This document shows, piece by piece, positions 1 to 64,000 of a stretch of 64,000 nucleotides of DNA (its first letter is position 1; each line of letters starts with the position of its first letter). The position numbers and the translations under genes are program-made. The stretch spans positions 1 to 64,000 of the forward strand of contig PKCI01000061.1 in assembly GCA_002862135.1 (NCBI GenBank), written 5' to 3'. Below the pieces are notes generated by a model, which was given only the letters and a program-made list of their open reading frames with translations, was not told the DNA's origin and searched no databases. This DNA comes from Verrucomicrobiota bacterium (lineage in GTDB: Bacteria > Verrucomicrobiota > Verrucomicrobiia > Verrucomicrobiales > DEV007).

Positions 1-1601
1 GGTGGATTCAGGTCGATCTCCACATTGGCAGGAAGGCTGCCACGTATGAAGGTAGAGCCGGTTTCCTCGTCTTGTAAAATGCGGGGGAAACCATCCGCTT
101 CTTTCCGCGAGAAAACACTGCCACGAGAGTCGATAAAAGCACTGACGCCGGTGTTGGCGGCGCGAATCATGGGGCGGCGGAATTCAATGCAGCGAAAAAT
201 GGCGTTGTTGTAGTGATGAATCGGTTCCGCACTTTCGCGGAACCAGCCGTCATTGCTCACATTGACCATGACCTGAGGACCGTTGCGGATGAACTTCCGG
301 GTGTGCCGGGGGACTGTGTCTTCGAAACAGATCAGGGGAATGATTCCGATTCCGTGACCGTCCTTCTCAAGGATGAGTGGTTCAAAAGACGTGCCGGGGG
401 TGAAGTCCTCCTCAATGATGCCACCGGCGATCCATTCGAAGAGAGGAAATTTGCCGCGGAAAGGGATGTATTCCCCAAGCGGAACAAGGTGAACTTTTCG
501 ATGAGACTGATAGGTCGAGGTTTCACCCTTCATCAGGGTAATTGTGTTGTAGATTTCACCAGAGTCATCATCCCCGTCGCCGAGCAGAGTGGCATCTTCA
601 ATTCCGGTGAGCAGGTAAAAGTCGTCGCCTTTCAAGACGTGTTCGTTGAAGTAGTCCTGCACCCAGTCGAGCATGAAAAGTCCCGGAATGCAGGTTTCCG
701 GCCAGAGGATGAGATCGTGATCGGCTGTTTCAACGAAGGTGCGGGTCAGGTCGCGGTAGTCGAAGATGATCTTCTGGCGGATCTTGAGATCTTCGGCCCA
801 CTTGTCCTCGATCGGAATATTGAGCTGCATGACTCGGGCCCTGAGATCGATCGACTCTTCCGGGACCATAGATATGCGGGTGGTGCCGTAGATAAAAAGA
901 CCAATAATGAGTGCGACTCCGACGGCGAAGTCGACGTGAGGTCTGAGGCGCTGACGCTCCTTCACCTCGAGGCCAAGCCGGACGAGGGTGCAAAAGGCGA
1001 TGACACCGCAAAACATCAGGATGAAGCCGTAGCCGGTGATGCCAATGACGTCGGCGAATTGGACGAGAAGCAGGTGATCCTTGAGGGCCGCTCCGAGGCC
1101 ATTCCAGCCGAAGCCGGTAAAAGCAATTCCGCGCAACCATTCGAGTCCACACCAGGCAGCACCGTTGAGAAAGGCAACCCGAAGCACATCAATGGATTGA
1201 TCGAAGAGATCTTTTTTCGCCTTGTCAGGCTCCTTGATAATCCAGCGACCGATCGTGGCTGCGAAAGCGCCGAAGAAAGCAAAGTAGATCGCGAGGTAGA
1301 GTGAGAAGAATACGAGGGCGGCGATACCGGCCCACACAGTTCCGGCAACATGTCCCACTTCGACGAGCCAGTGACAGCTCAGTGCAAAGAAGACGAAGCC
1401 GCTGATGAATCCCAACAGCAGTCCCCAGCGCCACCGGGTCCACTTTTCTTTTGGTGGGTGGGAAAACCAGAGCGCCGCGAGGAGCGGAGCTTGCCAGATC
1501 CAGACGAAGCCGTCGTGGTTAAACGGCGGAAAGCAAAGGCCGAGGAGCACGCCGCTGAGAACGGCAGCGATCCAGGGCCAGAGTTTCTTAAGAAGGGACA
1601 T
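1..1601 (-). CDS. lnt: Apolipoprotein N-acyltransferase, C-terminus cut by window edge
   Basis: Transfers the third acyl chain to the N-terminal cysteine of lipoproteins in the inner membrane. I translated the minus strand from the ATG at 1601; the frame stays open to the window edge (533 codons seen). The first ~220 residues are hydrophobic, with several membrane helices starting right after MSLLKKLWPW. The nitrilase-like domain follows with all three catalytic residues: Glu302 in WPETCIPG, Lys369 in HRKVHLVPLGEYIPF and Cys425 in LICFEDTVP. Their spacing matches the E-K-C triad of the family. The gene begins 11 bases after the stop of the phosphohexomutase gene, so the two are probably cotranscribed. 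The last C-terminal helix and the stop lie outside the window. Confidence 0.93.
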   Translation of the reverse strand, partial: MSLLKKLWPWIAAVLSGVLLGLCFPPFNHDGFVWIWQAPLLAALWFSHPPKEKWTRWRWGLLLGFISGFVFFALSCHWLVEVGHVAGTVWAGIAALVFFSLYLAIYFAFFGAFAATIGRWIIKEPDKAKKDLFDQSIDVLRVAFLNGAAWCGLEWLRGIAFTGFGWNGLGAALKDHLLLVQFADVIGITGYGFILMFCGVIAFCTLVRLGLEVKERQRLRPHVDFAVGVALIIGLFIYGTTRISMVPEESIDLRARVMQLNIPIEDKWAEDLKIRQKIIFDYRDLTRTFVETADHDLILWPETCIPGLFMLDWVQDYFNEHVLKGDDFYLLTGIEDATLLGDGDDDSGEIYNTITLMKGETSTYQSHRKVHLVPLGEYIPFRGKFPLFEWIAGGIIEEDFTPGTSFEPLILEKDGHGIGIIPLICFEDTVPRHTRKFIRNGPQVMVNVSNDGWFRESAEPIHHYNNAIFRCIEFRRPMIRAANTGVSAFIDSRGSVFSRKEADGFPRILQDEETGSTFIRGSLPANVEIDLNP

Positions 1602-1612
1602 AAAGCTGCGTT

Positions 1613-3568
1613 TTACCCGAGGCGGGAACGCATGTCAGCGACAATCGCTTCCTTGAGGGAATCAAAGGACTCTTTCGCCGATAACTTAGCAGCGGCGAGT
1701 TCGTCGGCTGAAAGGGGCGACGAGGGCGGGATGCTGGGACGGAAGTAAATGTAGTATTTGATCTTCGGTTCGGTGCCGGAAGGGCGCACCGCGAAGGCGC
1801 GGCCGTCGGCGAGGTCGACGAAAACCATTTTCTCCTTGGGAATGGCGTCGCCCTCTTCGTCAGCGTAGTTATTATTGGCGAAGTCGCGGACGCAATCAAC
1901 AGAGGCGCCGTCAATTTCGGAAGGCGGATCATCGATGTAGCTCTGGGCGAGGCTCTGGATCTGGGTGGCTCCGTCGGCACCGCTTAGGGTTTCGGCGTGC
2001 TGACCTTCGAGATAGACGCCGTGTTGAGCGTAGAGTCGGTCGAGCAGTTCGACTGAAGTGATGCCAAGCGACTTGGTGTAAGCAGCGACCTCGGCAAACA
2101 TGACCACCGCGCCATTGCCGTCTTTGTCGCGAAGGAAGTCGGCACCGAGGTATCCGTAACTCTCTTCGCCGCCGAAGACGAAGAACTTGGAATGCTTCAG
2201 GCGCAGAGCCATCGTTTCCTTGTCGGAGAGGTTCCGATAGTCGGCGCGGACATTCAAGGGAAGCTGGTTTTCGTATTTTCGAAGTTTGCCGCCGATGTAT
2301 TTGAACCCGGTCAGGGTATTGACGACACCGACATCGAAGCTGTCGGCAATTGCCTGCTGGAGTTCCGTGGTGACGAAGGTTTTCACGAGGGTGGCGTGGT
2401 CGCGATTGCCCTCATTGATGATACCCTGGTCGGTGAAAGCCTTGAGACGGTAGAATGCCATCAGGGAACCGATCTGGTTGCCGGTAAGGAGTGTCATTTC
2501 TCCTGCTCCATTGCGGACGACAACACCCATGCGGTCGCTGTCGGGGTCGGTGCCGATGACGATGTCGGCTTGGCTGGCCTCGGCCTGGTCGATACCCATC
2601 TGCAGGGCTTCAGCGTTTTCAGGGTTGGGTGACTTTACGGTGGGGAACGCCCCGTCTTCGACATCCTGAGCCGGAACGGTATCGCAGTGGAAGCCCAGTC
2701 GGCGCAGCATGTGTGGGGCGATGGTGCCCCCGGTTCCGTGAATATTGGTGAAGACAATCTTGAGATCGCTCTGAGATTTGACGAGTTCCGGATTCAGCAG
2801 TAGAGACTTGAGTCGAGCCATGTATGCTTCGTCCATATCAGCTCCGAGTTCCGTGGTGGTTCCCTGCTGATCGGCCGGGAGGGGTTCATAGTTTTCGCCA
2901 CTGAGAGCATTCACTTCGGCAATGACTTCACTGGCATCGGGATCGACAAGTTGGGCGCCGTCCCTGCCATAGGCTTTGAAGCCATTGTCATGCGGCGGGT
3001 TGTGGCTCGCGGTGAGCACGATACCGGCCGCGGTGCCAAGGTGGCGCACGGCGAAGCTCAGGTGAGGAGTGGAGCGGGGCACGGGAAAAAGGTAGATGTC
3101 GACGCCATTTTCATTGGCCACCTTCGCGGCGCAGTTGATGAACTCTTTGCCGAAGAAGCGAGTGTCTCGAGCGATGGCGATAGAAGGGCGGTCTTCGCCA
3201 TTGTAGGATTTCTTCAGCTGATTGACGAGACCGAGAGTGGCCTTAGTAACATTGTAAAAGTTCAGGTTGGCGGTGCCGACACAGGGGTGTTCGGGGCGCT
3301 CGTCAAGTCCGGCGGAGCCGCGCTCTGCAGAGGTCACGATTTCCCCAATGGAGCGTCCGCGGAGACCTCCAGTTCCGAAAGCAAGTTTCTTGAAAAAGCG
3401 ATTGTTCAATTCTGCCCATTGGCCGTCATTGGCCAATTCGGATACCGCAGCTTCGTAAACCGGGTTGTCTGAACTACCGAGCAACTCGTGGATATTGTCG
3501 AAACTACTTTGCAGCAAGCCCTTGCTGGCGAGCGCAGCGTCGAGTTGAGCAGAAAGTTCAGGGTTCAT
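1613..3568 (-). CDS. Phosphoglucomutase/phosphomannomutase family protein
   Basis: Alpha-D-phosphohexomutase that interconverts hexose 6- and 1-phosphates, feeding glycogen, cell-wall and surface-sugar synthesis. The 651-residue protein has the four family signatures: phosphoserine loop TASHNPP (Ser188), metal loop GTDPDSDRMG, sugar-binding GEESYG and phosphate-binding RPSGTEPKIKYY near the C-terminus. The length of about 650 fits the long PgcA-like branch (PGM2-like) rather than the 450-residue ManB/GlmM branch. The ATG at 3568 faces away from the methyltransferase gene at 3624, so promoters for both must lie in about 55 bases. Glucose versus mannose specificity cannot be read from the sequence. 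Confidence 0.93.
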   Translation of the reverse strand: MNPELSAQLDAALASKGLLQSSFDNIHELLGSSDNPVYEAAVSELANDGQWAELNNRFFKKLAFGTGGLRGRSIGEIVTSAERGSAGLDERPEHPCVGTANLNFYNVTKATLGLVNQLKKSYNGEDRPSIAIARDTRFFGKEFINCAAKVANENGVDIYLFPVPRSTPHLSFAVRHLGTAAGIVLTASHNPPHDNGFKAYGRDGAQLVDPDASEVIAEVNALSGENYEPLPADQQGTTTELGADMDEAYMARLKSLLLNPELVKSQSDLKIVFTNIHGTGGTIAPHMLRRLGFHCDTVPAQDVEDGAFPTVKSPNPENAEALQMGIDQAEASQADIVIGTDPDSDRMGVVVRNGAGEMTLLTGNQIGSLMAFYRLKAFTDQGIINEGNRDHATLVKTFVTTELQQAIADSFDVGVVNTLTGFKYIGGKLRKYENQLPLNVRADYRNLSDKETMALRLKHSKFFVFGGEESYGYLGADFLRDKDGNGAVVMFAEVAAYTKSLGITSVELLDRLYAQHGVYLEGQHAETLSGADGATQIQSLAQSYIDDPPSEIDGASVDCVRDFANNNYADEEGDAIPKEKMVFVDLADGRAFAVRPSGTEPKIKYYIYFRPSIPPSSPLSADELAAAKLSAKESFDSLKEAIVADMRSRLG

Positions 3569-3623
3569 ATAAGGAGTAGGTCATCCTAGAAAAGACCTCG
3601 ATAGATTGCAACCAACGGAACCG

Positions 3624-4496
3624 ATGAATTCCCTCGCCCCGCAACCCGATGCTGACACGACGGCCTGGCGTATTCTGCACGATGAGAAGGCAGGCGTCTG
3701 GGTGGATCATTTTGACGGGCACTGGCTGGTGCAGACCCGGGATGCCCGGTTTCCGGGCTATCTCAAAGAGATGGCCAAGGGGGTGGCTTCGTCGATCTAC
3801 TGGCGCCCGAGGGATAAAGCGGCGTCGACGGCTCCGGAAAAGATCTGGGGCGAAACTTTGTCGGAGCGGTTTCCGGTGCTGGAGAACGGAGCCAAGTTCT
3901 GGATCGATTTTGATTCGGGGTATTCTTCCGGTATCTTTCTCGATCAGCGGCTCAATCGGCGGCGTGTCTCAGGGAATAGTAGAAAAGGGCAGCGGGTCCT
4001 CAACACGTTTGCCTACACGGGGGGGTTTTCTGTGATGGCGGCGCTTTCCGGTGCCACGACCACAACATCCGATCTTTCGAAAACCTACCTGAACTGGACC
4101 TGGGACAATTTTCGGATTAACGGCCTAGATCCAGACGCGCACTACGGGGCGAAAGGAGATACGTTCGACTGGCTGGGGGCTTTAGCGAAGAAGGGGAGAA
4201 CATTTCATGGCATCGTTCTCGACCCTCCGACGTTTTCGAGAAGCGGGAAGAAAACCTTTCGCACGGGCAGCAACTATGCCGATCTCGCGGCGCTGGCTGT
4301 GTCCGTCCTCGAGCCGGGAGGCTGGATTCTCTGCTGCGCCAACACCCACCGCTTGAGGCTGGATCAGTTTGAAAAGGACGTTTTCGAGGGGATCAGGCGG
4401 CGGGGACGCAGCGTAGAATCCTGTGAATCTTCCCCCATGCCGCCTGAGTTTCATGGCGACGATTATTTGAAATCGCTCTGGGTTGTTGTTGGTTAG
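3624..4496 (+). CDS. RlmI-like class I SAM-dependent methyltransferase
   Basis: Probably an rRNA or other cytosine-C5-type methyltransferase of the RlmI/RlmK family. The Rossmann-fold core shows GIFLDQRLNR followed by the SAM-binding strand VLNTFAYTGGFSVMAA, an acidic second-strand end (TTSDLSK) and the catalytic DPPTFS motif. At 290 residues it lacks most of the N-terminal PUA domain of E. coli RlmI, keeping only a short N-terminal beta region. I prefer the ATG at 3624 over the in-frame TTG at 3606. It ends 37 bases before the probable hisD start on the same strand. The rRNA target site is not deducible. Confidence 0.82.
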   Translation: MNSLAPQPDADTTAWRILHDEKAGVWVDHFDGHWLVQTRDARFPGYLKEMAKGVASSIYWRPRDKAASTAPEKIWGETLSERFPVLENGAKFWIDFDSGYSSGIFLDQRLNRRRVSGNSRKGQRVLNTFAYTGGFSVMAALSGATTTTSDLSKTYLNWTWDNFRINGLDPDAHYGAKGDTFDWLGALAKKGRTFHGIVLDPPTFSRSGKKTFRTGSNYADLAALAVSVLEPGGWILCCANTHRLRLDQFEKDVFEGIRRRGRSVESCESSPMPPEFHGDDYLKSLWVVVG

Positions 4497-4533
4497 CAGC
4501 CCTTCACGTTGCGGGGCAAATCAGAAAGCTGTC

Positions 4534-5823
4534 ATGCGTATTATTCGATACACTCAGAAAAACTATCAATCAGCGGTCAAGAAGCTGGACCGCCGTTCGG
4601 CCCCGCCTGCCGGCGTTGAGGCGATCGTGAAAGATATCATCGCTGATGTGAAAGCCCGTGGCGACAAGGCACTGATTGAGCTTTCTAACAAATTTGATGG
4701 CGCTGGCTTCAAAACAGCGAAGGACCTGCGCGTCAGCGAAGCGGAACTGGCTGCTGCCGAGGATGCTGTCGACGCGGAAACCAAGAAGGCGATCGCGGCA
4801 TCTCGGAAGAATGTGACCGCATTTGCCAAGCGCAGCCTGCGCAAGGACTGGTGTGGCAAGAACGCCCAAAGCGCGGAAGTGGGAGAGCGCTACCTGCCTT
4901 TTGAGCGAGTTGGAATTTATGTGCCGGGAGGATCGGCGCCGCTGGTTTCGACGTCTAACATGACCGTGTGTCTCGCTGCCGCTGCCGGATGTCCTGAGAT
5001 CGTGGTGATGACTCCTCCCGGACCGAATGGCGAGGTGAACCCGGCATTGCTCTTTGCCCTGAAAGAAGCCGGAGCCACCGAGATCTACAAAGTGGGCGGC
5101 GCTCAGGGCATGGCCGGTATGTCGATCGGAACGAAAACGATTCAGCCGGTGCTTAAAGTATACGGTCCTGGTAATTCTTTTGTGGTGGAAGCCAAGCGTC
5201 AGCTTTTCGGCGTTGTGGCCGTAGATTTGTTGCCTGGACCAAGTGAGGTCGTCACGCTGGCTGACAGCAGCGGGAAGGCGAAATTCATCGCTGCCGATAT
5301 GCTGGCCCAGGCTGAGCACGGTGGTGACAGCATCATGGGATTCGTGACGGATTCTAATAAGCTGCTTGAGCAGGTTCAGACGGAGATTAAGAGCCAGATC
5401 AAGACGCTGAGTCGTCAGTCTCAATTGAAGAAAGCGCTCAAGGAAGGAGCCTGGTGCATTCTCGTGGAGAGGCTCGAGGACGGTGTCGACGTGGTGAATG
5501 CCTTTGCTCCGGAACATCTCTCACTAATCACCCGCCGTGAGAAAACCATTCTTCCGAAAATCACCACTTCTGGTGCAATTTTTGTGGGAAACTATTCACC
5601 GGTGGCAGTTGGCGATTTCCTCGCTGGTCCCAGTCACGAGCTACCGACAGGCGGTGCAGGTAAATCTTTCCCTGGTCTGACCGTAGACATGTTCCAGCGT
5701 CGGACCAGCATCGTAAGGCTGGACCGGGATTCGATTAAGAAGTCGGCGCCGATCGTTGAGGCCTTTGCCCGAATCGAAGGGCTCGATGCCCACGGGCGTT
5801 CCGCATCAATTCGTGTGAAGTGA
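4534..5823 (+). CDS. hisD: Histidinol dehydrogenase
   Basis: Zinc- and NAD-dependent enzyme for the last two steps of histidine biosynthesis (L-histidinol to L-histidine). From the ATG at 4534 the protein is 429 residues, the usual family length; the in-frame upstream start at 4483 would add 17 residues overlapping the previous gene. Signatures seen: GIYVPGGSAPLVSTSNM, GPGNSFVVEAKRQLFG, LPGPSEVV, AQAEHGGDS (zinc ligands Gln/His), FAPEHLSLI (catalytic Glu-His), VGDFLAGPSHELPTGG (Asp ligand) and the C-terminal EGLDAHGRS (His ligand). No other his gene is present nearby. Confidence 0.96.
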   Translation: MRIIRYTQKNYQSAVKKLDRRSAPPAGVEAIVKDIIADVKARGDKALIELSNKFDGAGFKTAKDLRVSEAELAAAEDAVDAETKKAIAASRKNVTAFAKRSLRKDWCGKNAQSAEVGERYLPFERVGIYVPGGSAPLVSTSNMTVCLAAAAGCPEIVVMTPPGPNGEVNPALLFALKEAGATEIYKVGGAQGMAGMSIGTKTIQPVLKVYGPGNSFVVEAKRQLFGVVAVDLLPGPSEVVTLADSSGKAKFIAADMLAQAEHGGDSIMGFVTDSNKLLEQVQTEIKSQIKTLSRQSQLKKALKEGAWCILVERLEDGVDVVNAFAPEHLSLITRREKTILPKITTSGAIFVGNYSPVAVGDFLAGPSHELPTGGAGKSFPGLTVDMFQRRTSIVRLDRDSIKKSAPIVEAFARIEGLDAHGRSASIRVK

Positions 5824-5984
5824 TGTGGATTATCCGGCTTTCCAGCACTGCTGTTTGGCGGGAATGACAGGCTCCGATCCCGGTGCACCTGCATCGATCA
5901 GAAAGCGGCTTATGACGTTAGGTCTAGAATTGGGTGACGCGATTCGATAAGCGAAACGCGCGACGAATTGAAAAAGGGGGGTGG

Positions 5985-7079
5985 TCAAAGGTTTCGGGCG
6001 TAGGGGTTTGCCCAGAATGAGGGCGCTTGCGGAATCAACTTCAGCGGGCCAGCCCCGCCCGGAATTGAAGCCTCCTTCCATTTTTCCTTGTTGAGCAAGA
6101 TCACCAGTTGGTCGTTGGTGTAGTTGGCCTCAAAGCGATTCCAGTTGCCGGGTTTCTCGAGGAGAGGATCGCTGGATTCAATCGTGAATTTCTGGCCAAA
6201 CATTTCAAACTTAGCTGAGTCGGAGCCCTCGGGCAGTTTGAGGTCGAAGATAATCTCGCTGTTGCCGGAGAATGCCTCTTCCGTAATCAGTGGCGTCGCG
6301 CCGGGGTCCGCTTGCATTTGCCAGTCGCGTGAATCCCATCCGGCTCTTTTGTGCCAACCCGCGAAGTCGACGCCGTTGTAGAGGCAGCGCAAACCGCGGG
6401 ACTCAATCGCAATGTGTTCGGGGTTTATTGGGGTGTCCGGCAGTTCCTTGACTCGTCCGTTGCGGTAGTGCACGATCCCGCCCTCACTTTCGATGCAGAG
6501 GTATCCTTTTCGGGGAATGCAGTCCTTGCCTTGTGATACGACCTTGCCATTCACCGCCAGGGATATGTTGCCGTCATGGCATTCGATTCGATAGTGATTC
6601 CACTGTGGGCTTGGATTTGAACGCTTTTCCGTGGGAAACGTGCGCATGCCCCGCCCGTTGCCATTCAGTGGCGTCATGGTAGCGCCGTGAATGGGAAAGA
6701 TATCACCGTGGCAAGTGTGGCTCTTAGTGTCGCCGTAGGCATTCTCGAGGACTTGAACTTCGATTCCCCGAATGAAGGGTTGGCCGCGGGCGGTGATGTC
6801 ATCGGCCCAGACGAAGAGGCCGGCATTGCCTTTCGGAACGAGGTGGCGCCATTCCACCTCCATGATGAAGTTTTGATACATTCGCTCGGTTCTGATCTCT
6901 CCGATGGGCTTCCCCGAACAGACCAGGTAGCCTTTCTCGTTGAAGGACCACGTAGACGGAGCTGTGTTTACCTCGACCCAGCCGGTGAGGTCCTTGCCGT
7001 TGAAGAGGGGACGGAAACCGTCGTCAGCCTTGGCTAGACTGAGATGGGTCAGCAGGAAAATTAGAGCGGGGCGAATCAT
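5985..7079 (-). CDS. Secreted DUF1080 (3-keto-disaccharide hydrolase-like) protein
   Basis: Exported 364-residue protein with a signal peptide (MIRPALIFLLTHLSLAKA) and the DUF1080 opening FRPLFNGKDLTGW, a concanavalin-like jelly-roll fold that is very common in Verrucomicrobiota and Planctomycetota. The middle has RGIEVQVLENAYGD and GDIFPIHGA segments typical of the domain. Some family members cleave 3-keto-glucosides, but the substrate here is unknown. A second, weaker jelly-roll-like half starts near residue 230 (LYNGVDFAGWHKRAGW), which echoes the FNGKDLTGW start of the first half and suggests a two-domain protein. It lies 11 bases downstream of the SMP-30 gene, probably in one transcript. 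Confidence 0.85.
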   Translation of the reverse strand: MIRPALIFLLTHLSLAKADDGFRPLFNGKDLTGWVEVNTAPSTWSFNEKGYLVCSGKPIGEIRTERMYQNFIMEVEWRHLVPKGNAGLFVWADDITARGQPFIRGIEVQVLENAYGDTKSHTCHGDIFPIHGATMTPLNGNGRGMRTFPTEKRSNPSPQWNHYRIECHDGNISLAVNGKVVSQGKDCIPRKGYLCIESEGGIVHYRNGRVKELPDTPINPEHIAIESRGLRCLYNGVDFAGWHKRAGWDSRDWQMQADPGATPLITEEAFSGNSEIIFDLKLPEGSDSAKFEMFGQKFTIESSDPLLEKPGNWNRFEANYTNDQLVILLNKEKWKEASIPGGAGPLKLIPQAPSFWANPYARNL

Positions 7080-7090
7080 AAGTGAGAGGT

Positions 7091-7957
7091 TTATTCAACG
7101 CCGGTGGTTTCCATCTCGACCACGTAAAAGCTGGTGCGTGCCGTGACGTAGAGTTTGTTTCCTACGAGCAGGCAGTTGGCTGGTTTCTCGGGTGGGGTGA
7201 TGCGGAGTATTTCTGTGCCCTCTGGTGAGAAAGCGATGAGGTCGGTCCAGGTAACATAGAGATTGCCGTTGGTGTCGACAGTCATGCCATCGCTGCCGAC
7301 TGGTGCGAAATGCGCCTTGGGGCCGAGTAGGCCGGGGCCTTTGACTTCATACTTCCAGATCGTCTCAGCTCCGGGATCGGCAACATAAAGAGTCTTCTGA
7401 TCCGGTGACAGAATGATACCGTTGGGTTTGTTAAGGTCATTGATTACCTGCGTGATATTCCCCTTCTTATCTACGTAGTAAACGGCCATGACATCTTGTT
7501 CGAGTTCACCTCCGCCCTTGCCGTAGCGGGGATCGGTGAAGTAAAAGCCACCGTGCTGGTCTGGCACTACGTCGTTCGGGCTATTGAGTCTTTTGCCGTC
7601 AAAGGTCTCCGCCACCACTTTTGTCTTCCCGTTTGTATCGGTTAGGGTTACTCGACGGTTGCCGCCCTCACAGGCCAGTAAGTGGCCTTCGCGAGTGAAA
7701 AAGAGGCCGTTTGCTCGCCCAGTTTCTTCACGGAAAATGGAAGTCTTTCCTGTTTCGGGGTCGTAGATGTGAGTGCGTTCGTTGGGAATATCGTTGAAGA
7801 AGATCTTTCCGTCAGGAGCAACGGCCGGACCTTCGGTGAACGTGAAGCCGTCGGCAAGTTTCTCGAACTCAGTATTCTTCTTGATCAAAGGAGTGGCAAG
7901 AAGTGTTGAGGCGGAGAAAAGGGCGCAACAGGAGACGATTGGCAATGAACGCTTCAT
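7091..7957 (-). CDS. SMP-30/gluconolactonase/LRE family protein, exported
   Basis: Six-bladed beta-propeller of the SMP-30/gluconolaconase family; many members hydrolyse sugar lactones using a bound divalent metal. The 288-residue protein starts with a signal peptide (MKRSLPIVSCCALFSASTLLA). Propeller signatures include FTEGPAVAPDGKIFFND (metal-ligand Glu), RLNSPNDVVPDQHGGFYFTD (Asn/Asp ligands) and KPNGIILSPDQKTLYVAD. It is the first gene of a two-gene minus-strand unit with the DUF1080 gene, a pairing that suggests periplasmic sugar catabolism. Substrate unknown. Confidence 0.88.
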   Translation of the reverse strand: MKRSLPIVSCCALFSASTLLATPLIKKNTEFEKLADGFTFTEGPAVAPDGKIFFNDIPNERTHIYDPETGKTSIFREETGRANGLFFTREGHLLACEGGNRRVTLTDTNGKTKVVAETFDGKRLNSPNDVVPDQHGGFYFTDPRYGKGGGELEQDVMAVYYVDKKGNITQVINDLNKPNGIILSPDQKTLYVADPGAETIWKYEVKGPGLLGPKAHFAPVGSDGMTVDTNGNLYVTWTDLIAFSPEGTEILRITPPEKPANCLLVGNKLYVTARTSFYVVEMETTGVE

Positions 7958-8160
7958 GTCGTGAGTTAACGAGAATATTCTCCGTGTGAAAAGAGTTTCT
8001 ATCGGCCGAATTGCGCTTGGAATCGCTTCGGGTAGAGCACCTTTATTTTGGCGGCCTCAAAACAAGTTTGGCTTCGAGCACCTTAAACCGGGTTGACTGC
8101 GCGTCTATACCCTGTTGGGTCTTTGAATTGACTCTGTTTGGTGGGGCGGCCCTACCAGTT

Positions 8161-10647
8161 ATGCAGCCTCCCGGTATTCCAGTTTCGGCGATTAATGAAC
8201 CGCTTCGCGTCAGTGGGAAATATTTTCGTGCCGGAGAGGAAGTGTGTTTTGTTAAAGCAGTAACTTTCGGGCCGTTTCCTGCCGGTGTATTCCCGGACGA
8301 GGGGCGCATGGAGCTCCGCAGAATCCGCGAAGAACTAGGCGCTAATGCCATTCGCCTCTACGAGCTGCCGACCCTCGATTTCATGCATGACTGCGCGGAG
8401 TTGGAGATAAGGGTCTTTATCACTTTACCCTGGACGCAGCACATTGATTTTCTGAATCAGCGGAGCGCTATTGTCGAAGCCGATCAGCAATTGATTGAGA
8501 CGGTGAGAAAATTCCGGGGACACCCGGCGCTGGCAGGCTATTTCGTAGCCAATGAAATAGAGACGACGCTGGTTCGCTGGATGAGACCGAAGCGGGTCAT
8601 TAAGCAGATTGAGCGAATGATCGCGCTCGGAAAGGCCAATGATCCGGATGCTCTCTTCGCCTACGCCAACTATCCGAGCACGGAGTACCTGTTGCCGTCG
8701 AACCAGGACTTTGTTGCCTTCAACCTTTACCTTGAGTCTCCTGAAACCCTTGGGGCATACCTTGCGCGATTGCAGAACTTGGCGGGGAATCTTCCGTTGT
8801 TGATTACAGAATTCGGCTCAGACTCCAAATCGCACGGTGAGTTGACTCAGGCGGGAATGCTGGAGTGGCATCTTGAAGAAGCCTGCCGGTCTGGCGTCGC
8901 AGGAACCACTATTTTTTCCTGGAGCGACCTTTGGCGGCGGGGGGGGAAGGAGATTGTTGGCTGGGATTTCGGACTGACACGGCGTGATCACTCAGCGAAG
9001 CCTTCGCTCGAAGTGGTGCGTGAAAAGTGGACACCGGTGGTTCGCCCGGGTGATGTGCTGGATGTCGACGGTTTGCCTTCAATCTCCGTGGTTATTTGCA
9101 CCTACCGGGGAAGTGCTACTTTGGTGGAGTGTTTGGATTCTCTCGAGGATCTCGACTATCCGGACTACGAAGTAGTCGTGGTGAATGACAGTAGTGATCA
9201 ACGCGTCGAAGAAATTTCCCTGTCCTATGAGTATGTCAGGTTATTTCAGATGCCTCATGAGGGTCTGAGCTCCGCCCGAAACATAGGTGCTGCAGAAGCG
9301 AAAGGTGAGATAATCGTTTACATAGACGATGACTGTAGAGCGGAGTTAGACTGGTTGAAGTGGATCGGGATTCAGTTTCGGCAACGCCCGGGACTTGGTT
9401 GCGCGGGAGGTCCTAACATCCCTCCATCTTCTGAGAATATTAGGCAAGCCGTGATAGCGGCCGCTCCTGGAGGGCCAACTCACGTCCTTTTAACAGACAA
9501 CACGGCCGAGCACCTACCGGGATGTAATTTGGCCGTTCGTAAAAAAGTGCTGGAAGAGGTTGGCGGATTTAATGAGCGATTCTGGACAGCCGGGGACGAT
9601 GTAGATTTTTGTTGGCGTGTGATTGACGCCGGCTACGACCTCGGCTTTCACCCGGCTGCTTTTGTCTGGCATCACCGCCGGTTTACAATGCGAGCGTTTG
9701 TCCGCCAGCAGATTGGTTATGGCAGAGCGGAGACCATGCTGACGCTCTTGCACCAAGAACGCTTTGGAGAATGCGGTGCTACCAGCTGGCGGGGACGTGT
9801 CTACGATTCGGGTGCCCCCGGCGGGCAGACCGTGTATCACGGCCGATACGGCTACGAGCCTTTCCAGTTGGTCTACGAGGTGCCCGGATCTGGAATTCGG
9901 GATTTGTCTCTCCATATCGGATGGTGGGCTGGAATCGTTGCCACAGCTGTTGTGGGGGGGTTCTTCTGGCCCTCGTCGATCGTCGCGGCCTTGATGCTCA
10001 TCATCACAGCGGTGGAATCGAGACGACGTGCTGTGATGGCTCGCCTTGAGCCGGCGTATGACTCGCCACGTGCCCGGTGGTGGCTAGCTTGGTTGATCCT
10101 GCTCCAGGGAGCCGTTCGCAGCGGTGCCCGTCTCAGATTTGGTTGGCGAAAGGTGAATCCGTTTCGCGGGGTAGGTGCGGCCTTTCATGCGCTTGGCCGC
10201 AAGCTGATGTCCGGATGGTGGAAACTTGGAATCGAACGCACTTTCTGGAGCGAAGAGGGAATCGGCCGGGATCAGTTGCTCGAGGCGGTCTTGAAAGCGT
10301 TCCCCGGGGCGATGGATGATGAGTCAGGCGCAACCGACATTATTGTGAAGGATAGTCTCTTCTGGAACTGGGCGGTTGTCACCGTTACCGAGTTCCATGG
10401 TGATGGCAAGCAGCTGACAAGGCTGCGCCTCTTAGCAAGACCGAAAATACTGACTCGAGTGTTGGCGTTGCTTACGATTCTCCTGATCCCGGCGGCGGTT
10501 ACGATGGGTATTTTTGGCGAGATCAATATCCTGATCCTGCTGCTGGCGATTTACTTGGTCGGACATGGCGTAGCCCGCATGTATATGTGGCTGAAACGAC
10601 CACGATTAAGTGAGCTGGCGCGTTCTGTTGGCTTAAAATCTTCCTAA
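8161..10647 (+). CDS. Membrane protein: glycosidase-like barrel fused to GT2 glycosyltransferase
   Basis: An 828-residue protein counted from the ATG at 8161; an in-frame TTG at 8011 would add 50 unconvincing residues. Residues ~10-290 look like a clan-A glycoside hydrolase TIM barrel: LGANAIRLYELPTLDF, the Asn-Glu pair in FVANEIET (Glu132, the acid/base position) and LLITEFGSDS (Glu217, the nucleophile position). Residues ~300-560 form a GT-A GT2 domain: ISVVICTYRGSATL, VVVVNDSS, the DxD-type YIDDDCRAELDW, then FWTAGDDVDFCWR. Two hydrophobic regions follow (near 580-620 and 760-810). It probably builds or tailors a surface polysaccharide. It ends tail-to-tail with yjbQ, the stop codons sharing two bases. 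Confidence 0.82.
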   Translation: MQPPGIPVSAINEPLRVSGKYFRAGEEVCFVKAVTFGPFPAGVFPDEGRMELRRIREELGANAIRLYELPTLDFMHDCAELEIRVFITLPWTQHIDFLNQRSAIVEADQQLIETVRKFRGHPALAGYFVANEIETTLVRWMRPKRVIKQIERMIALGKANDPDALFAYANYPSTEYLLPSNQDFVAFNLYLESPETLGAYLARLQNLAGNLPLLITEFGSDSKSHGELTQAGMLEWHLEEACRSGVAGTTIFSWSDLWRRGGKEIVGWDFGLTRRDHSAKPSLEVVREKWTPVVRPGDVLDVDGLPSISVVICTYRGSATLVECLDSLEDLDYPDYEVVVVNDSSDQRVEEISLSYEYVRLFQMPHEGLSSARNIGAAEAKGEIIVYIDDDCRAELDWLKWIGIQFRQRPGLGCAGGPNIPPSSENIRQAVIAAAPGGPTHVLLTDNTAEHLPGCNLAVRKKVLEEVGGFNERFWTAGDDVDFCWRVIDAGYDLGFHPAAFVWHHRRFTMRAFVRQQIGYGRAETMLTLLHQERFGECGATSWRGRVYDSGAPGGQTVYHGRYGYEPFQLVYEVPGSGIRDLSLHIGWWAGIVATAVVGGFFWPSSIVAALMLIITAVESRRRAVMARLEPAYDSPRARWWLAWLILLQGAVRSGARLRFGWRKVNPFRGVGAAFHALGRKLMSGWWKLGIERTFWSEEGIGRDQLLEAVLKAFPGAMDDESGATDIIVKDSLFWNWAVVTVTEFHGDGKQLTRLRLLARPKILTRVLALLTILLIPAAVTMGIFGEINILILLLAIYLVGHGVARMYMWLKRPRLSELARSVGLKSS

Positions 10648-11075
10648 TCGAATTCTCCGACAGCCGAGAGAGTAATTCGCCGGGTGTGCGGAGCACGGCG
10701 GTGCTCGAAAAGAAAGATACCCTGCCACGTGCCGAGAGCCAGGTGCCCGTTGTGAACCGGAATGACTTCGCTGGTTCGGGTCAGCGCCATGCGCAAATGG
10801 CTGGGACTATCATCAGGACCTTCGTAAGTGTGGACAAGGTAGGGGAGATCTTCAGGGACAAGATGATCGAAAAATGAATGAAGATCTGTTCTCGCCTCTG
10901 GATCTGCGTTTTCCATGATGACCAGGCTGCAGCTGGTGTGGCGAACGAAAACAGTAAGCTGTCCGGTCTTGATGCCTATCTCATCAACAAAGTCGCGAAC
11001 TTCGCGGGAAATTTCATAGGTGCCTTTGCCGTGGGAAGTGACAGAGAACTCGTGGGTGTGGGCCTGGAACGCCAT
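10644..11075 (-). CDS. yjbQ: UPF0047/YjbQ family protein
   Basis: Small 143-residue protein of the UPF0047 (YjbQ) family; members show weak thiamine-phosphate synthase activity and their real role is unsettled. Signatures: FVRHTSCSLVIMENADP, an EGPDDSPSH segment containing the metal-ligand-rich loop, ALGTWQGIFLFEHR and PHTRRI. The ATG at 11075 gives the normal family start (MAFQAHTHEF); longer in-frame starts upstream run into the propeller gene and are not convincing. It lies downstream of the PQQ-propeller gene on the same strand. Confidence 0.9.
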   Translation of the reverse strand: MAFQAHTHEFSVTSHGKGTYEISREVRDFVDEIGIKTGQLTVFVRHTSCSLVIMENADPEARTDLHSFFDHLVPEDLPYLVHTYEGPDDSPSHLRMALTRTSEVIPVHNGHLALGTWQGIFLFEHRRAPHTRRITLSAVGEFD

Positions 11076-11116
11076 GCAAAAGGCATAATGTAATTGGCGA
11101 AAGGGACAAGTGGAAA

Positions 11117-12703
11117 CTAGGGAGCGGGAAGCAGATAACACACGGCCTCTTTGTCGTTTCGGACGAGGAGCAGGCGGCCGGCGACGGACGGAGCATTCCA
11201 CGTCATGCTGGAGAGCGCATCATCAATTCGTCCGGTTTCACTGAAACCTTCCGGAGTGAGCCGACCGATGACCACTTCTCCTTGCTCCGCCTGGATGAGA
11301 AGATGCTTGCCAAAGAGGAGGTGTTGACCAAAGCCGTATTTTTCCCCTTTCCACACGATGCGACCGTCGGCGAGATTGATGCAGGCGAGGCGGGCTTCGT
11401 CGAGACCATAAGCATAGTCGCCGATAATTGCAGCGGAACTGAACTTGGTTTTGAGCCGGGTGGAGTTCCAGACCCGTTCGACTGCCCAGGAGTCGCCGTC
11501 TTTCGAAAGCTTCAGAAGTGGGCTGCCCAGGCCATAACTGGCGGTGAGGAGGAGTTGATCCTCTCCGATCTTGTTGGGTTGTCCCACTCTCGGGAAGTTT
11601 CCGGGCCAGTCGTGGGTCCAGAGAGCCTGGCCAGTTTCGGGATCATGTCCGGTCACATCTTTTAAATTCACAGACACGATTTGAGGCGTGCCGAAGAATT
11701 CGATCACCCGCGCTGAGCTGTAAGTGGCACCCTTGCCTTCATAGGTCCACTTCGTTTCCCCGGTCTCGAGGTCGAGAGCAATCAGGGTTACCCCCGGCGC
11801 CTTGGAACCGGGAAGAACAACCGTGCCCTGCTCGTGCAGGATGAGAGGAGCGTTAGCGACACCCCAGTCGTGGGTGACGCCGTTGATGTCCTTGAGGACA
11901 TCACGTGACCAGATTTTTTCCCCGGTTTTGAGTTCGAGGCAGTTAATGATTCCGGTGGCCCCAAGGGAATAGACTTTCCCGTCGTGTAGGGTGGGGGTGG
12001 AGCGGGGGCCATCGCCTCCCATTTCAGCCATGGGTTGGTCTGCCTTAGCAAGCAGCAGACGCACTTCATTATCGCTGTGTTGCCAGAGGGTTTTACCCGT
12101 GAAAAGGTCGAAGCAACTGACGGTTTCGTTGTCGCCGATCTGTTCCTGGGTGATTGCCCGCTCTCCGGCAACGGTGAAGCTCGACCAACCCGCTCCAACG
12201 GGGCGTCGCCAGACTTCGATGGGTGCTTCGCCTGACCAGTCAGTCGCAAACGCGGCCGAGGGCCACATGGCATTGCGGTCAGGGCCGAAAAACTGGAAAA
12301 GATCGGCCGCCGCTGCTTCTAGGCTTTCGCGAGTTATGCGAGGGTCTGAAGCAGGCTCCGCAGAGGTTTTCAAAGCTTCGGGAGTTTCCCGGTCATCCTG
12401 CCAGACCCAGGTAAACTTAGGAAACGAAGAGCCGGAAGCGGAGCCCTCGTAGCGGAGCAACTGCGACGAAGTAAAAGCGAGGACGATGAAGCTGACCAGG
12501 CCAATCCCGAAATTGCGGGAACGCTTTTTGAATGAGTCTCCCCCGAAACCGAGATACCAGAAACTGAGCAGCAGCAGCCAGATCACGGTTGCGGGAACAA
12601 AAAGCCAGTTGGAATAAGTCATCCCCTGGGCTCTCACAAAAAGAAACACTGCAGGAGCAAGGGCGAGAATAGTAGCTAGCAGGAAGAATCTGAAAGCTTT
12701 CAT
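11117..12703 (-). CDS. Membrane-anchored PQQ-like beta-propeller protein
   Basis: A 528-residue protein from the ATG at 12703. Three hydrophobic helices occupy the first ~115 residues (FFLLATILALAPAVFLFV; WLFVPATVIWLLLLSFWYLG; IGLVSFIVLAFTS). The rest is a BamB/PQQ-type propeller with repeated blades such as CFDLFTGKTLWQH, CLELKTGEKIW and ALDLETGETKWTYEG. The domain probably sits on the periplasmic side. Such proteins scaffold or bind cofactors, but no catalytic residues could be assigned. Separated by 165 bases from the divergent transporter gene. Confidence 0.85.
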   Translation of the reverse strand: MKAFRFFLLATILALAPAVFLFVRAQGMTYSNWLFVPATVIWLLLLSFWYLGFGGDSFKKRSRNFGIGLVSFIVLAFTSSQLLRYEGSASGSSFPKFTWVWQDDRETPEALKTSAEPASDPRITRESLEAAAADLFQFFGPDRNAMWPSAAFATDWSGEAPIEVWRRPVGAGWSSFTVAGERAITQEQIGDNETVSCFDLFTGKTLWQHSDNEVRLLLAKADQPMAEMGGDGPRSTPTLHDGKVYSLGATGIINCLELKTGEKIWSRDVLKDINGVTHDWGVANAPLILHEQGTVVLPGSKAPGVTLIALDLETGETKWTYEGKGATYSSARVIEFFGTPQIVSVNLKDVTGHDPETGQALWTHDWPGNFPRVGQPNKIGEDQLLLTASYGLGSPLLKLSKDGDSWAVERVWNSTRLKTKFSSAAIIGDYAYGLDEARLACINLADGRIVWKGEKYGFGQHLLFGKHLLIQAEQGEVVIGRLTPEGFSETGRIDDALSSMTWNAPSVAGRLLLVRNDKEAVCYLLPAP

Positions 12704-12868
12704 GCGGGCGGTGAGATAAGGACGGACATTACACTCTACCATGTTTGGGTCACCTGCGTAGGAATGATCTTTCAGAGAAGAGGTTATTTCATGTAGCAAT
12801 CCCGGCAAACGTGAATCCGTATTGTGTCTGAATCGCAGAAATCTCTTGTTTCGGGCGAGGGTTTTGGA

Positions 12869-14128
12869 ATGTTAATCGGTGCTATGTCAGAAGCTGTCAA
12901 AGGTAAGAAACAAGGAGCCGGGAGCGGGATTCGCGTTCTCATATCACTGGCTTGTGTTGTGCTGATCGTGACCGGGCTTAAGCTGGCGTCGAGCCTTTTC
13001 ATTCCGATAATGATGGGGCTTTTTATCGCGCTCCTTTCCATGCCGATTCTTAACTGGTTGGACCGCCTCGGGTTGCCGAGACCATTGGCCGTCCTGATGA
13101 CGGTTATTACAGACCTTTTAATTCTCGGAGGTATCGTGTTCCTCGCCTCCGGTGTTATCGGTGACTTTAATGAGAAGAGCGGCGAATACACAGAGCGCCT
13201 CCGCCGCCAGGCCGAGGAATTCTCGGTGACGATGGATCAACAACTGGCCCGGCTCGAAAATTTCTGGCGCAGTTCCGGAGCCGTGGACGAAGACGGGAAC
13301 ACACCCGATACAGTGACTTTGCCTGGCGAACTGCCCCTCCCGAATACCGGAGAAGAGGGAGTTCTTGGTGCGATTGGGCCGACGATGACTTTTCGCGAGT
13401 TGTTCAACCTCTACTGGGATTCCAGTCGGGTTATGGAAATGCTGGGTGGATTTAACGTGGTCAACCGGTTCACCTCGCTTGCATCCCAGACCTTCTTTGC
13501 CTTGATTGTGATGATTTTTGTTCTCGCGGAATCGGGATCTTACGCGCACAAAGTAACCGAGGTTTTGAAGGTGCGAGGTCCGGATTTGAACCGCTTTCGG
13601 TCAATCTCGCAGGACATACAGAAGTACTTGGGGATCAAGACAGCCGCTAGCGCGGCGACTGGGATTCTGGCGACCTTCACCTGCGTGCTGTTCAAGATCG
13701 ACTTCCCGCTGCTGTGGGGGCTGGTGGCGTTCCTCTTCAACTACGTGCCAGCGATCGGTTCGATCCTCGCAGGGATCCCTCCGGTGGTGCTGGGCCTGAT
13801 CCTGCACGGCTTCTGGCCGGCAGTTGGAGTGATGGCCTGTTACCTGATCGTTAATGTGTCGATTGGTAATTTTCTCGAACCCATGCTCCTCGGTAAGCGC
13901 TTCGGCATCTCCACGGTGATCGTGATTCTCTCCGTTCTATTCTGGGGTTTCATCTGGGGCCCTGTGGGTATGTTACTTGCCGTGCCTTTGACTATGCTGG
14001 TCAAGGTGATGCTTGATAACAGCTCAGATCTTCGTTGGATTTCTGCCTTGATGGGTAAACACGCCACGGAATCTGATGAATCAAATTCGACAAATCTTGA
14101 CGCAACTGATGCCGCTTCGGCGGTTTAA
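12869..14128 (+). CDS. AI-2E family transporter (PerM-like)
   Basis: Multi-pass inner-membrane protein of the AI-2E/PerM exporter family (419 residues). The N-terminus has paired helices (VLISLACVVLIVTGLKL; LFIPIMMGLFIALLSMPIL), then a soluble loop of ~110 residues, then four to five helices. The family-typical C-terminal stretch FPLLWGLVAFLFNYVPAIGS and the GNFLEPMLLGKRFGIS segment are clear. An in-frame GTG at 12824 is an alternative start; I prefer the ATG at 12869 because a purine-rich GGGCGAGGG lies just upstream. Transported substrate unknown. Its stop is seven bases before the next probable start, indicating an operon with the hydrolase gene. Confidence 0.88.
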   Translation: MLIGAMSEAVKGKKQGAGSGIRVLISLACVVLIVTGLKLASSLFIPIMMGLFIALLSMPILNWLDRLGLPRPLAVLMTVITDLLILGGIVFLASGVIGDFNEKSGEYTERLRRQAEEFSVTMDQQLARLENFWRSSGAVDEDGNTPDTVTLPGELPLPNTGEEGVLGAIGPTMTFRELFNLYWDSSRVMEMLGGFNVVNRFTSLASQTFFALIVMIFVLAESGSYAHKVTEVLKVRGPDLNRFRSISQDIQKYLGIKTAASAATGILATFTCVLFKIDFPLLWGLVAFLFNYVPAIGSILAGIPPVVLGLILHGFWPAVGVMACYLIVNVSIGNFLEPMLLGKRFGISTVIVILSVLFWGFIWGPVGMLLAVPLTMLVKVMLDNSSDLRWISALMGKHATESDESNSTNLDATDAASAV

Positions 14129-14135
14129 AGGCGTT

Positions 14136-15587
14136 ATGCGTTTCGCGAGTCACGTTGTCGGAGTGGCGGTCGGTTTGCTCGGGGCCGTTGCCTTGACGGC
14201 TCAGGACAGTGCTCCCAGTTCCGCTGTCTTCGGCTTGATCTTCAAGCGGATCGACCAGAATGGTGATGGCCGGGTCACGAAAGCCGAGCTGGAGCTGCAG
14301 GGCAGGAAGGCTGGGTGGCTGGCTGCCGCTGATATTGACGGGGATGGCTCTCTGACCAGAAAGGAAGTCGTTGCATTCTTTGAAAGGAAAAAGCATTCGG
14401 AGGGAATGGGTAGGCAGACCATGGTCTACGAGTTTCCGGAAGGAACCCCGATTAATGAAAGCTCCTGTCGGGCGGCCGCAGAATACTCAGCGGGGCATAA
14501 TGGGTTTTCGACCCTGATCATGGTGAATGGAGAAACTGTTTTCGAGCAATACGATCACGGCTGGGCTCCCGCAAAGTCGAACCGTTTAGCGAGCGGAACG
14601 AAGAGTTTTTCCGGGGTAATCTTAGCATTAGCGGTTCAGGATGGACTGCTAGAGCTCGACGAACCGGTGTCAAAAACCATCACTGAGTGGCAGGATTACG
14701 AGGAACTAAAGCCAATTACGATCCGTCAACTTTTGAGTCTGACCAGTGGGATGCATCCGGGAGACGTTGGAATAGTGCCGAGTTATGAGACTGCGATCCA
14801 GATCGAGCTAGATGAAAAACTGCAGGCTGAGCCTGGGACAAAATTCGCCTACGGACCGCGTCCATTCCAGATCTTCGGGGAGGTGATTACCCGCAAGCTC
14901 GCAGCTCGGGAAGATCTCGGATATGCTGATCCGCTCGCCTATCTGGATGGGCGTGTCCTTGGTCCGATTGAAATGGTATACACCGACTGGAAGCGGGACG
15001 AAAACGGGTCGCCGAGGTTGCCGTCTGGGGCCTACCTGACGGCGCGAGAATGGGTCAAGCTTGGAGAGTTGTGCAGAAATGAAGGCAAGCATGGAGACGA
15101 ATACCTCTTCGATCAGAAAACTTTTCGGCAATGTCTCGAGGGATCTGAAACCTATGGAGGCTACGGCCTGACTTTCTGGTTGCTTGATGCTCAAGCTAGT
15201 GGTCTGGAGGGACGGCCCTGGTTGAAAGGGGCCTACATGGCCGCCGGCGCTGGCAAACAACGACTCTACGTGCTGCCGGCCGCCGGGGCGGTGGTCGTAA
15301 GGCAGGGCGAGAGTAAGAAGGACTTCAAGGACAGCGAGATGCTGGACCGGCTTTTTCCGGTCGCTCCCGCCGAGGCACCCGCGACAGAAGAGGAGGATGA
15401 GCCAAAGGATTCGGACTTTGTTGGGTTGCCTCTTGAGGAGGGAGAGGCTCTTGCCAAGCAGCGAAAGTTGGCCTGCCGCGTCACCATGATCGACGGGGAG
15501 GGGCTGATGGTCACGACAGATTACCGCACTGACCGGATAAATTTTTCGATCGCCAAAGGCAAGATCGTCAAGGTCACCCGGGGCTGA
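14136..15587 (+). CDS. Exported serine beta-lactamase-fold hydrolase with EF-hand pair
   Basis: A 483-residue protein from the ATG at 14136 with a signal peptide (MRFASHVVGVAVGLLGAVAL). Residues ~35-75 carry two calcium-binding EF-hand loops, DQNGDGRVTKAE and DIDGDGSLTRKE. The remainder is a class-C beta-lactamase/esterase-like domain, with the SxxK nucleophile in LASGTKSFSG and the surrounding LLSLTSGMHPGD motif typical of this family. The C-terminal ~100 residues are acidic and of unknown fold. EF-hand plus hydrolase combinations are common in PVC bacteria. Substrate (ester, amide or peptide) unknown. Confidence 0.85.
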   Translation: MRFASHVVGVAVGLLGAVALTAQDSAPSSAVFGLIFKRIDQNGDGRVTKAELELQGRKAGWLAAADIDGDGSLTRKEVVAFFERKKHSEGMGRQTMVYEFPEGTPINESSCRAAAEYSAGHNGFSTLIMVNGETVFEQYDHGWAPAKSNRLASGTKSFSGVILALAVQDGLLELDEPVSKTITEWQDYEELKPITIRQLLSLTSGMHPGDVGIVPSYETAIQIELDEKLQAEPGTKFAYGPRPFQIFGEVITRKLAAREDLGYADPLAYLDGRVLGPIEMVYTDWKRDENGSPRLPSGAYLTAREWVKLGELCRNEGKHGDEYLFDQKTFRQCLEGSETYGGYGLTFWLLDAQASGLEGRPWLKGAYMAAGAGKQRLYVLPAAGAVVVRQGESKKDFKDSEMLDRLFPVAPAEAPATEEEDEPKDSDFVGLPLEEGEALAKQRKLACRVTMIDGEGLMVTTDYRTDRINFSIAKGKIVKVTRG

Positions 15588-15721
15588 GACAAATATTCCC
15601 TTTTTCACCAGAGCCTTGGTAGCCAGGTTTGGATTGAGATCGATGTAAGCTTGTTCAGATTTTGGATGTGAGCAAAGTTTTCGCGTGACAATCCTGTCGC
15701 TCTCGCTTTGATCCATGAGAG

Positions 15722-17011
15722 ATGATCATTCCCACTTCGGATCTGACGGAGCCTTTTTATGAGGGGTCGGTGCAGCGTCTTTTCGCCGTGCCCGAAGATG
15801 ACGCAGTGATGGTAACCCAGACGACTTCGCGCGGCTCGGTCTTTGATGTGGGTGCGTTGTTTAAGATAGCAGGGAATGATGTGAATCGTAGCCTATTCCG
15901 ACACGTTCTTTATTCTTCGATGTCCGATCCCAAGGTCTGGCAGAAGGTGAAGGCAGCGATCGAAGCGAATGCGGAGTTCGAGGTTGATTACAAAAAGGAT
16001 CTGCTCACCGGGATTTTGGAGGAGGCCTGTGAGAAAGGGATGAAAACCCACCACGAGGGGATGCTCGATGCGGTTTCCGGTGAAGTGGTGAGAGGCGAGG
16101 TTCCGACGAATCCAAGTGCCTACAACGTGGTGCGCAAGTATCAAATCCTGAAGCCAACACGCACGGAGTTCCTTGGCGCGCACCTGTTTGATTATTCTCA
16201 GTTTCCTCACGAAGACGGCTTCGTGATTCCGCTGGAATATATCGTGCGCTTTGGTATTACCAGCGCGAGCTCAGTTTACCGCAAATACCAGGCGATGGAT
16301 GAGAAGTCCCGTCAGGCCTTTGAACATGAGATGGGTGCGACCTGTCCGTTGGAGGCCTGGCAATACCTCGAGAAGCCCATCGGTGACTTCACTTCCAAGT
16401 TTGAACCCGAAGACCGTATGGTCAGCAAGCAGGAAGCGCTCGTCATGAGTGGACTGTCGGGTCGCCATTTCATCGACAGCGGCAAGCTTGCTATCCTCGG
16501 TGCCTGGGCGGTGCGCCTGCTGGTCGAAGAGATTGGCCTGCTGATGTGGGATATTAAATGGGAGTTTGCCAAGGACGGGGATGATCTCGTTTTCGTTGAC
16601 ACCGTCGACACGGACTCTTTCCGCGCCACGATGTTCCTCGACTTTGACGGGGAGCGCTACGTGAACCACTACAACAAGCAGGCGATGCGCGATTACTTCA
16701 CTCTCTTGCACAGCGACTGGATTGCTGATGTTAAGGTCGCCAAGGAGCGTGGTCAGCAGGAAGGGGTCGCTTTCACTGAGCTTCTCGCGGAGGGGCAGGA
16801 CGCTGGCGACTACGCCGCGACTCCGGAGGCCGAGGCGGATTTCCTCGATCTGCAGGAGAAAAAAATGACCGCCATCCGCGAGTACATGCTGGGAGAAGTG
16901 GTGGCGGAAGAGGTGAAAGTGCGCCTCCAGGAAACGGGGGTTGCGGAGATTGAATTCTACCAGGGCAAGGGCGTTCTGGACGGATTCCGGAAAATAAACG
17001 GCATCAGTTAA
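15722..17011 (+). CDS. purC: Phosphoribosylaminoimidazole-succinocarboxamide synthase-like protein (long form)
   Basis: ATP-dependent ligation of aspartate to CAIR, an IMP-pathway step. The 429-residue protein carries SAICAR-synthetase-like segments: an N-terminal YEGSVQRLFAVPED beta-hairpin with TTSRGSVFDVG (the 'DR.SAFD' region), FVIPLEYIVRFGITSASS (the 'E.VVR...TGS' region), LLMWDIKWEFA and FVDTVDTDSFR (the 'DEV.TPD.SRF' region). It is much longer than the ~240-residue E. coli enzyme, with inserts in the middle and a C-terminal extension. It heads the purine cluster, 75-110 bases upstream of purS/purL, which supports the call. Confidence 0.83.
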   Translation: MIIPTSDLTEPFYEGSVQRLFAVPEDDAVMVTQTTSRGSVFDVGALFKIAGNDVNRSLFRHVLYSSMSDPKVWQKVKAAIEANAEFEVDYKKDLLTGILEEACEKGMKTHHEGMLDAVSGEVVRGEVPTNPSAYNVVRKYQILKPTRTEFLGAHLFDYSQFPHEDGFVIPLEYIVRFGITSASSVYRKYQAMDEKSRQAFEHEMGATCPLEAWQYLEKPIGDFTSKFEPEDRMVSKQEALVMSGLSGRHFIDSGKLAILGAWAVRLLVEEIGLLMWDIKWEFAKDGDDLVFVDTVDTDSFRATMFLDFDGERYVNHYNKQAMRDYFTLLHSDWIADVKVAKERGQQEGVAFTELLAEGQDAGDYAATPEAEADFLDLQEKKMTAIREYMLGEVVAEEVKVRLQETGVAEIEFYQGKGVLDGFRKINGIS

Positions 17012-17085
17012 CTAACTGCAGTTGACTCGACAAGAATACGGCATAGGGAGAGAGGAATCCGACACTGACAACCCAGATTTCACCG

Positions 17086-17532
17086 ATGCGGAAGACCTTT
17101 GAAATCAGCGACCGGTACATTGAGCCGGGTCATGCAGACGAGTTGCTCTACGAGCCGCTCGGAGGCGATCTGACCTTTCGGCGTACACGCCGCTACGAAA
17201 TTGAGTTCAAACGCGGCAAGTCCAAGCTTGAAGCCTTCATCGAAAAGACGCTTCGCGACCCCATCAGCCAGGAACTGCATGAAGGCGAAGATCCGGCCTT
17301 GGACGATTTTTCTTTCGTTCTCGAATATGGAATGAAGCCCGGTGCGCTCGACCTTGAGAAGGAAGCAATCTTGACCTACTACCGGGGGATTGAAGACCCG
17401 GGGTTCGAACTGAAAGAGCTCAGCATCCGCCAGCGAATCTATGTGTTTGGCGGAGGCAGTGATAAGAGCGATCGATTCATTCGTGATATCTGCAACTACG
17501 CGATCCACAACTGGAGCGTTATCCAAGGCTAA
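17086..17532 (+). CDS. purS: PurS-like FGAM synthase subunit with duplicated domain
   Basis: PurS is the small subunit of formylglycinamidine ribonucleotide synthase that joins PurL and PurQ. This protein is 148 residues, about twice the usual ~80. The C-terminal half (~75-148) fits PurS, with a beta-strand then MKPGALDLEKEAIL, a second strand IRQRIYVFGG, and the helix FIRDICNYAIHNWSV corresponding to the 'LLANPVIEDY' end. The N-terminal half seems to repeat the same plan: FEISDRYIEPGHADELLYEP, RRYEIEFKRG and FIEKTLRDPIS. It sits directly between purC and purL (8 bases before purL). The assignment rests on context plus weak similarity. Confidence 0.68.
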   Translation: MRKTFEISDRYIEPGHADELLYEPLGGDLTFRRTRRYEIEFKRGKSKLEAFIEKTLRDPISQELHEGEDPALDDFSFVLEYGMKPGALDLEKEAILTYYRGIEDPGFELKELSIRQRIYVFGGGSDKSDRFIRDICNYAIHNWSVIQG

Positions 17533-17540
17533 TAGGGAAC

Positions 17541-19973
17541 ATGTCCGATTCTGAATCCATTCTTGACCAGATCGCAGAGGCTCCCGCTGACCATTATCGC
17601 GTCCTTAAGATTTCTGATCTCGATGGCGGTAAGCTTCTCGAACTGAGCCAGTTCATGCACCTGTCCCTTTCTGAAGAGGACATGCTGGCGGTGCAGGAAA
17701 TTTACAAGGATTGGGATCGTGAACCCACCGACGTGGAACTCGAAGTGATTGCCCAGACTTGGAGTGAGCACTGCAAACACCGTATTTTCGGAGCTGACAT
17801 CGATCACGAAGTGAACGGCGAAAAGGAGAAGGTGAAGTCTCTTTTCAAGACTTACATCTACGACGTTTCCCAGCGCATTTTCGACAGCAAGCCGGGCTTC
17901 GTGCTTTCAGCGTTTCACGATAACGCCGGATTCATCAAGCTGGACGATAATCTCGCCGTCTGTCTCAAGGCGGAAACGCACAATCATCCCAGTGCGATCG
18001 AGCCCTATGCAGGCGCCAACACCGGTATCGGCGGCGTGGTTCGCGACATTCTCGGAGCCGGTAAGGGCGCCAAGCCAATCGCTTCTCTCGACGTTTTCTG
18101 TTTCGGCGCGCCGGACACGACGATGGACAACATCAAGGCAGAGGATGTGCTTCACCCGCTCGGCATTATGCGCGGCGTGGTGCGCGGGGTTCGTGACTAC
18201 GGCAACCGGATGGGCATCCCCACTGTGAGCGGTGCGATCCAGTTTGACAATTCCTACATCTACAACCCGCTGGTCTATTGCGGAACGGCCGGTTTGATTC
18301 CGATCAAGTACATCGACAAAGAAGTCGGTGCTGGCATGAAGGTGATTGCCGTCGGTGGACGCACCGGACGTGACGGTCTCCATGGCGCGACCTTCTCTTC
18401 AGCGGCACTCGATACCGAGAGTCACGAGTCCGACCAGCAGGCCGTCCAGATCGGTAACCCGATCGAAGAAAAGAAGGCGGCTGACTTTGTTCTCGCGGCG
18501 CGCGACGCGGATCTGATCGAGTTCATCACGGACTGTGGCGCGGGGGGGTATTCCAGCGCGGCGGGCGAGATGCTCGAAGAGTGCGGTGGCACTATCAATC
18601 TCGACAACGTGACCCTTAAGGAGCCCGGCATGGTGAGCTGGGAAATCTTCATCAGTGAGAGCCAGGAACGCATGGTGCTCGCGGTGAAGGAAGGGTCTCT
18701 CGAGGAACTTCAGAAGCTAGCTGACCTCTACGAAACCGAGCTCATCATTCTCGGCGATGCGGACGGTTCCGGCATTCTGAAAGTGACCCATCACGGTGAA
18801 ACAGTTTGCCAGCTGGATTGCTCCAAGCTGCATACCGCTCCGACACGCCATCTTAATGCAAAGTGGGAGCTGAAGACTGAATCTGTTGATGCTCCCGCCA
18901 TCGACAAGGGGGGAGAAGATCTCAAGTCTCTGCTTTCCGATTTTTCAATCGTTTCTCGTGAGCCGATCATCCGTGAATACGATCATGAAGTGCAGGGCAA
19001 CACGATTTTGAAACCGCTGGCCGGCGCCAGCGGAGACGCGCCGCAAGATGCCTCTGTGATGCGTGTCGACGGAAGCGAACACCTCATGTCGATGAGCGTT
19101 TCTATCCTGCCCGAGTGGGGAAAGACCGACCCTTACGCCATGGGCACCGCCTGCGTCGATGAGTGCATCCGCCAGATGGTGGCTTCGGGTGCTGACCCCG
19201 ATCGGCTCGCTATTCTCGACAATTTCTGCATGGGTAACCCTGATGCCGAAGAAGAACTTGGTGCACTGGTCGAAACGGTGAAGGGTATTGCTGCTGCGGC
19301 TGAGTCTTATGGCGCTCCGTTTGTTTCCGGTAAGGACTCGTTCTACAACTACTTCGAGACCGACGAAGGCCCGGTCTCCATTCCGGTGACCATTCTTATC
19401 AGCGGTATGGGTATTGTTGAAGACGCGTCTCACGTGACCGGCAGTTCACTGCGCTGCCGCGATAGCCTCATTGTTGTGATCGGCTCCACCGAATCCGAGC
19501 TGGGAGGGTCGGTATACGCCCGCCAGAAAGGTCTGACTAACGCGACGGTTCCAGGCACGGACATGGATGCGGCCATGGGTCTTTACCGTAAGTATTACGA
19601 GTGCGTGAAGCAGGGACTGATCCTTTCGGCTCACGATGTCAGTGAAGGCGGGCTCGCCGTGACCCTGGCGGAGGCAGCTTTCTCTGGAAAGGCCGGACTC
19701 GAGATCGATCTCAGCTCGCTGCCGACTGGTGAAGACGTTTCGGTTGCCGCGATGCTCTTCGGCGAGTCTCCCTCTCGCCTCGTGGTTGAAATCGCTCTGG
19801 AAAACCTTGAGAAGGTAGCGGAGATTTTTGAAGGACAACCGTTTGCTCCGCTCGGCCGTGCTGCCGGTGAGCACTCCAATTTGAAAGTGACCCGGGGCGA
19901 TGACGTCCTGATCGATGAACCGCTCGACGAACTCAAATCTCTATGGAAGAACGGCCTCGCGCAGTACTACTAA
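17541..19973 (+). CDS. purL: Phosphoribosylformylglycinamidine synthase, PurL subunit
   Basis: Synthetase subunit of FGAM synthase, which converts FGAR and glutamine to FGAM with ATP. At 810 residues it is the separate, small-type PurL, working with PurS and PurQ rather than the 1300-residue fused enzyme. Signatures: TWSEHCKHRIF near residue 75, AETHNHPSAIEPYAGA followed by TGIGGVVRDILG (ATP/substrate loop), FITDCGAGGYSSAAGEM and, in the second half, FVSGKDSFYNYF and SAHDVSEGGLAV. Its end overlaps purQ by 31 bases in another frame, suggesting translational coupling. Confidence 0.96.
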   Translation: MSDSESILDQIAEAPADHYRVLKISDLDGGKLLELSQFMHLSLSEEDMLAVQEIYKDWDREPTDVELEVIAQTWSEHCKHRIFGADIDHEVNGEKEKVKSLFKTYIYDVSQRIFDSKPGFVLSAFHDNAGFIKLDDNLAVCLKAETHNHPSAIEPYAGANTGIGGVVRDILGAGKGAKPIASLDVFCFGAPDTTMDNIKAEDVLHPLGIMRGVVRGVRDYGNRMGIPTVSGAIQFDNSYIYNPLVYCGTAGLIPIKYIDKEVGAGMKVIAVGGRTGRDGLHGATFSSAALDTESHESDQQAVQIGNPIEEKKAADFVLAARDADLIEFITDCGAGGYSSAAGEMLEECGGTINLDNVTLKEPGMVSWEIFISESQERMVLAVKEGSLEELQKLADLYETELIILGDADGSGILKVTHHGETVCQLDCSKLHTAPTRHLNAKWELKTESVDAPAIDKGGEDLKSLLSDFSIVSREPIIREYDHEVQGNTILKPLAGASGDAPQDASVMRVDGSEHLMSMSVSILPEWGKTDPYAMGTACVDECIRQMVASGADPDRLAILDNFCMGNPDAEEELGALVETVKGIAAAAESYGAPFVSGKDSFYNYFETDEGPVSIPVTILISGMGIVEDASHVTGSSLRCRDSLIVVIGSTESELGGSVYARQKGLTNATVPGTDMDAAMGLYRKYYECVKQGLILSAHDVSEGGLAVTLAEAAFSGKAGLEIDLSSLPTGEDVSVAAMLFGESPSRLVVEIALENLEKVAEIFEGQPFAPLGRAAGEHSNLKVTRGDDVLIDEPLDELKSLWKNGLAQYY

Positions 19974-20683
19974 AATTTCCCGGCACTAATTGCGACGAAG
20001 AAACAGCTCGCGCGCTTGAGGTGGTTGGTTTCAGCACGGAGATCGTTCCGATTTCCGCACTGACGACAGAGGCACTCGACGGCGTCAAGTTGGTGATGTT
20101 GTCAGGTGGCTTCAGCTACGGTGACTATGTCATGTCCGGCCGCCTTGCTCGTCTCGTGACGGAGCAGAAGATCGACGGAGCTTTAAAAGAGTTTCGGGAC
20201 AATGGCGGATACCTGCTTGGTATCTGCAACGGTTTCCAGATCCTGACTCAGCTCGGCCTGCTTCCTGAAGGCAGCTTGGTTGAAAACACCAGTGGGCGTT
20301 TCCAGTGCCAGTGGGTCAAAATGAAGAAGCAGGCTGACTGCCCGTTTCTCACTTTACTGCCGGATGAATTCGAACTCCCGATGGCACATGCTGAAGGGCG
20401 CCTCGTCACCATGACAGCGGAAGACGCCGAAAAGTATCGTGAAAACGGTGCTGCCGCAGTGACCTACAACGAGGACGTGAACGGAAGTTTTGAGCATATC
20501 GCGGGGTTGCAGGATGAAACAGGGCGAGTGTTCGGTATGATGCCTCACCCCGAAAGATTTCTTTATCGCGAGGATCACTATGATCCGGACTGGGAGAACC
20601 CAGCTGGATCAGATGAAGAAAAGTGGGGAAGTGGCTATTATCTCTTTCGCTCCCTTTACGAATCTGTTACATCATCGAACTGA
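19943..20683 (+). CDS. purQ: Phosphoribosylformylglycinamidine synthase, glutaminase subunit PurQ
   Basis: Class I glutamine amidotransferase that supplies ammonia to PurL. The 246-residue protein shows the expected KFPGTNCDEET opening, LSGGFSYGDYVMSG (oxyanion region), nucleophile Cys in LLGICNGFQIL, and the His-Glu pair in MMPHPERFLY. The ATG at 19943 gives the normal PurQ N-terminus even though it lies inside the purL end. The C-terminal ~30 residues (DPDWENPAGSDEEKWGSGYY) are an insertion relative to short PurQ proteins. The next gene starts immediately after its stop. Confidence 0.95.
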   Translation: MEERPRAVLLKFPGTNCDEETARALEVVGFSTEIVPISALTTEALDGVKLVMLSGGFSYGDYVMSGRLARLVTEQKIDGALKEFRDNGGYLLGICNGFQILTQLGLLPEGSLVENTSGRFQCQWVKMKKQADCPFLTLLPDEFELPMAHAEGRLVTMTAEDAEKYRENGAAAVTYNEDVNGSFEHIAGLQDETGRVFGMMPHPERFLYREDHYDPDWENPAGSDEEKWGSGYYLFRSLYESVTSSN

Positions 20684-21676
20684 ATGAGCGGCGAATTTAC
20701 CTACAAGGGAGCCGGAGTTGATATCGAAGAAGCGGCCGCACTGGTTGGCGATATCGGAGAACTAAGACATCAAACTGAGGCGAAGCGTTCGCTGATGCAG
20801 TCTTTCGGGCTGTTCGCCGCGAGCTACGACCTCAGCGATTACACGGAGCCGGTCATTGTGACAGGCTGCGATGGTGTTGGAACGAAGCTGGAACTGCTGC
20901 TCGAGCACGATCAGTTAGAGATTGCCGGTAAAGACCTTGTCGCCATGAGCGTTAACGACATTCTCACTACGGGTGGGGATGCCTTGCTCTTCCTCGACTA
21001 TGTTGGAGTCGGCCGGATCGATAAGACCAAGATCAAGCGTCTTATCGCTGGGATGGTGGAATACCTTGCCGACTGTGACTGTATTCTTGCTGGAGGCGAA
21101 ACCGCTGAAATGCCGGGTATCGTTCCGGACGGCATGATTGAGTTGAGTGGTTTCTGTGTCGGTGCTGCTGAAAAGCCCGACTTGATTAATCCTTCCCGCA
21201 TTGAGGTGGGCGATAAATTGATCGGCTATCCTTCTGACGGTTTTCATGCGAACGGCTGGAGCCTGATTCGCAAAATTCTCGCCGCCAACCCCGGCCTGAT
21301 CGACGACGACGAATGGGAGGAGTTCCTCGCTCCGACTCGCCTCTATCATAATGTCGTTGCTCGCCTTCGCGAAAAGGAACTCGACGTTCGCGCGATGGCT
21401 CACAATACCGGAGGTGGACTGCCTGAAAACCTCGAGCGCCTGCTCGGTGAAAAGGGAGCGGACATCACCATCCCGCGCTGGGAGCTTGGCGCGGTCGGCA
21501 AGGTGCTTTCCTTTGTGGAAGACGCCGAAGCGGTTAAGACCTTCAACATGGGTTGGGGTTGGATCGTGATTGTTCCGGCAGACCAGGCCGCAGCCGCTGC
21601 CTCCATTCAGGACGGCGCTCGCATCATTGGCGAAGTCGACGCCAGCGGAACTGTGAAAGTTGAGATTTCCAACTGA
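20684..21676 (+). CDS. purM: Phosphoribosylformylglycinamidine cyclo-ligase
   Basis: AIR synthetase; closes the imidazole ring of FGAM using ATP. At 330 residues it has normal length, with TYKGAGVDIEEA at the N-terminus, VTGCDGVGTKLELL (ATP/phosphate loop), VAMSVNDILTTGGDALLFLDY, AGGETAEMPGIV, IGYPSDGFHANGWSLIR and AHNTGGGLPENL. It abuts the purQ stop with no gap and is followed by purF after 18 bases, so these are cotranscribed. Confidence 0.96.
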   Translation: MSGEFTYKGAGVDIEEAAALVGDIGELRHQTEAKRSLMQSFGLFAASYDLSDYTEPVIVTGCDGVGTKLELLLEHDQLEIAGKDLVAMSVNDILTTGGDALLFLDYVGVGRIDKTKIKRLIAGMVEYLADCDCILAGGETAEMPGIVPDGMIELSGFCVGAAEKPDLINPSRIEVGDKLIGYPSDGFHANGWSLIRKILAANPGLIDDDEWEEFLAPTRLYHNVVARLREKELDVRAMAHNTGGGLPENLERLLGEKGADITIPRWELGAVGKVLSFVEDAEAVKTFNMGWGWIVIVPADQAAAAASIQDGARIIGEVDASGTVKVEISN

Positions 21677-21694
21677 CTCTGATCCCCCCCCTGC

Positions 21695-23620
21695 ATGAGC
21701 GACCCGATTCATCATGAGTGCGGTCTGGCCTTTGTCAGGCTGAAGAAAGACCTCGCTTGGTATAAGGACAAATACGGCACCTGCCTGTGGGGTTTCCAAC
21801 GCCTCTATCTCCTTATGGAGAAACAGCATAACCGTGGCCAGGACGGCGTCGGGGTCGGTTGCGTGAAGCTCGGCATGCCTCTGGGGCAGCCCTACCTCTT
21901 CAGGGAACGGAATGCCCAGCGTGACTCTCTCATCAAGTTGATGGAGGGCCAGCTCAAAACCCTGAGCAAGCGGAAGCGCAAAGGATTTCTCGATCCTAAC
22001 GACCCGGTTTCGTTTAAGAATAATTTCGACTTTGGCGGTGAGATTCTGTTAGGCCATCTTCGCTACGGCACGTCTGGCAAATTTGGCACGGGCGGTTGTC
22101 ATCCCTACGTGCGTCGCACGAATTACCCGACCAAGACCTTGATGGTGCTGGGTAACTTCAACATGACCAATGCACGCGACCTCAATCACCACCTGATTGA
22201 TCGCGGGCAGCACCCTGTTTTTGACACCGATACGCAGACGGTGCTGGAGGAAATTGGCTACCATCTGGATGAAGCTCACGATGCAATCTATCGCCGAGAG
22301 CGCGACAAGGGAACAGAAGGGAGAGGCATCCCGAAGATCATTTCCGACGAGATCGATATTCTACGTATTCTTAACAAATGCGCCGATCAGTGGGACGGTG
22401 GATTTGCCATCGCAGGTGCGACCGGAAACGGTGTGGGGTTTGTGCTGCGAGACCCCAATGGAATTCGGCCGTGCCATTACTACGAAGACGATGAAGTCAT
22501 CGCCTTTGCCAGCGAGCGGGTGCCTTTGATGACTGTTTTCAATGCGGATTCCGGCGCCATTAAAGAGTTGCCTCGCGGTAATGTGGGGGTTGTGAATCAG
22601 GCTGGTGAATTGAGTATTCAGCCCTACACCGAAGAGAAAGAGAAGCGCCCCTGTTCTTTTGAGCGCATCTACTTCTCTCGTGGTAACGATCCTGAGATCT
22701 ACAACGAGCGAATGAAACTTGGAGCCAATCTCGTTCCCCAGATCTTTGATCGCATCGAGGACGACTTTGACAAGACCATTTTCAGTTTTATTCCGAACAC
22801 CGCCGAGATAGCTTATCACGGCATGATGGACGGCCTTCGGAAGTTCCGCCGTGAACAAGTGCGTCAGAAGCTAATTGAGGAACTCCAGGGTGGAACGCTC
22901 AGTGAAGAGGGGATCGACAAGTTGATTCTTCAAAGCTGGCCTCGCGGCGAAAAGATTGCTCACAAAGATATCAAACTGCGGACCTTTATTGCTCAGGAGA
23001 AAGGGCGTGACCAGATGGTTTCTCACGTCTACGACGTGACCTACGACCAGATGGGGCCTGATGAGACTCTCGTGGTGATCGACGATTCGATCGTGAGGGG
23101 GACGACATTAAAGGACTCCATCATTAAGATTCTCTCCCGGCTCAATCCTAAGAAGATCGTGGTGGCATCTACCGCCCCGCAGATTCGCTACCCGGATTGC
23201 TATGGCATCGATATGTCGCACCTTGGGAAGTTTATCGTATTCCAGGCAGCAGTGAATCTGCTGCAACGTTCCGGGCAGCCTAATCTCTTGACTGATGTCT
23301 ACTATCGCTGTCGAGAGGAATTGAAGAAGCCCGTAGGGGAGATGACGAATCCGGTGAAGATGGTTTACGATCCGTTCACTGAAGAAGATCTTTCCGCTGA
23401 AATCAGCCGGATGGTGACGCCGGAAGGAATTTGCTGGAAAGGGGAGGTCGAAGTGATCTATCAAAAAGTTTCGGCCATGCACGAAGCCATCCCGGTTCAC
23501 AACGGGGATTGGTATTTTACGGGTAATTACCCGACTCCTGGCGGCTATAAGGTGGTGAATCAGGCGTTCGTCGGCTTCATGGATAAGACTGGCGAGCGCC
23601 CCTACGACGTCCTGCTGTAG
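21695..23620 (+). CDS. purF: Amidophosphoribosyltransferase, long form
   Basis: First committed step of purine synthesis: PRPP plus glutamine to phosphoribosylamine. The N-terminal Ntn-hydrolase domain has the nucleophile Cys at position 9 (HHECGLAF), so an eight-residue propeptide must be removed, as known for the Bacillus-type enzyme. KQHNRGQDGVG and GHLRYGTSG are the glutaminase signatures. The PRPP-binding motif VVIDDSIVRGTTLKDSI lies near residue 460. At 641 residues it is ~130-170 longer than typical PurF, with insertions in both domains and an added C-terminal tail. No CxxC-type Fe-S ligand set was evident. Confidence 0.93.
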   Translation: MSDPIHHECGLAFVRLKKDLAWYKDKYGTCLWGFQRLYLLMEKQHNRGQDGVGVGCVKLGMPLGQPYLFRERNAQRDSLIKLMEGQLKTLSKRKRKGFLDPNDPVSFKNNFDFGGEILLGHLRYGTSGKFGTGGCHPYVRRTNYPTKTLMVLGNFNMTNARDLNHHLIDRGQHPVFDTDTQTVLEEIGYHLDEAHDAIYRRERDKGTEGRGIPKIISDEIDILRILNKCADQWDGGFAIAGATGNGVGFVLRDPNGIRPCHYYEDDEVIAFASERVPLMTVFNADSGAIKELPRGNVGVVNQAGELSIQPYTEEKEKRPCSFERIYFSRGNDPEIYNERMKLGANLVPQIFDRIEDDFDKTIFSFIPNTAEIAYHGMMDGLRKFRREQVRQKLIEELQGGTLSEEGIDKLILQSWPRGEKIAHKDIKLRTFIAQEKGRDQMVSHVYDVTYDQMGPDETLVVIDDSIVRGTTLKDSIIKILSRLNPKKIVVASTAPQIRYPDCYGIDMSHLGKFIVFQAAVNLLQRSGQPNLLTDVYYRCREELKKPVGEMTNPVKMVYDPFTEEDLSAEISRMVTPEGICWKGEVEVIYQKVSAMHEAIPVHNGDWYFTGNYPTPGGYKVVNQAFVGFMDKTGERPYDVLL

Positions 23621-23639
23621 GGAGGCATCTCAGAAAGGC

Positions 23640-23665
23640 GTGAAAAAGGTGAAGTTTTCACTTTT
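23640..23665 (+). terminator. Weak Rho-independent terminator after purF
   Basis: Arms GTGAAAA (23640-23646) and TTTTCAC (23655-23661) form a 7-bp stem with an 8-base loop, followed directly by TTTT then ATT. It starts 19 bases after the purF stop and fits the end of the purine operon. The stem is A/T rich and so weak. The alternative is a regulatory dyad for the next gene. Confidence 0.5.
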
Positions 23666-23667
23666 AT

Positions 23668-23682
23668 TGAGACTTAATCTCA
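23668..23682 (+). promoter_or_regulatory. Fur-box-like 7-1-7 inverted repeat
   Basis: TGAGACTTAATCTCA is a 15-base inverted repeat with one mismatched pair, 16 bases upstream of the AraC-family start codon. It agrees at 12 of 14 positions with the common Fur-box core TGAGAATnATTCTCA. A wider TATTGA/TCAATA pair (23665-23670, 23686-23691) flanks it. The function as an iron-responsive operator is inferred. Confidence 0.5.
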
Positions 23683-23698
23683 GTATCAATAAAGAGTC

Positions 23699-24571
23699 AT
23701 GATCATCAAATCCTCCGGAAAACCCGTGTTTGGCGATGCCAAGGAATCTCAAATTTGGGCCTGGAGCGCTGTTCCAGGTGATGAGCGGAGTGAATCCCTT
23801 AAGTTACTACCAGGTCAGACAGTCTTTGTCATGGTTCAAACTGGTGCGGCAATTATCGGGCCCGAGACCGGATCTTTGGCGCGCATTGAAGCCGGTCAGA
23901 TGGCGATTTTGAACTCCCCCGAAGATGTGGCGATGGTTTTGACCGAGGACCACACCGAGCTGCTCATTGTCGGGATGCGGCGTGAACTCGTTGCAGGCAT
24001 GATGAAACCCTTCCGCCCCGGCTTGGATAAGCGCATGAGGGAGATCGTTTTCGAAGGTTCTGTTTCCGAAGTCATTCAAAAACCGCTCGGGCGCGTGTTG
24101 ATAGAGCGGGTTATTCCTGCCTTCACCAGTCCAATTGTTTCCGGTGCTGCCAGGTCTTTTTGGTATGAAAGTCAGGTAAAGGAACTGATCGCGATTACCT
24201 GCTTTCCGCCAGCGGACGGTGAAGACGAGTTTTTCTGTTCGCGTCAAAAGCGACTCTCGATGGCACGGGTGGCAAAAGCCAAAGCATACCTCAAGAAGCA
24301 TGTTGATGAACCCCTTGATCTCCATACACTTGCCGCCGAAGTGGGATGCAGTCCTTTCTATCTCAGTCGTACGTTCTCCTCTACTACGGAGATGACAATC
24401 AGCCAGTATGTTCGCAAGCTCCGCATCGAGGCTGCTGCTGAATTGATAGTCAGTGGTCAGTGTAATGTTAGTGAAGCAGCCGTTGAGGTAGGTTATCAAA
24501 GTCTGAGTCACTTCAGCAAAGCATTCCAACAAGTGAAAGGATGCCTGCCTTCCAAATATGAGGCGGCTTAA
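23699..24571 (+). CDS. AraC-family transcriptional regulator (PchR-like)
   Basis: A 290-residue regulator. The C-terminal ~100 residues contain the two AraC helix-turn-helix motifs: LAAEVGCSPFYLSRTFS and AAVEVGYQSLSHFSKAF, separated by RKLRIEAAAELI. The N-terminal ~180 residues are a sensor region of mainly beta structure. The layout resembles PchR-type regulators that respond to siderophores or iron. A Fur-box-like site lies just before the start codon, and the convergent neighbour looks like a heme-utilisation protein, both pointing to iron control. No transport genes are adjacent. The effector is unknown. Confidence 0.86.
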   Translation: MIIKSSGKPVFGDAKESQIWAWSAVPGDERSESLKLLPGQTVFVMVQTGAAIIGPETGSLARIEAGQMAILNSPEDVAMVLTEDHTELLIVGMRRELVAGMMKPFRPGLDKRMREIVFEGSVSEVIQKPLGRVLIERVIPAFTSPIVSGAARSFWYESQVKELIAITCFPPADGEDEFFCSRQKRLSMARVAKAKAYLKKHVDEPLDLHTLAAEVGCSPFYLSRTFSSTTEMTISQYVRKLRIEAAAELIVSGQCNVSEAAVEVGYQSLSHFSKAFQQVKGCLPSKYEAA

Positions 24572-24607
24572 TCACTGTTTTGAGAGAGTTATTTGCAGGG
24601 GGTGAGG

Positions 24608-25444
24608 CTATCGCATTCTGCCGGAAGCCTCGCAAATCTGGCGCCATAAAGTAGCGTCGGTCGGATCTTCACTCATGAACTGGAAATTGAGGTTTCCGAA
24701 CATATCAAAGATACGAAGGGCGGAATAAGGGCTGCCGTCAAGTTCCTCAACATCGATCACCATGGCATGCAAAAAGCGCATATCAATGTGAGCGGCGCAA
24801 TTCGCGTCGGCACCTGTCAGAATCACAAAGCCGCCCCCGGTGGCAAGAGTTTCAACATTCAGCGTGGTTGCTAAATCCACGTGATCACTGAGAAGGCGAA
24901 ATTCAAGTTGGGTCTGGTGTTTCCGGGCTTCCTCAAGAATGGTAAACAGGGGATGAGAACGAATTTGATCAACCCGACCTTCGGCGCTCTTTTGGCAGCA
25001 GGGACACATATCGTGGCAGGGTGAAAATTCTTTTCGCCACTCCACGACCTCTTTGGAAGGAATACTTTTCGAAGAAAAGCTATCTGTCAGTTTCTGGATT
25101 GCTCCGGGTTCACTGATATCAGGGAATTCGTGCAAACTGACGCCCGCCGGAAATTCCCGAAACTCAATATCGATTGCCGGGGCACCAATTGGCTCGTAAC
25201 CGGCGAGGCCGGAGTGGGCAGCAACAATAGAAGCGACCGCGATCTCTATGCGGTTGTCGGGATCAATGGCTTTGGTGGAATGTTCAACCATGATGGGTGA
25301 AAACTGGTCAACCATCTTTCCGAGGCCCCCGCTGCGATTACGTGCCTGAAAGTAGAAGCCCCCGAAACTTGAGATTGCCTCCAGGAGAGAATGATAATTT
25401 CCGCTCAGACGGTGTGATGTTTCGTGATCCAGTAGGTGCTTCAT
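24608..25444 (-). CDS. HmuS/ChuX-like putative heme-utilisation protein
   Basis: A 278-residue soluble protein from the ATG at 25444; longer starts upstream encode improbable sequence. The C-terminal half resembles one repeat of hemin-degrading HmuS/HemS proteins: a helix LFTILEEARKHQTQLEFRLL, then AAHIDMRFLHAMVID and SALRIFDMFGNLNFQF, matching 'HL..DAIA..WVV' and 'LELFDA.G.LI.QFF'. The N-terminal half is not recognised. A cysteine cluster CHDMCPCC near residue 140 is unusual for the family and may bind metal. It converges on the AraC gene (37 bases between stops). The identification is tentative. Confidence 0.55.
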   Translation of the reverse strand: MKHLLDHETSHRLSGNYHSLLEAISSFGGFYFQARNRSGGLGKMVDQFSPIMVEHSTKAIDPDNRIEIAVASIVAAHSGLAGYEPIGAPAIDIEFREFPAGVSLHEFPDISEPGAIQKLTDSFSSKSIPSKEVVEWRKEFSPCHDMCPCCQKSAEGRVDQIRSHPLFTILEEARKHQTQLEFRLLSDHVDLATTLNVETLATGGGFVILTGADANCAAHIDMRFLHAMVIDVEELDGSPYSALRIFDMFGNLNFQFMSEDPTDATLWRQICEASGRMR

Positions 25445-25588
25445 AAGCCGAGTCCTATTTAGGCGCGAAAGGAAGGCGCTGCTCCCGAGGGATTGCACCG
25501 ATCTGGTGTTTGATTGCGATTTCGCAAGGCGACGGCAGACTTGGCAAGGAGACGCGAGCGGCAATTCAAAATGGCTGCATGGTAGGGC

Positions 25589-25726
25589 ATGACGATTTCC
25601 AATTTTGATTCCCGTTTCAAAGGCACTTTCAGTGTTCCCTCCGACCGGGTGTTGTTGGTGAAGCAATTGGAAAGAGAACTTCGCGAACGTCGCCGGCAAA
25701 AGCGCTTCCGGGCAAAGTCAGCCTAA
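25589..25726 (+). CDS. Possible small basic protein (45 residues)
   Basis: An ATG at 25589 opens a 45-codon frame ending TAA at 25724-25726. The N-terminal half is mixed (MTISNFDSRFKGTFSVP) and the C-terminal half is a charged, Arg/Lys-rich helix (LERELRERRRQKRF). A GGTAGGG precedes the ATG by a few bases and could serve as a ribosome site. It is divergent from the HmuS-like gene and ends about 160 bases before purD. It does not match HemP or another small protein known to me. Confidence 0.35.
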   Translation: MTISNFDSRFKGTFSVPSDRVLLVKQLERELRERRRQKRFRAKSA

Positions 25727-25889
25727 GTTTGATCGGCTTTCAACATCCCGGTTGAACGGGGGAACTGCGCTTTGGGGGATCTTTTTTCTCCCTTGGCTGG
25801 AAATTTATTCAAACGTGCTTACGATGGTCGTCCCGGTCGCTGTGCTCACGCAGCGGACCGGCCATCAAATTTCGGTTTATCCCTTGTTT

Positions 25890-27140
25890 ATGAAAGTCCT
25901 CGTTGTTGGAAAAGGCGGTCGCGAGCATGCGATCGTTACGGCACTTCATGAATCTCCAACTGAGACGGAGATCTATTCCTTCCCTGGGTCTGATGCCATT
26001 TTTGAGCTGGCGAAGCCGGTTGAGGCGGATGGCGTGGCCTCCCTTATTTCTGCGATGCAGGAAATGAACATCGATTTGTGCGTTGCCGGTGAGGAGAGCT
26101 ACCTGGTGAAGGACGAGGGACTCGCGAATGCCTGTGCTGTTGCCGGGATTCCCTGCTGGGGCCCTCCGAAAGAAGCCGCCCAACTTGAAGCGAGTAAGGA
26201 GTTCGCCAAGGAATTCATGGTCCGCCAATCTATTCCGACCGGCGGTTATTCTCCGGTTGAAACCATCGAAGAAGCGCGGGCGGCCATTGATGGAAAATAT
26301 CCCACCGTACTGAAGTTCGACGGGCTTGCAGCAGGCAAGGGCGTCGCCGTCTGCATGACCGAAGGCGACGCAGAAGAGTTTCTCGACGAAGTCCTGGTGC
26401 AGCAGAAATTTGGTCCCGGCCGCCTCCTGGTCGAGGAGTATCTTGAGGGTCCGGAGATTTCAATTTTCGCTTCGGTTGTCGATGGTGATTACCAGATTCT
26501 TGCTCCGGCTCGTGACTACAAGCGCATCTACGATGCTGACGAAGGCCCCAACACAGGAGGCATGGGAGCCGTGAGCTCGCTCGACATGTTCGAAGGTGAT
26601 CTTCGTTCCGTGATCGACGAGACCATCGTGCGTCCGACCGTGGTAGGGCTTCAGAACGAGGTCCTGCCGTATCGCGGCTTCCTCTACTTCGGGCTCATGT
26701 TGACGGAGAACGGCCCCAAAGTCATCGAATACAACTGTCGCTTCGGCGATCCCGAAGCCGAGGCGGTTCTGCCGATGGTCGAAGGTGATTTCGCGGCTCA
26801 TGTGTTTGAAGGGGCCAAGGGGAGCCTCAATCCCGACCTGGTCAGCTTCAAGGACGGTTGGAGCATCTGCCTCGTGTCTGCCTCAGCGGGATATCCGGCC
26901 AGTTCCCGCAGTGGTGATGTGATTTCAGGACTGGATCAGGTTTCCAATGCCCGCGTTTTCCACGCCGGAACCAAGCTGAATGAAGCCGGTCAGTTCGAGA
27001 CCGCCGGTGGCCGTGTTCTTGTGGTTGTCGCGAGCGGATCGACTCGGGAAGAGGCTGTCGCCAACGTCTACCGGGAGAGCGAAAAGGTTACTTTCGATGG
27101 GAGGCAGCGCCGGACTGACATCGGAACACGAAATTTTTAA
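25890..27140 (+). CDS. purD: Phosphoribosylamine-glycine ligase
   Basis: GAR synthetase, second step of purine synthesis, of ATP-grasp fold. The ATG at 25890 gives the proper start MKVLVVGKGGREHAIV; longer frames upstream encode unrelated sequence. The protein is 416 residues. Signatures: FDGLAAGKGVAVCM (ATP binding), GPNTGGMGAVS, YFGLMLTENGPKVIEYNCRFGDPEAE with the metal-binding Glu/Asn. The middle residue of the first glycine loop is Lys (GKGGREHA) where most have Ser. It begins a second nucleotide cluster that continues with pyrR. Confidence 0.96.
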   Translation: MKVLVVGKGGREHAIVTALHESPTETEIYSFPGSDAIFELAKPVEADGVASLISAMQEMNIDLCVAGEESYLVKDEGLANACAVAGIPCWGPPKEAAQLEASKEFAKEFMVRQSIPTGGYSPVETIEEARAAIDGKYPTVLKFDGLAAGKGVAVCMTEGDAEEFLDEVLVQQKFGPGRLLVEEYLEGPEISIFASVVDGDYQILAPARDYKRIYDADEGPNTGGMGAVSSLDMFEGDLRSVIDETIVRPTVVGLQNEVLPYRGFLYFGLMLTENGPKVIEYNCRFGDPEAEAVLPMVEGDFAAHVFEGAKGSLNPDLVSFKDGWSICLVSASAGYPASSRSGDVISGLDQVSNARVFHAGTKLNEAGQFETAGGRVLVVVASGSTREEAVANVYRESEKVTFDGRQRRTDIGTRNF

Positions 27141-27237
27141 TAGCGCTTCCTCGATTTATGACTAGAGGTAGAGGGGTGCCGGATGAATCGGTGCCTGGCT
27201 TCGTGTCAAAACTTCCCCGTTTCTTCGGCAACACTAC

Positions 27238-27789
27238 TTGAGTGATACAGCTGACATCACCACCGAAGAGATCCTCACTCCTGAGGGGATTGAGGAGACC
27301 ATAGCCATTTTAGCGAGTGAAATCGAATCCCGCTGTGCAGATCAGGAACTTGCCTTTGTTGGCGTTTACACCCGTGGAGTGACATTGGCCCGACGCGTAG
27401 CTGCCGCCCTGGCGGGACGGGGTAGGAACTATCCGGTCGGCACTCTCGATATTTCGCTCTATCGGGACGACTTCAATAATCGTGGGCGCGACCTGCCGAC
27501 GCTGAACAGTTCGGACGTTCCCTTTGGGCTCGAGGGAACCCGGGTGATCCTCTTTGATGAGGTCATCTTTACCGGTCGCACGGTTCGCGCCGCGCTTGAT
27601 GCTCTGGCCGACTATGGGCGCCCGTCCAAGATTGAGTTGGCGGTGCTGGTGGACCGAGGGCATCGGGAAATCCCGGTTCAGCCTGATTACGTTGGTCGAA
27701 TAATCGAAACTGATTTAAAGCAATACGTGAAAGTTCGATTCCAGGAAGACGACGAGAAAGAGGGGGTCTTCCTAGTGACTGAGAAATGA
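27238..27789 (+). CDS. pyrR: PyrR-like pyrimidine operon regulator/uracil phosphoribosyltransferase
   Basis: PRTase-fold protein of 183 residues. In Bacillus PyrR binds UMP and pyr mRNA, and also has uracil phosphoribosyltransferase activity. Signatures: AFVGVYTRGVTLARRV, GTLDISLYRDDF, and the PRPP loop VILFDEVIFTGRTVRAALDAL (the typical D-D-V here reads D-E-V), plus LVDRGHREIPVQPDYVG. Start codon is TTG at 27238. Its stop overlaps the pyrB start by four bases (ATGA), so it is translationally coupled to the gene it likely regulates. I see no clear PyrR RNA-binding loop in the ~100-base leader. Confidence 0.92.
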   Translation: MSDTADITTEEILTPEGIEETIAILASEIESRCADQELAFVGVYTRGVTLARRVAAALAGRGRNYPVGTLDISLYRDDFNNRGRDLPTLNSSDVPFGLEGTRVILFDEVIFTGRTVRAALDALADYGRPSKIELAVLVDRGHREIPVQPDYVGRIIETDLKQYVKVRFQEDDEKEGVFLVTEK

Positions 27790-28724
27790 GTGAGTTAAAG
27801 CCGCGGAAAGATCTTCTCGATATCGAAAGCCTCTCACTGGAGGAGATTGAATACATTTTCGAGAACGCGGCTCCGTTCAAACAGCTCTTCCAACGTTCAG
27901 TGAAGAAAGTGCCCACCCTGCGAGGCAAAACGGTATTGAACCTCTTCTACGAGCCCTCGACTCGGACCAGTTCTTCTTTCGAGGTCGCCGCCAGTCGAAT
28001 GTCGGCAGACGTGACTAACTTCACCGTTTCAAGTTCTTCGGTCGTAAAAGGCGAGTCACTGCTCGATACCATCGAGACCCTGCAGGCGATGCGATCGGAC
28101 TACATCGTGATCCGCCACCAGGCAGCGGGTGTCCCTGGGATTGTAGCCAAGCACACGAACGCTTCGGTCATCAACGCAGGTGACGGATATCATGCTCATC
28201 CCACTCAGGCTCTGCTCGACTCGATGACCTTTCGGGAAGTCTATCCGGACTACCAGGGCAGGAAAGTGATCATCGTGGGAGATATTCTTCACTCACGGGT
28301 GGCTCGCTCCACCAGTATGCTTTTCAACAAGCTGGGGATAGAAGTCGGAGTGTTAGGGCCTGGATCCTTGGTCCCGGAGGGAAGACATGACTTCATGAAG
28401 CGCTTTCACTCATGGGAGGATGTCTTCGACTGGGGGCCGGATGCGGTCTACCTGTTGCGCGTGCAGTTGGAACGCCAGGAGGGACAGTTTTTCCCGAGCA
28501 TTGCTGAATACCACAAGATGTATGGCATGCATAGCGAGCGTGTCGCCCGAATGCGGCAGTTGGGTGCTTACCTGATGCATCCTGGTCCGGTGAACCGCGG
28601 CGTGGAAATCACAGACGAAGCGATGGGCTATGAGAAGAGTCTAATCAGCACGCAGGTCGAGAATGGCATCGCAGTGCGAATGGCAGTGCTCCACTGGCTC
28701 AAACCCGAAACCGACAAGGACTGA
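27786..28724 (+). CDS. pyrB: Aspartate carbamoyltransferase catalytic subunit
   Basis: Condenses carbamoyl phosphate and aspartate, the committed step of pyrimidine synthesis. The 312-residue protein has the carbamoyl-phosphate motif YEPSTRTSSSFEVAA, KGESLLDTIETL, VIRHQ, GDGYHAHPTQALLD, IVGDILHSRVARS and the C-terminal HPGPVNRGVEI. Five bases separate its stop from the dihydroorotase homologue. No pyrI regulatory subunit is seen. The neighbouring inactive-looking dihydroorotase suggests a Pseudomonas-like PyrB-PyrC' complex. Confidence 0.96.
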   Translation: MSELKPRKDLLDIESLSLEEIEYIFENAAPFKQLFQRSVKKVPTLRGKTVLNLFYEPSTRTSSSFEVAASRMSADVTNFTVSSSSVVKGESLLDTIETLQAMRSDYIVIRHQAAGVPGIVAKHTNASVINAGDGYHAHPTQALLDSMTFREVYPDYQGRKVIIVGDILHSRVARSTSMLFNKLGIEVGVLGPGSLVPEGRHDFMKRFHSWEDVFDWGPDAVYLLRVQLERQEGQFFPSIAEYHKMYGMHSERVARMRQLGAYLMHPGPVNRGVEITDEAMGYEKSLISTQVENGIAVRMAVLHWLKPETDKD

Positions 28725-28729
28725 CCGAT

Positions 28730-29983
28730 ATGCGTCTTTTCAAAAACGGAACTATTGCGAGCGAAGAAACGCCTGAGTTGCAGAAGGCAGACATCCTCGT
28801 GGATGATGAAGGTGTCATTCACCAGATCGCCGAGACGATCGAAGCGGTGGATGGCTCCACCACGGTCGACTGTGACGGTTGTGTCATTGTGCCGGGAATG
28901 TTTGATCTCAACGTGCACGCCCGTGAGCCGGGATTTGAGCACAAGGAAACGCTGTCCAGTTGTGGCGAAGCGGCGATCCATGGAGGGGTGACGGGGTTGG
29001 TTTTGATGCCTGACACCGCGCCTCCGGTCGACAGCGGTAATCTCGTTAAGAGCCTCCAGGATTTGGTTTCCGAAGTGAGCCGGATTCCAATGCATACTTC
29101 CGGTTGCCTCACGAAGAAGCGGGAAGGCAAAGAGCTGGCCGGATTTTCCGGGATGGCATCCCGCGGAGTGACTATGCTGACCGATGCCGACCATGAAGTA
29201 CCTTGTCCCGACCTCTTACGCCGGTGCATGGAGTATGCCAAGGATTTTGACCTGCTGGTCACGACGCATGGTGACACGCCGGCACTGACGAAGGCGGGGG
29301 CGATCAATGAAGGGCACGTTTCCTACAAGCTCGGTTTGCCGGGAATACCGGCGATCAGCCAAGAAATCGCACTCGACCGGGATATTCGGGTTGCCCAGCA
29401 CACCGGTGCGCGGCTGCATCTGCAGCAGGTTTCCACCGCCAATTCGTTGAAGTCAATTGCGGCGGCGAAGGAGGCCGGGACGCAGGTCACTTGCGAGGTT
29501 TCCCCTTATCATTTACTTCTCACCGAAGAGGATGCGGATGATTACAACACCCACTTCAAGATGGATCCGCCACTACGCCTGCAGTCCGATTGCGAAGCGC
29601 TGATTCGAGGGTTGCTCGACGGGGCCATCGACGCGATTGCATCTAATCACGCGCCCCACACCGAGTTCGAAAAGTCAGCTGATTTTGCCAGTGCTCCGTT
29701 CGGTATCAGCGGATTGGAAACGACGGTTTTGGCCTTGTTCGACAGATTTATCAGTGAGGGAACCTTTGGCTGGAACTTGTTGGTGAAAAAGTATTCCGCC
29801 GAACCGCGTCGAATTGTAAACCTCGATCCCGTGAAGATTGCCGAAGGCGAGAAGGCGGAGTTTTTCATCTTTGACCCCAACGGTGAGACCCTTGTTTCCA
29901 AAGACTACCTGAAAACAAAAAGTCCAGTATCACCCTTCTTAGGTCAGACCTTGAAGGGGGCAATACGGGAAACGGTAATCTGA
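28730..29983 (+). CDS. Dihydroorotase-like protein, probably inactive (PyrC')
   Basis: A 417-residue amidohydrolase homologous to type I dihydroorotase, with the family REPGFEHKE, GLVLMPDTAPPVD, NEGHVSYKLGLPGIPA and DPPLRLQSD segments. Three active-site ligands are replaced. The HxH pair reads N-V-H in FDLNVHAREPG. The His before VST is Gln (LHLQQVST). The catalytic Asp of TDHAPH is Asn (SNHAPH). The TPHHL segment reads SPYHL. The central Asp (TDAD) and the His of VTTHGD remain. Such losses mark the non-catalytic PyrC' proteins that stabilise aspartate carbamoyltransferase. It is cotranscribed with pyrB, and a true dihydroorotase should lie elsewhere. Confidence 0.87.
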   Translation: MRLFKNGTIASEETPELQKADILVDDEGVIHQIAETIEAVDGSTTVDCDGCVIVPGMFDLNVHAREPGFEHKETLSSCGEAAIHGGVTGLVLMPDTAPPVDSGNLVKSLQDLVSEVSRIPMHTSGCLTKKREGKELAGFSGMASRGVTMLTDADHEVPCPDLLRRCMEYAKDFDLLVTTHGDTPALTKAGAINEGHVSYKLGLPGIPAISQEIALDRDIRVAQHTGARLHLQQVSTANSLKSIAAAKEAGTQVTCEVSPYHLLLTEEDADDYNTHFKMDPPLRLQSDCEALIRGLLDGAIDAIASNHAPHTEFEKSADFASAPFGISGLETTVLALFDRFISEGTFGWNLLVKKYSAEPRRIVNLDPVKIAEGEKAEFFIFDPNGETLVSKDYLKTKSPVSPFLGQTLKGAIRETVI

Positions 29984-30002
29984 GGTCCAGTTGGCAGCGC
30001 AA

Positions 30003-31100
30003 TCAGTAAGCAATGCAGATTGGGGAAGGGCAGTTCACCACCCGGCCGGTGAAAATCAAACCACCGGTCTCCTGATCGATTTCGAAGATGGAAAGAGTGT
30101 TGGAGTAGCGGCCCGCTGCAATGAGAAAGCTTCCATCGAGGTCGAGGTTGAAGTTGCGTGGCCAGGCACCGCGGATGGCTTCGTTTTCCACAAAGGTAAG
30201 TTTGCCGGTCATCTCATCGACCGAGAAGACGGTGATGTTGTCGGGTCCACGGTTGGCGGCATAGACGAACTTGCCATTCGGGTGAATTCGGATTTCAGAG
30301 GACTTACTGGGAACTTCGAGTTCTTCCAGGGGAATATTCTCAATGGTCTGAATGGATTTGAGCGAGCCGGCTTCGGCGTCGTAGTCGAACACGGTGAGGG
30401 AGAGCAGCAGTTCGTTGAGCAGGTAGACCTTGGAGCCGTCCGGGCTGAACTTCATGTGGCGGGGCCCCCCACCGGGATTAGTCTTGCCGAAGCCGTGGGT
30501 TTCAATGGTTTGCTCCTCGTGATTGATCTTGTAGATGACGATTTTGTCGTTTCCAAGGTCGGGGACAAAAAGGAAGCGATTGTCCGGACTGACACCGGTC
30601 CAGTGGGGGTGAGGTGATTTCTGACGCTGCTCGTTGGGGCCGGACCCTTCGTGCTTGATGAGCGCGGTCTGTTTGCCGATGGATCCGTCTTCGTTGAGCG
30701 CGAAGGCCGCTGTGGAACCTCCACCATACTGGGCGGTGAAAAGGATGCGGTCTTTCTTGTCGAGACTGACGTGGGCGGCACCTCCATCCCCAATTGGCTG
30801 GGAATTGATGAAGGTCAAATTATCGTCGGAATCCACGCTCCAAGCGGCAACGGAGGGCTCCCCAATTTTACAAACGGCGTAGAGGCGGCTCCGATCTGAA
30901 TTGAGAGTCACCCAACCGGGGCCTTCCACTTCAGCTGCCAGCTTGGGCTCGGTGAGAGTTCCGCTATCGCAGTCGTAGGTGGCTTTGTAGATACCCTTGG
31001 CATTCTTGCCGCCGGTTCCGATCCAGATGACCATTTGTCCAGCATTGGCAATGGTAACGGACAGGGAGATCAGAAGGGTGAGGGATAGACAGGTCTTCAT
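30003..31100 (-). CDS. Exported lactonase-family seven-bladed propeller (YbhE-like)
   Basis: A 365-residue protein from the ATG at 31100, with signal peptide MKTCLSLTLLISLSVTIANA. It belongs to the lactonase/YbhE family, whose cytosolic members hydrolyse 6-phosphogluconolactone: IWIGTGGKNAKGIYKATYD, repeated blade motifs such as NGKFVYAANRGPDNITVFS and the GGGPRHMKFSPDGSKVYLLNE loop are characteristic. The export signal means it probably acts on an external lactone or only as a scaffold. It lies 23 bases downstream of the sulfatase gene, likely one transcript. Confidence 0.87.
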   Translation of the reverse strand: MKTCLSLTLLISLSVTIANAGQMVIWIGTGGKNAKGIYKATYDCDSGTLTEPKLAAEVEGPGWVTLNSDRSRLYAVCKIGEPSVAAWSVDSDDNLTFINSQPIGDGGAAHVSLDKKDRILFTAQYGGGSTAAFALNEDGSIGKQTALIKHEGSGPNEQRQKSPHPHWTGVSPDNRFLFVPDLGNDKIVIYKINHEEQTIETHGFGKTNPGGGPRHMKFSPDGSKVYLLNELLLSLTVFDYDAEAGSLKSIQTIENIPLEELEVPSKSSEIRIHPNGKFVYAANRGPDNITVFSVDEMTGKLTFVENEAIRGAWPRNFNLDLDGSFLIAAGRYSNTLSIFEIDQETGGLIFTGRVVNCPSPICIAY

Positions 31101-31123
31101 AGGAAGTAAGAGTAAGATTCTGG

Positions 31124-32629
31124 CTATTCGTAGTTCCACTTCATGATCCAGGGATCCTGCATCTTCTTCTGGAACTCCTTCATTTTTTCCTGGTAACTGG
31201 CGAGTGCTTCGCGATGGGCCGGATCGCCGGCGAGGTTGCTGGCCTCATAGGGATCTTCATCGATCTTGAATAATTCGAACTGGGGGCGGTGGATGTATTC
31301 CCCGACCGACTTCTGACCGTAGGGAGCATCGAGTGATTGCTGAAACTGAGCCTGGAAGCTGCTAGCCGCCCAGAGGTCCGATGCGAAAGGATAGGGCAGC
31401 GGGTGCGCAATGTTCCAGATGAGCTTGTATTCCTTATCGCGGATAACCCGCATGGGGTAGTACATCTGGATTTCGTGGAAGGTGTGGGAAGCGAAGATCG
31501 TGTCCCAGTGCTCTGCGTCCGATTTGCCCAGGATCGGGATCCAGGACTTACCGTGGTAGGATGTCAGGGCCGGGCCGAGATTATCCTTGGCGACCTCGGG
31601 GAAGTCTTTCCAGAACTTCTTGTGATCGATGAGATTTTTTGGGCCGTTTGTCTTTTTGTCGAGCCCGCCGGCGTAGTCGAGCAGGCTCGGTGTGATATCG
31701 ATGTGACTGATGAGGCCGTTGTGCTTTATGCCACGATTTTTCTCGTAGGGGTTGCGCACCACGAACGGGACCTTCAGTCCGCCTTCATACACGGTGGTTT
31801 TGCCTCCAGCGAAAGCCATACCGTGGTCGGAAGTGAAGACGATCATGGTCTTGTCGTAGAGATCCGCCTCCTTGAGGATCTCGACAAGTCTAGCGACACC
31901 CTGGTCGATGCGGCTGACACTCTGATAGTAATGGGCGAGTTCCTCCCGGGTTTCCCGGGTATCGCTTAGAAAGTGAGGGATCGGTACTTCATCGAGTTCG
32001 TAGAAAACTTCATCGATTCCTTGGTGGGCTTTACGATCCGGCTTGTTGCCGAAGAGATCGGGTTTGAGTTCGCTCTCCGCCTTTTGATCCTTGCCGCCAC
32101 CACGGTGCGGATCTGAAGTGGCAAAATAGAGAAAGAAGGGCCGTTGCTCGTCCGCAGTAATGAAGTCACTGGCTTTGTTGGCCATTTCAACGGCGTTACG
32201 GCCGCTAGCCTTCATGTAGGTTTCGTAGCGATAGACCTGCTCGGGGGCGACGTGGTATTTGCCAATATGTCCGGTCCGGTATCCTGCGTTCGCCATGACG
32301 CGGGGGAGCGAAAGGCTGACAACGTTATAATACGAGGAAAACTTGTGATAGGAGTGCTGGTGTCCGTATTGTCCGTTGCGGTGATTGTGCAGACCTGACA
32401 TGACCACGGAGCGGCTTGCAGAGCAGCTGGCGGTCGTCGCAAAGGCATTGAGAAACACTGTACCGTCGGCGGCAAGAGCATCGATCGCTGGAGTCTTAGC
32501 AACGGGGTCGCCATAGCAACCGAGGGTGGGGGATTCATCATCGGTAATGAAGAAGATGACATTCTTTTCGGCAGCGGTCAGGCTGTTGAAGCTGAGTGCG
32601 GCCAACAGCGCAGGAAAAGGGATTTTCAT
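31124..32629 (-). CDS. Exported type I sulfatase
   Basis: A 501-residue sulfatase from the ATG at 32629 with signal peptide MKIPFPALLAALSFNSLTA. Metal-binding FFITDDESPTLGCYGD follows; the formylglycine motif is CSASRSVVMSG (Cys-type, needs a formylglycine-generating enzyme). Later signatures: GKYHVAPE, FLYFATSDPHRGGG, TMIVFTSDHGMAFAGGKTTVYEGG and the RVIRDKEYKLIWN region. This is the large secreted sulfatase family that Verrucomicrobiota and Planctomycetota use on sulfated polysaccharides. Its substrate is unknown. An upstream in-frame start at 32746 is unlikely because it overlaps mutL. Confidence 0.93.
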   Translation of the reverse strand: MKIPFPALLAALSFNSLTAAEKNVIFFITDDESPTLGCYGDPVAKTPAIDALAADGTVFLNAFATTASCSASRSVVMSGLHNHRNGQYGHQHSYHKFSSYYNVVSLSLPRVMANAGYRTGHIGKYHVAPEQVYRYETYMKASGRNAVEMANKASDFITADEQRPFFLYFATSDPHRGGGKDQKAESELKPDLFGNKPDRKAHQGIDEVFYELDEVPIPHFLSDTRETREELAHYYQSVSRIDQGVARLVEILKEADLYDKTMIVFTSDHGMAFAGGKTTVYEGGLKVPFVVRNPYEKNRGIKHNGLISHIDITPSLLDYAGGLDKKTNGPKNLIDHKKFWKDFPEVAKDNLGPALTSYHGKSWIPILGKSDAEHWDTIFASHTFHEIQMYYPMRVIRDKEYKLIWNIAHPLPYPFASDLWAASSFQAQFQQSLDAPYGQKSVGEYIHRPQFELFKIDEDPYEASNLAGDPAHREALASYQEKMKEFQKKMQDPWIMKWNYE

Positions 32630-32696
32630 GCCCGAAGAATGGGGGAGGGCGCCAACAGGGTCAAGGTAGAGAATTGCGGCGAGCGGAGCGAGTCGG

Positions 32697-32739
32697 TCTT
32701 TTTCTTTTTCGTGGCTAGGGCGTTGGAAAAAGAAAAAGA
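32697..32739 (-). terminator. Perfect 14-bp homopurine/homopyrimidine inverted repeat after mutL
   Basis: TCTTTTTCTTTTTC (32697-32710) is the exact reverse complement of GAAAAAGAAAAAGA (32726-32739), with a 15-base loop. It begins three bases after the mutL stop on the minus strand, and 68 bases before the sulfatase start. A long perfect hairpin here fits a terminator or processing signal, but no U-run follows in the minus-strand direction, so Rho-independent termination is unproven. Confidence 0.5.
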
Positions 32740-32742
32740 GGT

Positions 32743-34659
32743 TCAAGTGCGCCGACCAAACTTCTTCTCCAGTTCCCCGTAGGAAATCTGAATCAGAGTG
32801 GGGCGGCCATGCGGGCAGCAGTAAGGCATGTCACACTCGAGCAAATCTTCGAGGAGCTTTTGCAGCTCACGATCATGAAGCAGATCGTTCGCCTTTACCG
32901 CGTGGCGGCAAACCGTTGTGGCAATCATATCTTCTCCGAGACGCAGCTTGGACATGCGGTCGCTTGAGGCCCGGATTTCATCGATGACTTCCTGAAGAAA
33001 GGTTTCGGGGTCGTCACTCTTAAGGAAGGTCGGAAGGGAGTCGATTTTCAAGGTACTGCCACCGAAAGGTTCAGCCGAGAGACCCAGCTTGTTGATCACT
33101 TCGAGGTTTTTCTCGATCAGGTCAAAATCACGTGGCGTGAGTTCGACCATGATGGGAGTGAGCAGCTGCTGGGACGGGACATCCTCGTTTTCCATGCGGC
33201 GCTTCATTTCTTCGAAGAGAACACGCTCGTGGGCGGCATGCTGATCCATGAGGACCAGTCCTTCGGCCGATTCAAGCAGCACGTAGAGTTTACCCAGCAC
33301 TCCAAGCAGGCGGTAGTCATTAGCCTTCATTTGCGCGGCGCTTTCGTTTGCCGCCGGGGCCGGTTCGGATATCGGGGGCTCTTCACTCAAGGGGGGTTGG
33401 TCAGTGATTGAACCCTCTTGAGTCTCTTCTCCGCTCTCAGACGGACAGGTTTCCGATGCTTCGGCGCGCTCACGTTCCCGGGCTGTGAAGAGTTTTTCTT
33501 CGACTTTGGGCGATTCGTTCCTTTCCTCAGCAGTTTTGCTCAGGTCGCTCCAGTCTTTGCGAAGGGATCGTTGCTCGGCAGCGGGGATGAGGTCTCCCTG
33601 CATCGCCTCGAGTTTCGGTGTTTCGCGCTTAGTGCCGGTGAGTCCCACCCCGGAGACGGGGTGCGACATCTGGGCCCGGAGAGACTGCTGGACGGCTCTG
33701 ATGATGGCATCCTGAACACCGAAGCCGTCATGAAACCTCACCTCCCGTTTCGCCGGGTGAACGTTTACGTCCACAGCAGTAGGATCCGTTTCGATGAAGA
33801 GGAACGTGACCGGGTATTGTCCTTTCATCAGGGCGGTGTGATAGCCTTCGCGCAGGGCGCGGGTAATGGTGGCGGCTTCGACGGGGCGACCATTAAGAAA
33901 GCTGAGTTGCTGACGGCGATCACTCCGTCCCATGCCGGGAGGTCCGATGAACCCCCGCACCTTGATGTCCTTGTGTTCGCAGGGTTCGACCTCGAGCAGG
34001 CGACTGGCGAGGTCGTTTCCAACAAGGCCGCCGATTCGTTCGCGCAGGCTGGTGGTTGCCGGGAGCTGAAAGGCGAGGCGGTCGTTTCGGACCAGTGAGA
34101 AACGAATGCTTTCGTGGGCGATGGCCTGGGTTTTGACGACCTGTTCGAGGTGGGAATACTCGGTGTTCTCCGTCCGGAGGAATTTACGACGGGCGGGGAG
34201 GTTATAGAAAAGTGAACGGGCTTCGATTTGGGTGCCAGCCGGTTCACCACAGTCTTTCACACTTATTACCTTGCCTCCATTGATGATGATCTCGGTGCCG
34301 GTCAGTGAATCTGGCTCCCGGGTGATAAGCCTAAACTTAGAGACACTAGCGATACTGGGAACTGCTTCACCACGAAAACCGAGAGTGTGGATCGCAGCGA
34401 GATCTTCTTTGGTGCGTATCTTCGAAGTGGCGTTCCGCTCTAGGCTCATGAGAGCGTCGTCGCGATTCATGCCGCAGCCGTCGTCGGTGATGCGGATCAG
34501 TGAGATGCCACCTCGCTGGACAAGGATTTCTATGTTGGTAGCCCCGGCATCAATGCTGTTTTCGACCAGTTCCTTGACCACGGAGGCAGGGCGCTCGACC
34601 ACTTCACCAGCAGCAACCTGGCTTGCGAGAGCTTCGGGGAGTAGGCGAATTTTTCCCAT
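32743..34659 (-). CDS. mutL: DNA mismatch repair protein MutL
   Basis: Links MutS mismatch recognition to downstream repair. The 638-residue protein has the GHKL ATPase N-terminus: IRLLPEALASQVAAGEVVERP, SVVKELVENSIDAGA (Glu/Asn), DDGCGMNRDDA and TLGFRGEAVPSIASV. A variable acidic linker covers ~360-440. The C-terminal dimerisation domain contains LVLMDQHAAHERVLFE, the QxxxEx-type DMIATTVCRHAVKAND and CPHGRPTLIQIS. The DQHAAHERVLFE motif and CPHGRP fit an endonuclease-type MutL (a DQHAxxERxxxE-like signature). Confidence 0.96.
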   Translation of the reverse strand: MGKIRLLPEALASQVAAGEVVERPASVVKELVENSIDAGATNIEILVQRGGISLIRITDDGCGMNRDDALMSLERNATSKIRTKEDLAAIHTLGFRGEAVPSIASVSKFRLITREPDSLTGTEIIINGGKVISVKDCGEPAGTQIEARSLFYNLPARRKFLRTENTEYSHLEQVVKTQAIAHESIRFSLVRNDRLAFQLPATTSLRERIGGLVGNDLASRLLEVEPCEHKDIKVRGFIGPPGMGRSDRRQQLSFLNGRPVEAATITRALREGYHTALMKGQYPVTFLFIETDPTAVDVNVHPAKREVRFHDGFGVQDAIIRAVQQSLRAQMSHPVSGVGLTGTKRETPKLEAMQGDLIPAAEQRSLRKDWSDLSKTAEERNESPKVEEKLFTARERERAEASETCPSESGEETQEGSITDQPPLSEEPPISEPAPAANESAAQMKANDYRLLGVLGKLYVLLESAEGLVLMDQHAAHERVLFEEMKRRMENEDVPSQQLLTPIMVELTPRDFDLIEKNLEVINKLGLSAEPFGGSTLKIDSLPTFLKSDDPETFLQEVIDEIRASSDRMSKLRLGEDMIATTVCRHAVKANDLLHDRELQKLLEDLLECDMPYCCPHGRPTLIQISYGELEKKFGRRT

Positions 34660-34769
34660 AGTTGAGTCGACTTCAACTGAGAGCGGGGCTGAGAGGAAAG
34701 CAACTCCGAAATCGTTTGGGATTGGCCGGAGGCGGTTCTATATTGAAATTTCAACCGACTTCCCAACCT

Positions 34770-35165
34770 ATGATTCAAGTAACTGATGCTGCTGCTGGCC
34801 ACCTCCTGGAACTTCTGAAAGACAAGGATTTCTCTCCTGAGGAGAAAGGCCTTCGCCTCTTTGTTGAAAAAGGCGGTTGTGCTGGCATGTCATACGCCAT
34901 GCAGATCGCAGCGGCCAGTCCCGGCGATGATGTGATCGAAAAGAACGGGGTGAAAGTATTCGTCGATGGTGAAAGCCTTGAATACCTCGATGGTTGCCAG
35001 CTTGATTACGTGGAAGCCTTGAATGACTCCGGTTTCAAAATTGAAAATCCCAATGCGGCGCGCAGTTGTGGTTGCGGCACTTCGTTTGAACCGGCTACAG
35101 CTGACAAGGAGCCGGAATATGATCCGGAAACGATGGATGGCGAAGTCTGTGGTGGCAGCAAGTGA
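34770..35165 (+). CDS. IscA/ErpA/HesB-family iron-sulfur assembly protein
   Basis: A-type carrier that passes Fe-S clusters to target proteins. From the ATG at 34770 the protein is 131 residues (MIQVTDAAAGHLLELL). The three ligand cysteines are present: one in VEKGGCAGMSYAM and two in SCGCGTSFEP. A C-terminal tail of about 25 residues with acidic residues and an extra Cys (GEVCGGSK) is beyond the usual end. It is divergent from mutL (about 110 bases between starts) and is followed by the TGA-interrupted membrane protein frame. Confidence 0.93.
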   Translation: MIQVTDAAAGHLLELLKDKDFSPEEKGLRLFVEKGGCAGMSYAMQIAAASPGDDVIEKNGVKVFVDGESLEYLDGCQLDYVEALNDSGFKIENPNAARSCGCGTSFEPATADKEPEYDPETMDGEVCGGSK

Positions 35166-35180
35166 GTGCGTGACCTGAAT

Positions 35181-36047
35181 ATGGATGCGCTGCCTGATCA
35201 GAGCTCATTTGCACGAGAAGTGCGGAAGAATGATGAAGAGGCATGGTATCACAGCGGGAATTTGATTCTCTGAATTGCCGCGATTGCTGTTCTGATCGGA
35301 CTGATGGTGGCTTCGTGGTCGTTCGGACAGCCGGTGCATCCCATAAATTACCGGCTGCTGACCCGGCTCGAAAAACTAGATCCAATCGCGGGCTTCACCC
35401 GTGTCTCCGCGCCGCGCGGCAAGTTTTATTCAACAAAGGATCTTTATGCCGATGTTTTTTCGTTTTCCCCGTCCGAATTGATGGCCTACAACGGCATCCT
35501 GAAGCGGAGCTACATCAAGAATTATATTGAGCGTGGCGAAGTCGTATTTTTGTCAGGAGACTTTAGAGTGAAGTCCGTACAGCAAATGGGAGAACAGGAT
35601 GTCTTCCAGAGTGGTCTGGTGATTCGGGGGCGCTCGATTGATTTTCCGGACGGCATTATTGACTTGGCTCTGCCGTCACAGGAGGTGCCGGAATCCTTCG
35701 CCCTCAAGCCTGGGGATACCCTGCGGGTTAGTGAGTCAACCACCTGAGCAGTCTCGCTGAATATGGGCCGACTGGAGAATGAGGCGATGATCCTTACCGT
35801 GGTGCCGCTGGTGACAAAGACTCTAACGACACCACCTGAGCCAAAATCCTACGAGTTTGCCGATGGAGCTGTGTTCCGGGTTTTGACACCGGGGAAAATC
35901 CAGATCGATCCAGAACGTCGGCCGACCAGCGATGACACTGAAGAGATCGAGGTTAAGCCGGCTGGGTTGATGCCCGTTGAAGAGAGCGAATCTACCTCGA
36001 CCAAAAGTCTTTCAGGGGAAAAGATCGAGGAGCGGTCTGTTTACTGA
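35181..36047 (+). pseudogene. Membrane-anchored protein frame interrupted by two in-frame TGA codons
   Basis: One frame of 288 codons from the ATG at 35181 to the TGA at 36045 stays open except for TGA at 35271-35273 and 35745-35747. The first TGA falls inside an otherwise good transmembrane helix (NLIL-stop-IAAIAVLIGLMVASW). The second joins LRVSESTT to AVSLNMGRLENEAMIL. The periplasmic-looking part has no family that I recognise. In both places TGG (Trp) would restore sense by one change. Neighbouring genes use TGA as stop, so this is either a decaying gene, sequencing error, or recoding; the pieces alone could start at the ATGs at 35304 and 35763. Confidence 0.6.
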
Positions 36048-36053
36048 CGATCA

Positions 36054-38522
36054 TTAGTCCGGGGCCAGCTTGGCAGGCACTTCGTAGTTGGGGAACTTCA
36101 AACTGAGTTCCTGCTGGAGCTGTTCAGCTTTATCCCGGTTACCAAGTGAAAGGTAGGCGTTGGCGGCCTTGGCGAGTGCTTTCGGGGTCACTTCGGGATC
36201 ATAGAATATCTGGCTGACTACGAGATAGTCCCGGGCCGCGTCGGCGAGGTTGCCGTTAGCGGCGGCTATATCGCCCAAAAGAATCCGAGCCTCTGCATTG
36301 GTGCGCCCCTCTTTCTGCAAGCGCAAGCTCTCCTGCGCACTGTTTCTGGCGTCGTCGTATTGTTTGAGGCAAAACTGGGCGAAGCTGCGCTGGAGATAGG
36401 CGGAGGCGCGCTCACTGGGGCGCTCGGTTTGGACGAGAAAGTTGTCGCAGGCGATGATGACACCCGCATGTTTCTTTAATTCTGACCGGCATTCTGCGAG
36501 CAGCTTCCACACGGAGCTGGAGATATCGCCCGGGTTTCTTCCAAGGGCGAGAGCTGAGAGGAAATATTCGGCATTTTCGTGGTCGCGAGAGGAGGCGAGT
36601 TTTTTGCCAAGGTATTCGAGAACCTGTGGAGGAATGAATGCGCGCTGGGCCTTGGCGCCTTGATCGGTTTCTTGCGGGGCGTTTTCCAGATAGCGCCGGG
36701 CATTTTTAGCCAGGGCATCAATCTCCTCGAGTTGGTAGTGACAGATGATGAGGCGAAGGGTGGCGTTGTCTTCGTATTGTGGGTCGATGTTGCGTGCCTG
36801 ATTCAAGTCCGGGATTGCCTGCTGGTGTTGCTCGAGATCAAAGAAGCCGACCCCGATCCAGTAGTGGGCTTCGCCGGCGCCACCGGTGTTTGGGAAACGC
36901 TGGAGGAGATCCTGATATGCCCCGATCGTCTCCGTGGTCTTTCGCTGGTGCGCATAGATCAGCGCAATCTGCTGAAGCGCAAATTCCAGTTCGGGTGCCT
37001 CGGGGTAGTTTTTGGCGATGTCCCGGAAGTCTTCGAGAGCGAGTTGGTAATCTTCGTTGTGCTGGTAAGCTGATGCTCGCTTTGCGATGGCAGAAGAGGC
37101 AAGCGAGCTCTTGCGATGTTTCTGAATGAAACTTGTTAAGTTGACGATGCCGTTTTTGAAGTTATCAGACTCAATCTGAGACCAACCACGCTTGTACAGG
37201 CAAATTTCGTGGTATTTCGTATCGACCATTTCGAGGCGGACCTTGGTGTAAGCGGCTGCGGCAAGGGCATAGTGTTTACTGGCGTAATCTGAACCGGCTC
37301 CACTTGCTGCGGTTTCAGCTTGAACAAAGTGGTATTCGGCTTTCATGAGCCAGGCCATATCGATGTATGGATTCGACGCGTCGATGGCAGTCTGGGTCCG
37401 GGCGTAGTTATCCGCCACATCAGGAAGGGCTTTATCGGATGTCTGGTGAAGCAACTGGATTCGGCGGTAGCCGGCTTCGACACCTTCTTTTTGGCGGGGA
37501 TACTTGGCCTCGACCAGCGTGTAAAGTCGCAACGCCGGCTCGAGATTGTTCATGAGACGGTAGGAGTGTGCCACGATCAGCAGCATCTTGGCTCGTGATT
37601 CATCCGGGGGAGTGTAGGCACCCAGATTATAGAGAGCCACGACACGCTCGTAGTCCTCGCGGGCAAAGGCGTTAAACATTGCTCCGACCTGGGCGAGGGC
37701 CTTCCAGGGGCTGGTGTCAGAGAACTTCAGGGCACGGTTCAGGAGCTCTTCGCTGGCCTCAGCATCACCGGCTTCCGCTGCAAGCAGACCGCCGCGAACA
37801 ACCGCTTCCTCTTTGAACTCTTTGGTGCTGGCTGTGTCTGCGAGCTCCTTGAAACGTTCGAGTGACAGTTCCGTGTCACCGAGTTCAAAGTGCAGTCTTG
37901 CAGACTCGAGCATGGCCCGCTCAAGAAATGGATTTTTTTCCTTTGGCGCGGCTTTGGTGACTGCTTCAAACTGGACGAGTGCCTTCTTGTTTTGCTGGGT
38001 TAGCTGAAGACAGCGGGCGTAGTAGTATTGCGCCTGAAGTTTGACCTCAGGGTTGGTAAGCTCATCCTTGGCGATCTTGAAGTAAGCGAGGGCGTTTTGA
38101 TACTCTTTTTTGTCGAGTCTCATAATAGCGAGGCGGTAAGCTGCGGATCCGACAAAAGGGCCTCGGCGATACTGGTTGATCAGGAAGTTGAAGGTTTGCT
38201 CCGCATCGGCCTCCTGATTAACCTTGAGGTAACACTCTCCGAGGCGAAACCACGCAATTTGCAGGTTCGGGCTGTTCGGCTGCTCTTTGATAAAAACCTG
38301 GTATTGCTGGGCAGCAAAGCCGTATTGTTCGCGGCTGAAGAGCATATCCGCATATTCAAGGACGCTTTCGACCTGAGCGGGCTGGGCCTCTGGAACGGGT
38401 TGCGCAGGCGCATCCTGTGCCACAAGGCAGGATGGCGAGAAGCTGAGAAAGAAGCCAAATGATGGGGCGGCCCAGAGGCAGAGGAGGTGGAGGGCAATCT
38501 GCGGGAGGAAAGGGAGGCGCAT
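36054..38522 (-). CDS. Large exported TPR-repeat protein
   Basis: An 822-residue protein with a signal peptide ending near LVAQ (residue ~36), then a Pro/Gln-rich linker and about 15-18 tetratricopeptide repeats, for example YGFAAQQYQVFIKEQPNSP, KEYQNALAYFKIAKDEL and EDYQLALEDFRDIAKNYPEA. It is the last gene of a minus-strand operon with exbB and exbD (41 bases after exbD). Large TPR partners of ExbB/ExbD-type motors are common in PVC and Bacteroidota, where they probably link the motor to periplasmic or outer-membrane functions. The exact partner is unknown. Confidence 0.87.
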   Translation of the reverse strand: MRLPFLPQIALHLLCLWAAPSFGFFLSFSPSCLVAQDAPAQPVPEAQPAQVESVLEYADMLFSREQYGFAAQQYQVFIKEQPNSPNLQIAWFRLGECYLKVNQEADAEQTFNFLINQYRRGPFVGSAAYRLAIMRLDKKEYQNALAYFKIAKDELTNPEVKLQAQYYYARCLQLTQQNKKALVQFEAVTKAAPKEKNPFLERAMLESARLHFELGDTELSLERFKELADTASTKEFKEEAVVRGGLLAAEAGDAEASEELLNRALKFSDTSPWKALAQVGAMFNAFAREDYERVVALYNLGAYTPPDESRAKMLLIVAHSYRLMNNLEPALRLYTLVEAKYPRQKEGVEAGYRRIQLLHQTSDKALPDVADNYARTQTAIDASNPYIDMAWLMKAEYHFVQAETAASGAGSDYASKHYALAAAAYTKVRLEMVDTKYHEICLYKRGWSQIESDNFKNGIVNLTSFIQKHRKSSLASSAIAKRASAYQHNEDYQLALEDFRDIAKNYPEAPELEFALQQIALIYAHQRKTTETIGAYQDLLQRFPNTGGAGEAHYWIGVGFFDLEQHQQAIPDLNQARNIDPQYEDNATLRLIICHYQLEEIDALAKNARRYLENAPQETDQGAKAQRAFIPPQVLEYLGKKLASSRDHENAEYFLSALALGRNPGDISSSVWKLLAECRSELKKHAGVIIACDNFLVQTERPSERASAYLQRSFAQFCLKQYDDARNSAQESLRLQKEGRTNAEARILLGDIAAANGNLADAARDYLVVSQIFYDPEVTPKALAKAANAYLSLGNRDKAEQLQQELSLKFPNYEVPAKLAPD

Positions 38523-38563
38523 CTTCGAAAATTAGAACCTTAAGCTCTCAAAATACTCAAACT

Positions 38564-38980
38564 TCACGACTGAGGCTTAGTCGTGGCGAAGGCGACATTC
38601 CAGATACCGGCTTTCTTAATTTGATCGAGCACATTGATGATGGATTGAAAGTCGGTATCCGAAGATCCACGCAGGATGACTGCCTGGTCGGGGTAGGCCT
38701 CGGAAATGGATTGCAGCTTTGTGAGCAGTTCCGGTTCGCTCACATCGCGACCATTGAGAATGATTGAGCCGTCGGAACGCACGTTAACGATGATCTCCCC
38801 GGTCTGCCGGTCGGTATTCTCAGCTTCTTCAGCGGCGGGGACGGAGATATCCATGTCGCGCTCAAAGCGGGCGAACTGCCAGGTCACAATAAAAAAAATG
38901 AGGAGCAGGAAAACCACATCTATCATAGGGGCGAGCTCAAGTTCGGCGCCTTGCTGACTGCTGGTATCTCTGAACTTCAT
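38564..38980 (-). CDS. ExbD/TolR-family biopolymer transport protein
   Basis: A 138-residue protein with one N-terminal membrane helix carrying the conserved proton-path Asp: MIDVVFLLLIFFIVTW. The periplasmic domain follows (IIVNVRSDGSIILNGRDVS; PDQAVILRGSSDTDFQSI). It works with the ExbB/TolQ-like protein encoded 24 bases upstream to convert proton-motive force into mechanical work. Whether it serves TonB or a Tol-like system cannot be told; no TonB or TolA-like gene is in the operon. Confidence 0.93.
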   Translation of the reverse strand: MKFRDTSSQQGAELELAPMIDVVFLLLIFFIVTWQFARFERDMDISVPAAEEAENTDRQTGEIIVNVRSDGSIILNGRDVSEPELLTKLQSISEAYPDQAVILRGSSDTDFQSIINVLDQIKKAGIWNVAFATTKPQS

Positions 38981-39004
38981 AGATCCGGAAGGGAAGCGGG
39001 TGGT

Positions 39005-39790
39005 CTATTCGCTATCAGAAGACTCTCGGCGAGCGCTGCCGCGGTAGTTGGCGCGTTTGTTCTGGGCTGCCAGCAGCGCCATGATGTGGGTCATAGCCGC
39101 TTCCATTTCAGCAATCAGTCTTTGAACTTTGCCACGAAAGATCGAGTAGAAAACCAGGGATGGAATGCTGATAACAAGTCCTGCTGCCGTGGTGACGAGT
39201 GCCTGGGCAACTCCGGGTGCAAGTTCCATATGCTGAACGCCGGAGGATTTCCCGATCCCTTCGAAGGCGGCGATCATGCCGATAACGGTTCCGAAGAGGC
39301 CGACCATTGGGGCGACACGACTGATGTCGTTGAGGTAAGAGATACGGTTGTTGAGCTGTGAGGCCTGGCGCGTTCCTTCCGCTTCTGTGACCTCACGAAC
39401 CTCATCAAAGCTGGCTGTGGGGTTCTTTGTGGCAAAGTCTAGCGTCTTATAAACAATCCGCGCGATGCACTCGTTTTCGCGGTTACAAACCGCGATCAGT
39501 CCAAGATAATCCTGCTTACGGATGAGGGCATCTGCAGCATTCATGAATCTGTCACTGACGATAGCGCCCTGGCGGATCGTAAAGAGGTAGAAAATGATGA
39601 GGATGACCGCGATAAATGACAGGGCTGCCAGCGGAATCATCAGGAACGGCCCGCCCTTCAGCATGTAATCGAGGATCGTCTCCGCTGTCGTCGTCATGTT
39701 TTCCAGGGCGGCGGTATCCTCGCTTTCCTGTGCCATCAGCGGTCCCGCGCTCAAAAAGGCGGAGAGCAAGTAAATTGTTCGATAGTTCAT
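39005..39790 (-). CDS. MotA/TolQ/ExbB proton-channel family protein
   Basis: A 261-residue protein with an N-terminal signal peptide (MNYRTIYLLSAFLSAGPLMA), a first membrane helix GGPFLMIPLAALSFIAVILIIF (residues ~45-70), a cytoplasmic loop and two helices in the C-terminal half: VAPMVGLFGTVIGMIAAFEG and ALVTTAAGLVISIPSLVFYS. These carry the family motifs (GLFGTVIGM; TAAGLVISIP). It heads the exbB-exbD-TPR operon. Confidence 0.94.
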   Translation of the reverse strand: MNYRTIYLLSAFLSAGPLMAQESEDTAALENMTTTAETILDYMLKGGPFLMIPLAALSFIAVILIIFYLFTIRQGAIVSDRFMNAADALIRKQDYLGLIAVCNRENECIARIVYKTLDFATKNPTASFDEVREVTEAEGTRQASQLNNRISYLNDISRVAPMVGLFGTVIGMIAAFEGIGKSSGVQHMELAPGVAQALVTTAAGLVISIPSLVFYSIFRGKVQRLIAEMEAAMTHIMALLAAQNKRANYRGSARRESSDSE

Positions 39791-40179
39791 TCTTTTTCAA
39801 AAAAGGTCGTGGTCCTGAGCCCGGGGCCTGATCGGTGGCTTTGGGGCGCTGAACACCCGCCATACCTGAAGAGTGAAAATCTACTCTCTCTCAAATGGCT
39901 TGCAAACGCTGGGCGCCAAATAAACGGGCCAGCTCATGGCTTAGATTTCCAGTTGTAAAGAATGAAAATTATAAATTTTATTTAAAATGTGAAAATTGAA
40001 TGAACAAGCTTCGAAAAGCTTTCAAAAGGTAGCCTACATTTCCTCACCAAAGAAACACAGCATTCTCTCTCAGGTGACCCTTGCTCTCAACGCCTGTCGG
40101 ATTGAGGCCTTATGGATTGCTTGGGTGGAGATGGCTTCCATGGGATGCGAGCCCACTGTTTCCTGGACCGGGGGACGAC
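39791..40179. other. Intergenic region upstream of exbB
   Basis: No convincing gene. An A/T-rich patch at ~39950-39990 (runs such as TATAAATTTTATTTAAAAT) could hold a promoter, but I cannot assign -35/-10 boxes with confidence. A short hairpin-like GCTTCGAAAAGC occurs near 40007. Confidence 0.4.
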
Positions 40180-40350
40180 ATGAGATTGTCAGGCACGAAG
40201 AAATTCAAGTATGCGACCGACGATGAAGCTGTGAAAAAATTCTCAACCTGCGAATCGATGTGTCGCGAAATGCGGAAAACGATCGAAAGCGTTGAGCTGC
40301 CATCTAACCCAACTCATTTTTTTCGAATGGTGGATCAAAGATACAGCTGA
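40180..40350 (+). CDS. Possible small protein (56 residues)
   Basis: An ATG at 40180 preceded by GGGGGAC opens a 56-codon frame ending TGA at 40350. The product is hydrophilic and predicted helical in the middle (ATDDEAVKKFSTCESMCREM) with a C-terminal HFFRMVDQRYS. The in-frame extension upstream to 40081 is rich in Trp/Pro and looks non-coding. It lies alone between two minus-strand genes. No family recognised. Confidence 0.35.
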   Translation: MRLSGTKKFKYATDDEAVKKFSTCESMCREMRKTIESVELPSNPTHFFRMVDQRYS

Positions 40351-40405
40351 GGTATTTATCCAGACGGTTCCTTTTGGGGCCTGCTGCCTGAAAGAAAACG
40401 GCAAG

Positions 40406-41992
40406 TTACAAGTCGCGAAAACGGCTGATGTAGGCGAAAGCCAGAGGAATCAATGACCCGACCGCTTCAGCAAAGGTGGCGAGCGCGGCTTTGAAACCCA
40501 TGACGGGGGCTGAGACGATCATCACGATACAGGTGATCGATACAGACCCCATGATGAAAATGCCCAGGGGCGAGAGGCGCCTTCTTTGCTCGTGGATATC
40601 CATCACATTTCGCAACGGATCGAAGTAGCGATACACCAGTAAGGCCATTAGGATCAGATTGATGATGGCATAGTCCTGCCAACCGGGAATTAGGATGATT
40701 GCGTCGTAGGCACCGTGGAAGAGGACGGCGAGTATGAACGCGGCGAGGAACTCTTCCATGCCGTGGAATTTCCTGACTATCATGCGATAGGCATAAAAGC
40801 CAACCAGGCCGGTCAAGGTGAAGTGAACTGGATTAGCAGTCAGGAGTCGGCTCAGTCCCTTTTGTTCCAGAATGCCTTCGGAAAAATAACTGATATTCTC
40901 CATGGCGGCAAAACCCAACCCGACCAAGGCCGCAAGGATGAGAGCTTCAAGATCGTTCTTTCGCCTCGAGCACCAGACTGCGATGGGGATAAAGCAAAGC
41001 AGTTTGAGGGTTTCTTCACGCAGCCCGACCCCGGCGACAAAGTAGATCAATTGAGAAAGCTGTGAGGCGGTCTCGTCGTGAGTGAAACCAAAGGCCCGAT
41101 CCTGGATCATGACAGCGTAGAGCGTCAGACTGGCACTTATAATGCCTGCGACCAGAGCAACCGTTGAGGCAATGAGCCGGGTTCGATCAAATTTCCAGAA
41201 ATTCGTCAGGATGAGGTACCAGATCAGGGTGGTAAAGGTAGCAGGAATGGCGAAAAAACTGACGAGCCGGCTTCCTTCCAATTTGAATGTGGTTTTTAGA
41301 AGTGGCAGCCAGGCGTGGGCATCGGCCTGGAGATTGATCTGTTCGTAGACGTCAAAATATTCGGCAAATTCTGGTTGAGCTAGGAGGTAGCGAGCCTTCT
41401 CCCGATTCTCGTCCCTCAACGCAGCGATCACCGCACTGCGTTGAGCGTAAGAGGACTTGGGGTAGTGCTTTGCTTCGTCGGTGTAGGCCTGAAGGGCGGA
41501 CTCGTAGTCCTGATCGAGGATGTAAATGTCACCGATAAATTCATTTCGGTAGCGGGCGTTTTCTGGGAAAGATTTTAATTCTTCAATAGCCTGCTCCACC
41601 CCGCCGTCGACGAGGCCGAGATAGTAGGCCTCGAGCAGGGGAAATTCTTCAAATGGTGAATTTCTGAGAAAAGGGATGAAGCCACGTTCCGTATCCGACA
41701 GGGCACGGAAATCGAGAAGACTGTAGTCAAAGTGTTGAGGAAGCTGAAAGCGGATCCAGAATACCCAGTCATCAATGGAAGTCGGGATTGATTCGGAATT
41801 GTTGTGCCCCAGGGAGCGCTCCGTGAATTCGTCCGGAGTGCCGCCCATCAGTTCGCTGACTTTTCGGGGTAGGTAAAGTGCCAGGACGAGAGAAAGAGCC
41901 ACCGACATGACAACAATACTGAGCGATATCCGGATCAGGAACCGCCGGTCGCGCGAAAGATCAGCGAGATGTTCGAAAGGAAAACGCGGCAT
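40406..41992 (-). CDS. PrsW-family intramembrane protease-like protein
   Basis: A 528-residue membrane protein. The N-terminal helix (ISLSIVVMSVALSLVLALYL) is followed by ~180 soluble residues with TPR-like helices (FIGDIYILDQDYESALQAYT). The C-terminal half is the PrsW domain with about eight helices and its signatures: GVGLREETLKLL (Glu-Glu), LVGLGFAAMENISYF (Glu-Asn) and LAVLFHGAYDA (His). In Bacillus, PrsW cleaves the anti-sigma factor RsiW. No sigma/anti-sigma pair is adjacent here, so its substrate is unknown. Confidence 0.87.
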   Translation of the reverse strand: MPRFPFEHLADLSRDRRFLIRISLSIVVMSVALSLVLALYLPRKVSELMGGTPDEFTERSLGHNNSESIPTSIDDWVFWIRFQLPQHFDYSLLDFRALSDTERGFIPFLRNSPFEEFPLLEAYYLGLVDGGVEQAIEELKSFPENARYRNEFIGDIYILDQDYESALQAYTDEAKHYPKSSYAQRSAVIAALRDENREKARYLLAQPEFAEYFDVYEQINLQADAHAWLPLLKTTFKLEGSRLVSFFAIPATFTTLIWYLILTNFWKFDRTRLIASTVALVAGIISASLTLYAVMIQDRAFGFTHDETASQLSQLIYFVAGVGLREETLKLLCFIPIAVWCSRRKNDLEALILAALVGLGFAAMENISYFSEGILEQKGLSRLLTANPVHFTLTGLVGFYAYRMIVRKFHGMEEFLAAFILAVLFHGAYDAIILIPGWQDYAIINLILMALLVYRYFDPLRNVMDIHEQRRRLSPLGIFIMGSVSITCIVMIVSAPVMGFKAALATFAEAVGSLIPLAFAYISRFRDL

Positions 41993-42080
41993 TGAGTGAT
42001 ACGAGGAAAGCTGAGGCTATGGCACTTTTACGACGCGAACAAGGGTTGCCTTGAAAGAAATGGTTTCGTAACCTAACAGC

Positions 42081-43280
42081 ATGCACCGCCATGCTACTAT
42101 CTTACTTCTGTCATTGGGACTCCCGCTCTCGCTCCTTGCTCTACCCGAAATCAAGTTGGTTCCGGCCTACAAACACGTTGAAGTAGAGCGTCCTGTTTCG
42201 GTTCAGATTCCTGATGATGGAACCGGCCGCCATTTTCTCGTTGAGCAGACTGGCAAGATAAAGATCCTTCCATCCCAACCTGATTCGTCGGAAGCAATTG
42301 TCTTTATGGACATGACTGATGCTATCGGTGTGGAGAAAGATTTTGAAGAGGGACTGCTCGGCCTAGTCTTCCATCCCAAATTCAAAGAGAACGGCAAGTT
42401 TTACCTCGCTTTCTCTCGCCAGGGACCGAAGCGCCTTACGGTTGCGGAGTACACCGTGTCCGACAATTCTAACCAGGGTGATCCCGGCACTGAGCGCGTG
42501 CTTTTGGAAGTGCAGCAGCCCGAGTGGAATCACAACTCAGGGAACCTCATGTTCGGGCCGGACGGCATGCTCTACATCTGCGTGGGAGACGGTGGTATGA
42601 AGAACGGTGTCTTCATGCTTTCCCAGAAGCTGACCCGCTGGAATGGAAAGGTACTTCGCATCGATGTCGACAGCCGAACAGATGGTCTCGAGTATGGTAT
42701 TCCGGACGGTAATCCATTTGCTGACGATCCTGTTGCCTGCCCCGAGATCTGGGCTTACGGACTTCGCAATCCATGGGGCGGTGCCTTTGATACCGAGACC
42801 GGCCTTTTTTACCTTGCCGACGTCGGCCAAAACCTTTGGGAGGAGATCAATATTATCGAACGCGGCGGCAACTACGGCTGGGACTACCGCGAAGGGACTC
42901 AACGTTTCGCCACCCGCGACGGTTTCATGGAATGGCTCGGCAAAAAGCCTAACGAGCCAAAAAATCTCAAGGTGATTGACCCTATCCACGAATACTCACG
43001 TGCCGACGGGCTTTCCATCACGGGCGGGTATGTTTACCGCGGAAGCAAGATCCCGGAGCTGGACGGCCACTTCATTTACGGCGACTGGAAATTTGGCAAC
43101 ATCTGGGCCCTGAACTACGATACAGCGAAAAAACAAGTCACCGCTGATCACCACCTCGATAAGCCCGACGATCTGAAGAATCCCACGGCACAGCCAAGCG
43201 GCATCTACCCCGATGTAGACGGAGAGCCCCTCGTTCTCGATTGGCGCGGAGCGATCTTTCGGATAGAGTCGACGAAGTGA
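42081..43280 (+). CDS. Exported PQQ-dependent sugar dehydrogenase-like protein
   Basis: Soluble glucose dehydrogenase (GSDH)-type six-bladed propeller of 399 residues with signal peptide MHRHATILLLSLGLPLSLLA. Signatures: GLLGLVFHPKFKENGKFYLAF, EWNHNSGNLMFGPDGMLYICVGDGG (HxxG metal/PQQ region), EIWAYGLRNPWGGAFD, LADVGQNLWEEINIIERGGNYGW and ITGGYVYRG. Related PVC proteins are annotated as sugar dehydrogenases, but the true substrate and cofactor use are unproven. Confidence 0.9.
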   Translation: MHRHATILLLSLGLPLSLLALPEIKLVPAYKHVEVERPVSVQIPDDGTGRHFLVEQTGKIKILPSQPDSSEAIVFMDMTDAIGVEKDFEEGLLGLVFHPKFKENGKFYLAFSRQGPKRLTVAEYTVSDNSNQGDPGTERVLLEVQQPEWNHNSGNLMFGPDGMLYICVGDGGMKNGVFMLSQKLTRWNGKVLRIDVDSRTDGLEYGIPDGNPFADDPVACPEIWAYGLRNPWGGAFDTETGLFYLADVGQNLWEEINIIERGGNYGWDYREGTQRFATRDGFMEWLGKKPNEPKNLKVIDPIHEYSRADGLSITGGYVYRGSKIPELDGHFIYGDWKFGNIWALNYDTAKKQVTADHHLDKPDDLKNPTAQPSGIYPDVDGEPLVLDWRGAIFRIESTK

Positions 43281-43311
43281 TCATGGGATTCAGCGGGGTT
43301 GGAACGGTGGC

Positions 43312-43767
43312 CTAACCTTCTCTGCTGGCCGGAGGCAGCTGTCCTCCGGCTTTTTCAATTTTGAGCTGCATCAGGAGCAGGTAGAGCACGGCACTAAAGG
43401 CAATAAGGGCGCCGGCGAATTCGCGAGTCAGTTCCACGCGAGGGTCTTCGGCGGACATGCTGACTTGGGTCATGCTGAAATCGTCGTCGCCAAAGAGATT
43501 TTCGATAAAGCCAGGACCGGTCATGATCAATTCGGTTACGCAGGCGACCAGGGATACGATAAGAATCGAGGGTGGCACTTTCCGGAACACAGAGACGACA
43601 AAAAGGGCAGCAATCAGCAGGTAGAAACTGAACCACAGCATGGCATCTAAGCTGGACGGCTTATGATAAACTGCCGGATCAATATCGTTGACCTGTAGCC
43701 GCGCAAAGACTGCGAAGAGCACCGTGATGATGAAGTGGCCGATAGCGAAAAGGGGGGACAGCTTCAT
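43312..43767 (-). CDS. TMEM220-like small membrane protein
   Basis: A 151-residue protein with four predicted membrane helices (FAIGHFIITVLFAVFARLQ; AMLWFSFYLLIAALFVVSV; SILIVSLVACVTELIMTG; GALIAFSAVLYLLLM). The N-terminal pattern FARLQVNDIDPAVYH resembles the 'Q.NDPDP..W' signature of the transmembrane 220 family. Function unknown. It converges on the sugar dehydrogenase gene, with about 30 bases between stops. Confidence 0.7.
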   Translation of the reverse strand: MKLSPLFAIGHFIITVLFAVFARLQVNDIDPAVYHKPSSLDAMLWFSFYLLIAALFVVSVFRKVPPSILIVSLVACVTELIMTGPGFIENLFGDDDFSMTQVSMSAEDPRVELTREFAGALIAFSAVLYLLLMQLKIEKAGGQLPPASREG

Positions 43768-43898
43768 GGAAATCCAGAGATTATGGGTGAAACTTGGGTC
43801 GTCACTATCGACAAAATTGGGCTGAACACAAGGGGAGGTCGATAGGAGAGCAGTTTTTGCTTGTCAAAACGCCTAATCCGCGCACGTTACCGCTCGCT

Positions 43899-43914
43899 CC
43901 GGCCGAAAGGCCGG
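43899..43914 (+). other. GNRA-capped hairpin in the tRNA leader
   Basis: CCGGCC-GAAA-GGCCGG is a perfect 6-bp stem with a GAAA tetraloop, 17 bases upstream of the tRNA-Arg gene. It could be a processing or stability element of the tRNA precursor. Confidence 0.5.
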
Positions 43915-43931
43915 GGAACCCACGGCATAAA

Positions 43932-44008
43932 GCACCCGTAGCTCAACTGGATAGAGCGCTTGACTACGGATCAGGAGGTTTGGGGTTCGAATCCCTACGG
44001 GTGTGCCA
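43932..44008 (+). tRNA. tRNA-Arg(ACG)
   Basis: Full cloverleaf including encoded CCA. Acceptor GCACCCG pairs with CGGGTGT; D-stem GCTC/GAGC; anticodon stem CTTGA/TCAGG around loop CTACGGA (anticodon ACG, read as ICG after deamination); T-arm TGGGG-TTCGAAT-CCCTA; discriminator G at 44005 and CCA at 44006-44008. It is followed 65 bases later by tRNA-Pro, probably in one transcript. Confidence 0.97.
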
Positions 44009-44071
44009 CTGGGCCTGGGCGACTTCAAATGCCCGGTTGAAATCGAAACGAGTTCGGTTTCCGACTCACTA

Positions 44072-44150
<79 letters not shown>

Positions 44151-44534
44151 GTTTTGCCACGCAAAAGTGGCAGAGGTAAAGGGGTGGATGAAGAAGCGGG
44201 AGTCCGTCTGGTTCGATTCGTCGTGAGCTTCCAGCGAACAGAGAGAGATGTAAGTGAAGCCGAAGTCCATCCAGTCACCAGAGCGCCGGCCGCCCCAACC
44301 ACTTTTCGTGGAGGCTATGGGATTGGGCCGATTCGGTTCTAGCTCGACGTTGGGTTGCTGGAATCGTCCCTTTAAAGTAAGAACGTCTTGCGGTGCTTTT
44401 GATCTTTTGTTCGAATGTTCGCACGAAGACGGCAAATTCAATGTAACCGGTAGGGCTCGGTTTCGATCCTGGCCATGACTATAATATCAGAAATCGCTAT
44501 GAAAGTTTCTTCTCTAACTCGGGCCTCATTAGGC
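44151..44534. other. Intergenic region after the tRNA pair
   Basis: About 380 bases without a convincing gene, RNA or terminator. Short open frames here lack start context and coding character. A second in-frame start for the following propeller gene lies at 44475. Confidence 0.4.
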
Positions 44535-45842
44535 ATGAAGAGAATCGTGTTATTGTCTGCCACCTTCATGCTGCCTATATTCGGTAAAGGGGAGGAGTTC
44601 AATAACTGGGCTCACTGGCGCGGACACGGCGGAAATTCAGTTTCGATGACGGCTCAACCCCCGATTGAGTGGAGTCGTTCGAAAAATGTGAAGTGGAAAG
44701 CTGAAATTCCCGGAAGAGGATCAGGTTCACCTGTGATCTGGGGCAATCAGGTCTTTGTGGTTTCCGCAGTCAGTGAGAGAGATACGGCTGCGTTATCCTC
44801 TGGTTCTGGCGCCTCTCAGAACGGGAAAAAAGGGGGATACCCGAAAAAGTTTAGCTTCCAATTGTTTTGTTTTGATCGAGAAACAGGTAAGTCGATATGG
44901 AGCCGGACGGCTGTTGAGGCAGCCCCCCATGAAGGTACTCACCAAACTAACGGCTATGCTTCGGCTTCACCATGTAGCGATGGCGAACGGGTTTATGCTC
45001 ACTTTGGGTCGCGTGGATTATTCTGCTATAATATGGACGGGGCTCTCCTCTGGAGTCGGACTGACTTAGGTAAAATGACAGTACGCGCCGGATTCGGTGA
45101 GGGCAGTTCACCAACCCTCGCCGGGGACAAAATCTTGGTCCCATGGGATCATGAGGGGCCTTCAGCCTTGTATGCACTCGACAAGAGAACCGGTGAGACA
45201 ATCTGGAAAGCGGATCGTGACGAGCCGACCTGCTGGGCAACCCCATTAGTGGTTCCGTTAGGTGACAGTTTCCAGGTGATAATGAACGGACAGACCAAGG
45301 CGCGGGCCTACGATCTGGAAACGGGTAAAGAGCTGTGGAGTTGTGGCGGGCAGACCGAGCGGCCGGTGGCATCCGCCGTCTTCTCGCAGGGAATCACGGT
45401 GATCGGCAGCGGTTTCCGAGGCTCTTTTGTGGGGGGCTTTAGGCTGAACGGGAGCGGGGATATTGAGGACAGTGACAGCGTGGTCTGGACCACTCCGGAT
45501 GACGCTCCTGACATTGCCTCCCCGATGATTTCTGACGGAAGACTCTACTTTCATAAGGGGAAGACAGGTATCCTGACTTGCCTTGAAGCGGCAACGGGTA
45601 AGCTTCTCTTTGGGCCTGAACGGATCCCTGGAGTTTATTCAACGTATGCCTCACCGGTTGCCGCAGGCGGGCACGTTTACATAACGGACCGGAGCGGGAC
45701 GATCACGGTGGTTAAAGATGCAGGCATACTCGAGATTGTAGCCACGAATACGCTGGGCGAAGGTGTCGATGCAACACCGGCACCCGTCGGTAGCGAACTT
45801 TTCGTGCGAGGCGAGCGTCATTTGTTCTGCTTGTCTGAATAG
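44535..45842 (+). CDS. Exported PQQ-like beta-propeller protein
   Basis: A 435-residue protein if started at the ATG at 44535, which leaves a clean signal peptide (MKRIVLLSATFMLPIFG). Starts at 44475 or 44499 are possible but add a less typical N-terminus. The mature part begins with WAHWRGHGGNSVS, the PVC variant of the BamB/PQQ propeller start, followed by blades VKWKAEIPGRGSGSPVIWG, CFDRETGKSIW, ALDKRTGETIWKAD and AYDLETGKELWSCGG. No catalytic residues can be assigned. It stands alone. Confidence 0.85.
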   Translation: MKRIVLLSATFMLPIFGKGEEFNNWAHWRGHGGNSVSMTAQPPIEWSRSKNVKWKAEIPGRGSGSPVIWGNQVFVVSAVSERDTAALSSGSGASQNGKKGGYPKKFSFQLFCFDRETGKSIWSRTAVEAAPHEGTHQTNGYASASPCSDGERVYAHFGSRGLFCYNMDGALLWSRTDLGKMTVRAGFGEGSSPTLAGDKILVPWDHEGPSALYALDKRTGETIWKADRDEPTCWATPLVVPLGDSFQVIMNGQTKARAYDLETGKELWSCGGQTERPVASAVFSQGITVIGSGFRGSFVGGFRLNGSGDIEDSDSVVWTTPDDAPDIASPMISDGRLYFHKGKTGILTCLEAATGKLLFGPERIPGVYSTYASPVAAGGHVYITDRSGTITVVKDAGILEIVATNTLGEGVDATPAPVGSELFVRGERHLFCLSE

Positions 45843-46189
45843 GCAGGCCCTATTTGGCAACGAACGCCCTTAAAAAAGCAATTCATGCTGCGTCATGCCA
45901 CTCTGTTCGTGGCATAATGTATGGCGATGATGAAGGGAAACGCTGTCACTTGTTCTGTCGTCGCGCTGTTTGTGCTTTGAATGTTTCGCGTCAACAGTCC
46001 CTCCGTTGACTTTGAATTGCCAGGAGGTTCCAAAGCCAAAGAGAAAGAAATTTTCCCCCTGAACTCCGATCAGTGTCACACCGTTTACGGAACGGGCGTG
46101 GATGAGCCCCGGGGTCAGCGTCGCCTTAGTCTTCCGCTCGCCGGTGAAGCGGGAGTTTGTGAGGAGTTCTCTATCCTGTGCTGCGAGGC
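45843..46189. other. Intergenic region with a 7-bp hairpin
   Basis: A hairpin ATGCCAC/GTGGCAT (45895-45901 and 45909-45915, 7-base loop) lies ~50 bases after the propeller stop and may act in termination, though no T-run follows. Both strands have open frames (plus from 45981; minus 45870-46193 from a TTG touching the DUF4403 stop), but neither shows a recognisable domain or ribosome site. Confidence 0.35.
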
Positions 46190-47695
46190 TCAAGGTCCTT
46201 TAGTTGGAGCGGGTGCAACTGCGTCTAATTGGCCGAACCGGGTAGCGAGATTACCTGTTGAACGGATCACGACAACCAGACCGGGCGATTCTTCAGCGCC
46301 GGGAAAGGGGCGGGTGATGGTGTAAATGTCGTAGAGTTGGATATCAAGATCATCGACCGATACCTTAATGTCTTCTGGAAGTGCGGCCGAAGCGATGGTT
46401 TGATGGATTTCCTCTATCAGTTCTTCCTTAAAGTCATCCAAATCAACTCGCATCTCTCGTTCGATAGCCTTGATGAGAAGCTCTTCGAGCAGCCAAGTCG
46501 CAACGGAGGTAAGCTTGCTCTTGGTTTCGAGAGTAAAGGCGACGTCGGTGAAACCGAGGGCCTGACCTTCGAAGTCAATCACGGGTCGGGCCTCGAGCCA
46601 GATGTCACCGGCGATACCCCGCGTCAGGACACTTTGGGATGCATTTAGCGAGAGCTTGAGGTTGAGCATGCCGTCCTGACCCACGGCGGCTTCGAGCCCG
46701 TCAATTTCAACGCTGGTTCCGGCTCCCATGTCGATTTCAAAGTTCTCCTCGGCGAGGACCTCGTTGAGCTCGGTAATACTGGCGATGATTGGCAATTTCA
46801 GATCCGTCGAGAGGGGACCCGGTTGGGCAACGAGACCCGGTAGCGGTTGAGGCTGTGGACTTCCGGGTTCCCGATTGGTGAGAAAGGCATCCATCTTGAT
46901 GGCTGCAGTCACGGTGAGTTCTTCTGGATTGGTGTAGTCTATAGATGATAGTTGGATTTCGCGCGGGGTCACGCTGAGCCAGATGTTCGGGCTATCGTTG
47001 ACCTGCTCGCTGAGATAGGCTTCGCGCCAGAGAAGTTCGACCTCGCTCCTCAGGTCGATACTTTGACGAAGGGCCGGGGCGAGCTTTTGAGCCTCTTGTT
47101 GGATGTATTGCCCAACACTACTTCCGAGAATATCACTAACGTCCAGTTTGCCGAGGCTACCGAGGGAGAGTGATGCCTGGCTGAGATTGAGAGCCGGCGT
47201 GAGATTGGGGTTGATGCTCCAGTCTGGAGCGATGGACGGGGAAAGAGTTCCGCCTGCGATTCCGGCGATTTCGGCTGTGGTGTTCAGTGGGATCTGCACA
47301 ATTTTGGCATCCAGAGTGCCTTGAAATTGAGCGGCTCCCTGAATCGGCGCAGCAAAGGTAAGGTGGCTACCATGATTCTGAAATGCAAACGGCCCGCGGG
47401 CGACTTTCCAGGCGTAACTTCCTCCCTTCAGATTCTTGTGGAAGTCCTTTTCTTCGACACCTTCAAATTTCGGTGGAACCTTTTCGTTGGCCAGCGCTGC
47501 CAGAGTAGCTAGCTCGATGCCGATCGAAACCGCTAGCAGGGAAGTCTCGGAACGCGGAGCGTCAACTTCACCCAGAGGCTTCCCGCCAGGTGCGGAAACA
47601 TAGATGAGTCTCGGACCCAGAATTCTGGTGGTGACAGGGACTCCAAAAACGAGCATGACCAGTACGGCACCGAGAATGATGAGAAGCTTTTTCAT
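46190..47695 (-). CDS. DUF4403 family protein
   Basis: A 501-residue protein from the ATG at 47695 (an in-frame ATG at 47740 would add 15 residues). It has an N-terminal membrane helix or signal anchor (KKLLIILGAVLVMLVFGVPV), then a duplicated TULIP/BPI-like beta-rich organisation characteristic of DUF4403: TSLLAVSIGIELATLAALAN, SPNIWLSVTPREIQLSSID and LKLPIIASITELNEVLAE. TULIP-type proteins often bind lipids, so an envelope lipid role is possible but not shown. It is divergent from nadD. Confidence 0.83.
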   Translation of the reverse strand: MKKLLIILGAVLVMLVFGVPVTTRILGPRLIYVSAPGGKPLGEVDAPRSETSLLAVSIGIELATLAALANEKVPPKFEGVEEKDFHKNLKGGSYAWKVARGPFAFQNHGSHLTFAAPIQGAAQFQGTLDAKIVQIPLNTTAEIAGIAGGTLSPSIAPDWSINPNLTPALNLSQASLSLGSLGKLDVSDILGSSVGQYIQQEAQKLAPALRQSIDLRSEVELLWREAYLSEQVNDSPNIWLSVTPREIQLSSIDYTNPEELTVTAAIKMDAFLTNREPGSPQPQPLPGLVAQPGPLSTDLKLPIIASITELNEVLAEENFEIDMGAGTSVEIDGLEAAVGQDGMLNLKLSLNASQSVLTRGIAGDIWLEARPVIDFEGQALGFTDVAFTLETKSKLTSVATWLLEELLIKAIEREMRVDLDDFKEELIEEIHQTIASAALPEDIKVSVDDLDIQLYDIYTITRPFPGAEESPGLVVVIRSTGNLATRFGQLDAVAPAPTKGP

Positions 47696-47803
47696 GAAAG
47701 AGGGACGACCGGAAGCCTTCGTCCCGGTAACTCTAGACATAGCGGTAGATCCTGTTTGGGTCGAGAGCGAATGACTTTTGCCGAGGCGCGGTTAGAGTGT
47801 GCC

Positions 47804-48397
47804 ATGGAACAGGAAACGGATCATAAGCCAACGATATCGAGAGCGATACTGGGTGGATCCTTTGATCCGGTTCACCGAGGTCACCTTGGTATGGCCAGCG
47901 CGGTGATAAAGGCGATCGGAGTCGAAGAGGTTGTATTTGTCCCCTGCTTTGTTTCCCCTTTTAAAGATGGGACCCTCGCGACGGGAGAGCAGCGGTTTGA
48001 GTTGCTGAAGCGGGCGGTTGACGATGAGGGACTTTCATGGGCTTCGGTATCGAGATTCGAAATCGAGCGGGAAGGCCCGAGTTATTCCTGGCAGACGGCG
48101 GCGCATTTTGTCGAGGGTGAACCGGATACAAAATGGCACTGGATCGTGGGGACCGATCAGTGGGACTCAATAGAGAAATGGGCGAATCCCGGATTTCTCC
48201 GTGAGAACCTCCATTTCATTGTAATGACCCGGGATGGACGCGAAGTCGAATCAAAGAAGGGGTGGAGCGCTATTTCACTAACGTATGCGCACCAGGCTTC
48301 ATCGACTTCGATTCGCAAAGATTTTGTGGCTCACGAAGAGTGGCTGACTCCCGGGGTAATTTCATTTTGCCGGGAATCAGGTCTTTACGGGGCGTAA
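47804..48397 (+). CDS. nadD: Nicotinate-nucleotide adenylyltransferase
   Basis: Makes deamido-NAD from NaMN and ATP. The 197-residue protein from the ATG at 47804 shows AILGGSFDPVHRGHLGMA with the catalytic HxGH motif, FVPCFVSPFKDG, WIVGTDQWDSIEKW and the C-terminal SSTSIRKDF (ISSTxIR). An in-frame start at 47756 is less likely. It is usually followed by rsfS in other bacteria, but here a hemolysin III gene follows. Confidence 0.93.
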   Translation: MEQETDHKPTISRAILGGSFDPVHRGHLGMASAVIKAIGVEEVVFVPCFVSPFKDGTLATGEQRFELLKRAVDDEGLSWASVSRFEIEREGPSYSWQTAAHFVEGEPDTKWHWIVGTDQWDSIEKWANPGFLRENLHFIVMTRDGREVESKKGWSAISLTYAHQASSTSIRKDFVAHEEWLTPGVISFCRESGLYGA

Positions 48398-48450
48398 TCA
48401 TTTCCCGAATCTGCTGGGTTGAGTGAATTGAAGAAAGCAGAATTTTACCC

Positions 48451-49101
48451 ATGAGCAAGCGCAGTGAACTGTGTGAATCACACGAGGAGGAGGTCGCAAA
48501 TACCATCAGTCACGCCATCGGAGCCGTCCTAAGCGTTATTGCATCGATCGTGATGGTGTCTCTCGCCACGCCGCTGACGGCATGGCATGTCGTCGGGGTT
48601 TCTGTCTTTGGAATCAGCCTCGTGCTTCTGTATCTCTGCTCAACTGCTTATCATGCCGTGACGTCTCATGATCGAAAGCGCCTGCTCCAGATCTTGGATC
48701 ACGCTTTGATTTTTGTGCTCATTGCCGGCAGCTATACTCCTTGGCTGCTGGTCAATTTGAGAGGGGCATGGGGATGGTCACTGTTGGGTGTGGTCTGGGG
48801 CCTCGCCCTGTCCGGTGTGGTGATGAAGTCGATGCTGCTCCCACGGTTTGATAGGGTCAGTACTGCCATTTATGTCGTCATGGGGTGGCTCATCTGTGTG
48901 GCGGTCCATCCAATGATGGCCAACGTGAGCGTCGCCGGGTTGCTCTGGCTTTTCGTCGGAGGGCTCTTTTACACGGGAGGTGTTGCTTTCTACCTGATGA
49001 AGAACGTCAAGTTCGCGCATTTCATCTGGCATCTTTTCGTCATGGCCGGAAGTCTATCTCACGTCGCGGCGGTGATTTTCGGCGTGCTGAAAGCAGGGTA
49101 A
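48451..49101 (+). CDS. Hemolysin III/PAQR family membrane protein
   Basis: A 216-residue protein with seven membrane helices and the family pattern: ANTISHAIGAVLSVIAS at the start, LYLCSTAYHAV (Ser/His) in helix 2, LQILDHALIFVLIAGSYTPW (Asp-His) in helix 3 and FAHFIWHLFVMAGSLSH near the C-terminus (His ligands). These His/Asp/Ser residues form the zinc site of PAQR proteins. Homologues (YqfA/TrhA) affect membrane homeostasis; true hemolysis is not established. Confidence 0.92.
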   Translation: MSKRSELCESHEEEVANTISHAIGAVLSVIASIVMVSLATPLTAWHVVGVSVFGISLVLLYLCSTAYHAVTSHDRKRLLQILDHALIFVLIAGSYTPWLLVNLRGAWGWSLLGVVWGLALSGVVMKSMLLPRFDRVSTAIYVVMGWLICVAVHPMMANVSVAGLLWLFVGGLFYTGGVAFYLMKNVKFAHFIWHLFVMAGSLSHVAAVIFGVLKAG

Positions 49102-49108
49102 TCGCTGC

Positions 49109-50287
49109 TTAGTAATCGAGCAGGGGATCAGGCTGCACGGCAGGCTCCGGATATTCGAAGGTCTTGCCCTCGAAGTTACGGATCACAACTCGCTCGCTGT
49201 TGCGTTGGATGATGTAATCCGGATTGATCGGGACCTTTCCACCTCCGCCCGGCGCGTCGATGACATACTGGGGGATGCTGTAGCCTGTGGTGTGGCCACG
49301 AAGGCCCTCGATGATTTCGAGACCTTTCGCAACGGGAACCTGCAGGTGCGAGGATCCCTGAATGAGGTCCAACTGGTAGAGATAGTAAGGGCGTACGCGA
49401 CACATTAGAAGCTTGTGGGTCAGCGCCTTCATTGTCTCCACGTTGTCATTCACTCCGCGAAGCAGAACGGACTGGTTTCCAAGGGGGATGCCGTGGTTGG
49501 CAAGGCATTCAAGACCTTCCTTCACTTCGCTGGTGAGCTCGCGAGGGTGATTCACATGCACGCTCACGAAGAGCGGGTGATATTTCTGGAGCATGCGGCA
49601 AAGCTCCGGAGTGATGCGCTGCGGAAGGAAAATGGGGATTCGCGAACCGATCCGCAGGAACTCGATGTGCTTGATGCTGCGAAGACGGCTCAGGATCTGT
49701 TCTAATTTGGAGTCGGAGAAGAGAAGAGGATCACCGCCAGAGAGAAGCACGTCGCGGATCTCAGTATGTTCCTCAAGGTATTGAAACGCTGCCTCGTAGT
49801 TGGTTTCGAGCGCCTGATCTCCCGCACCACTAACGACGCGACTGCGAGTGCAGTAGCGGCAGTAGGACGCGCAGCGATCGGTGACGAGGAAGAGGACGCG
49901 GTCGGGATAGCGGTGAACCAAACCTGGAACCGGCATGTTTGAATCTTCTCCGCAGGGATCGGAAAGCTCGTAGGGAGATGTGATGGTTTCCTCAACCCGC
50001 GGAATTACCTGCCTCCGGATCGGGCAGTCAGGATCATCCCTGTCAATTAGGTTGAAAAAGTGTGGCGTGATTGACATCGCCAACTTAGTGCCGGAAAGGA
50101 TTACGCCATTTCTCTCGTCTTCGCTCAAGTTGAGATGTTCTTCGAGCTGTGGCAGGGAAGAAATCCGGTTCTTAAGCTGCCACTTGTGATCGTTCCATTC
50201 CTGATCAGTAACGCCCTGGTTGGCCCAGTAGCCGATGGCGGAGGACCGGAACGATTTATCCAGATCATTCTGAGAATCGTGCTGCAT
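49109..50287 (-). CDS. KamA/EpmB-family radical SAM aminomutase
   Basis: Radical SAM enzyme of the lysine 2,3-aminomutase family, 392 residues. The cluster motif is CASYCRYCTRSRVV (CxxxCxxC), preceded by HRYPDRVLFLVTD. Downstream: DVLLSGGDPLLFSD, LRIGSRIPIFLPQRITPEL, NHPRELTSEV, GNQSVLLRGVND and YYLYQLDLIQGSSHLQVPV, and a Zn/PLP-region VIDAPGGGGKVPI. It might make beta-lysine as a solute or modify elongation factor P (EpmB). Its ~390 residues allow either; no efp, epmA or beta-lysine acetyltransferase gene is next to it. Confidence 0.9.
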   Translation of the reverse strand: MQHDSQNDLDKSFRSSAIGYWANQGVTDQEWNDHKWQLKNRISSLPQLEEHLNLSEDERNGVILSGTKLAMSITPHFFNLIDRDDPDCPIRRQVIPRVEETITSPYELSDPCGEDSNMPVPGLVHRYPDRVLFLVTDRCASYCRYCTRSRVVSGAGDQALETNYEAAFQYLEEHTEIRDVLLSGGDPLLFSDSKLEQILSRLRSIKHIEFLRIGSRIPIFLPQRITPELCRMLQKYHPLFVSVHVNHPRELTSEVKEGLECLANHGIPLGNQSVLLRGVNDNVETMKALTHKLLMCRVRPYYLYQLDLIQGSSHLQVPVAKGLEIIEGLRGHTTGYSIPQYVIDAPGGGGKVPINPDYIIQRNSERVVIRNFEGKTFEYPEPAVQPDPLLDY

Positions 50288-50401
50288 GGATGGTCGGGGA
50301 AAGGGGAAGAGTGCGGTTCGCTCGGGTGTAGACGTCAGGTGACCTGACTTGCTTACTTCCCAGCAAAAGATAGAGATGCGACAAATATAGTCAAATCCGG
50401 C

Positions 50402-50429
50402 ACTTTTTTCACCCGTTGCGTGAAAAAGT
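50402..50429. promoter_or_regulatory. Inverted repeat upstream of the SufR-like regulator
   Basis: ACTTTTTTCAC (50402-50412) mirrors GTGAAAAAGT (50420-50429) around a 7-base loop, with a single extra T in the left arm. It lies in the 250-base space between divergent kamA and the regulator gene, so it is a candidate operator or bidirectional stop signal. Confidence 0.45.
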
Positions 50430-50492
50430 TGCGGTATTTCTTAAAATCAGCTGTTACTAACCTAGGCGTTGTTTGTATTAATTAGACCGCAC

Positions 50493-50505
50493 TTTCGGCC
50501 CGAAA
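50493..50505. promoter_or_regulatory. Short palindrome just upstream of the regulator start
   Basis: TTTCGG-C-CCGAAA is a perfect 6-1-6 inverted repeat, 29 bases before the GTG start at 50535. The position suits an autoregulatory operator or a leader hairpin. It is inferred from symmetry only. Confidence 0.4.
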
Positions 50506-50534
50506 GGCCCTAAATATCAGACTGTTATCATCCC

Positions 50535-51179
50535 GTGACCCCGTATCTTAAAATCCTCAAGAATTTCTCGAAACCGCACTGGTTTGAGATCATTAACCTC
50601 ATCAAATCCTCGCAGGGGATGTCCGTCGGGGAACTCTCAGAAGCCATGGGCATGAGCTATATGGGGGTCAAAAAGCACTGTATCGCCATGCAGAAGCTGG
50701 GGTATCTCGATACTTGGCGTCGTCCTAAGGATGTAGGCAGGCCCGAAAAACTCTATCGGATCACTCAGAAGTTGGACCCTCTGTTTCCTCGTATTGAGGA
50801 CGATGTCACCCTCTCGCTGCTCGACGCGGCCGCCCAGCTCGATCGCAACGCTGCTGAAAAACTTCTCTTCGCTTTTTTCAGGAACCAGACGGAAAAAATC
50901 GCCAAGGTAGTAACTGGTAACTCCGTCCAGGAACGTGCTGAGCGTCTTGCCGATGTCCGCCTTAAGATGGGCTACTTTTCGAAGTGCACCTATTCTGAAG
51001 AGGAGGGGCTTCGGATCGAAGAATTTCATAATCCACTTCGCTCCCTGTTCGAAAAATATTCGACGATGGAGCGTATTGAGGCGCAGATGTTTGAAAGGCT
51101 CCTTGGCGCCCGTGTCGTCCGTTCGGAGGATTCTTCCTCCGGCCTGAATCGATACCGGTTTGACTTATCGCCGCGCTAG
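50535..51179 (+). CDS. SufR-like winged-helix regulator lacking cluster cysteines
   Basis: A 214-residue protein starting at a GTG. The N-terminal winged helix (MSVGELSEAMGMSYMGVKKH; LDTWRRPKDVGRPEKLYRIT) resembles SufR/DeoR-type regulators. The C-terminal region follows the SufR plan (HNPLRSLFEKYSTMERIEAQ; FERLLGARVVRSED; LNRYRFDL), but positions that are Cys in SufR (NCP, LC, C-F) are here N-P, T-M and Y-R-F. Only one Cys (SKCTYSEEEG) is left. It probably no longer binds an Fe-S cluster. The NUDIX gene starts at or just after its stop, so they form an operon. Confidence 0.75.
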   Translation: MTPYLKILKNFSKPHWFEIINLIKSSQGMSVGELSEAMGMSYMGVKKHCIAMQKLGYLDTWRRPKDVGRPEKLYRITQKLDPLFPRIEDDVTLSLLDAAAQLDRNAAEKLLFAFFRNQTEKIAKVVTGNSVQERAERLADVRLKMGYFSKCTYSEEEGLRIEEFHNPLRSLFEKYSTMERIEAQMFERLLGARVVRSEDSSSGLNRYRFDLSPR

Positions 51180-51205
51180 TGTCCGTTTCCCCGTTTGAAT
51201 CAGAT

Positions 51206-51829
51206 ATGAGCAAATACGAGGACGAAAATGTATTGGTAATTTCCCGGGAGCTTTTTGACCAACTAGGAGCCTTTCAGGGAATCTCGCTTGAGCCGGAGAA
51301 ATACCTGCCGTCTATGCTCGATCCTGCGAATAACTTCTTTCTCAAGCGTGATCTTGCTGAGGACGATCCCCGTCACAAGCAGATCATCCCCTATGTTATT
51401 TTCCGTCATGGTGAAAAGTTCCTTCACTATGTCAGGGGCGGAGGATCCGGTGAAAAGCGCCTTGCTTCCAAAGGATCAATAGGCATTGGGGGGCATATCA
51501 ATGATAGAGACTATGCCGCCTCCTCACTCGATAAGGACACCTACACCACCGGAGTGAACCGTGAGATCGATGAGGAATTGAATCTTTCAGGAGGTCATAC
51601 CCAGGAGATTCTCGGATTGATTAACGATGATTCCAACGAAGTGGGTCAGGTGCATCTTGGTGTGGTACATTTATTTACTCTCGAATCTGATCAGGTAACT
51701 GCTGGTGAGGACAACATCGTCGACTTGCAGTTCCTTTCTCTCGAGGAACTTGGGAAAAAACACGATGAGCTCGAAACGTGGTCCCAGATTTGCGTTCAGG
51801 GGTTGCGTCAGCTCTGGCGTGACAAGTGA
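51206..51829 (+). CDS. NUDIX-fold protein
   Basis: A 207-residue protein (ATG 51206; a GTG at 51179 overlaps the regulator stop by one base). The NUDIX box is stretched: GGHINDRDYAASSL followed by VNREIDEELNLSGG, which matches the REUxEExGU part, with an insertion between the glycine and the Arg-Glu. Before it, IIPYVIFRHGEKFLHYVRGG is the usual strand. Sequences of this type hydrolyse nucleoside diphosphate derivatives or act as sensors. Pairing with the winged-helix regulator suggests a regulatory or stress role. Substrate unknown. Confidence 0.75.
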   Translation: MSKYEDENVLVISRELFDQLGAFQGISLEPEKYLPSMLDPANNFFLKRDLAEDDPRHKQIIPYVIFRHGEKFLHYVRGGGSGEKRLASKGSIGIGGHINDRDYAASSLDKDTYTTGVNREIDEELNLSGGHTQEILGLINDDSNEVGQVHLGVVHLFTLESDQVTAGEDNIVDLQFLSLEELGKKHDELETWSQICVQGLRQLWRDK

Positions 51830-52383
51830 AAGAATCGGTTGATTCCGAGTCCCATTCCTAGACCGTAGCATAGGCCCCACGACAGGCGGGCACAGTGCCT
51901 GATGGTCGAGGGTTCCCAGCCAAGGGAAATGGCTCCGGGGCCCCGCCCTTGAATTGCTGCAAAGAGAAAACCTCCTGCGTAGTAGCCAATGGTATGCCAC
52001 AGAAACAGGGTAGCGGTGGCGGTAGCAATGGAGACGCGATGCTGCATCACGCCGCGATAGACTAGTGCAAATCCTGCCAAACCGAGGCTAGAGCCTACGA
52101 TTTCCCCGAGTGTAGTTGGTAAAGAAAGCCAACTAACTGACCAGAGAAATGCGTATATCAGGAATGCCAGTGAAAAAGATAGACAAAAGCGAACCTTCCT
52201 TCCGCTGATTTCCCCAGAATCCGCCAGTAATGCAGGCCCCCCAAGCCCCAAGAAGACAAGAGCACATGCGGCATACATGACTGGCTCTGAGCTGAACAGG
52301 GAAGCTCCGAAAGCCCAGACTGCGAAAGAAAGCAGTGAGACCATTGTAAACAATAGAATAGATAAAGCGGAATAAGATTTCAT
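51808..52383 (-). CDS. Multi-pass membrane protein of unknown function
   Basis: A 191-residue hydrophobic protein with about six helices, for example ALSILLFTMVSLLSFAVWAF, VMYAACALVFLGLGGPALLA, LSFSLAFLIYAFLWSVSWL and ATATATLFLWHTIGYYAGG. The C-terminal part is polar (WEPSTIRHCARLSWG). I do not recognise a family. Its 3' end overlaps the NUDIX gene end by 22 bases, tail to tail. Confidence 0.7.
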   Translation of the reverse strand: MKSYSALSILLFTMVSLLSFAVWAFGASLFSSEPVMYAACALVFLGLGGPALLADSGEISGRKVRFCLSFSLAFLIYAFLWSVSWLSLPTTLGEIVGSSLGLAGFALVYRGVMQHRVSIATATATLFLWHTIGYYAGGFLFAAIQGRGPGAISLGWEPSTIRHCARLSWGLCYGLGMGLGINRFFHLSRQS

Positions 52384-52458
52384 GTATTTTTGCTATCAAC
52401 AGCTGTTCTACCCCCAACTGGGGGGGTTGCGGTAATTGGCACAATAATAAAATATGTA

Positions 52459-52491
52459 TGAAGGAAAACTTTACCTAGGTATGTTCCTTCA
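52459..52491. promoter_or_regulatory. Dyad upstream of the orphan HTH gene
   Basis: TGAAGGAA (52459-52466) and TTCCTTCA (52484-52491) are exact reverse complements 17 bases apart. Between them sits a perfect 8-base palindrome ACCTAGGT (52473-52480). The site lies 33-65 bases before the HTH protein start, a good place for autoregulation. Confidence 0.45.
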
Positions 52492-52523
52492 AGAGTCCCT
52501 TCCATCTCTGCAAAGCAAATATC

Positions 52524-52823
52524 ATGGTTACAAGATACGATCAGAAGACAAAAGATGAGGTCGTGACTTTCATCGTTGACTACAATGCAAAAAATGGACG
52601 CGGCGGTCAATCGGCAGCTGCCAAGAAGTGGAAGCTGAATCCCATTACGATTAAGTCGTGGATGGTGAAAGCTGGCGTCGCGACTCCCGGCAAATCAGCC
52701 AGGAAAAAAGTTCGCAACCGAGTCGCGGATTCGGCCTCTGGTGCTTTGAAGCGGATGATAGTAATCCAGGAGAAAATTGACGATCTTTTGAGTGAGTATG
52801 AAGAACTCAAATCCCAGCTTTGA
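52524..52823 (+). CDS. Orphan transposase-like helix-turn-helix protein
   Basis: A 99-residue protein. The N-terminal half is a Hin/IS3 OrfA-like helix-turn-helix (RYDQKTKDEVVTFIVDYNAK; SAAAKKWKLNPITIKSWM). A basic linker (GKSARKKVRNRV) and a C-terminal coiled coil (MIVIQEKIDDLLSEYEELKS) follow. No second transposase frame and no terminal inverted repeats are visible, so this is probably a domesticated DNA-binding protein rather than an active element. Confidence 0.7.
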   Translation: MVTRYDQKTKDEVVTFIVDYNAKNGRGGQSAAAKKWKLNPITIKSWMVKAGVATPGKSARKKVRNRVADSASGALKRMIVIQEKIDDLLSEYEELKSQL

Positions 52824-52938
52824 AAGTGCGAAAATAATTATTCCCTAATCATCTGAAGAACCGTGTCGGGTCATGGCCCTGAGACGGTTTTTTTGTTTTC
52901 GCTGAAAATTATCGTCGGGATAGTCTCAAGCTTTGTAA

Positions 52939-53170
52939 ATGCTGTTGAAAGCTCTCGTCTTCGCGTCAGCTCTGCCGTCTTTGCAGTTAGCGGGAATGAT
53001 GGATGCCGCGGAGAGTTCTTTTGTCGTTGACGCCGAATTAGGTTTGGTTCTTCTCTCAAAGGATTCCAACTCAGAGAGGCAGGTCGCCAGTTTGACGAAG
53101 GTAGCAACGGCCGTCGTGGCCCTAAAATGGCTGCATGTGAATGAGGTTTCGTGGGATGCCGAAGACCGCT
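52939..53170 (+). pseudogene. Remnant of a D-alanyl-D-alanine carboxypeptidase (peptidase S11)
   Basis: The frame from the ATG at 52939 encodes a signal-like start (MLLKALVFASALPSLQLAG) and a typical S11 opening: SSFVVDAELGLVLLSKDSN then ASLTKVATAVVALKWL, including the SxxK nucleophile. Similarity ends around residue 75, and the SxN and KTG motifs are missing. The frame then runs, without a stop, through ~40 non-descript residues into 6-phosphofructokinase. I read it as a truncated gene that happens to be in frame with pfkA. Confidence 0.6.
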
Positions 53171-53283
53171 TCCGCGAGACCGTCTTGTTGCTCAATAGCG
53201 GGTGGGAAGAGCGCAGTCGGCTGGAATCAGCGGGCGACCCTGTGACAAACCGGCGCTTGCTAAGCCCCGCGAAATACGTCTCT

Positions 53284-54366
53284 ATGCGATGTATGAGGAT
53301 TGGATTGTTGAATAGCGGGGGCGATTGCCCGGGCCTGAACGCAGTGACTCACGGGGTGGTTGGCGCCGCCACCCAACTCGGCTGGGAAGTCTATGGTTTC
53401 AAACAAGGCTACGAAGGCCTGCTTTCCCCCGGGGATTACAAAGTGCTACAGGTGGAAAAGACTGAAGGCATTCTGAAAGTCGGGGGAACGATTCTCGGAT
53501 CTAGTAACAAAGGGCATTTTGTTTCGAAGGTCGGCGCTGGCGGGGTTCGTGCCATTCCAACTAAATTGATGGATGAAGCCGTCGCGACGATGAAAGGACT
53601 GGGCGTCGAAGCCCTCATTTGCGTGGGAGGCGACGGTTCACTTTCAACCGCGCAGCAGTTGTACGAACACGGCTTTCCCGTCGTCGGCGTACCCAAGACA
53701 ATCGACAACGATCTCGCCGCGACGGCGATGACCTTTGGGTTCGATTCCGCCTGTCATTCGGTGGTCGATGCTCTCGATCGGTTGCAAACCACCGCGGAAA
53801 GCCACAAGCGGGTCATGGTTCTCGAAGTGATGGGGCGACACGCTGGTTGGATTGCACTTTACGGCGGCATGGGTGGGGGCGCCTGTTCGATCCTAATTCC
53901 CGAAATTCCTTTTGATCTCAACAATGTTGCCAAAACGATCAGGCATCGTGACAAAAATGGATTCTATCACTCGCTCGTCGTGGTTGCCGAGGGGGCTGCG
54001 CCGATAGGGGGCACGCAGTTGTATGAGGAGACAAAAGAAGACGGGGAATCCCGTCTCGGAGGTATCGGTGAGCAGGTTGCGAAGCAACTTTCAGCACTGA
54101 CTGGCAAGGAAACTCGCTGCACGACCCTGGGACACCTTCAGCGCGGCGGAAGCCCGACGGCGCTTGACCGGGTGCTGGGAACGCGATTTGGGGTAAAAGC
54201 AGTGAAACTAATAGAAGAAAAGAGATTTGGCCGTATGGTCAGCTACCAGCAATATCACGTCGGATCTGTTTCCATTAAGGAAGCGGTCCGCGAGTTAAAT
54301 CTCGTTGATCCTGAAGGTGAAGTTGTGGAGGCGGCCAAGTCCGTCGGCATCAGCTTCGGGGATTAA
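53284..54366 (+). CDS. pfkA: 6-phosphofructokinase
   Basis: Phosphorylates fructose 6-phosphate. From the ATG at 53284 (or 53293) the product is ~357-360 residues, the normal length: MRIGLLNSGGDCPGLNAVTH, GGTILGSSNKG, LICVGGDGSLSTAQQL, GVPKTIDNDLAATAMTFGFD, MGRHAGWIALYGG and LGHLQRGGSPTALDRVLG. The phosphoryl-donor positions are Gly in GGDGS (ATP-type) but Lys in PKTIDND (PPi-type), the combination of the 'mixed' PFK clade, so donor choice is uncertain. The frame extends upstream into a peptidase remnant, which I exclude. Confidence 0.92.
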   Translation: MRCMRIGLLNSGGDCPGLNAVTHGVVGAATQLGWEVYGFKQGYEGLLSPGDYKVLQVEKTEGILKVGGTILGSSNKGHFVSKVGAGGVRAIPTKLMDEAVATMKGLGVEALICVGGDGSLSTAQQLYEHGFPVVGVPKTIDNDLAATAMTFGFDSACHSVVDALDRLQTTAESHKRVMVLEVMGRHAGWIALYGGMGGGACSILIPEIPFDLNNVAKTIRHRDKNGFYHSLVVVAEGAAPIGGTQLYEETKEDGESRLGGIGEQVAKQLSALTGKETRCTTLGHLQRGGSPTALDRVLGTRFGVKAVKLIEEKRFGRMVSYQQYHVGSVSIKEAVRELNLVDPEGEVVEAAKSVGISFGD

Positions 54367-54388
54367 CCGCCCGCTGGTAACTCATCCT

Positions 54389-54408
54389 CGACAAAGGGCC
54401 CTTCGTCG
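54389..54408. promoter_or_regulatory. 20-bp palindrome between pfkA and the Lrp gene
   Basis: CGACAAAGGGCCCTTCGTCG is self-complementary except for one pair. It lies 22 bases after the pfkA stop and ~50 bases before the Lrp-family gene. It has no loop or T-run, so it fits a protein-binding site better than a terminator. Confidence 0.35.
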
Positions 54409-54457
54409 ACGTCAGTCACGGCCGTCCCTTCGTGGTGGTCAAAAACACTGAAATCGT

Positions 54458-54937
54458 ATGAATGCCCTGTTAGAAATACTGCAGAAAGACGCCCGACTTT
54501 CCACGTCCCAGATGGCCGACCGCCTTGGGAAAACGGAAGTGGAAGTCGCAGCGATGCTGGATTCTCTCATCTCGGAGGGTGCTATTCTGGGTTTTCACGC
54601 AGTGACTGATCATGAGAAGATTGGTGATCACCGTGTCTCCGCTCTCATTGATGTGAAGCTGACTCCAGAGCGCGATGGTGGGTTTGACCGCATGGCCCGC
54701 CGCATTGCTAAGTTCGACCAGGTGATCAGTTGTTATCTCATGAGCGGAGGCTATGACCTCGCGGTGATTGTCGAGGGCGACGATCTCCGCGAAGTGGCCC
54801 GTTTCGTCAGTGAGAAGCTCAGTACGCTCGACGGTGTGATTTCAACCGCGACGCACTTCCAGCTGAAAGTTTATAAGCAGAGTGGTTTCCAGGCATCGGA
54901 TCCGCAAGAGGACGAGCGTCTTCCTGTGACCCCCTGA
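54458..54937 (+). CDS. Lrp/AsnC family transcriptional regulator
   Basis: A 159-residue protein with an N-terminal winged helix (LLEILQKDARLSTSQMADRL; GKTEVEVAAMLDSLISEGAI) and a C-terminal RAM/ASNC ligand-binding domain (RVSALIDVKLTPERDGGFD; VISCYLMSGGYDLAVIVEG). It is the first gene of an operon with an aminotransferase (start within 2-32 bases of its stop), suggesting control by an amino acid handled by that enzyme. Confidence 0.92.
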   Translation: MNALLEILQKDARLSTSQMADRLGKTEVEVAAMLDSLISEGAILGFHAVTDHEKIGDHRVSALIDVKLTPERDGGFDRMARRIAKFDQVISCYLMSGGYDLAVIVEGDDLREVARFVSEKLSTLDGVISTATHFQLKVYKQSGFQASDPQEDERLPVTP

Positions 54938-54969
54938 ACGTGGCCATAACCCACCAAACGATTCTTTCG

Positions 54970-56163
54970 ATGAAACCACTCGAAGAACGCATTGCGACAC
55001 AGGTTAAAAATATTCCGAGATCGGGAATCCGGGATTTCTTTGAACTTGTCCTCGGCCGTGACGACGTCATTTCCCTTGGCGTCGGTGAGCCTGATTTCTC
55101 GGCACCGTGGCACATTCGTGAAGCGGCAATCTATTCCCTTGAGAAAGGACAGACGAGTTACACATCCAATCTGGGGTTGTTGTCTCTTCGGGAGGAGATT
55201 TCCACCTACGTGGAGAAGCAGTTTAATGTCTGCTACGATCCGAAGTCTGAGGTGCTAATCACTGTCGGCGTGTCTGAAGCGCTCGACCTTGTCTGCCGGG
55301 CTCTCCTTAATCCCGGAGATGAAGTGATTTATCATGAGCCATGTTACGTGAGCTACAGCCCTAGCATTGCGATGGCTTACGGCGCGGCCGTAGCGGTGCA
55401 GACGAAAGTTGAAGACGAATTTGTTCTCAAAGCAGAAGATGTTGCAGCCAAGATCACGGAACGAACCCGCCTGTTGCTCTTGAATTTTCCAACCAACCCG
55501 ACCGGCGCGGTTGAGCCGATCGAGGAACTTGAAAAGATCGCCCAGCTGGCGATCGAGCACGATCTCATTGTTATCAGTGATGAAATCTATTCTGAGTTGC
55601 TCTACGGCAATGATTCAGGCCTGGAAATGGGAGAGCACACCTCTATTGCCAGCCTGCCGGGAATGAAGGATCGGACGGTTCTACTTCACGGATTTTCCAA
55701 AGCGTTTGCTATGACCGGTTTCCGTCTCGGCTATGCCTGCGCTCCTCCGGTTCTCACCGAAGCAATGATGAAGATTCACCAGTATTCCATGCTCTGCGCT
55801 CCCATCATGAGCCAGAATGCGGCGCTGGAGGCACTTCGCAATGGCGCCGAAGAGGTAGAAAAGATGCGCAAGGCTTATGCCCGTCGCCGTAATCTCATGC
55901 TGAATAGTTTCGAAGAGATGGGTGTGCCGTGCTTCGCCCCGGGTGGGGCGTTCTACTTGTTCCCTGATATTCGCAAATTCGGTCTCAGTAGTAAGGAGTT
56001 CGCCCTGCGGCTGCTTGAAGAGGAAAACGTAGCTGTCGTGCCGGGAAATGCTTTCGGAGCAGCCGGCGAAGGGTGCGTGCGCGCCTGTTACGCGACTGGA
56101 CACGAACAACTTGAAATTGCGCTCGACCGCATTGCGGCTTTCGTGGGCCGACTCAAATCCTGA
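54970..56163 (+). CDS. PLP-dependent aminotransferase, class I/II
   Basis: Fold-type I aminotransferase of 397 residues (ATG 54970; a GTG at 54940 would add 10). Signatures: ISLGVGEPDFSAPWHIREAA, the VGVSEALDL loop, NFPTNPTGAV (Asn), VISDEIYSELLYG (Asp/Tyr) and the PLP lysine in LHGFSKAFAMTGFRLGYACA; the carboxylate-binding Arg lies in GCVRACYATG. This is the aspartate/aromatic (AspC/PatA-like) group, with uncertain substrate. It follows the Lrp regulator and precedes a nucleotidyltransferase by 11 bases. Confidence 0.92.
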   Translation: MKPLEERIATQVKNIPRSGIRDFFELVLGRDDVISLGVGEPDFSAPWHIREAAIYSLEKGQTSYTSNLGLLSLREEISTYVEKQFNVCYDPKSEVLITVGVSEALDLVCRALLNPGDEVIYHEPCYVSYSPSIAMAYGAAVAVQTKVEDEFVLKAEDVAAKITERTRLLLLNFPTNPTGAVEPIEELEKIAQLAIEHDLIVISDEIYSELLYGNDSGLEMGEHTSIASLPGMKDRTVLLHGFSKAFAMTGFRLGYACAPPVLTEAMMKIHQYSMLCAPIMSQNAALEALRNGAEEVEKMRKAYARRRNLMLNSFEEMGVPCFAPGGAFYLFPDIRKFGLSSKEFALRLLEEENVAVVPGNAFGAAGEGCVRACYATGHEQLEIALDRIAAFVGRLKS

Positions 56164-56174
56164 CTTCTGAAACA

Positions 56175-56882
56175 ATGAGCCGTCTGACCAAAGCTGTAGT
56201 TCTCGCTGCCGGACGTGGGACGCGCATGGGTAACCTCACTGACGACGTTCCCAAGCCGATGGTGAAGGTGAAGGGAACTCCGATCCTGGAAAGTATTGTC
56301 CGTGGCCTTGTGGCTAACGGTATCGACGAAATTTTGATCATCGTGGGGTATCGTAAGGACGTCATCATTGAATACTTTGGCGATGGTGAAGCTTTCGGAT
56401 GCAAGGTTTCCTATGTCGAGCAAATCGTGCAGGATGGGACCGGTAAGGTTGTCGAGCTTGCCAATGAATTCGCCGGTGATGACCCGTTTCTGCTCAGCTA
56501 CGGAGATATTCTTGTTCCGGCTGAAAGTTACAAGCCGCTCGTCAATGTTGATGGTGTCGACGGGAAGCTCACCGTCAAGATCGACGAGGACGTCCGCAAA
56601 GGTGGGGCTGTGTTCATCGAGAATGGAATAGTTACCGATCTGATTGAGAAGGGGGGAGACGACGCGCCGACAAGTCCCTACTACAACGCCGGTATCTACG
56701 TTTTCTCTCCGTCCATCTTTGACTACACCGCCAGGCTCGAATTATCGCCTCGCGGCGAATACGAGCTGACCGATGCGATCAAAGCGCAGGTTGATGACGG
56801 CCTCAAACTCGAGGCGGTCGAGTTGACGGGCGACTGGGCCGATGTCCGTGATCCGGATGTGCTCGAAGGGCTGAACGCGTGA
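56175..56882 (+). CDS. Sugar-phosphate nucleotidyltransferase family protein
   Basis: A 235-residue protein of the NTP_transferase family that makes nucleotide sugars. The start KAVVLAAGRGTRMGNLTDD and VPKPMVKVKGTPIL form the nucleotide-binding signature. FLLSYGDILV is the metal-binding strand and GIYVFSPSIFDY the later substrate region. The short length and lack of a left-handed beta-helix suggest a MurU/RmlA-type single domain. Base and sugar cannot be assigned. It is the last gene of the operon. Confidence 0.88.
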   Translation: MSRLTKAVVLAAGRGTRMGNLTDDVPKPMVKVKGTPILESIVRGLVANGIDEILIIVGYRKDVIIEYFGDGEAFGCKVSYVEQIVQDGTGKVVELANEFAGDDPFLLSYGDILVPAESYKPLVNVDGVDGKLTVKIDEDVRKGGAVFIENGIVTDLIEKGGDDAPTSPYYNAGIYVFSPSIFDYTARLELSPRGEYELTDAIKAQVDDGLKLEAVELTGDWADVRDPDVLEGLNA

Positions 56883-57233
56883 GTCATTCCAGCGGTTGCA
56901 GAGGACTGCGACCCTCTGTGGCATCTAAACATTGGTTCAGCCTTGTAGTGGAAAATTTCCCGGCTTTCGATGGATCTGCATAATCAGGTCAGGTCATTGC
57001 TCTGCCAGCCTCAGTGACGCCATTACTGATACGGCTTCGGTGAGCGTGCCATTCCTAGCCATCTCAATGGCTTTAGAGTGTGGCCCGCTTTGTCATCAGC
57101 CTGTGGAAGGTGATTGAGTGTCAACGGGGCGAGTTTATTCAGGCGATTTGCAAATACGTTCACCGATTTCGCCATGACGCCGATGAGATGGGCGCCCAAC
57201 CGGCCTGAGGGCACTCCGGTTTGGGTCGGATTT
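56883..57233. other. Intergenic region before the histone-like gene
   Basis: About 350 bases without a convincing protein gene. It ends in a terminator at 57234-57255, so a small RNA is possible. I could not match it to tmRNA, 6S, RNase P or SRP RNA. Confidence 0.35.
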
Positions 57234-57255
57234 CCGCTTGCCTAGGCGGTTTTTT
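57234..57255 (+). terminator. Rho-independent terminator-like hairpin
   Basis: CCGC (57234-57237) pairs with GCGG (57246-57249) across an 8-base loop, followed by TTTTTT (57250-57255). It ends whatever is transcribed from the preceding operon or from a small RNA in the 56.9-57.2 kb interval. Confidence 0.55.
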
Positions 57256-57269
57256 GCCTCTTAATTGCC

Positions 57270-57296
57270 GCCCCCCTCAGGAGAGTGGGCTTTTTT
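57270..57296 (+). promoter_or_regulatory. Hairpin plus T6 directly before the histone-like start codon
   Basis: GCCC (57270-57273) pairs with GGGC (57287-57290) and CTC (57276-57278) with GAG (57283-57285) around loop AGGA, followed by TTTTTT (57291-57296), four bases before the ATG at 57300. The AGGAG in the hairpin loop is the only Shine-Dalgarno-like motif. It may be an attenuator-like leader or a translation control element. Confidence 0.45.
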
Positions 57297-57299
57297 ACT

Positions 57300-57665
57300 A
57301 TGGGTAAGCAGCACAATAAAGTCGAGAAGCGTCGTCGTCGCGCCAACTATGTGAAGCGAAAGAAGGATGCGGTAAAGGCTAAGATCGCACTCAGCAAGAA
57401 GTCTGCTTCTAAGAAAGCTCCGTCCAAGAAAGCCGCCGCCAAGGCCGATGATGTCGAAGAGGTTAAGAACGCAGTGGCTGAAGAGACACCCGCCAAAAAG
57501 TCCCCGGTAAAGAAGAAGGCTCCAGCAAAGAAGAAGGCTCCAGCAAAGAAGAAGGCGGCTGCCAAGAAGACTGCAACGAAAAAAGCTGCCGCCAAGAAGA
57601 AAGCTGCCACCAAAAAGACAGCTAAGAAAAAGGTAGCTCCGAAGAAAGAGGAAGGCGAAGGCTGA
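57300..57665 (+). CDS. Lysine/alanine-rich histone H1-like protein
   Basis: A 121-residue, extremely basic protein (start MGKQHNKVEKRRRRANYVK). After a positively charged N-terminus it has an acidic interruption (KADDVEEVKNAVAEE) and a C-terminal tail of KKAAAKK/PAKKKA repeats like eukaryotic H1 tails and the Hc1 proteins of Chlamydiae. It probably binds DNA non-specifically. An 18-base tandem repeat encodes part of the tail. It stands alone with hairpins upstream. Confidence 0.85.
   Translation: MGKQHNKVEKRRRRANYVKRKKDAVKAKIALSKKSASKKAPSKKAAAKADDVEEVKNAVAEETPAKKSPVKKKAPAKKKAPAKKKAAAKKTATKKAAAKKKAATKKTAKKKVAPKKEEGEG
57510..57556 (+). repeat. 18-bp tandem repeat in the histone-like tail
   Basis: Unit AAGAAGAAGGCTCCAGCA occurs twice from 57510 to 57545 and continues with 11 bases of a third copy. 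It encodes KKKAPA repeats. As 18 is divisible by 3, copy-number change would lengthen or shorten the tail without a frameshift. Confidence 0.8.
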
Positions 57666-57740
57666 TCGAATCGGGCTTTGCTTCCAAAGGAGTCAAGTTG
57701 ATGGATCGGACTCCTGCAGAACCATTAGAAATGATGGCGC

Positions 57741-58223
57741 ATGATCAGTGAATCCCTGCCGTCATTCTTATTGGTGGACGGGAACAACATCATTCACGCG
57801 TGGCCGGAGTTGCTGAAACAGCACCAGAAGCATCCGGGGAGCGCCCATCGCGAGTTGATTCAGGCGTTGAGCGATTATCGCGACTGGTCGGAGGATCGCG
57901 TCGTTGTCGTTTTCGACGGTCGTGGAAACACCGTGGACGAAGAAAGGCAGGATGGTGGACTGCAGATTTTCTACACCAGTGGCAGCAAGACTGCCGATGA
58001 CATAATCGAACGTCTCGCCATTAAATACGCCAAGGTCTACAAGATCACTGTCGCGACCGACGACCGGGCTGAGCAGGATATCGTGGTTGGAGCCGGGGGA
58101 GAGGCGCTTTCATCCGAAGGACTAAAGGAGAAAATCGATCGCGCAGTTCAGGACCGCGACCGCTGGATTGAAAGGCATCGAAAGGCATCGAAAGGCGTTT
58201 TTGTCATGAAGCGACGGCAGTAA
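57741..58223 (+). CDS. NYN-domain (YacP-like) putative nuclease
   Basis: A 160-residue protein of the PIN-like NYN family. The acidic active-site residues fit: LLVDGNNIIHAW (Asp), VVVVFDGRGNTVDEE, TADDIIERLA (Asp-Asp) and TVATDDRAEQ. Related YacP/Rae1 proteins cleave mRNA or tRNA, sometimes at the ribosome. The RNA target here is unknown. Near the 3' end a 10-bp tandem repeat (58171-58196) encodes RHRKASKG; a change in copy number would frameshift the last ~12 residues. Confidence 0.85.
   Translation: MISESLPSFLLVDGNNIIHAWPELLKQHQKHPGSAHRELIQALSDYRDWSEDRVVVVFDGRGNTVDEERQDGGLQIFYTSGSKTADDIIERLAIKYAKVYKITVATDDRAEQDIVVGAGGEALSSEGLKEKIDRAVQDRDRWIERHRKASKGVFVMKRRQ
58171..58196 (+). repeat. 10-bp tandem repeat in the NYN gene
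   Basis: AAAGGCATCG is present twice (58171-58190) and then partly (AAAGGC). The unit is not a multiple of three, so slippage would change the C-terminal reading frame. Confidence 0.8.
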
Positions 58224-58266
58224 CGCATCTTGCATTTGGCTCGTTGAGCCTTTAGCGTTTGCTCAC

Positions 58267-59607
58267 ATGGGTGCGGGTAATTCAGAACGACTCTGGAGGA
58301 ACGAAGCGGCGGCGGTGGCCCGAAGGGTCAATACGGGTTGGTGGCTTGAACGATTTAATCTTCTTCTCGCAGCTGGCCTGATTCTCTTCGCCGTGGCCGT
58401 GCTTTGCCTGCGAACTCTCATTCCCGATTGGGTGGGAACGCTCGGGCCTTTTGTGATTCTTGGCGGCCTGGTTGCGGGCACGGCGCTCTGGGCCTTCTTT
58501 TGGAGCAGAGGACGTTTCATCGGAAGGGACGACGCGCTGGTTCGGCTCGATGATCGACTGAATCTGAATAACCAGCTCAGTGCTGCGAATCGCGAAATTG
58601 GCGACTGGCCTGAATATCGTGCTTCGAAGAGTGACGAGATCGGCCTGAAGTGGCGATGGGAAGTGGCGATTCTTCCCGGAATCCTTGCGGGCCTAATGGT
58701 CGCGGCGGCCTGGTTTGTTCCGGTCCTCGATTTAAAAGGGAAAGAAGAGTTAGTGACTCACGAGCCCAATGGATGGGGGCAGATGGAAGAGTGGCTGACA
58801 ACTCTAGAGGAGGAGGAATTAATTGATCCTGACAGCATTGAGGAAATAGAAGACAAGATTGAAGAGCTCCGGGATCAGCCCGAGGAGGAATGGTTCGGTC
58901 ATGCCAGTCTCGAAGCGACAGATACGCTGAAGGAGAGCCTCGGACGGGATATCCAGGACTTATCTAAGGATCTCGGAACCATTGAGCGAGATCTCGAAGC
59001 CTTGCGTTCTTTTTCCACTGAGCTGAGTGAAGCTGGTAAAGAAATGCTTCTCCGTGAAATGGAAGATGCCATGAAAAATCTTGCCATGAACGGGATGGAG
59101 ATTAACAGCGAGTTGGCCAAACAGCTCGGTGGGATCGATCCCTCACAGGTCAGCCAGGAGATGATGAAAAACCTGACGGCTGAACAAATGCAGCAGTTGC
59201 AGGAAGGGCTTGGTCAAAAGCGCGAGGCGCTGGGCAGCATGGACGGACTTCCTCCCATGGCCGAAGGAGGGTTGTGGCGCTCCAGCTTAGGCCTGGGTCC
59301 AGGGTCGCAGCCTGGTCAGGGCAGCATTTCCAGAGGAAGGGAGGATGCACCGCTATTCTTCGGGGACGAGGAGGATCTCAGGACCAACAACATCGAGAAG
59401 GTGACCAACGAAGATTTATCACGCGCATCGATGGGGGATCTCCTCGGCGTTGGCGAAACTGAACACGAAGAGGATAAGGAATCATCCAGCCCCAAGGCGG
59501 GTGGCGCGGTCACTTCGCAAGGTCGCGGAGGTGACGCTGTTTGGCGCGAATCACTGGTGCCGGAAGAGCAGGCACTCTTGAAGCGCTACTTCAAGACAGA
59601 GAGTTAA
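58267..59607 (+). CDS. Membrane-anchored coiled-coil protein of unknown function
   Basis: A 446-residue protein with three N-terminal membrane helices (LLLAAGLILFAVAVLCL; TLGPFVILGGLVAGTALWAF; VAILPGILAGLMVAAAWF) and a long, acidic, helical region (WLTTLEEEELIDPDSIEEI; EDKIEELRDQPEEEW; LSKDLGTIERDLEALRSFS). It ends with a Gly/Ser-rich disordered stretch and a conserved-looking SLVPEEQALLKRYF. The two-helix start plus coiled coil recalls proteins encoded in MoxR/aerotolerance (Bat) clusters of PVC bacteria, but no MoxR or VWA gene is present. Function not assigned. Confidence 0.75.
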   Translation: MGAGNSERLWRNEAAAVARRVNTGWWLERFNLLLAAGLILFAVAVLCLRTLIPDWVGTLGPFVILGGLVAGTALWAFFWSRGRFIGRDDALVRLDDRLNLNNQLSAANREIGDWPEYRASKSDEIGLKWRWEVAILPGILAGLMVAAAWFVPVLDLKGKEELVTHEPNGWGQMEEWLTTLEEEELIDPDSIEEIEDKIEELRDQPEEEWFGHASLEATDTLKESLGRDIQDLSKDLGTIERDLEALRSFSTELSEAGKEMLLREMEDAMKNLAMNGMEINSELAKQLGGIDPSQVSQEMMKNLTAEQMQQLQEGLGQKREALGSMDGLPPMAEGGLWRSSLGLGPGSQPGQGSISRGREDAPLFFGDEEDLRTNNIEKVTNEDLSRASMGDLLGVGETEHEEDKESSSPKAGGAVTSQGRGGDAVWRESLVPEEQALLKRYFKTES

Positions 59608-60664
59608 GGATCCAACCGATCACAAGGATCTGGGGAACGGTAATGGCTGGAAGAAGCAGAGCGATCCTCCAGGAGCGGGTCGTCTCGCGAAGCGACATGA
59701 TCTCGGTATAGTCGGTTGCAACTCCGGCCATCAGAAAGGTGAATCCATTTCCGGGAGCTTCCGCGCGATTGATGAGGTCGGCAGCGATAGGACTGGAGCC
59801 TTCGGAGCAGACTTCGATCACGGTGGCAGCGATCAGGGTTAGGCCCAGGCCGAGGATCGAAGGACCAAACCAGTTGGCGAAAATGTCAGGACGAAGAAGG
59901 ATGCGTAACAGTCCCGCAAGCACCGTGCCTAAGAGAATCCAACGGATGATCATCCTCGATTCCTGAAGCGCTGAAGCAAACCATTTTACCCAGCCGGAAG
60001 GATTGGCGAGGAGAGGGCCGATTTGCTCCCGAAATCCGGGTTCTAGTTCTTCATCGGTCTCGAGGTTAGCGCGATAGGGATTCGGAGGAACAATGGACTT
60101 CTTCTCAAGGAAGTCGAAGAGAAAGCCACTCACAAAAGCAACTACAGCAGAGAGCGCAATCAACAGTAGAGACCATTTCCATCCGATCAGTCCAATGATA
60201 ATAAATGTCAGGCTCAGGGAGTTCCACGGGCTGGCGATAAGAAAAGCCATCGTCTGTCCCAGGCTGAGCCCCCGCCGGTAAAGTTGCATCCCGATTATGA
60301 GGATGCCGTGGCTGCACATGTCGAAGAGCAGTCCCGCAGCAATCGAGCGGCTCAGTCCGGAAAAGTCGCTGCGGTCGCCGAGCCATTGTCGAACTCGCCG
60401 CTGAGGGACATATTGCAGGAAGCCAACGGCAATGATACCGAGGAGGAGCCCCCACCAAATCAAATCCATGAACTCACGGATCGAGTGAGCGAACTCGCTG
60501 AGTCTGGAGTCGCCGTGGGGAATGAAGTAGGAAGCAACGTAAGCGGGAATTACCAGCAAGATGGAACCGTAAAGAATCCAGTCGGGTCGCGACGCCTTCT
60601 CGTGACAGCATGGACCTTCTTCTTCTTGAAGTTCCGGTTCGGGTTCTGAACAGCAACTGGACAT
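59591..60664 (-). CDS. YraQ/ArsP-type permease
   Basis: Predicted 357-residue permease of the PF03773 type (ATG 60664; the GTG at 60676 adds four residues). About eight or nine helices: ILYGSILLVIPAYVASYF, LIWWGLLLGIIAVGFLQYV, IASPWNSLSLTFIIIGLIG and others, with the family-typical loop AAGLLFDMCSHGILIIGMQL and EVCSEGSSPIAADL. An N-terminal CC-rich segment (SSCCSEPE, GPCCHEK) could bind metal, in keeping with thiol- or metal-linked export suggested for relatives. It overlaps the previous gene by 17 bases, tail to tail. Confidence 0.85.
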   Translation of the reverse strand: MSSCCSEPEPELQEEEGPCCHEKASRPDWILYGSILLVIPAYVASYFIPHGDSRLSEFAHSIREFMDLIWWGLLLGIIAVGFLQYVPQRRVRQWLGDRSDFSGLSRSIAAGLLFDMCSHGILIIGMQLYRRGLSLGQTMAFLIASPWNSLSLTFIIIGLIGWKWSLLLIALSAVVAFVSGFLFDFLEKKSIVPPNPYRANLETDEELEPGFREQIGPLLANPSGWVKWFASALQESRMIIRWILLGTVLAGLLRILLRPDIFANWFGPSILGLGLTLIAATVIEVCSEGSSPIAADLINRAEAPGNGFTFLMAGVATDYTEIMSLRETTRSWRIALLLPAITVPQILVIGWILNSLS

Positions 60665-60771
60665 TCTTTTCGGCACTCTACGCCAATATAACCCTCCGGG
60701 ACACCGGCACCTTATTTAGCTCCAATGAAATGCCGTTGCGGGGGCGGCCTGGTCGGGTAAAATGCGCCCGC

Positions 60772-61317
60772 ATGCATCGAGAGCCCCTCTTACAGTTAAT
60801 TGATCGCTACGTTGAGCGTCATCCCGGCGAAGCCGACACAGGTCGACGGGTTAAAGATTTTGTAGTCCGGAATGCGGATTGTTTCAAACGATCCCTTGAA
60901 GCGGGTCATATCACCGGGTCAGCCTGGATTGTCGATGCCTCAGGCAAGCGCACCCTCCTCACGAATCACGCGAAACTGAATCTCTGGCTGCAGCCGGGTG
61001 GACATGCGGATGGGGAATCGGATGTTTTATCCGTCGCTATGCAGGAATGTCTCGAGGAAACGGGTCTGAAAGATCTCAAGGCTGTGACTTCGGAGATCTT
61101 TGATCTCGATGTTCATGGAATTCCCGAGCGAAAGGGGGAGCCCTCGCATTTCCACTACGACATTCGATTTCTGCTCCAGGCCGGAGAGGATGAAGAATAT
61201 GTCGTGACGGATGAATCCCACGATCTCGCGTGGGTCGATATGGGGTTCCTGGAGGACTACACTCTCGAGTGGTCGATGCGCCGGATGCGCGATAAAGCGA
61301 TCCGGCACTTCAGCTGA
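60772..61317 (+). CDS. NUDIX hydrolase
   Basis: A 181-residue protein from the ATG at 60772. The NUDIX box GGHADGESDVLSVAMQECLE is followed by ETGL, with Gln in the REUxEE arginine position. Before it are the typical strands SAWIVDASGKRTLLTNH and KLNLWLQPGGH, and HFHYDIRFLLQAG behind. The upstream frame to 60610 has no start signal and looks non-coding. Likely hydrolyses a nucleoside diphosphate derivative; substrate unknown. Confidence 0.88.
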   Translation: MHREPLLQLIDRYVERHPGEADTGRRVKDFVVRNADCFKRSLEAGHITGSAWIVDASGKRTLLTNHAKLNLWLQPGGHADGESDVLSVAMQECLEETGLKDLKAVTSEIFDLDVHGIPERKGEPSHFHYDIRFLLQAGEDEEYVVTDESHDLAWVDMGFLEDYTLEWSMRRMRDKAIRHFS

Positions 61318-61326
61318 TTCCGAAAG

Positions 61327-62655
61327 TTACTTCCTGATTGCGTAGAGATGGTCGTCACTTCGAATGTAAAGCGTGCCGTCAGCAGGCACGATGCTCGAGC
61401 GAATGTTGACGCTCTGAGACGAGCCGAACATCGTGGTGTGGAGAAGAGCTCCCCCGTTGTCACCAGCGCTGTAGACGAAGACTTCACCAAGATGGCTAAT
61501 GAAGTAGATCTTTCCGTCGACAGCGGTTGGGGAGGATTCGATCTTAGTCTTGCCGTCGATGCGGCTTGTCCAGACCACTTTTCCTGTTGTGGGGTGCAGG
61601 CAGGTGATGAACTTGTTACGACCGTTCAGCACGTAAAAGTAGCCATCGTAGAACAGCGGTGAAGGAACATCCGAGGTAACTTCTTTGCCCTCTGATGTCC
61701 AGATATTACCAGCCTCAGAAATATCGCCGACACCACCGGCTTTAATTGCATAAACGGGCGCCCCTTTCGGTGCGCAGATGAGGACGGTGCCTTCGCCGTA
61801 AGTTGCGGTGGGAACAAGGCGCCAGTGGCCGATTTTCCCTTCGTTGTAAGTGCCCCATCGCCACAGTTCTTCCCCGGTTTCCGGGTTGTGTCCCGTGAGG
61901 CAGTCAGCTCCGACAATGAGCAGTTCGTGGCGACTGTCGACCGTGATCGGGATCGGCGTGCTGAAGGCTTCCTTGGCTTCCATGATTGCATCGTTTTCGC
62001 GAACATGCTTCCACTTGGTCTTGCCGGTCGCTGGATTCATTGCCAGAAGGTAGGAATCGATGGGGCTATCGGTATTGCCGTAGCCGTTCACGGGTTCGTT
62101 GCGTTGCAGGACTTGGAGATAGAGGGTGTCGTGAACGAGCTGCGGTGTGCTGGAAAAAGTCCACTGCATCGCGAACTGGCCGTAGTCGTCCTCGATGTTG
62201 CGATCCCAGGTCTTGTTGCCGTCAAAGTCGAACGCTGCCAGGTCACCGGACCCGGTGAAAAAGTAGACCAGCTTTCCGTCTGTCACAGCGGAAGCGCCCG
62301 CCGTATTGGTGCGCTCGTCGCGCATGGCTTCATCGCTGAATTTCCTGGACCAGACGATCTTGCCGGTCTTGGCATCGATACGTACGGCGAAAATGGCGCT
62401 GTTGTCAGCGTTGGCGGAGGTTAGGAAAACAGCGTCATCCCAAACGACAGGAGTCGAACCGCCGGAACCGGGGAGTTGAGTTTTCCAGGCCGCATCTTCC
62501 TTAGTGAACTCGGCAGGATAACTGGCCTCCTCTAAGGAGGACCCGTCGAAGTTGGGGCCTCGCCAGTTAGGCCAGTTGTCAGCCACAGCTGAGAGAGTGA
62601 ATGGAAGAAAGCCGGCCATGGCGGCTGCGAATGTGAGTAGGGAGGTTTTCTTCAT
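61327..62655 (-). CDS. Exported PQQ-like beta-propeller protein
   Basis: A 442-residue protein with signal peptide MKKTSLLTFAAAMAGFLPFTLSAVA and the PVC-type start NWPNWRGPNFDGSS. Blades are regular: AAWKTQLPGSGGSTPVVWDD, VRIDAKTGKIVWSRKF, AMNPATGKTKWKHV, GHNPETGEELWRWG and CLHPTTGKVVWTSR. It lacks the dehydrogenase catalytic residues of true PQQ enzymes as far as I can tell. It converges on the NUDIX gene (9 bases between stops). It resembles the propellers at 11.1-12.7 and 44.5-45.8 kb. Confidence 0.87.
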   Translation of the reverse strand: MKKTSLLTFAAAMAGFLPFTLSAVADNWPNWRGPNFDGSSLEEASYPAEFTKEDAAWKTQLPGSGGSTPVVWDDAVFLTSANADNSAIFAVRIDAKTGKIVWSRKFSDEAMRDERTNTAGASAVTDGKLVYFFTGSGDLAAFDFDGNKTWDRNIEDDYGQFAMQWTFSSTPQLVHDTLYLQVLQRNEPVNGYGNTDSPIDSYLLAMNPATGKTKWKHVRENDAIMEAKEAFSTPIPITVDSRHELLIVGADCLTGHNPETGEELWRWGTYNEGKIGHWRLVPTATYGEGTVLICAPKGAPVYAIKAGGVGDISEAGNIWTSEGKEVTSDVPSPLFYDGYFYVLNGRNKFITCLHPTTGKVVWTSRIDGKTKIESSPTAVDGKIYFISHLGEVFVYSAGDNGGALLHTTMFGSSQSVNIRSSIVPADGTLYIRSDDHLYAIRK

Positions 62656-62752
62656 GAGTTGAAAGAAATTTGAGAGCCTTTAGACTGTTAGGGTCTCAAG
62701 CCTCTGTCAAGCCACCGAAGTGGCACGGACGGGCTTATCTTTGTCTGGATTT

Positions 62753-63250
62753 ATGAAACAACTGCTGGTGATTCGGCACGGCAAGTCGAGCTGGGAAATA
62801 GATGGGCTTTCGGATCACGATCGCCCGCTTAATGAGAGGGGATTAAGGGATGCGCCCCGGATGGCGGCAGCATTGAAAGAGAAGGGCCTCGTTCCCGGTC
62901 ACATTGTCTCCAGCACCGCGGTTCGCGCTGCAACGACAGCGAGAATGCTGGCGGAGGGCCTCGGCTATCCGAAAGATCAAATCGCTTTTGAACGATCCAT
63001 TTACCTCGCTTCACCGAAGGAAATGTTGCGGGTTATCCAGCAGTTTGGTGAATCAGTTGAGACAGCGCTCATGTTCGGGCATAATCCGGGCATGCACGAG
63101 CTTGTTAATGAAATGGCATCTGGCGACTTGGTCGAGTCATTTCCAACCCTGGCGGTTGGCTGGCTCAAACTGGACATTGAATTCTGGGGCGAGGCGGGCT
63201 TTGCCTGTGGATCGCTCGAAGCGATCATGAAACCTCGACTGCTTGATTAA
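62753..63250 (+). CDS. SixA-like phosphohistidine phosphatase
   Basis: A 165-residue histidine phosphatase. The RHG motif (LLVIRHGKSSWE) carries the nucleophile His; SDHDRPLNERGLRDAP, SSTAVRAATTARMLAE (second Arg) and ALMFGHNPGMHEL (second His) complete the active site. SixA proteins remove phosphate from phosphohistidine in relay proteins such as NPr or histidine kinases. No such partner is adjacent. The ATG at 62753 is preferred over one at 62720. Confidence 0.92.
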   Translation: MKQLLVIRHGKSSWEIDGLSDHDRPLNERGLRDAPRMAAALKEKGLVPGHIVSSTAVRAATTARMLAEGLGYPKDQIAFERSIYLASPKEMLRVIQQFGESVETALMFGHNPGMHELVNEMASGDLVESFPTLAVGWLKLDIEFWGEAGFACGSLEAIMKPRLLD

Positions 63251-63274
63251 TTTGCAACTAAACTATTTTTGACT

Positions 63275-63997
63275 ATGACCGATACACCTCCTCCCCTCGA
63301 AAACCCGAACCAAATCAACCAACCCCAGGCCGACAGTGGCGGTGGTGGGGGGAAGTGCGCTACCGGTTGCGGTATCGGTTGCCTAATCGTCGTGATCCTC
63401 TGCGTCGTTCTCGGTATTGGGGGCTACTTCTGGGTGAAGGGCAAAGTGGCGGAAGGCGTTGAGCTCTTCACTTCTGATACTCAGGTCGAGATTGTAGCTC
63501 CGCAGGCTCCTCCGGAGCAGGTCGACGCGATTATCACTCGTTTTGATGAATTCGGCGCTGCGATGGAAGCAGGCGACGCCAGTGAGCCCTTGGTCCTGAC
63601 TGGTGAGGAACTCAACCTGCTCATGCACAACCATGAGAACTTTGAGGACTTTGGGCAGATGACCTCGGTAGAAATTGATGGTGACTTACTACGCGCGCAG
63701 GTTAGTATCGATCTCGAGGCGCTGCAGGTGCCCATCAATTTCATCGCTGAGCAGTTCGAAGGGCGCTTCTTCAACGGAACAGGTGGTTTCAGCCTCAATA
63801 TGGGAGGAGGCCGTCCGGCACTGTATCTGGAAGAACTGGAAGTGAACGGTATGGTTGTTCCGGAGATGTATACCCAGGAGTTGAGCAAAGAGAACCTGTT
63901 CCAGGACATTCAGGACAGTCCTGAAATGGAGGAATTCTTTAACAAGCTCTCCGACCTGAAAGTCGAAGATGGAAAGCTGATCATCGTGCCGAAGTAG
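63275..63997 (+). CDS. Membrane-anchored protein of unknown function
   Basis: A 240-residue protein from the ATG at 63275. It begins with a Pro/Asn/Gly-rich cytosolic tail, then a small cysteine patch and one membrane helix (CGIGCLIVVILCVVLGIGGYF). The remaining ~180 residues are a soluble domain with beta strands (VEIDGDLLRAQVSIDL; GTGGFSLNMGGGRPALYLEE) and acidic helices. No family recognised. It is encoded 24 bases after sixA on the same strand, so the two may share a transcript. Confidence 0.78.
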   Translation: MTDTPPPLENPNQINQPQADSGGGGGKCATGCGIGCLIVVILCVVLGIGGYFWVKGKVAEGVELFTSDTQVEIVAPQAPPEQVDAIITRFDEFGAAMEAGDASEPLVLTGEELNLLMHNHENFEDFGQMTSVEIDGDLLRAQVSIDLEALQVPINFIAEQFEGRFFNGTGGFSLNMGGGRPALYLEELEVNGMVVPEMYTQELSKENLFQDIQDSPEMEEFFNKLSDLKVEDGKLIIVPK

Positions 63998-64000
63998 GCA

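Follow-up and report, generated by a model that had tools for sequence, protein, structure and literature searches.

Does the gene that follows pyrB in this Verrucomicrobiota genome encode a dihydroorotase, or does it encode a protein that has given up catalysis and stays on as a partner of aspartate carbamoyltransferase (ATCase)? The gene, here called pyrC', lies within a 64,000-nucleotide stretch of DNA (the window), directly behind pyrR and pyrB. The reading frames of pyrR and pyrB overlap by 4 bases, and 5 bases separate pyrB from pyrC'. PyrB itself contains all of the STRT, RHQ, HPTQ, RVARS, RVQ and HPGP motifs. The genes of this region are as follows.

25752..27140, + strand: purD-like gene, ending 97 bases upstream of pyrR (identity from reading of the sequence only)
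27238..27789, + strand: pyrR, uracil phosphoribosyltransferase/regulator family (NF003549, 188.9 bits, cut-off 138)
27786..28724, + strand: pyrB, 312-aa catalytic chain of aspartate carbamoyltransferase (NF002032, 354 bits, cut-off 263)
28730..29983, + strand: pyrC', 417-aa homologue of type I dihydroorotase, predicted to be non-catalytic (TIGR00857, AlphaFold2 model, five changed catalytic positions)

PyrC' matches TIGR00857 over its full length, scoring 330.7 bits where the cut-off is 279, and its nearest solved structures are S. aureus 3gri (E 1.5e-79) and the B. anthracis, Thermus and Aquifex enzymes. An AlphaFold2 model made from 41 aligned sequences has a mean pLDDT of 92.6, with a single weak stretch at about residues 181-210. 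Compared by VIA-align, the model gives Z scores of 55-56 with type I dihydroorotases and superimposes on the PyrB-bound Aquifex chain 3d6n at 2.2 Å over 410 residues (Z 55.2). The modelled fold is that of an intact type I dihydroorotase. The best family models that match PyrC' all bear the name 'dihydroorotase', and automatic naming of such genes misassigns this step of pyrimidine synthesis and hides the true enzyme.

We compared nine catalytic positions, numbered as in Aquifex 3d6n (61, 63, 65, 95, 153, 180, 232, 305 and 309); for Asn95 we assume the role of Asn44 in the E. coli enzyme. Active enzymes have H, H, R, N, D, H, H, D and H at these positions, and PyrC' has N61, H63, R65, D95, A153, H180, Q232, N305 and H309. 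Five of the nine are altered (H61N, N95D, D153A, H232Q and D305N), and H63, R65, H180 and H309 are retained. The altered codons are listed here.

28910..28912, + strand: codon 61, AAC (N), at the Aquifex zinc ligand H61
29012..29014, + strand: codon 95, GAC (D), at the substrate-side Asn95; MPNT to MPDT
29186..29188, + strand: codon 153, GCC (A), at the Aquifex zinc ligand D153 (PMC3880350); TDDG to TDAD
29426..29428, + strand: codon 233, CAG (Q), equivalent to Aquifex H232, which is dispensable for catalysis there (PMC3880350)
29645..29647, + strand: codon 306, AAT (N), equivalent to Aquifex D305; TDHAPH to SNHAPH

An earlier note on this DNA had described three of these changes, HxH to NxH, HVST to QVST and TDHAPH to SNHAPH, from the codons AAC, CAG and AAT. 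All three are real and the codons were read correctly, but the account understated the loss by overlooking N95D and the zinc ligand change D153A, and the weight that it gave to HVST to QVST was misplaced. The Aquifex H180A/H232A double mutant keeps almost full activity (PMC3880350), and H232Q is therefore weak evidence for catalytic loss. The other positions matter more: in Aquifex the zinc is bound by H61, H63 and D153, with D305 next nearest, and the enzyme is inactive without metal (PMC3880350). Only H63 of these four residues is left in PyrC', and D153A, H61N and D305N together constitute strong evidence, at the level of the residues, that the protein has lost catalysis.

The changes are not sequencing errors, because two relatives with 80-82% identity (L015 and L016) carry all five and an independent, partial MAG copy with 97% identity (L129) carries the first three. 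Nor are they due to chance. In 75 intact homologues, 63 columns reach at least 95% invariance, and of these PyrC' is altered at 5 of the 9 catalytic columns but at only 6 of the other 54 (Fisher p 0.006). One could still suppose that PyrC' is a functionless remnant in the course of decay, since its active site is lost and 16 of the 54 non-catalytic invariant columns are altered somewhere in the genus. However, the frame is open in all members, pyrC' adjoins pyrB in all 16 members of the genus in which it was found, and the fold is predicted with confidence. PyrC' is also under strong purifying selection, with dN/dS of 0.05-0.07: we obtained 0.048 against the L129 copy (first 187 residues) and 0.069 for L015 compared with L016, each of which has all five changes, and intact pairs gave 0.018-0.085. 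These low values strongly oppose the remnant reading, which we regard as highly improbable, and therefore point to PyrC' as a pseudoenzyme that is kept.

If PyrC' does not make dihydroorotate, another protein should. The genome has one ATCase above the cut-off (PyrB) and one dihydroorotate dehydrogenase, and therefore a dihydroorotase is needed. A weaker match to the ATCase model on contig C5 is presumably ornithine transcarbamylase. The earlier note had left room for a genome with no other dihydroorotase, in which PyrC' would work through an alternative active site; our search with TIGR00856 instead found a second, apparently intact pyrC on contig C58 (G000:C58:2662-3729), encoding a 365-residue type II protein of the E. 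coli kind. This protein has the motifs DLHTHFRQG (with HTH), MPN, AAKYYP, IHGE, CEHITT and GTDSAPH, and an alignment to 5vgm shows the full catalytic set known from the E. coli enzyme in place (HxH, Asn, Lys, two His and Asp). Its nearest solved structures are E. coli/Vibrio-type PyrC (E 1e-49). It matches TIGR00856 over its full length, with 211 bits under an equivalog cut-off of 293, and since the score is below that cut-off we infer its function and regard it as a divergent type II member. Its neighbours, a sulfatase-like and an aldolase-like gene by reading, include no pyr genes. A further PF01979 match, on contig C39, was rejected as a dihydroorotase because it reads as a NagA-like deacetylase. 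A search for the regulatory chain PyrI (PF01948) gave no match in 30 genomes of the order, this one included, and the control was positive in 7.

We conclude that PyrC' is probably a pseudoenzyme that serves with PyrB as the structural, non-catalytic subunit of a class A2 ATCase, the chemistry being left to the unlinked type II PyrC. The sequence-level features of a class A2 PyrC' are all present: type I homology, residue losses, adjacency to pyrB, no PyrI and a separate, seemingly intact dihydroorotase. In Pseudomonas the corresponding pseudo-dihydroorotase is inactive, yet it is required for assembly and activity of the ATCase; without this 45-kDa chain, PyrB does not form an active trimer (PMC7053772). 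On our reading, the ancestor of PyrC' would have been an active type I dihydroorotase in a pyrR-pyrB-pyrC operon. Gain of a second enzyme would have allowed decay, with loss of the residues for the catalytic zinc and for substrate activation (D153A, H61N, D305N and N95D), and PyrC' would have been retained because PyrB depends on it. As in Pseudomonas, three PyrC' dimers may hold two PyrB trimers together, and ring closure to dihydroorotate would fall to the C58 enzyme. Sequence, genome context, the second dihydroorotase and purifying selection thus give good support to the earlier note's proposal of a non-catalytic PyrC' partnered with PyrB. What counts against it is taken up below: a family in which PyrC' lies away from pyrB, four decayed genomes that have no type II enzyme, an association with type II for which phylogenetic pairing left too few independent pairs, and, as the main caution, the reported activity of P. 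aeruginosa PyrC2.

Variation within the genus bears on two other readings. N95D, D153A or D153S, and H232Q are common to all 16 genus members that have the gene, and the remaining positions vary: H61 (H, N or Q), H63 (H or R), H180 (H or F; one further locus has S) and D305 (D, N, A or G). PyrC' might still catalyse the dihydroorotase reaction in the absence of the usual zinc ligands, as is reported for P. aeruginosa PyrC2; PMC2770081, citing Brichta 2004, describes that protein as lacking the zinc-binding residues and yet active, and four catalytic residues of PyrC' are in place. However, the loss of D153 throughout the genus while H61, H63, H180 and D305 vary looks like drift and not like a new, fixed site, and such drift argues against activity of the PyrC2 type. 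Moreover, the Aquifex enzyme requires its metal, PyrC' would be dispensable as a dihydroorotase given the type II enzyme, and its gene sits with pyrR-pyrB and not with zinc-limitation genes. We consider residual activity quite unlikely. The second reading is that PyrC' is kept for regulation, its dead pocket binding, for example, carbamoyl aspartate or nucleotides and tuning PyrB beyond scaffolding. The three changes shared across the genus could reflect a remodelled pocket, and in class B enzymes the non-catalytic chain PyrI, absent here, has a regulatory role. Against this, the other pocket residues drift, and nucleotide inhibition in P. aeruginosa is ascribed to destabilisation of the dodecamer and not to an allosteric site (PMC7053772). 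A regulatory role is therefore unlikely, and a scaffold for PyrB remains our preferred reading.

The close spacing of the three genes suggests that pyrR, pyrB and pyrC' may be cotranscribed, with putative control by PyrR. An Rfam search of positions 25000-31000 gave no PyrR or other RNA element at E values up to 1, a promoter scan gave no promoter-like site, and terminator-like sites were not clearly above chance. The same order, pyrR-pyrB-pyrC', is found in Pseudomonas. In most intact relatives of family f1, pyrR and pyrB likewise stand beside pyrC, and the operon is therefore older than the loss of the active site. Since this arrangement is usual in the family and also occurs with intact PyrC, the pairing of PyrC' with PyrR, singled out before as a notable combination, carries little weight. 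Four f1 genomes (G038, G053, G115 and G045) yielded, at the thresholds used, no PyrB and no close orthologue of PyrC, which may reflect loss of the operon, its replacement or a gap in the assembly.

We then asked how far active-site loss extends in Verrucomicrobiales, the order in which named relatives place the window and in which 109 of 113 genomes have a match. Most f1 members that lie outside the genus keep an intact site, and G060 and G109 are altered separately; active-site changes also occur in f3, f6, genus g2 of f2, G047 and G098. Parsimony on the PyrB tree requires at least eight changes, both for any change and for zinc-ligand loss, a rough count because the tree is a quick one with many unresolved forks. 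A type II enzyme is present in 30 of 34 genomes with zinc-ligand loss and in 12 of 34 with an intact site (Fisher p 1.2e-5; the genomes are not independent). When type II presence and decay were paired phylogenetically on the tree, the sign was the same, with too few independent pairs to test. The four genomes with a decayed site and no type II enzyme (G001, G016, G034 and G069) are represented by assemblies that are 75-93% complete and mostly fragmented; a search of these four with this genome's own type II protein also found nothing. The type II proteins fall into two grades, E. coli-like at 338-373 bits (f3, f6 and g2) and divergent at 198-226 bits (f1 and f4), which suggests that backup enzymes arrived on at least two occasions.

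Individual lineages differ in the extent and setting of the changes. The L030 and L031 proteins are intact, and L029 is an intermediate changed at N95D, D153A and H232Q only. All 22 genomes of f2 genus g2 (L098-L119) have PyrC beside pyrB with 5-7 of the nine catalytic positions changed, and all g2 genomes that were scanned have an E. coli-like type II PyrC. In f6, loci L081, L084 and L091 are changed only at H61N (plus D305N in L091), with TDDG to TDDP, and may be early stages of decay. The f3 loci (L087-L097, with L178-L188) have a decayed PyrC' away from pyrB, with pyrR and pyrB still together; the intact pyrC of f4 is often detached from pyrB in the same way. Two Planctomycetota loci, L150:3001-4212 and L152:3001-4218, have separate losses; their nine positions read RHGDEYNGV and RHGDEFKDV, and pyrB is nearby. 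A search of plasmid records for PyrC' relatives gave only homologues below 60% identity, the best of which, from Hymenobacter, is intact by reading.

PyrC' beside PyrB is already known. The new part is the repeated, graded decay of the active site within one order, Verrucomicrobiales, almost only with a type II enzyme. Our literature search found no report of PyrC' beside PyrB for Verrucomicrobiota, which is weak evidence given its limited coverage, and the titles and abstracts retrieved for dihydroorotase in Akkermansia included nothing relevant. We put at about even the chance that, in this order, active class A1 ATCase-dihydroorotase pairs turned into pairs of the class A2 pseudoenzyme kind on at least eight independent occasions, after two different type II dihydroorotases had entered, with intermediates changed at 1-7 of the nine positions and with PyrB's need for a partner outliving the partner's chemistry. 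The order forms a natural series of intact, partly changed and fully decayed sites, with and without a backup enzyme, that lets one ask whether redundancy precedes decay and whether the structural dependence of PyrB keeps the dead enzyme.

Among known systems, the closest is the Pseudomonas class A2 ATCase, PyrB with a pseudo-dihydroorotase PyrC' (Schurr 1995; Patel 2020, PMC7053772). Both systems have PyrB beside an apparently inactive type I homologue, a separate dihydroorotase that is active or predicted to be so, no PyrI and similar chain sizes; they differ in phylum, and the complex known from Pseudomonas is a predicted one here. Among the sequences compared, the nearest homologues of PyrC' outside the genus are intact Verrucomicrobiota enzymes, and the loss is therefore most likely independent of that in Pseudomonas. 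The class A1 ATCase-dihydroorotase dodecamer of Aquifex aeolicus (3d6n) shares the type I fold and the two-gene partnership, but its subunit is active and keeps H61, H63, D153 and D305, of which PyrC' has only H63. The pseudo-dihydroorotase domain of the fungal CAD-like protein Ura2 is likewise a homologue without zinc ligands tied to an ATCase, although it is a fused domain of a eukaryotic multienzyme and PyrC' is a separate gene. P. aeruginosa PyrC2 resembles PyrC' in its missing zinc-binding residues; unlike PyrC', it is reported to be active and is linked to zinc limitation, whereas PyrC' is linked to pyrR-pyrB in a genome with a predicted intact type II enzyme.
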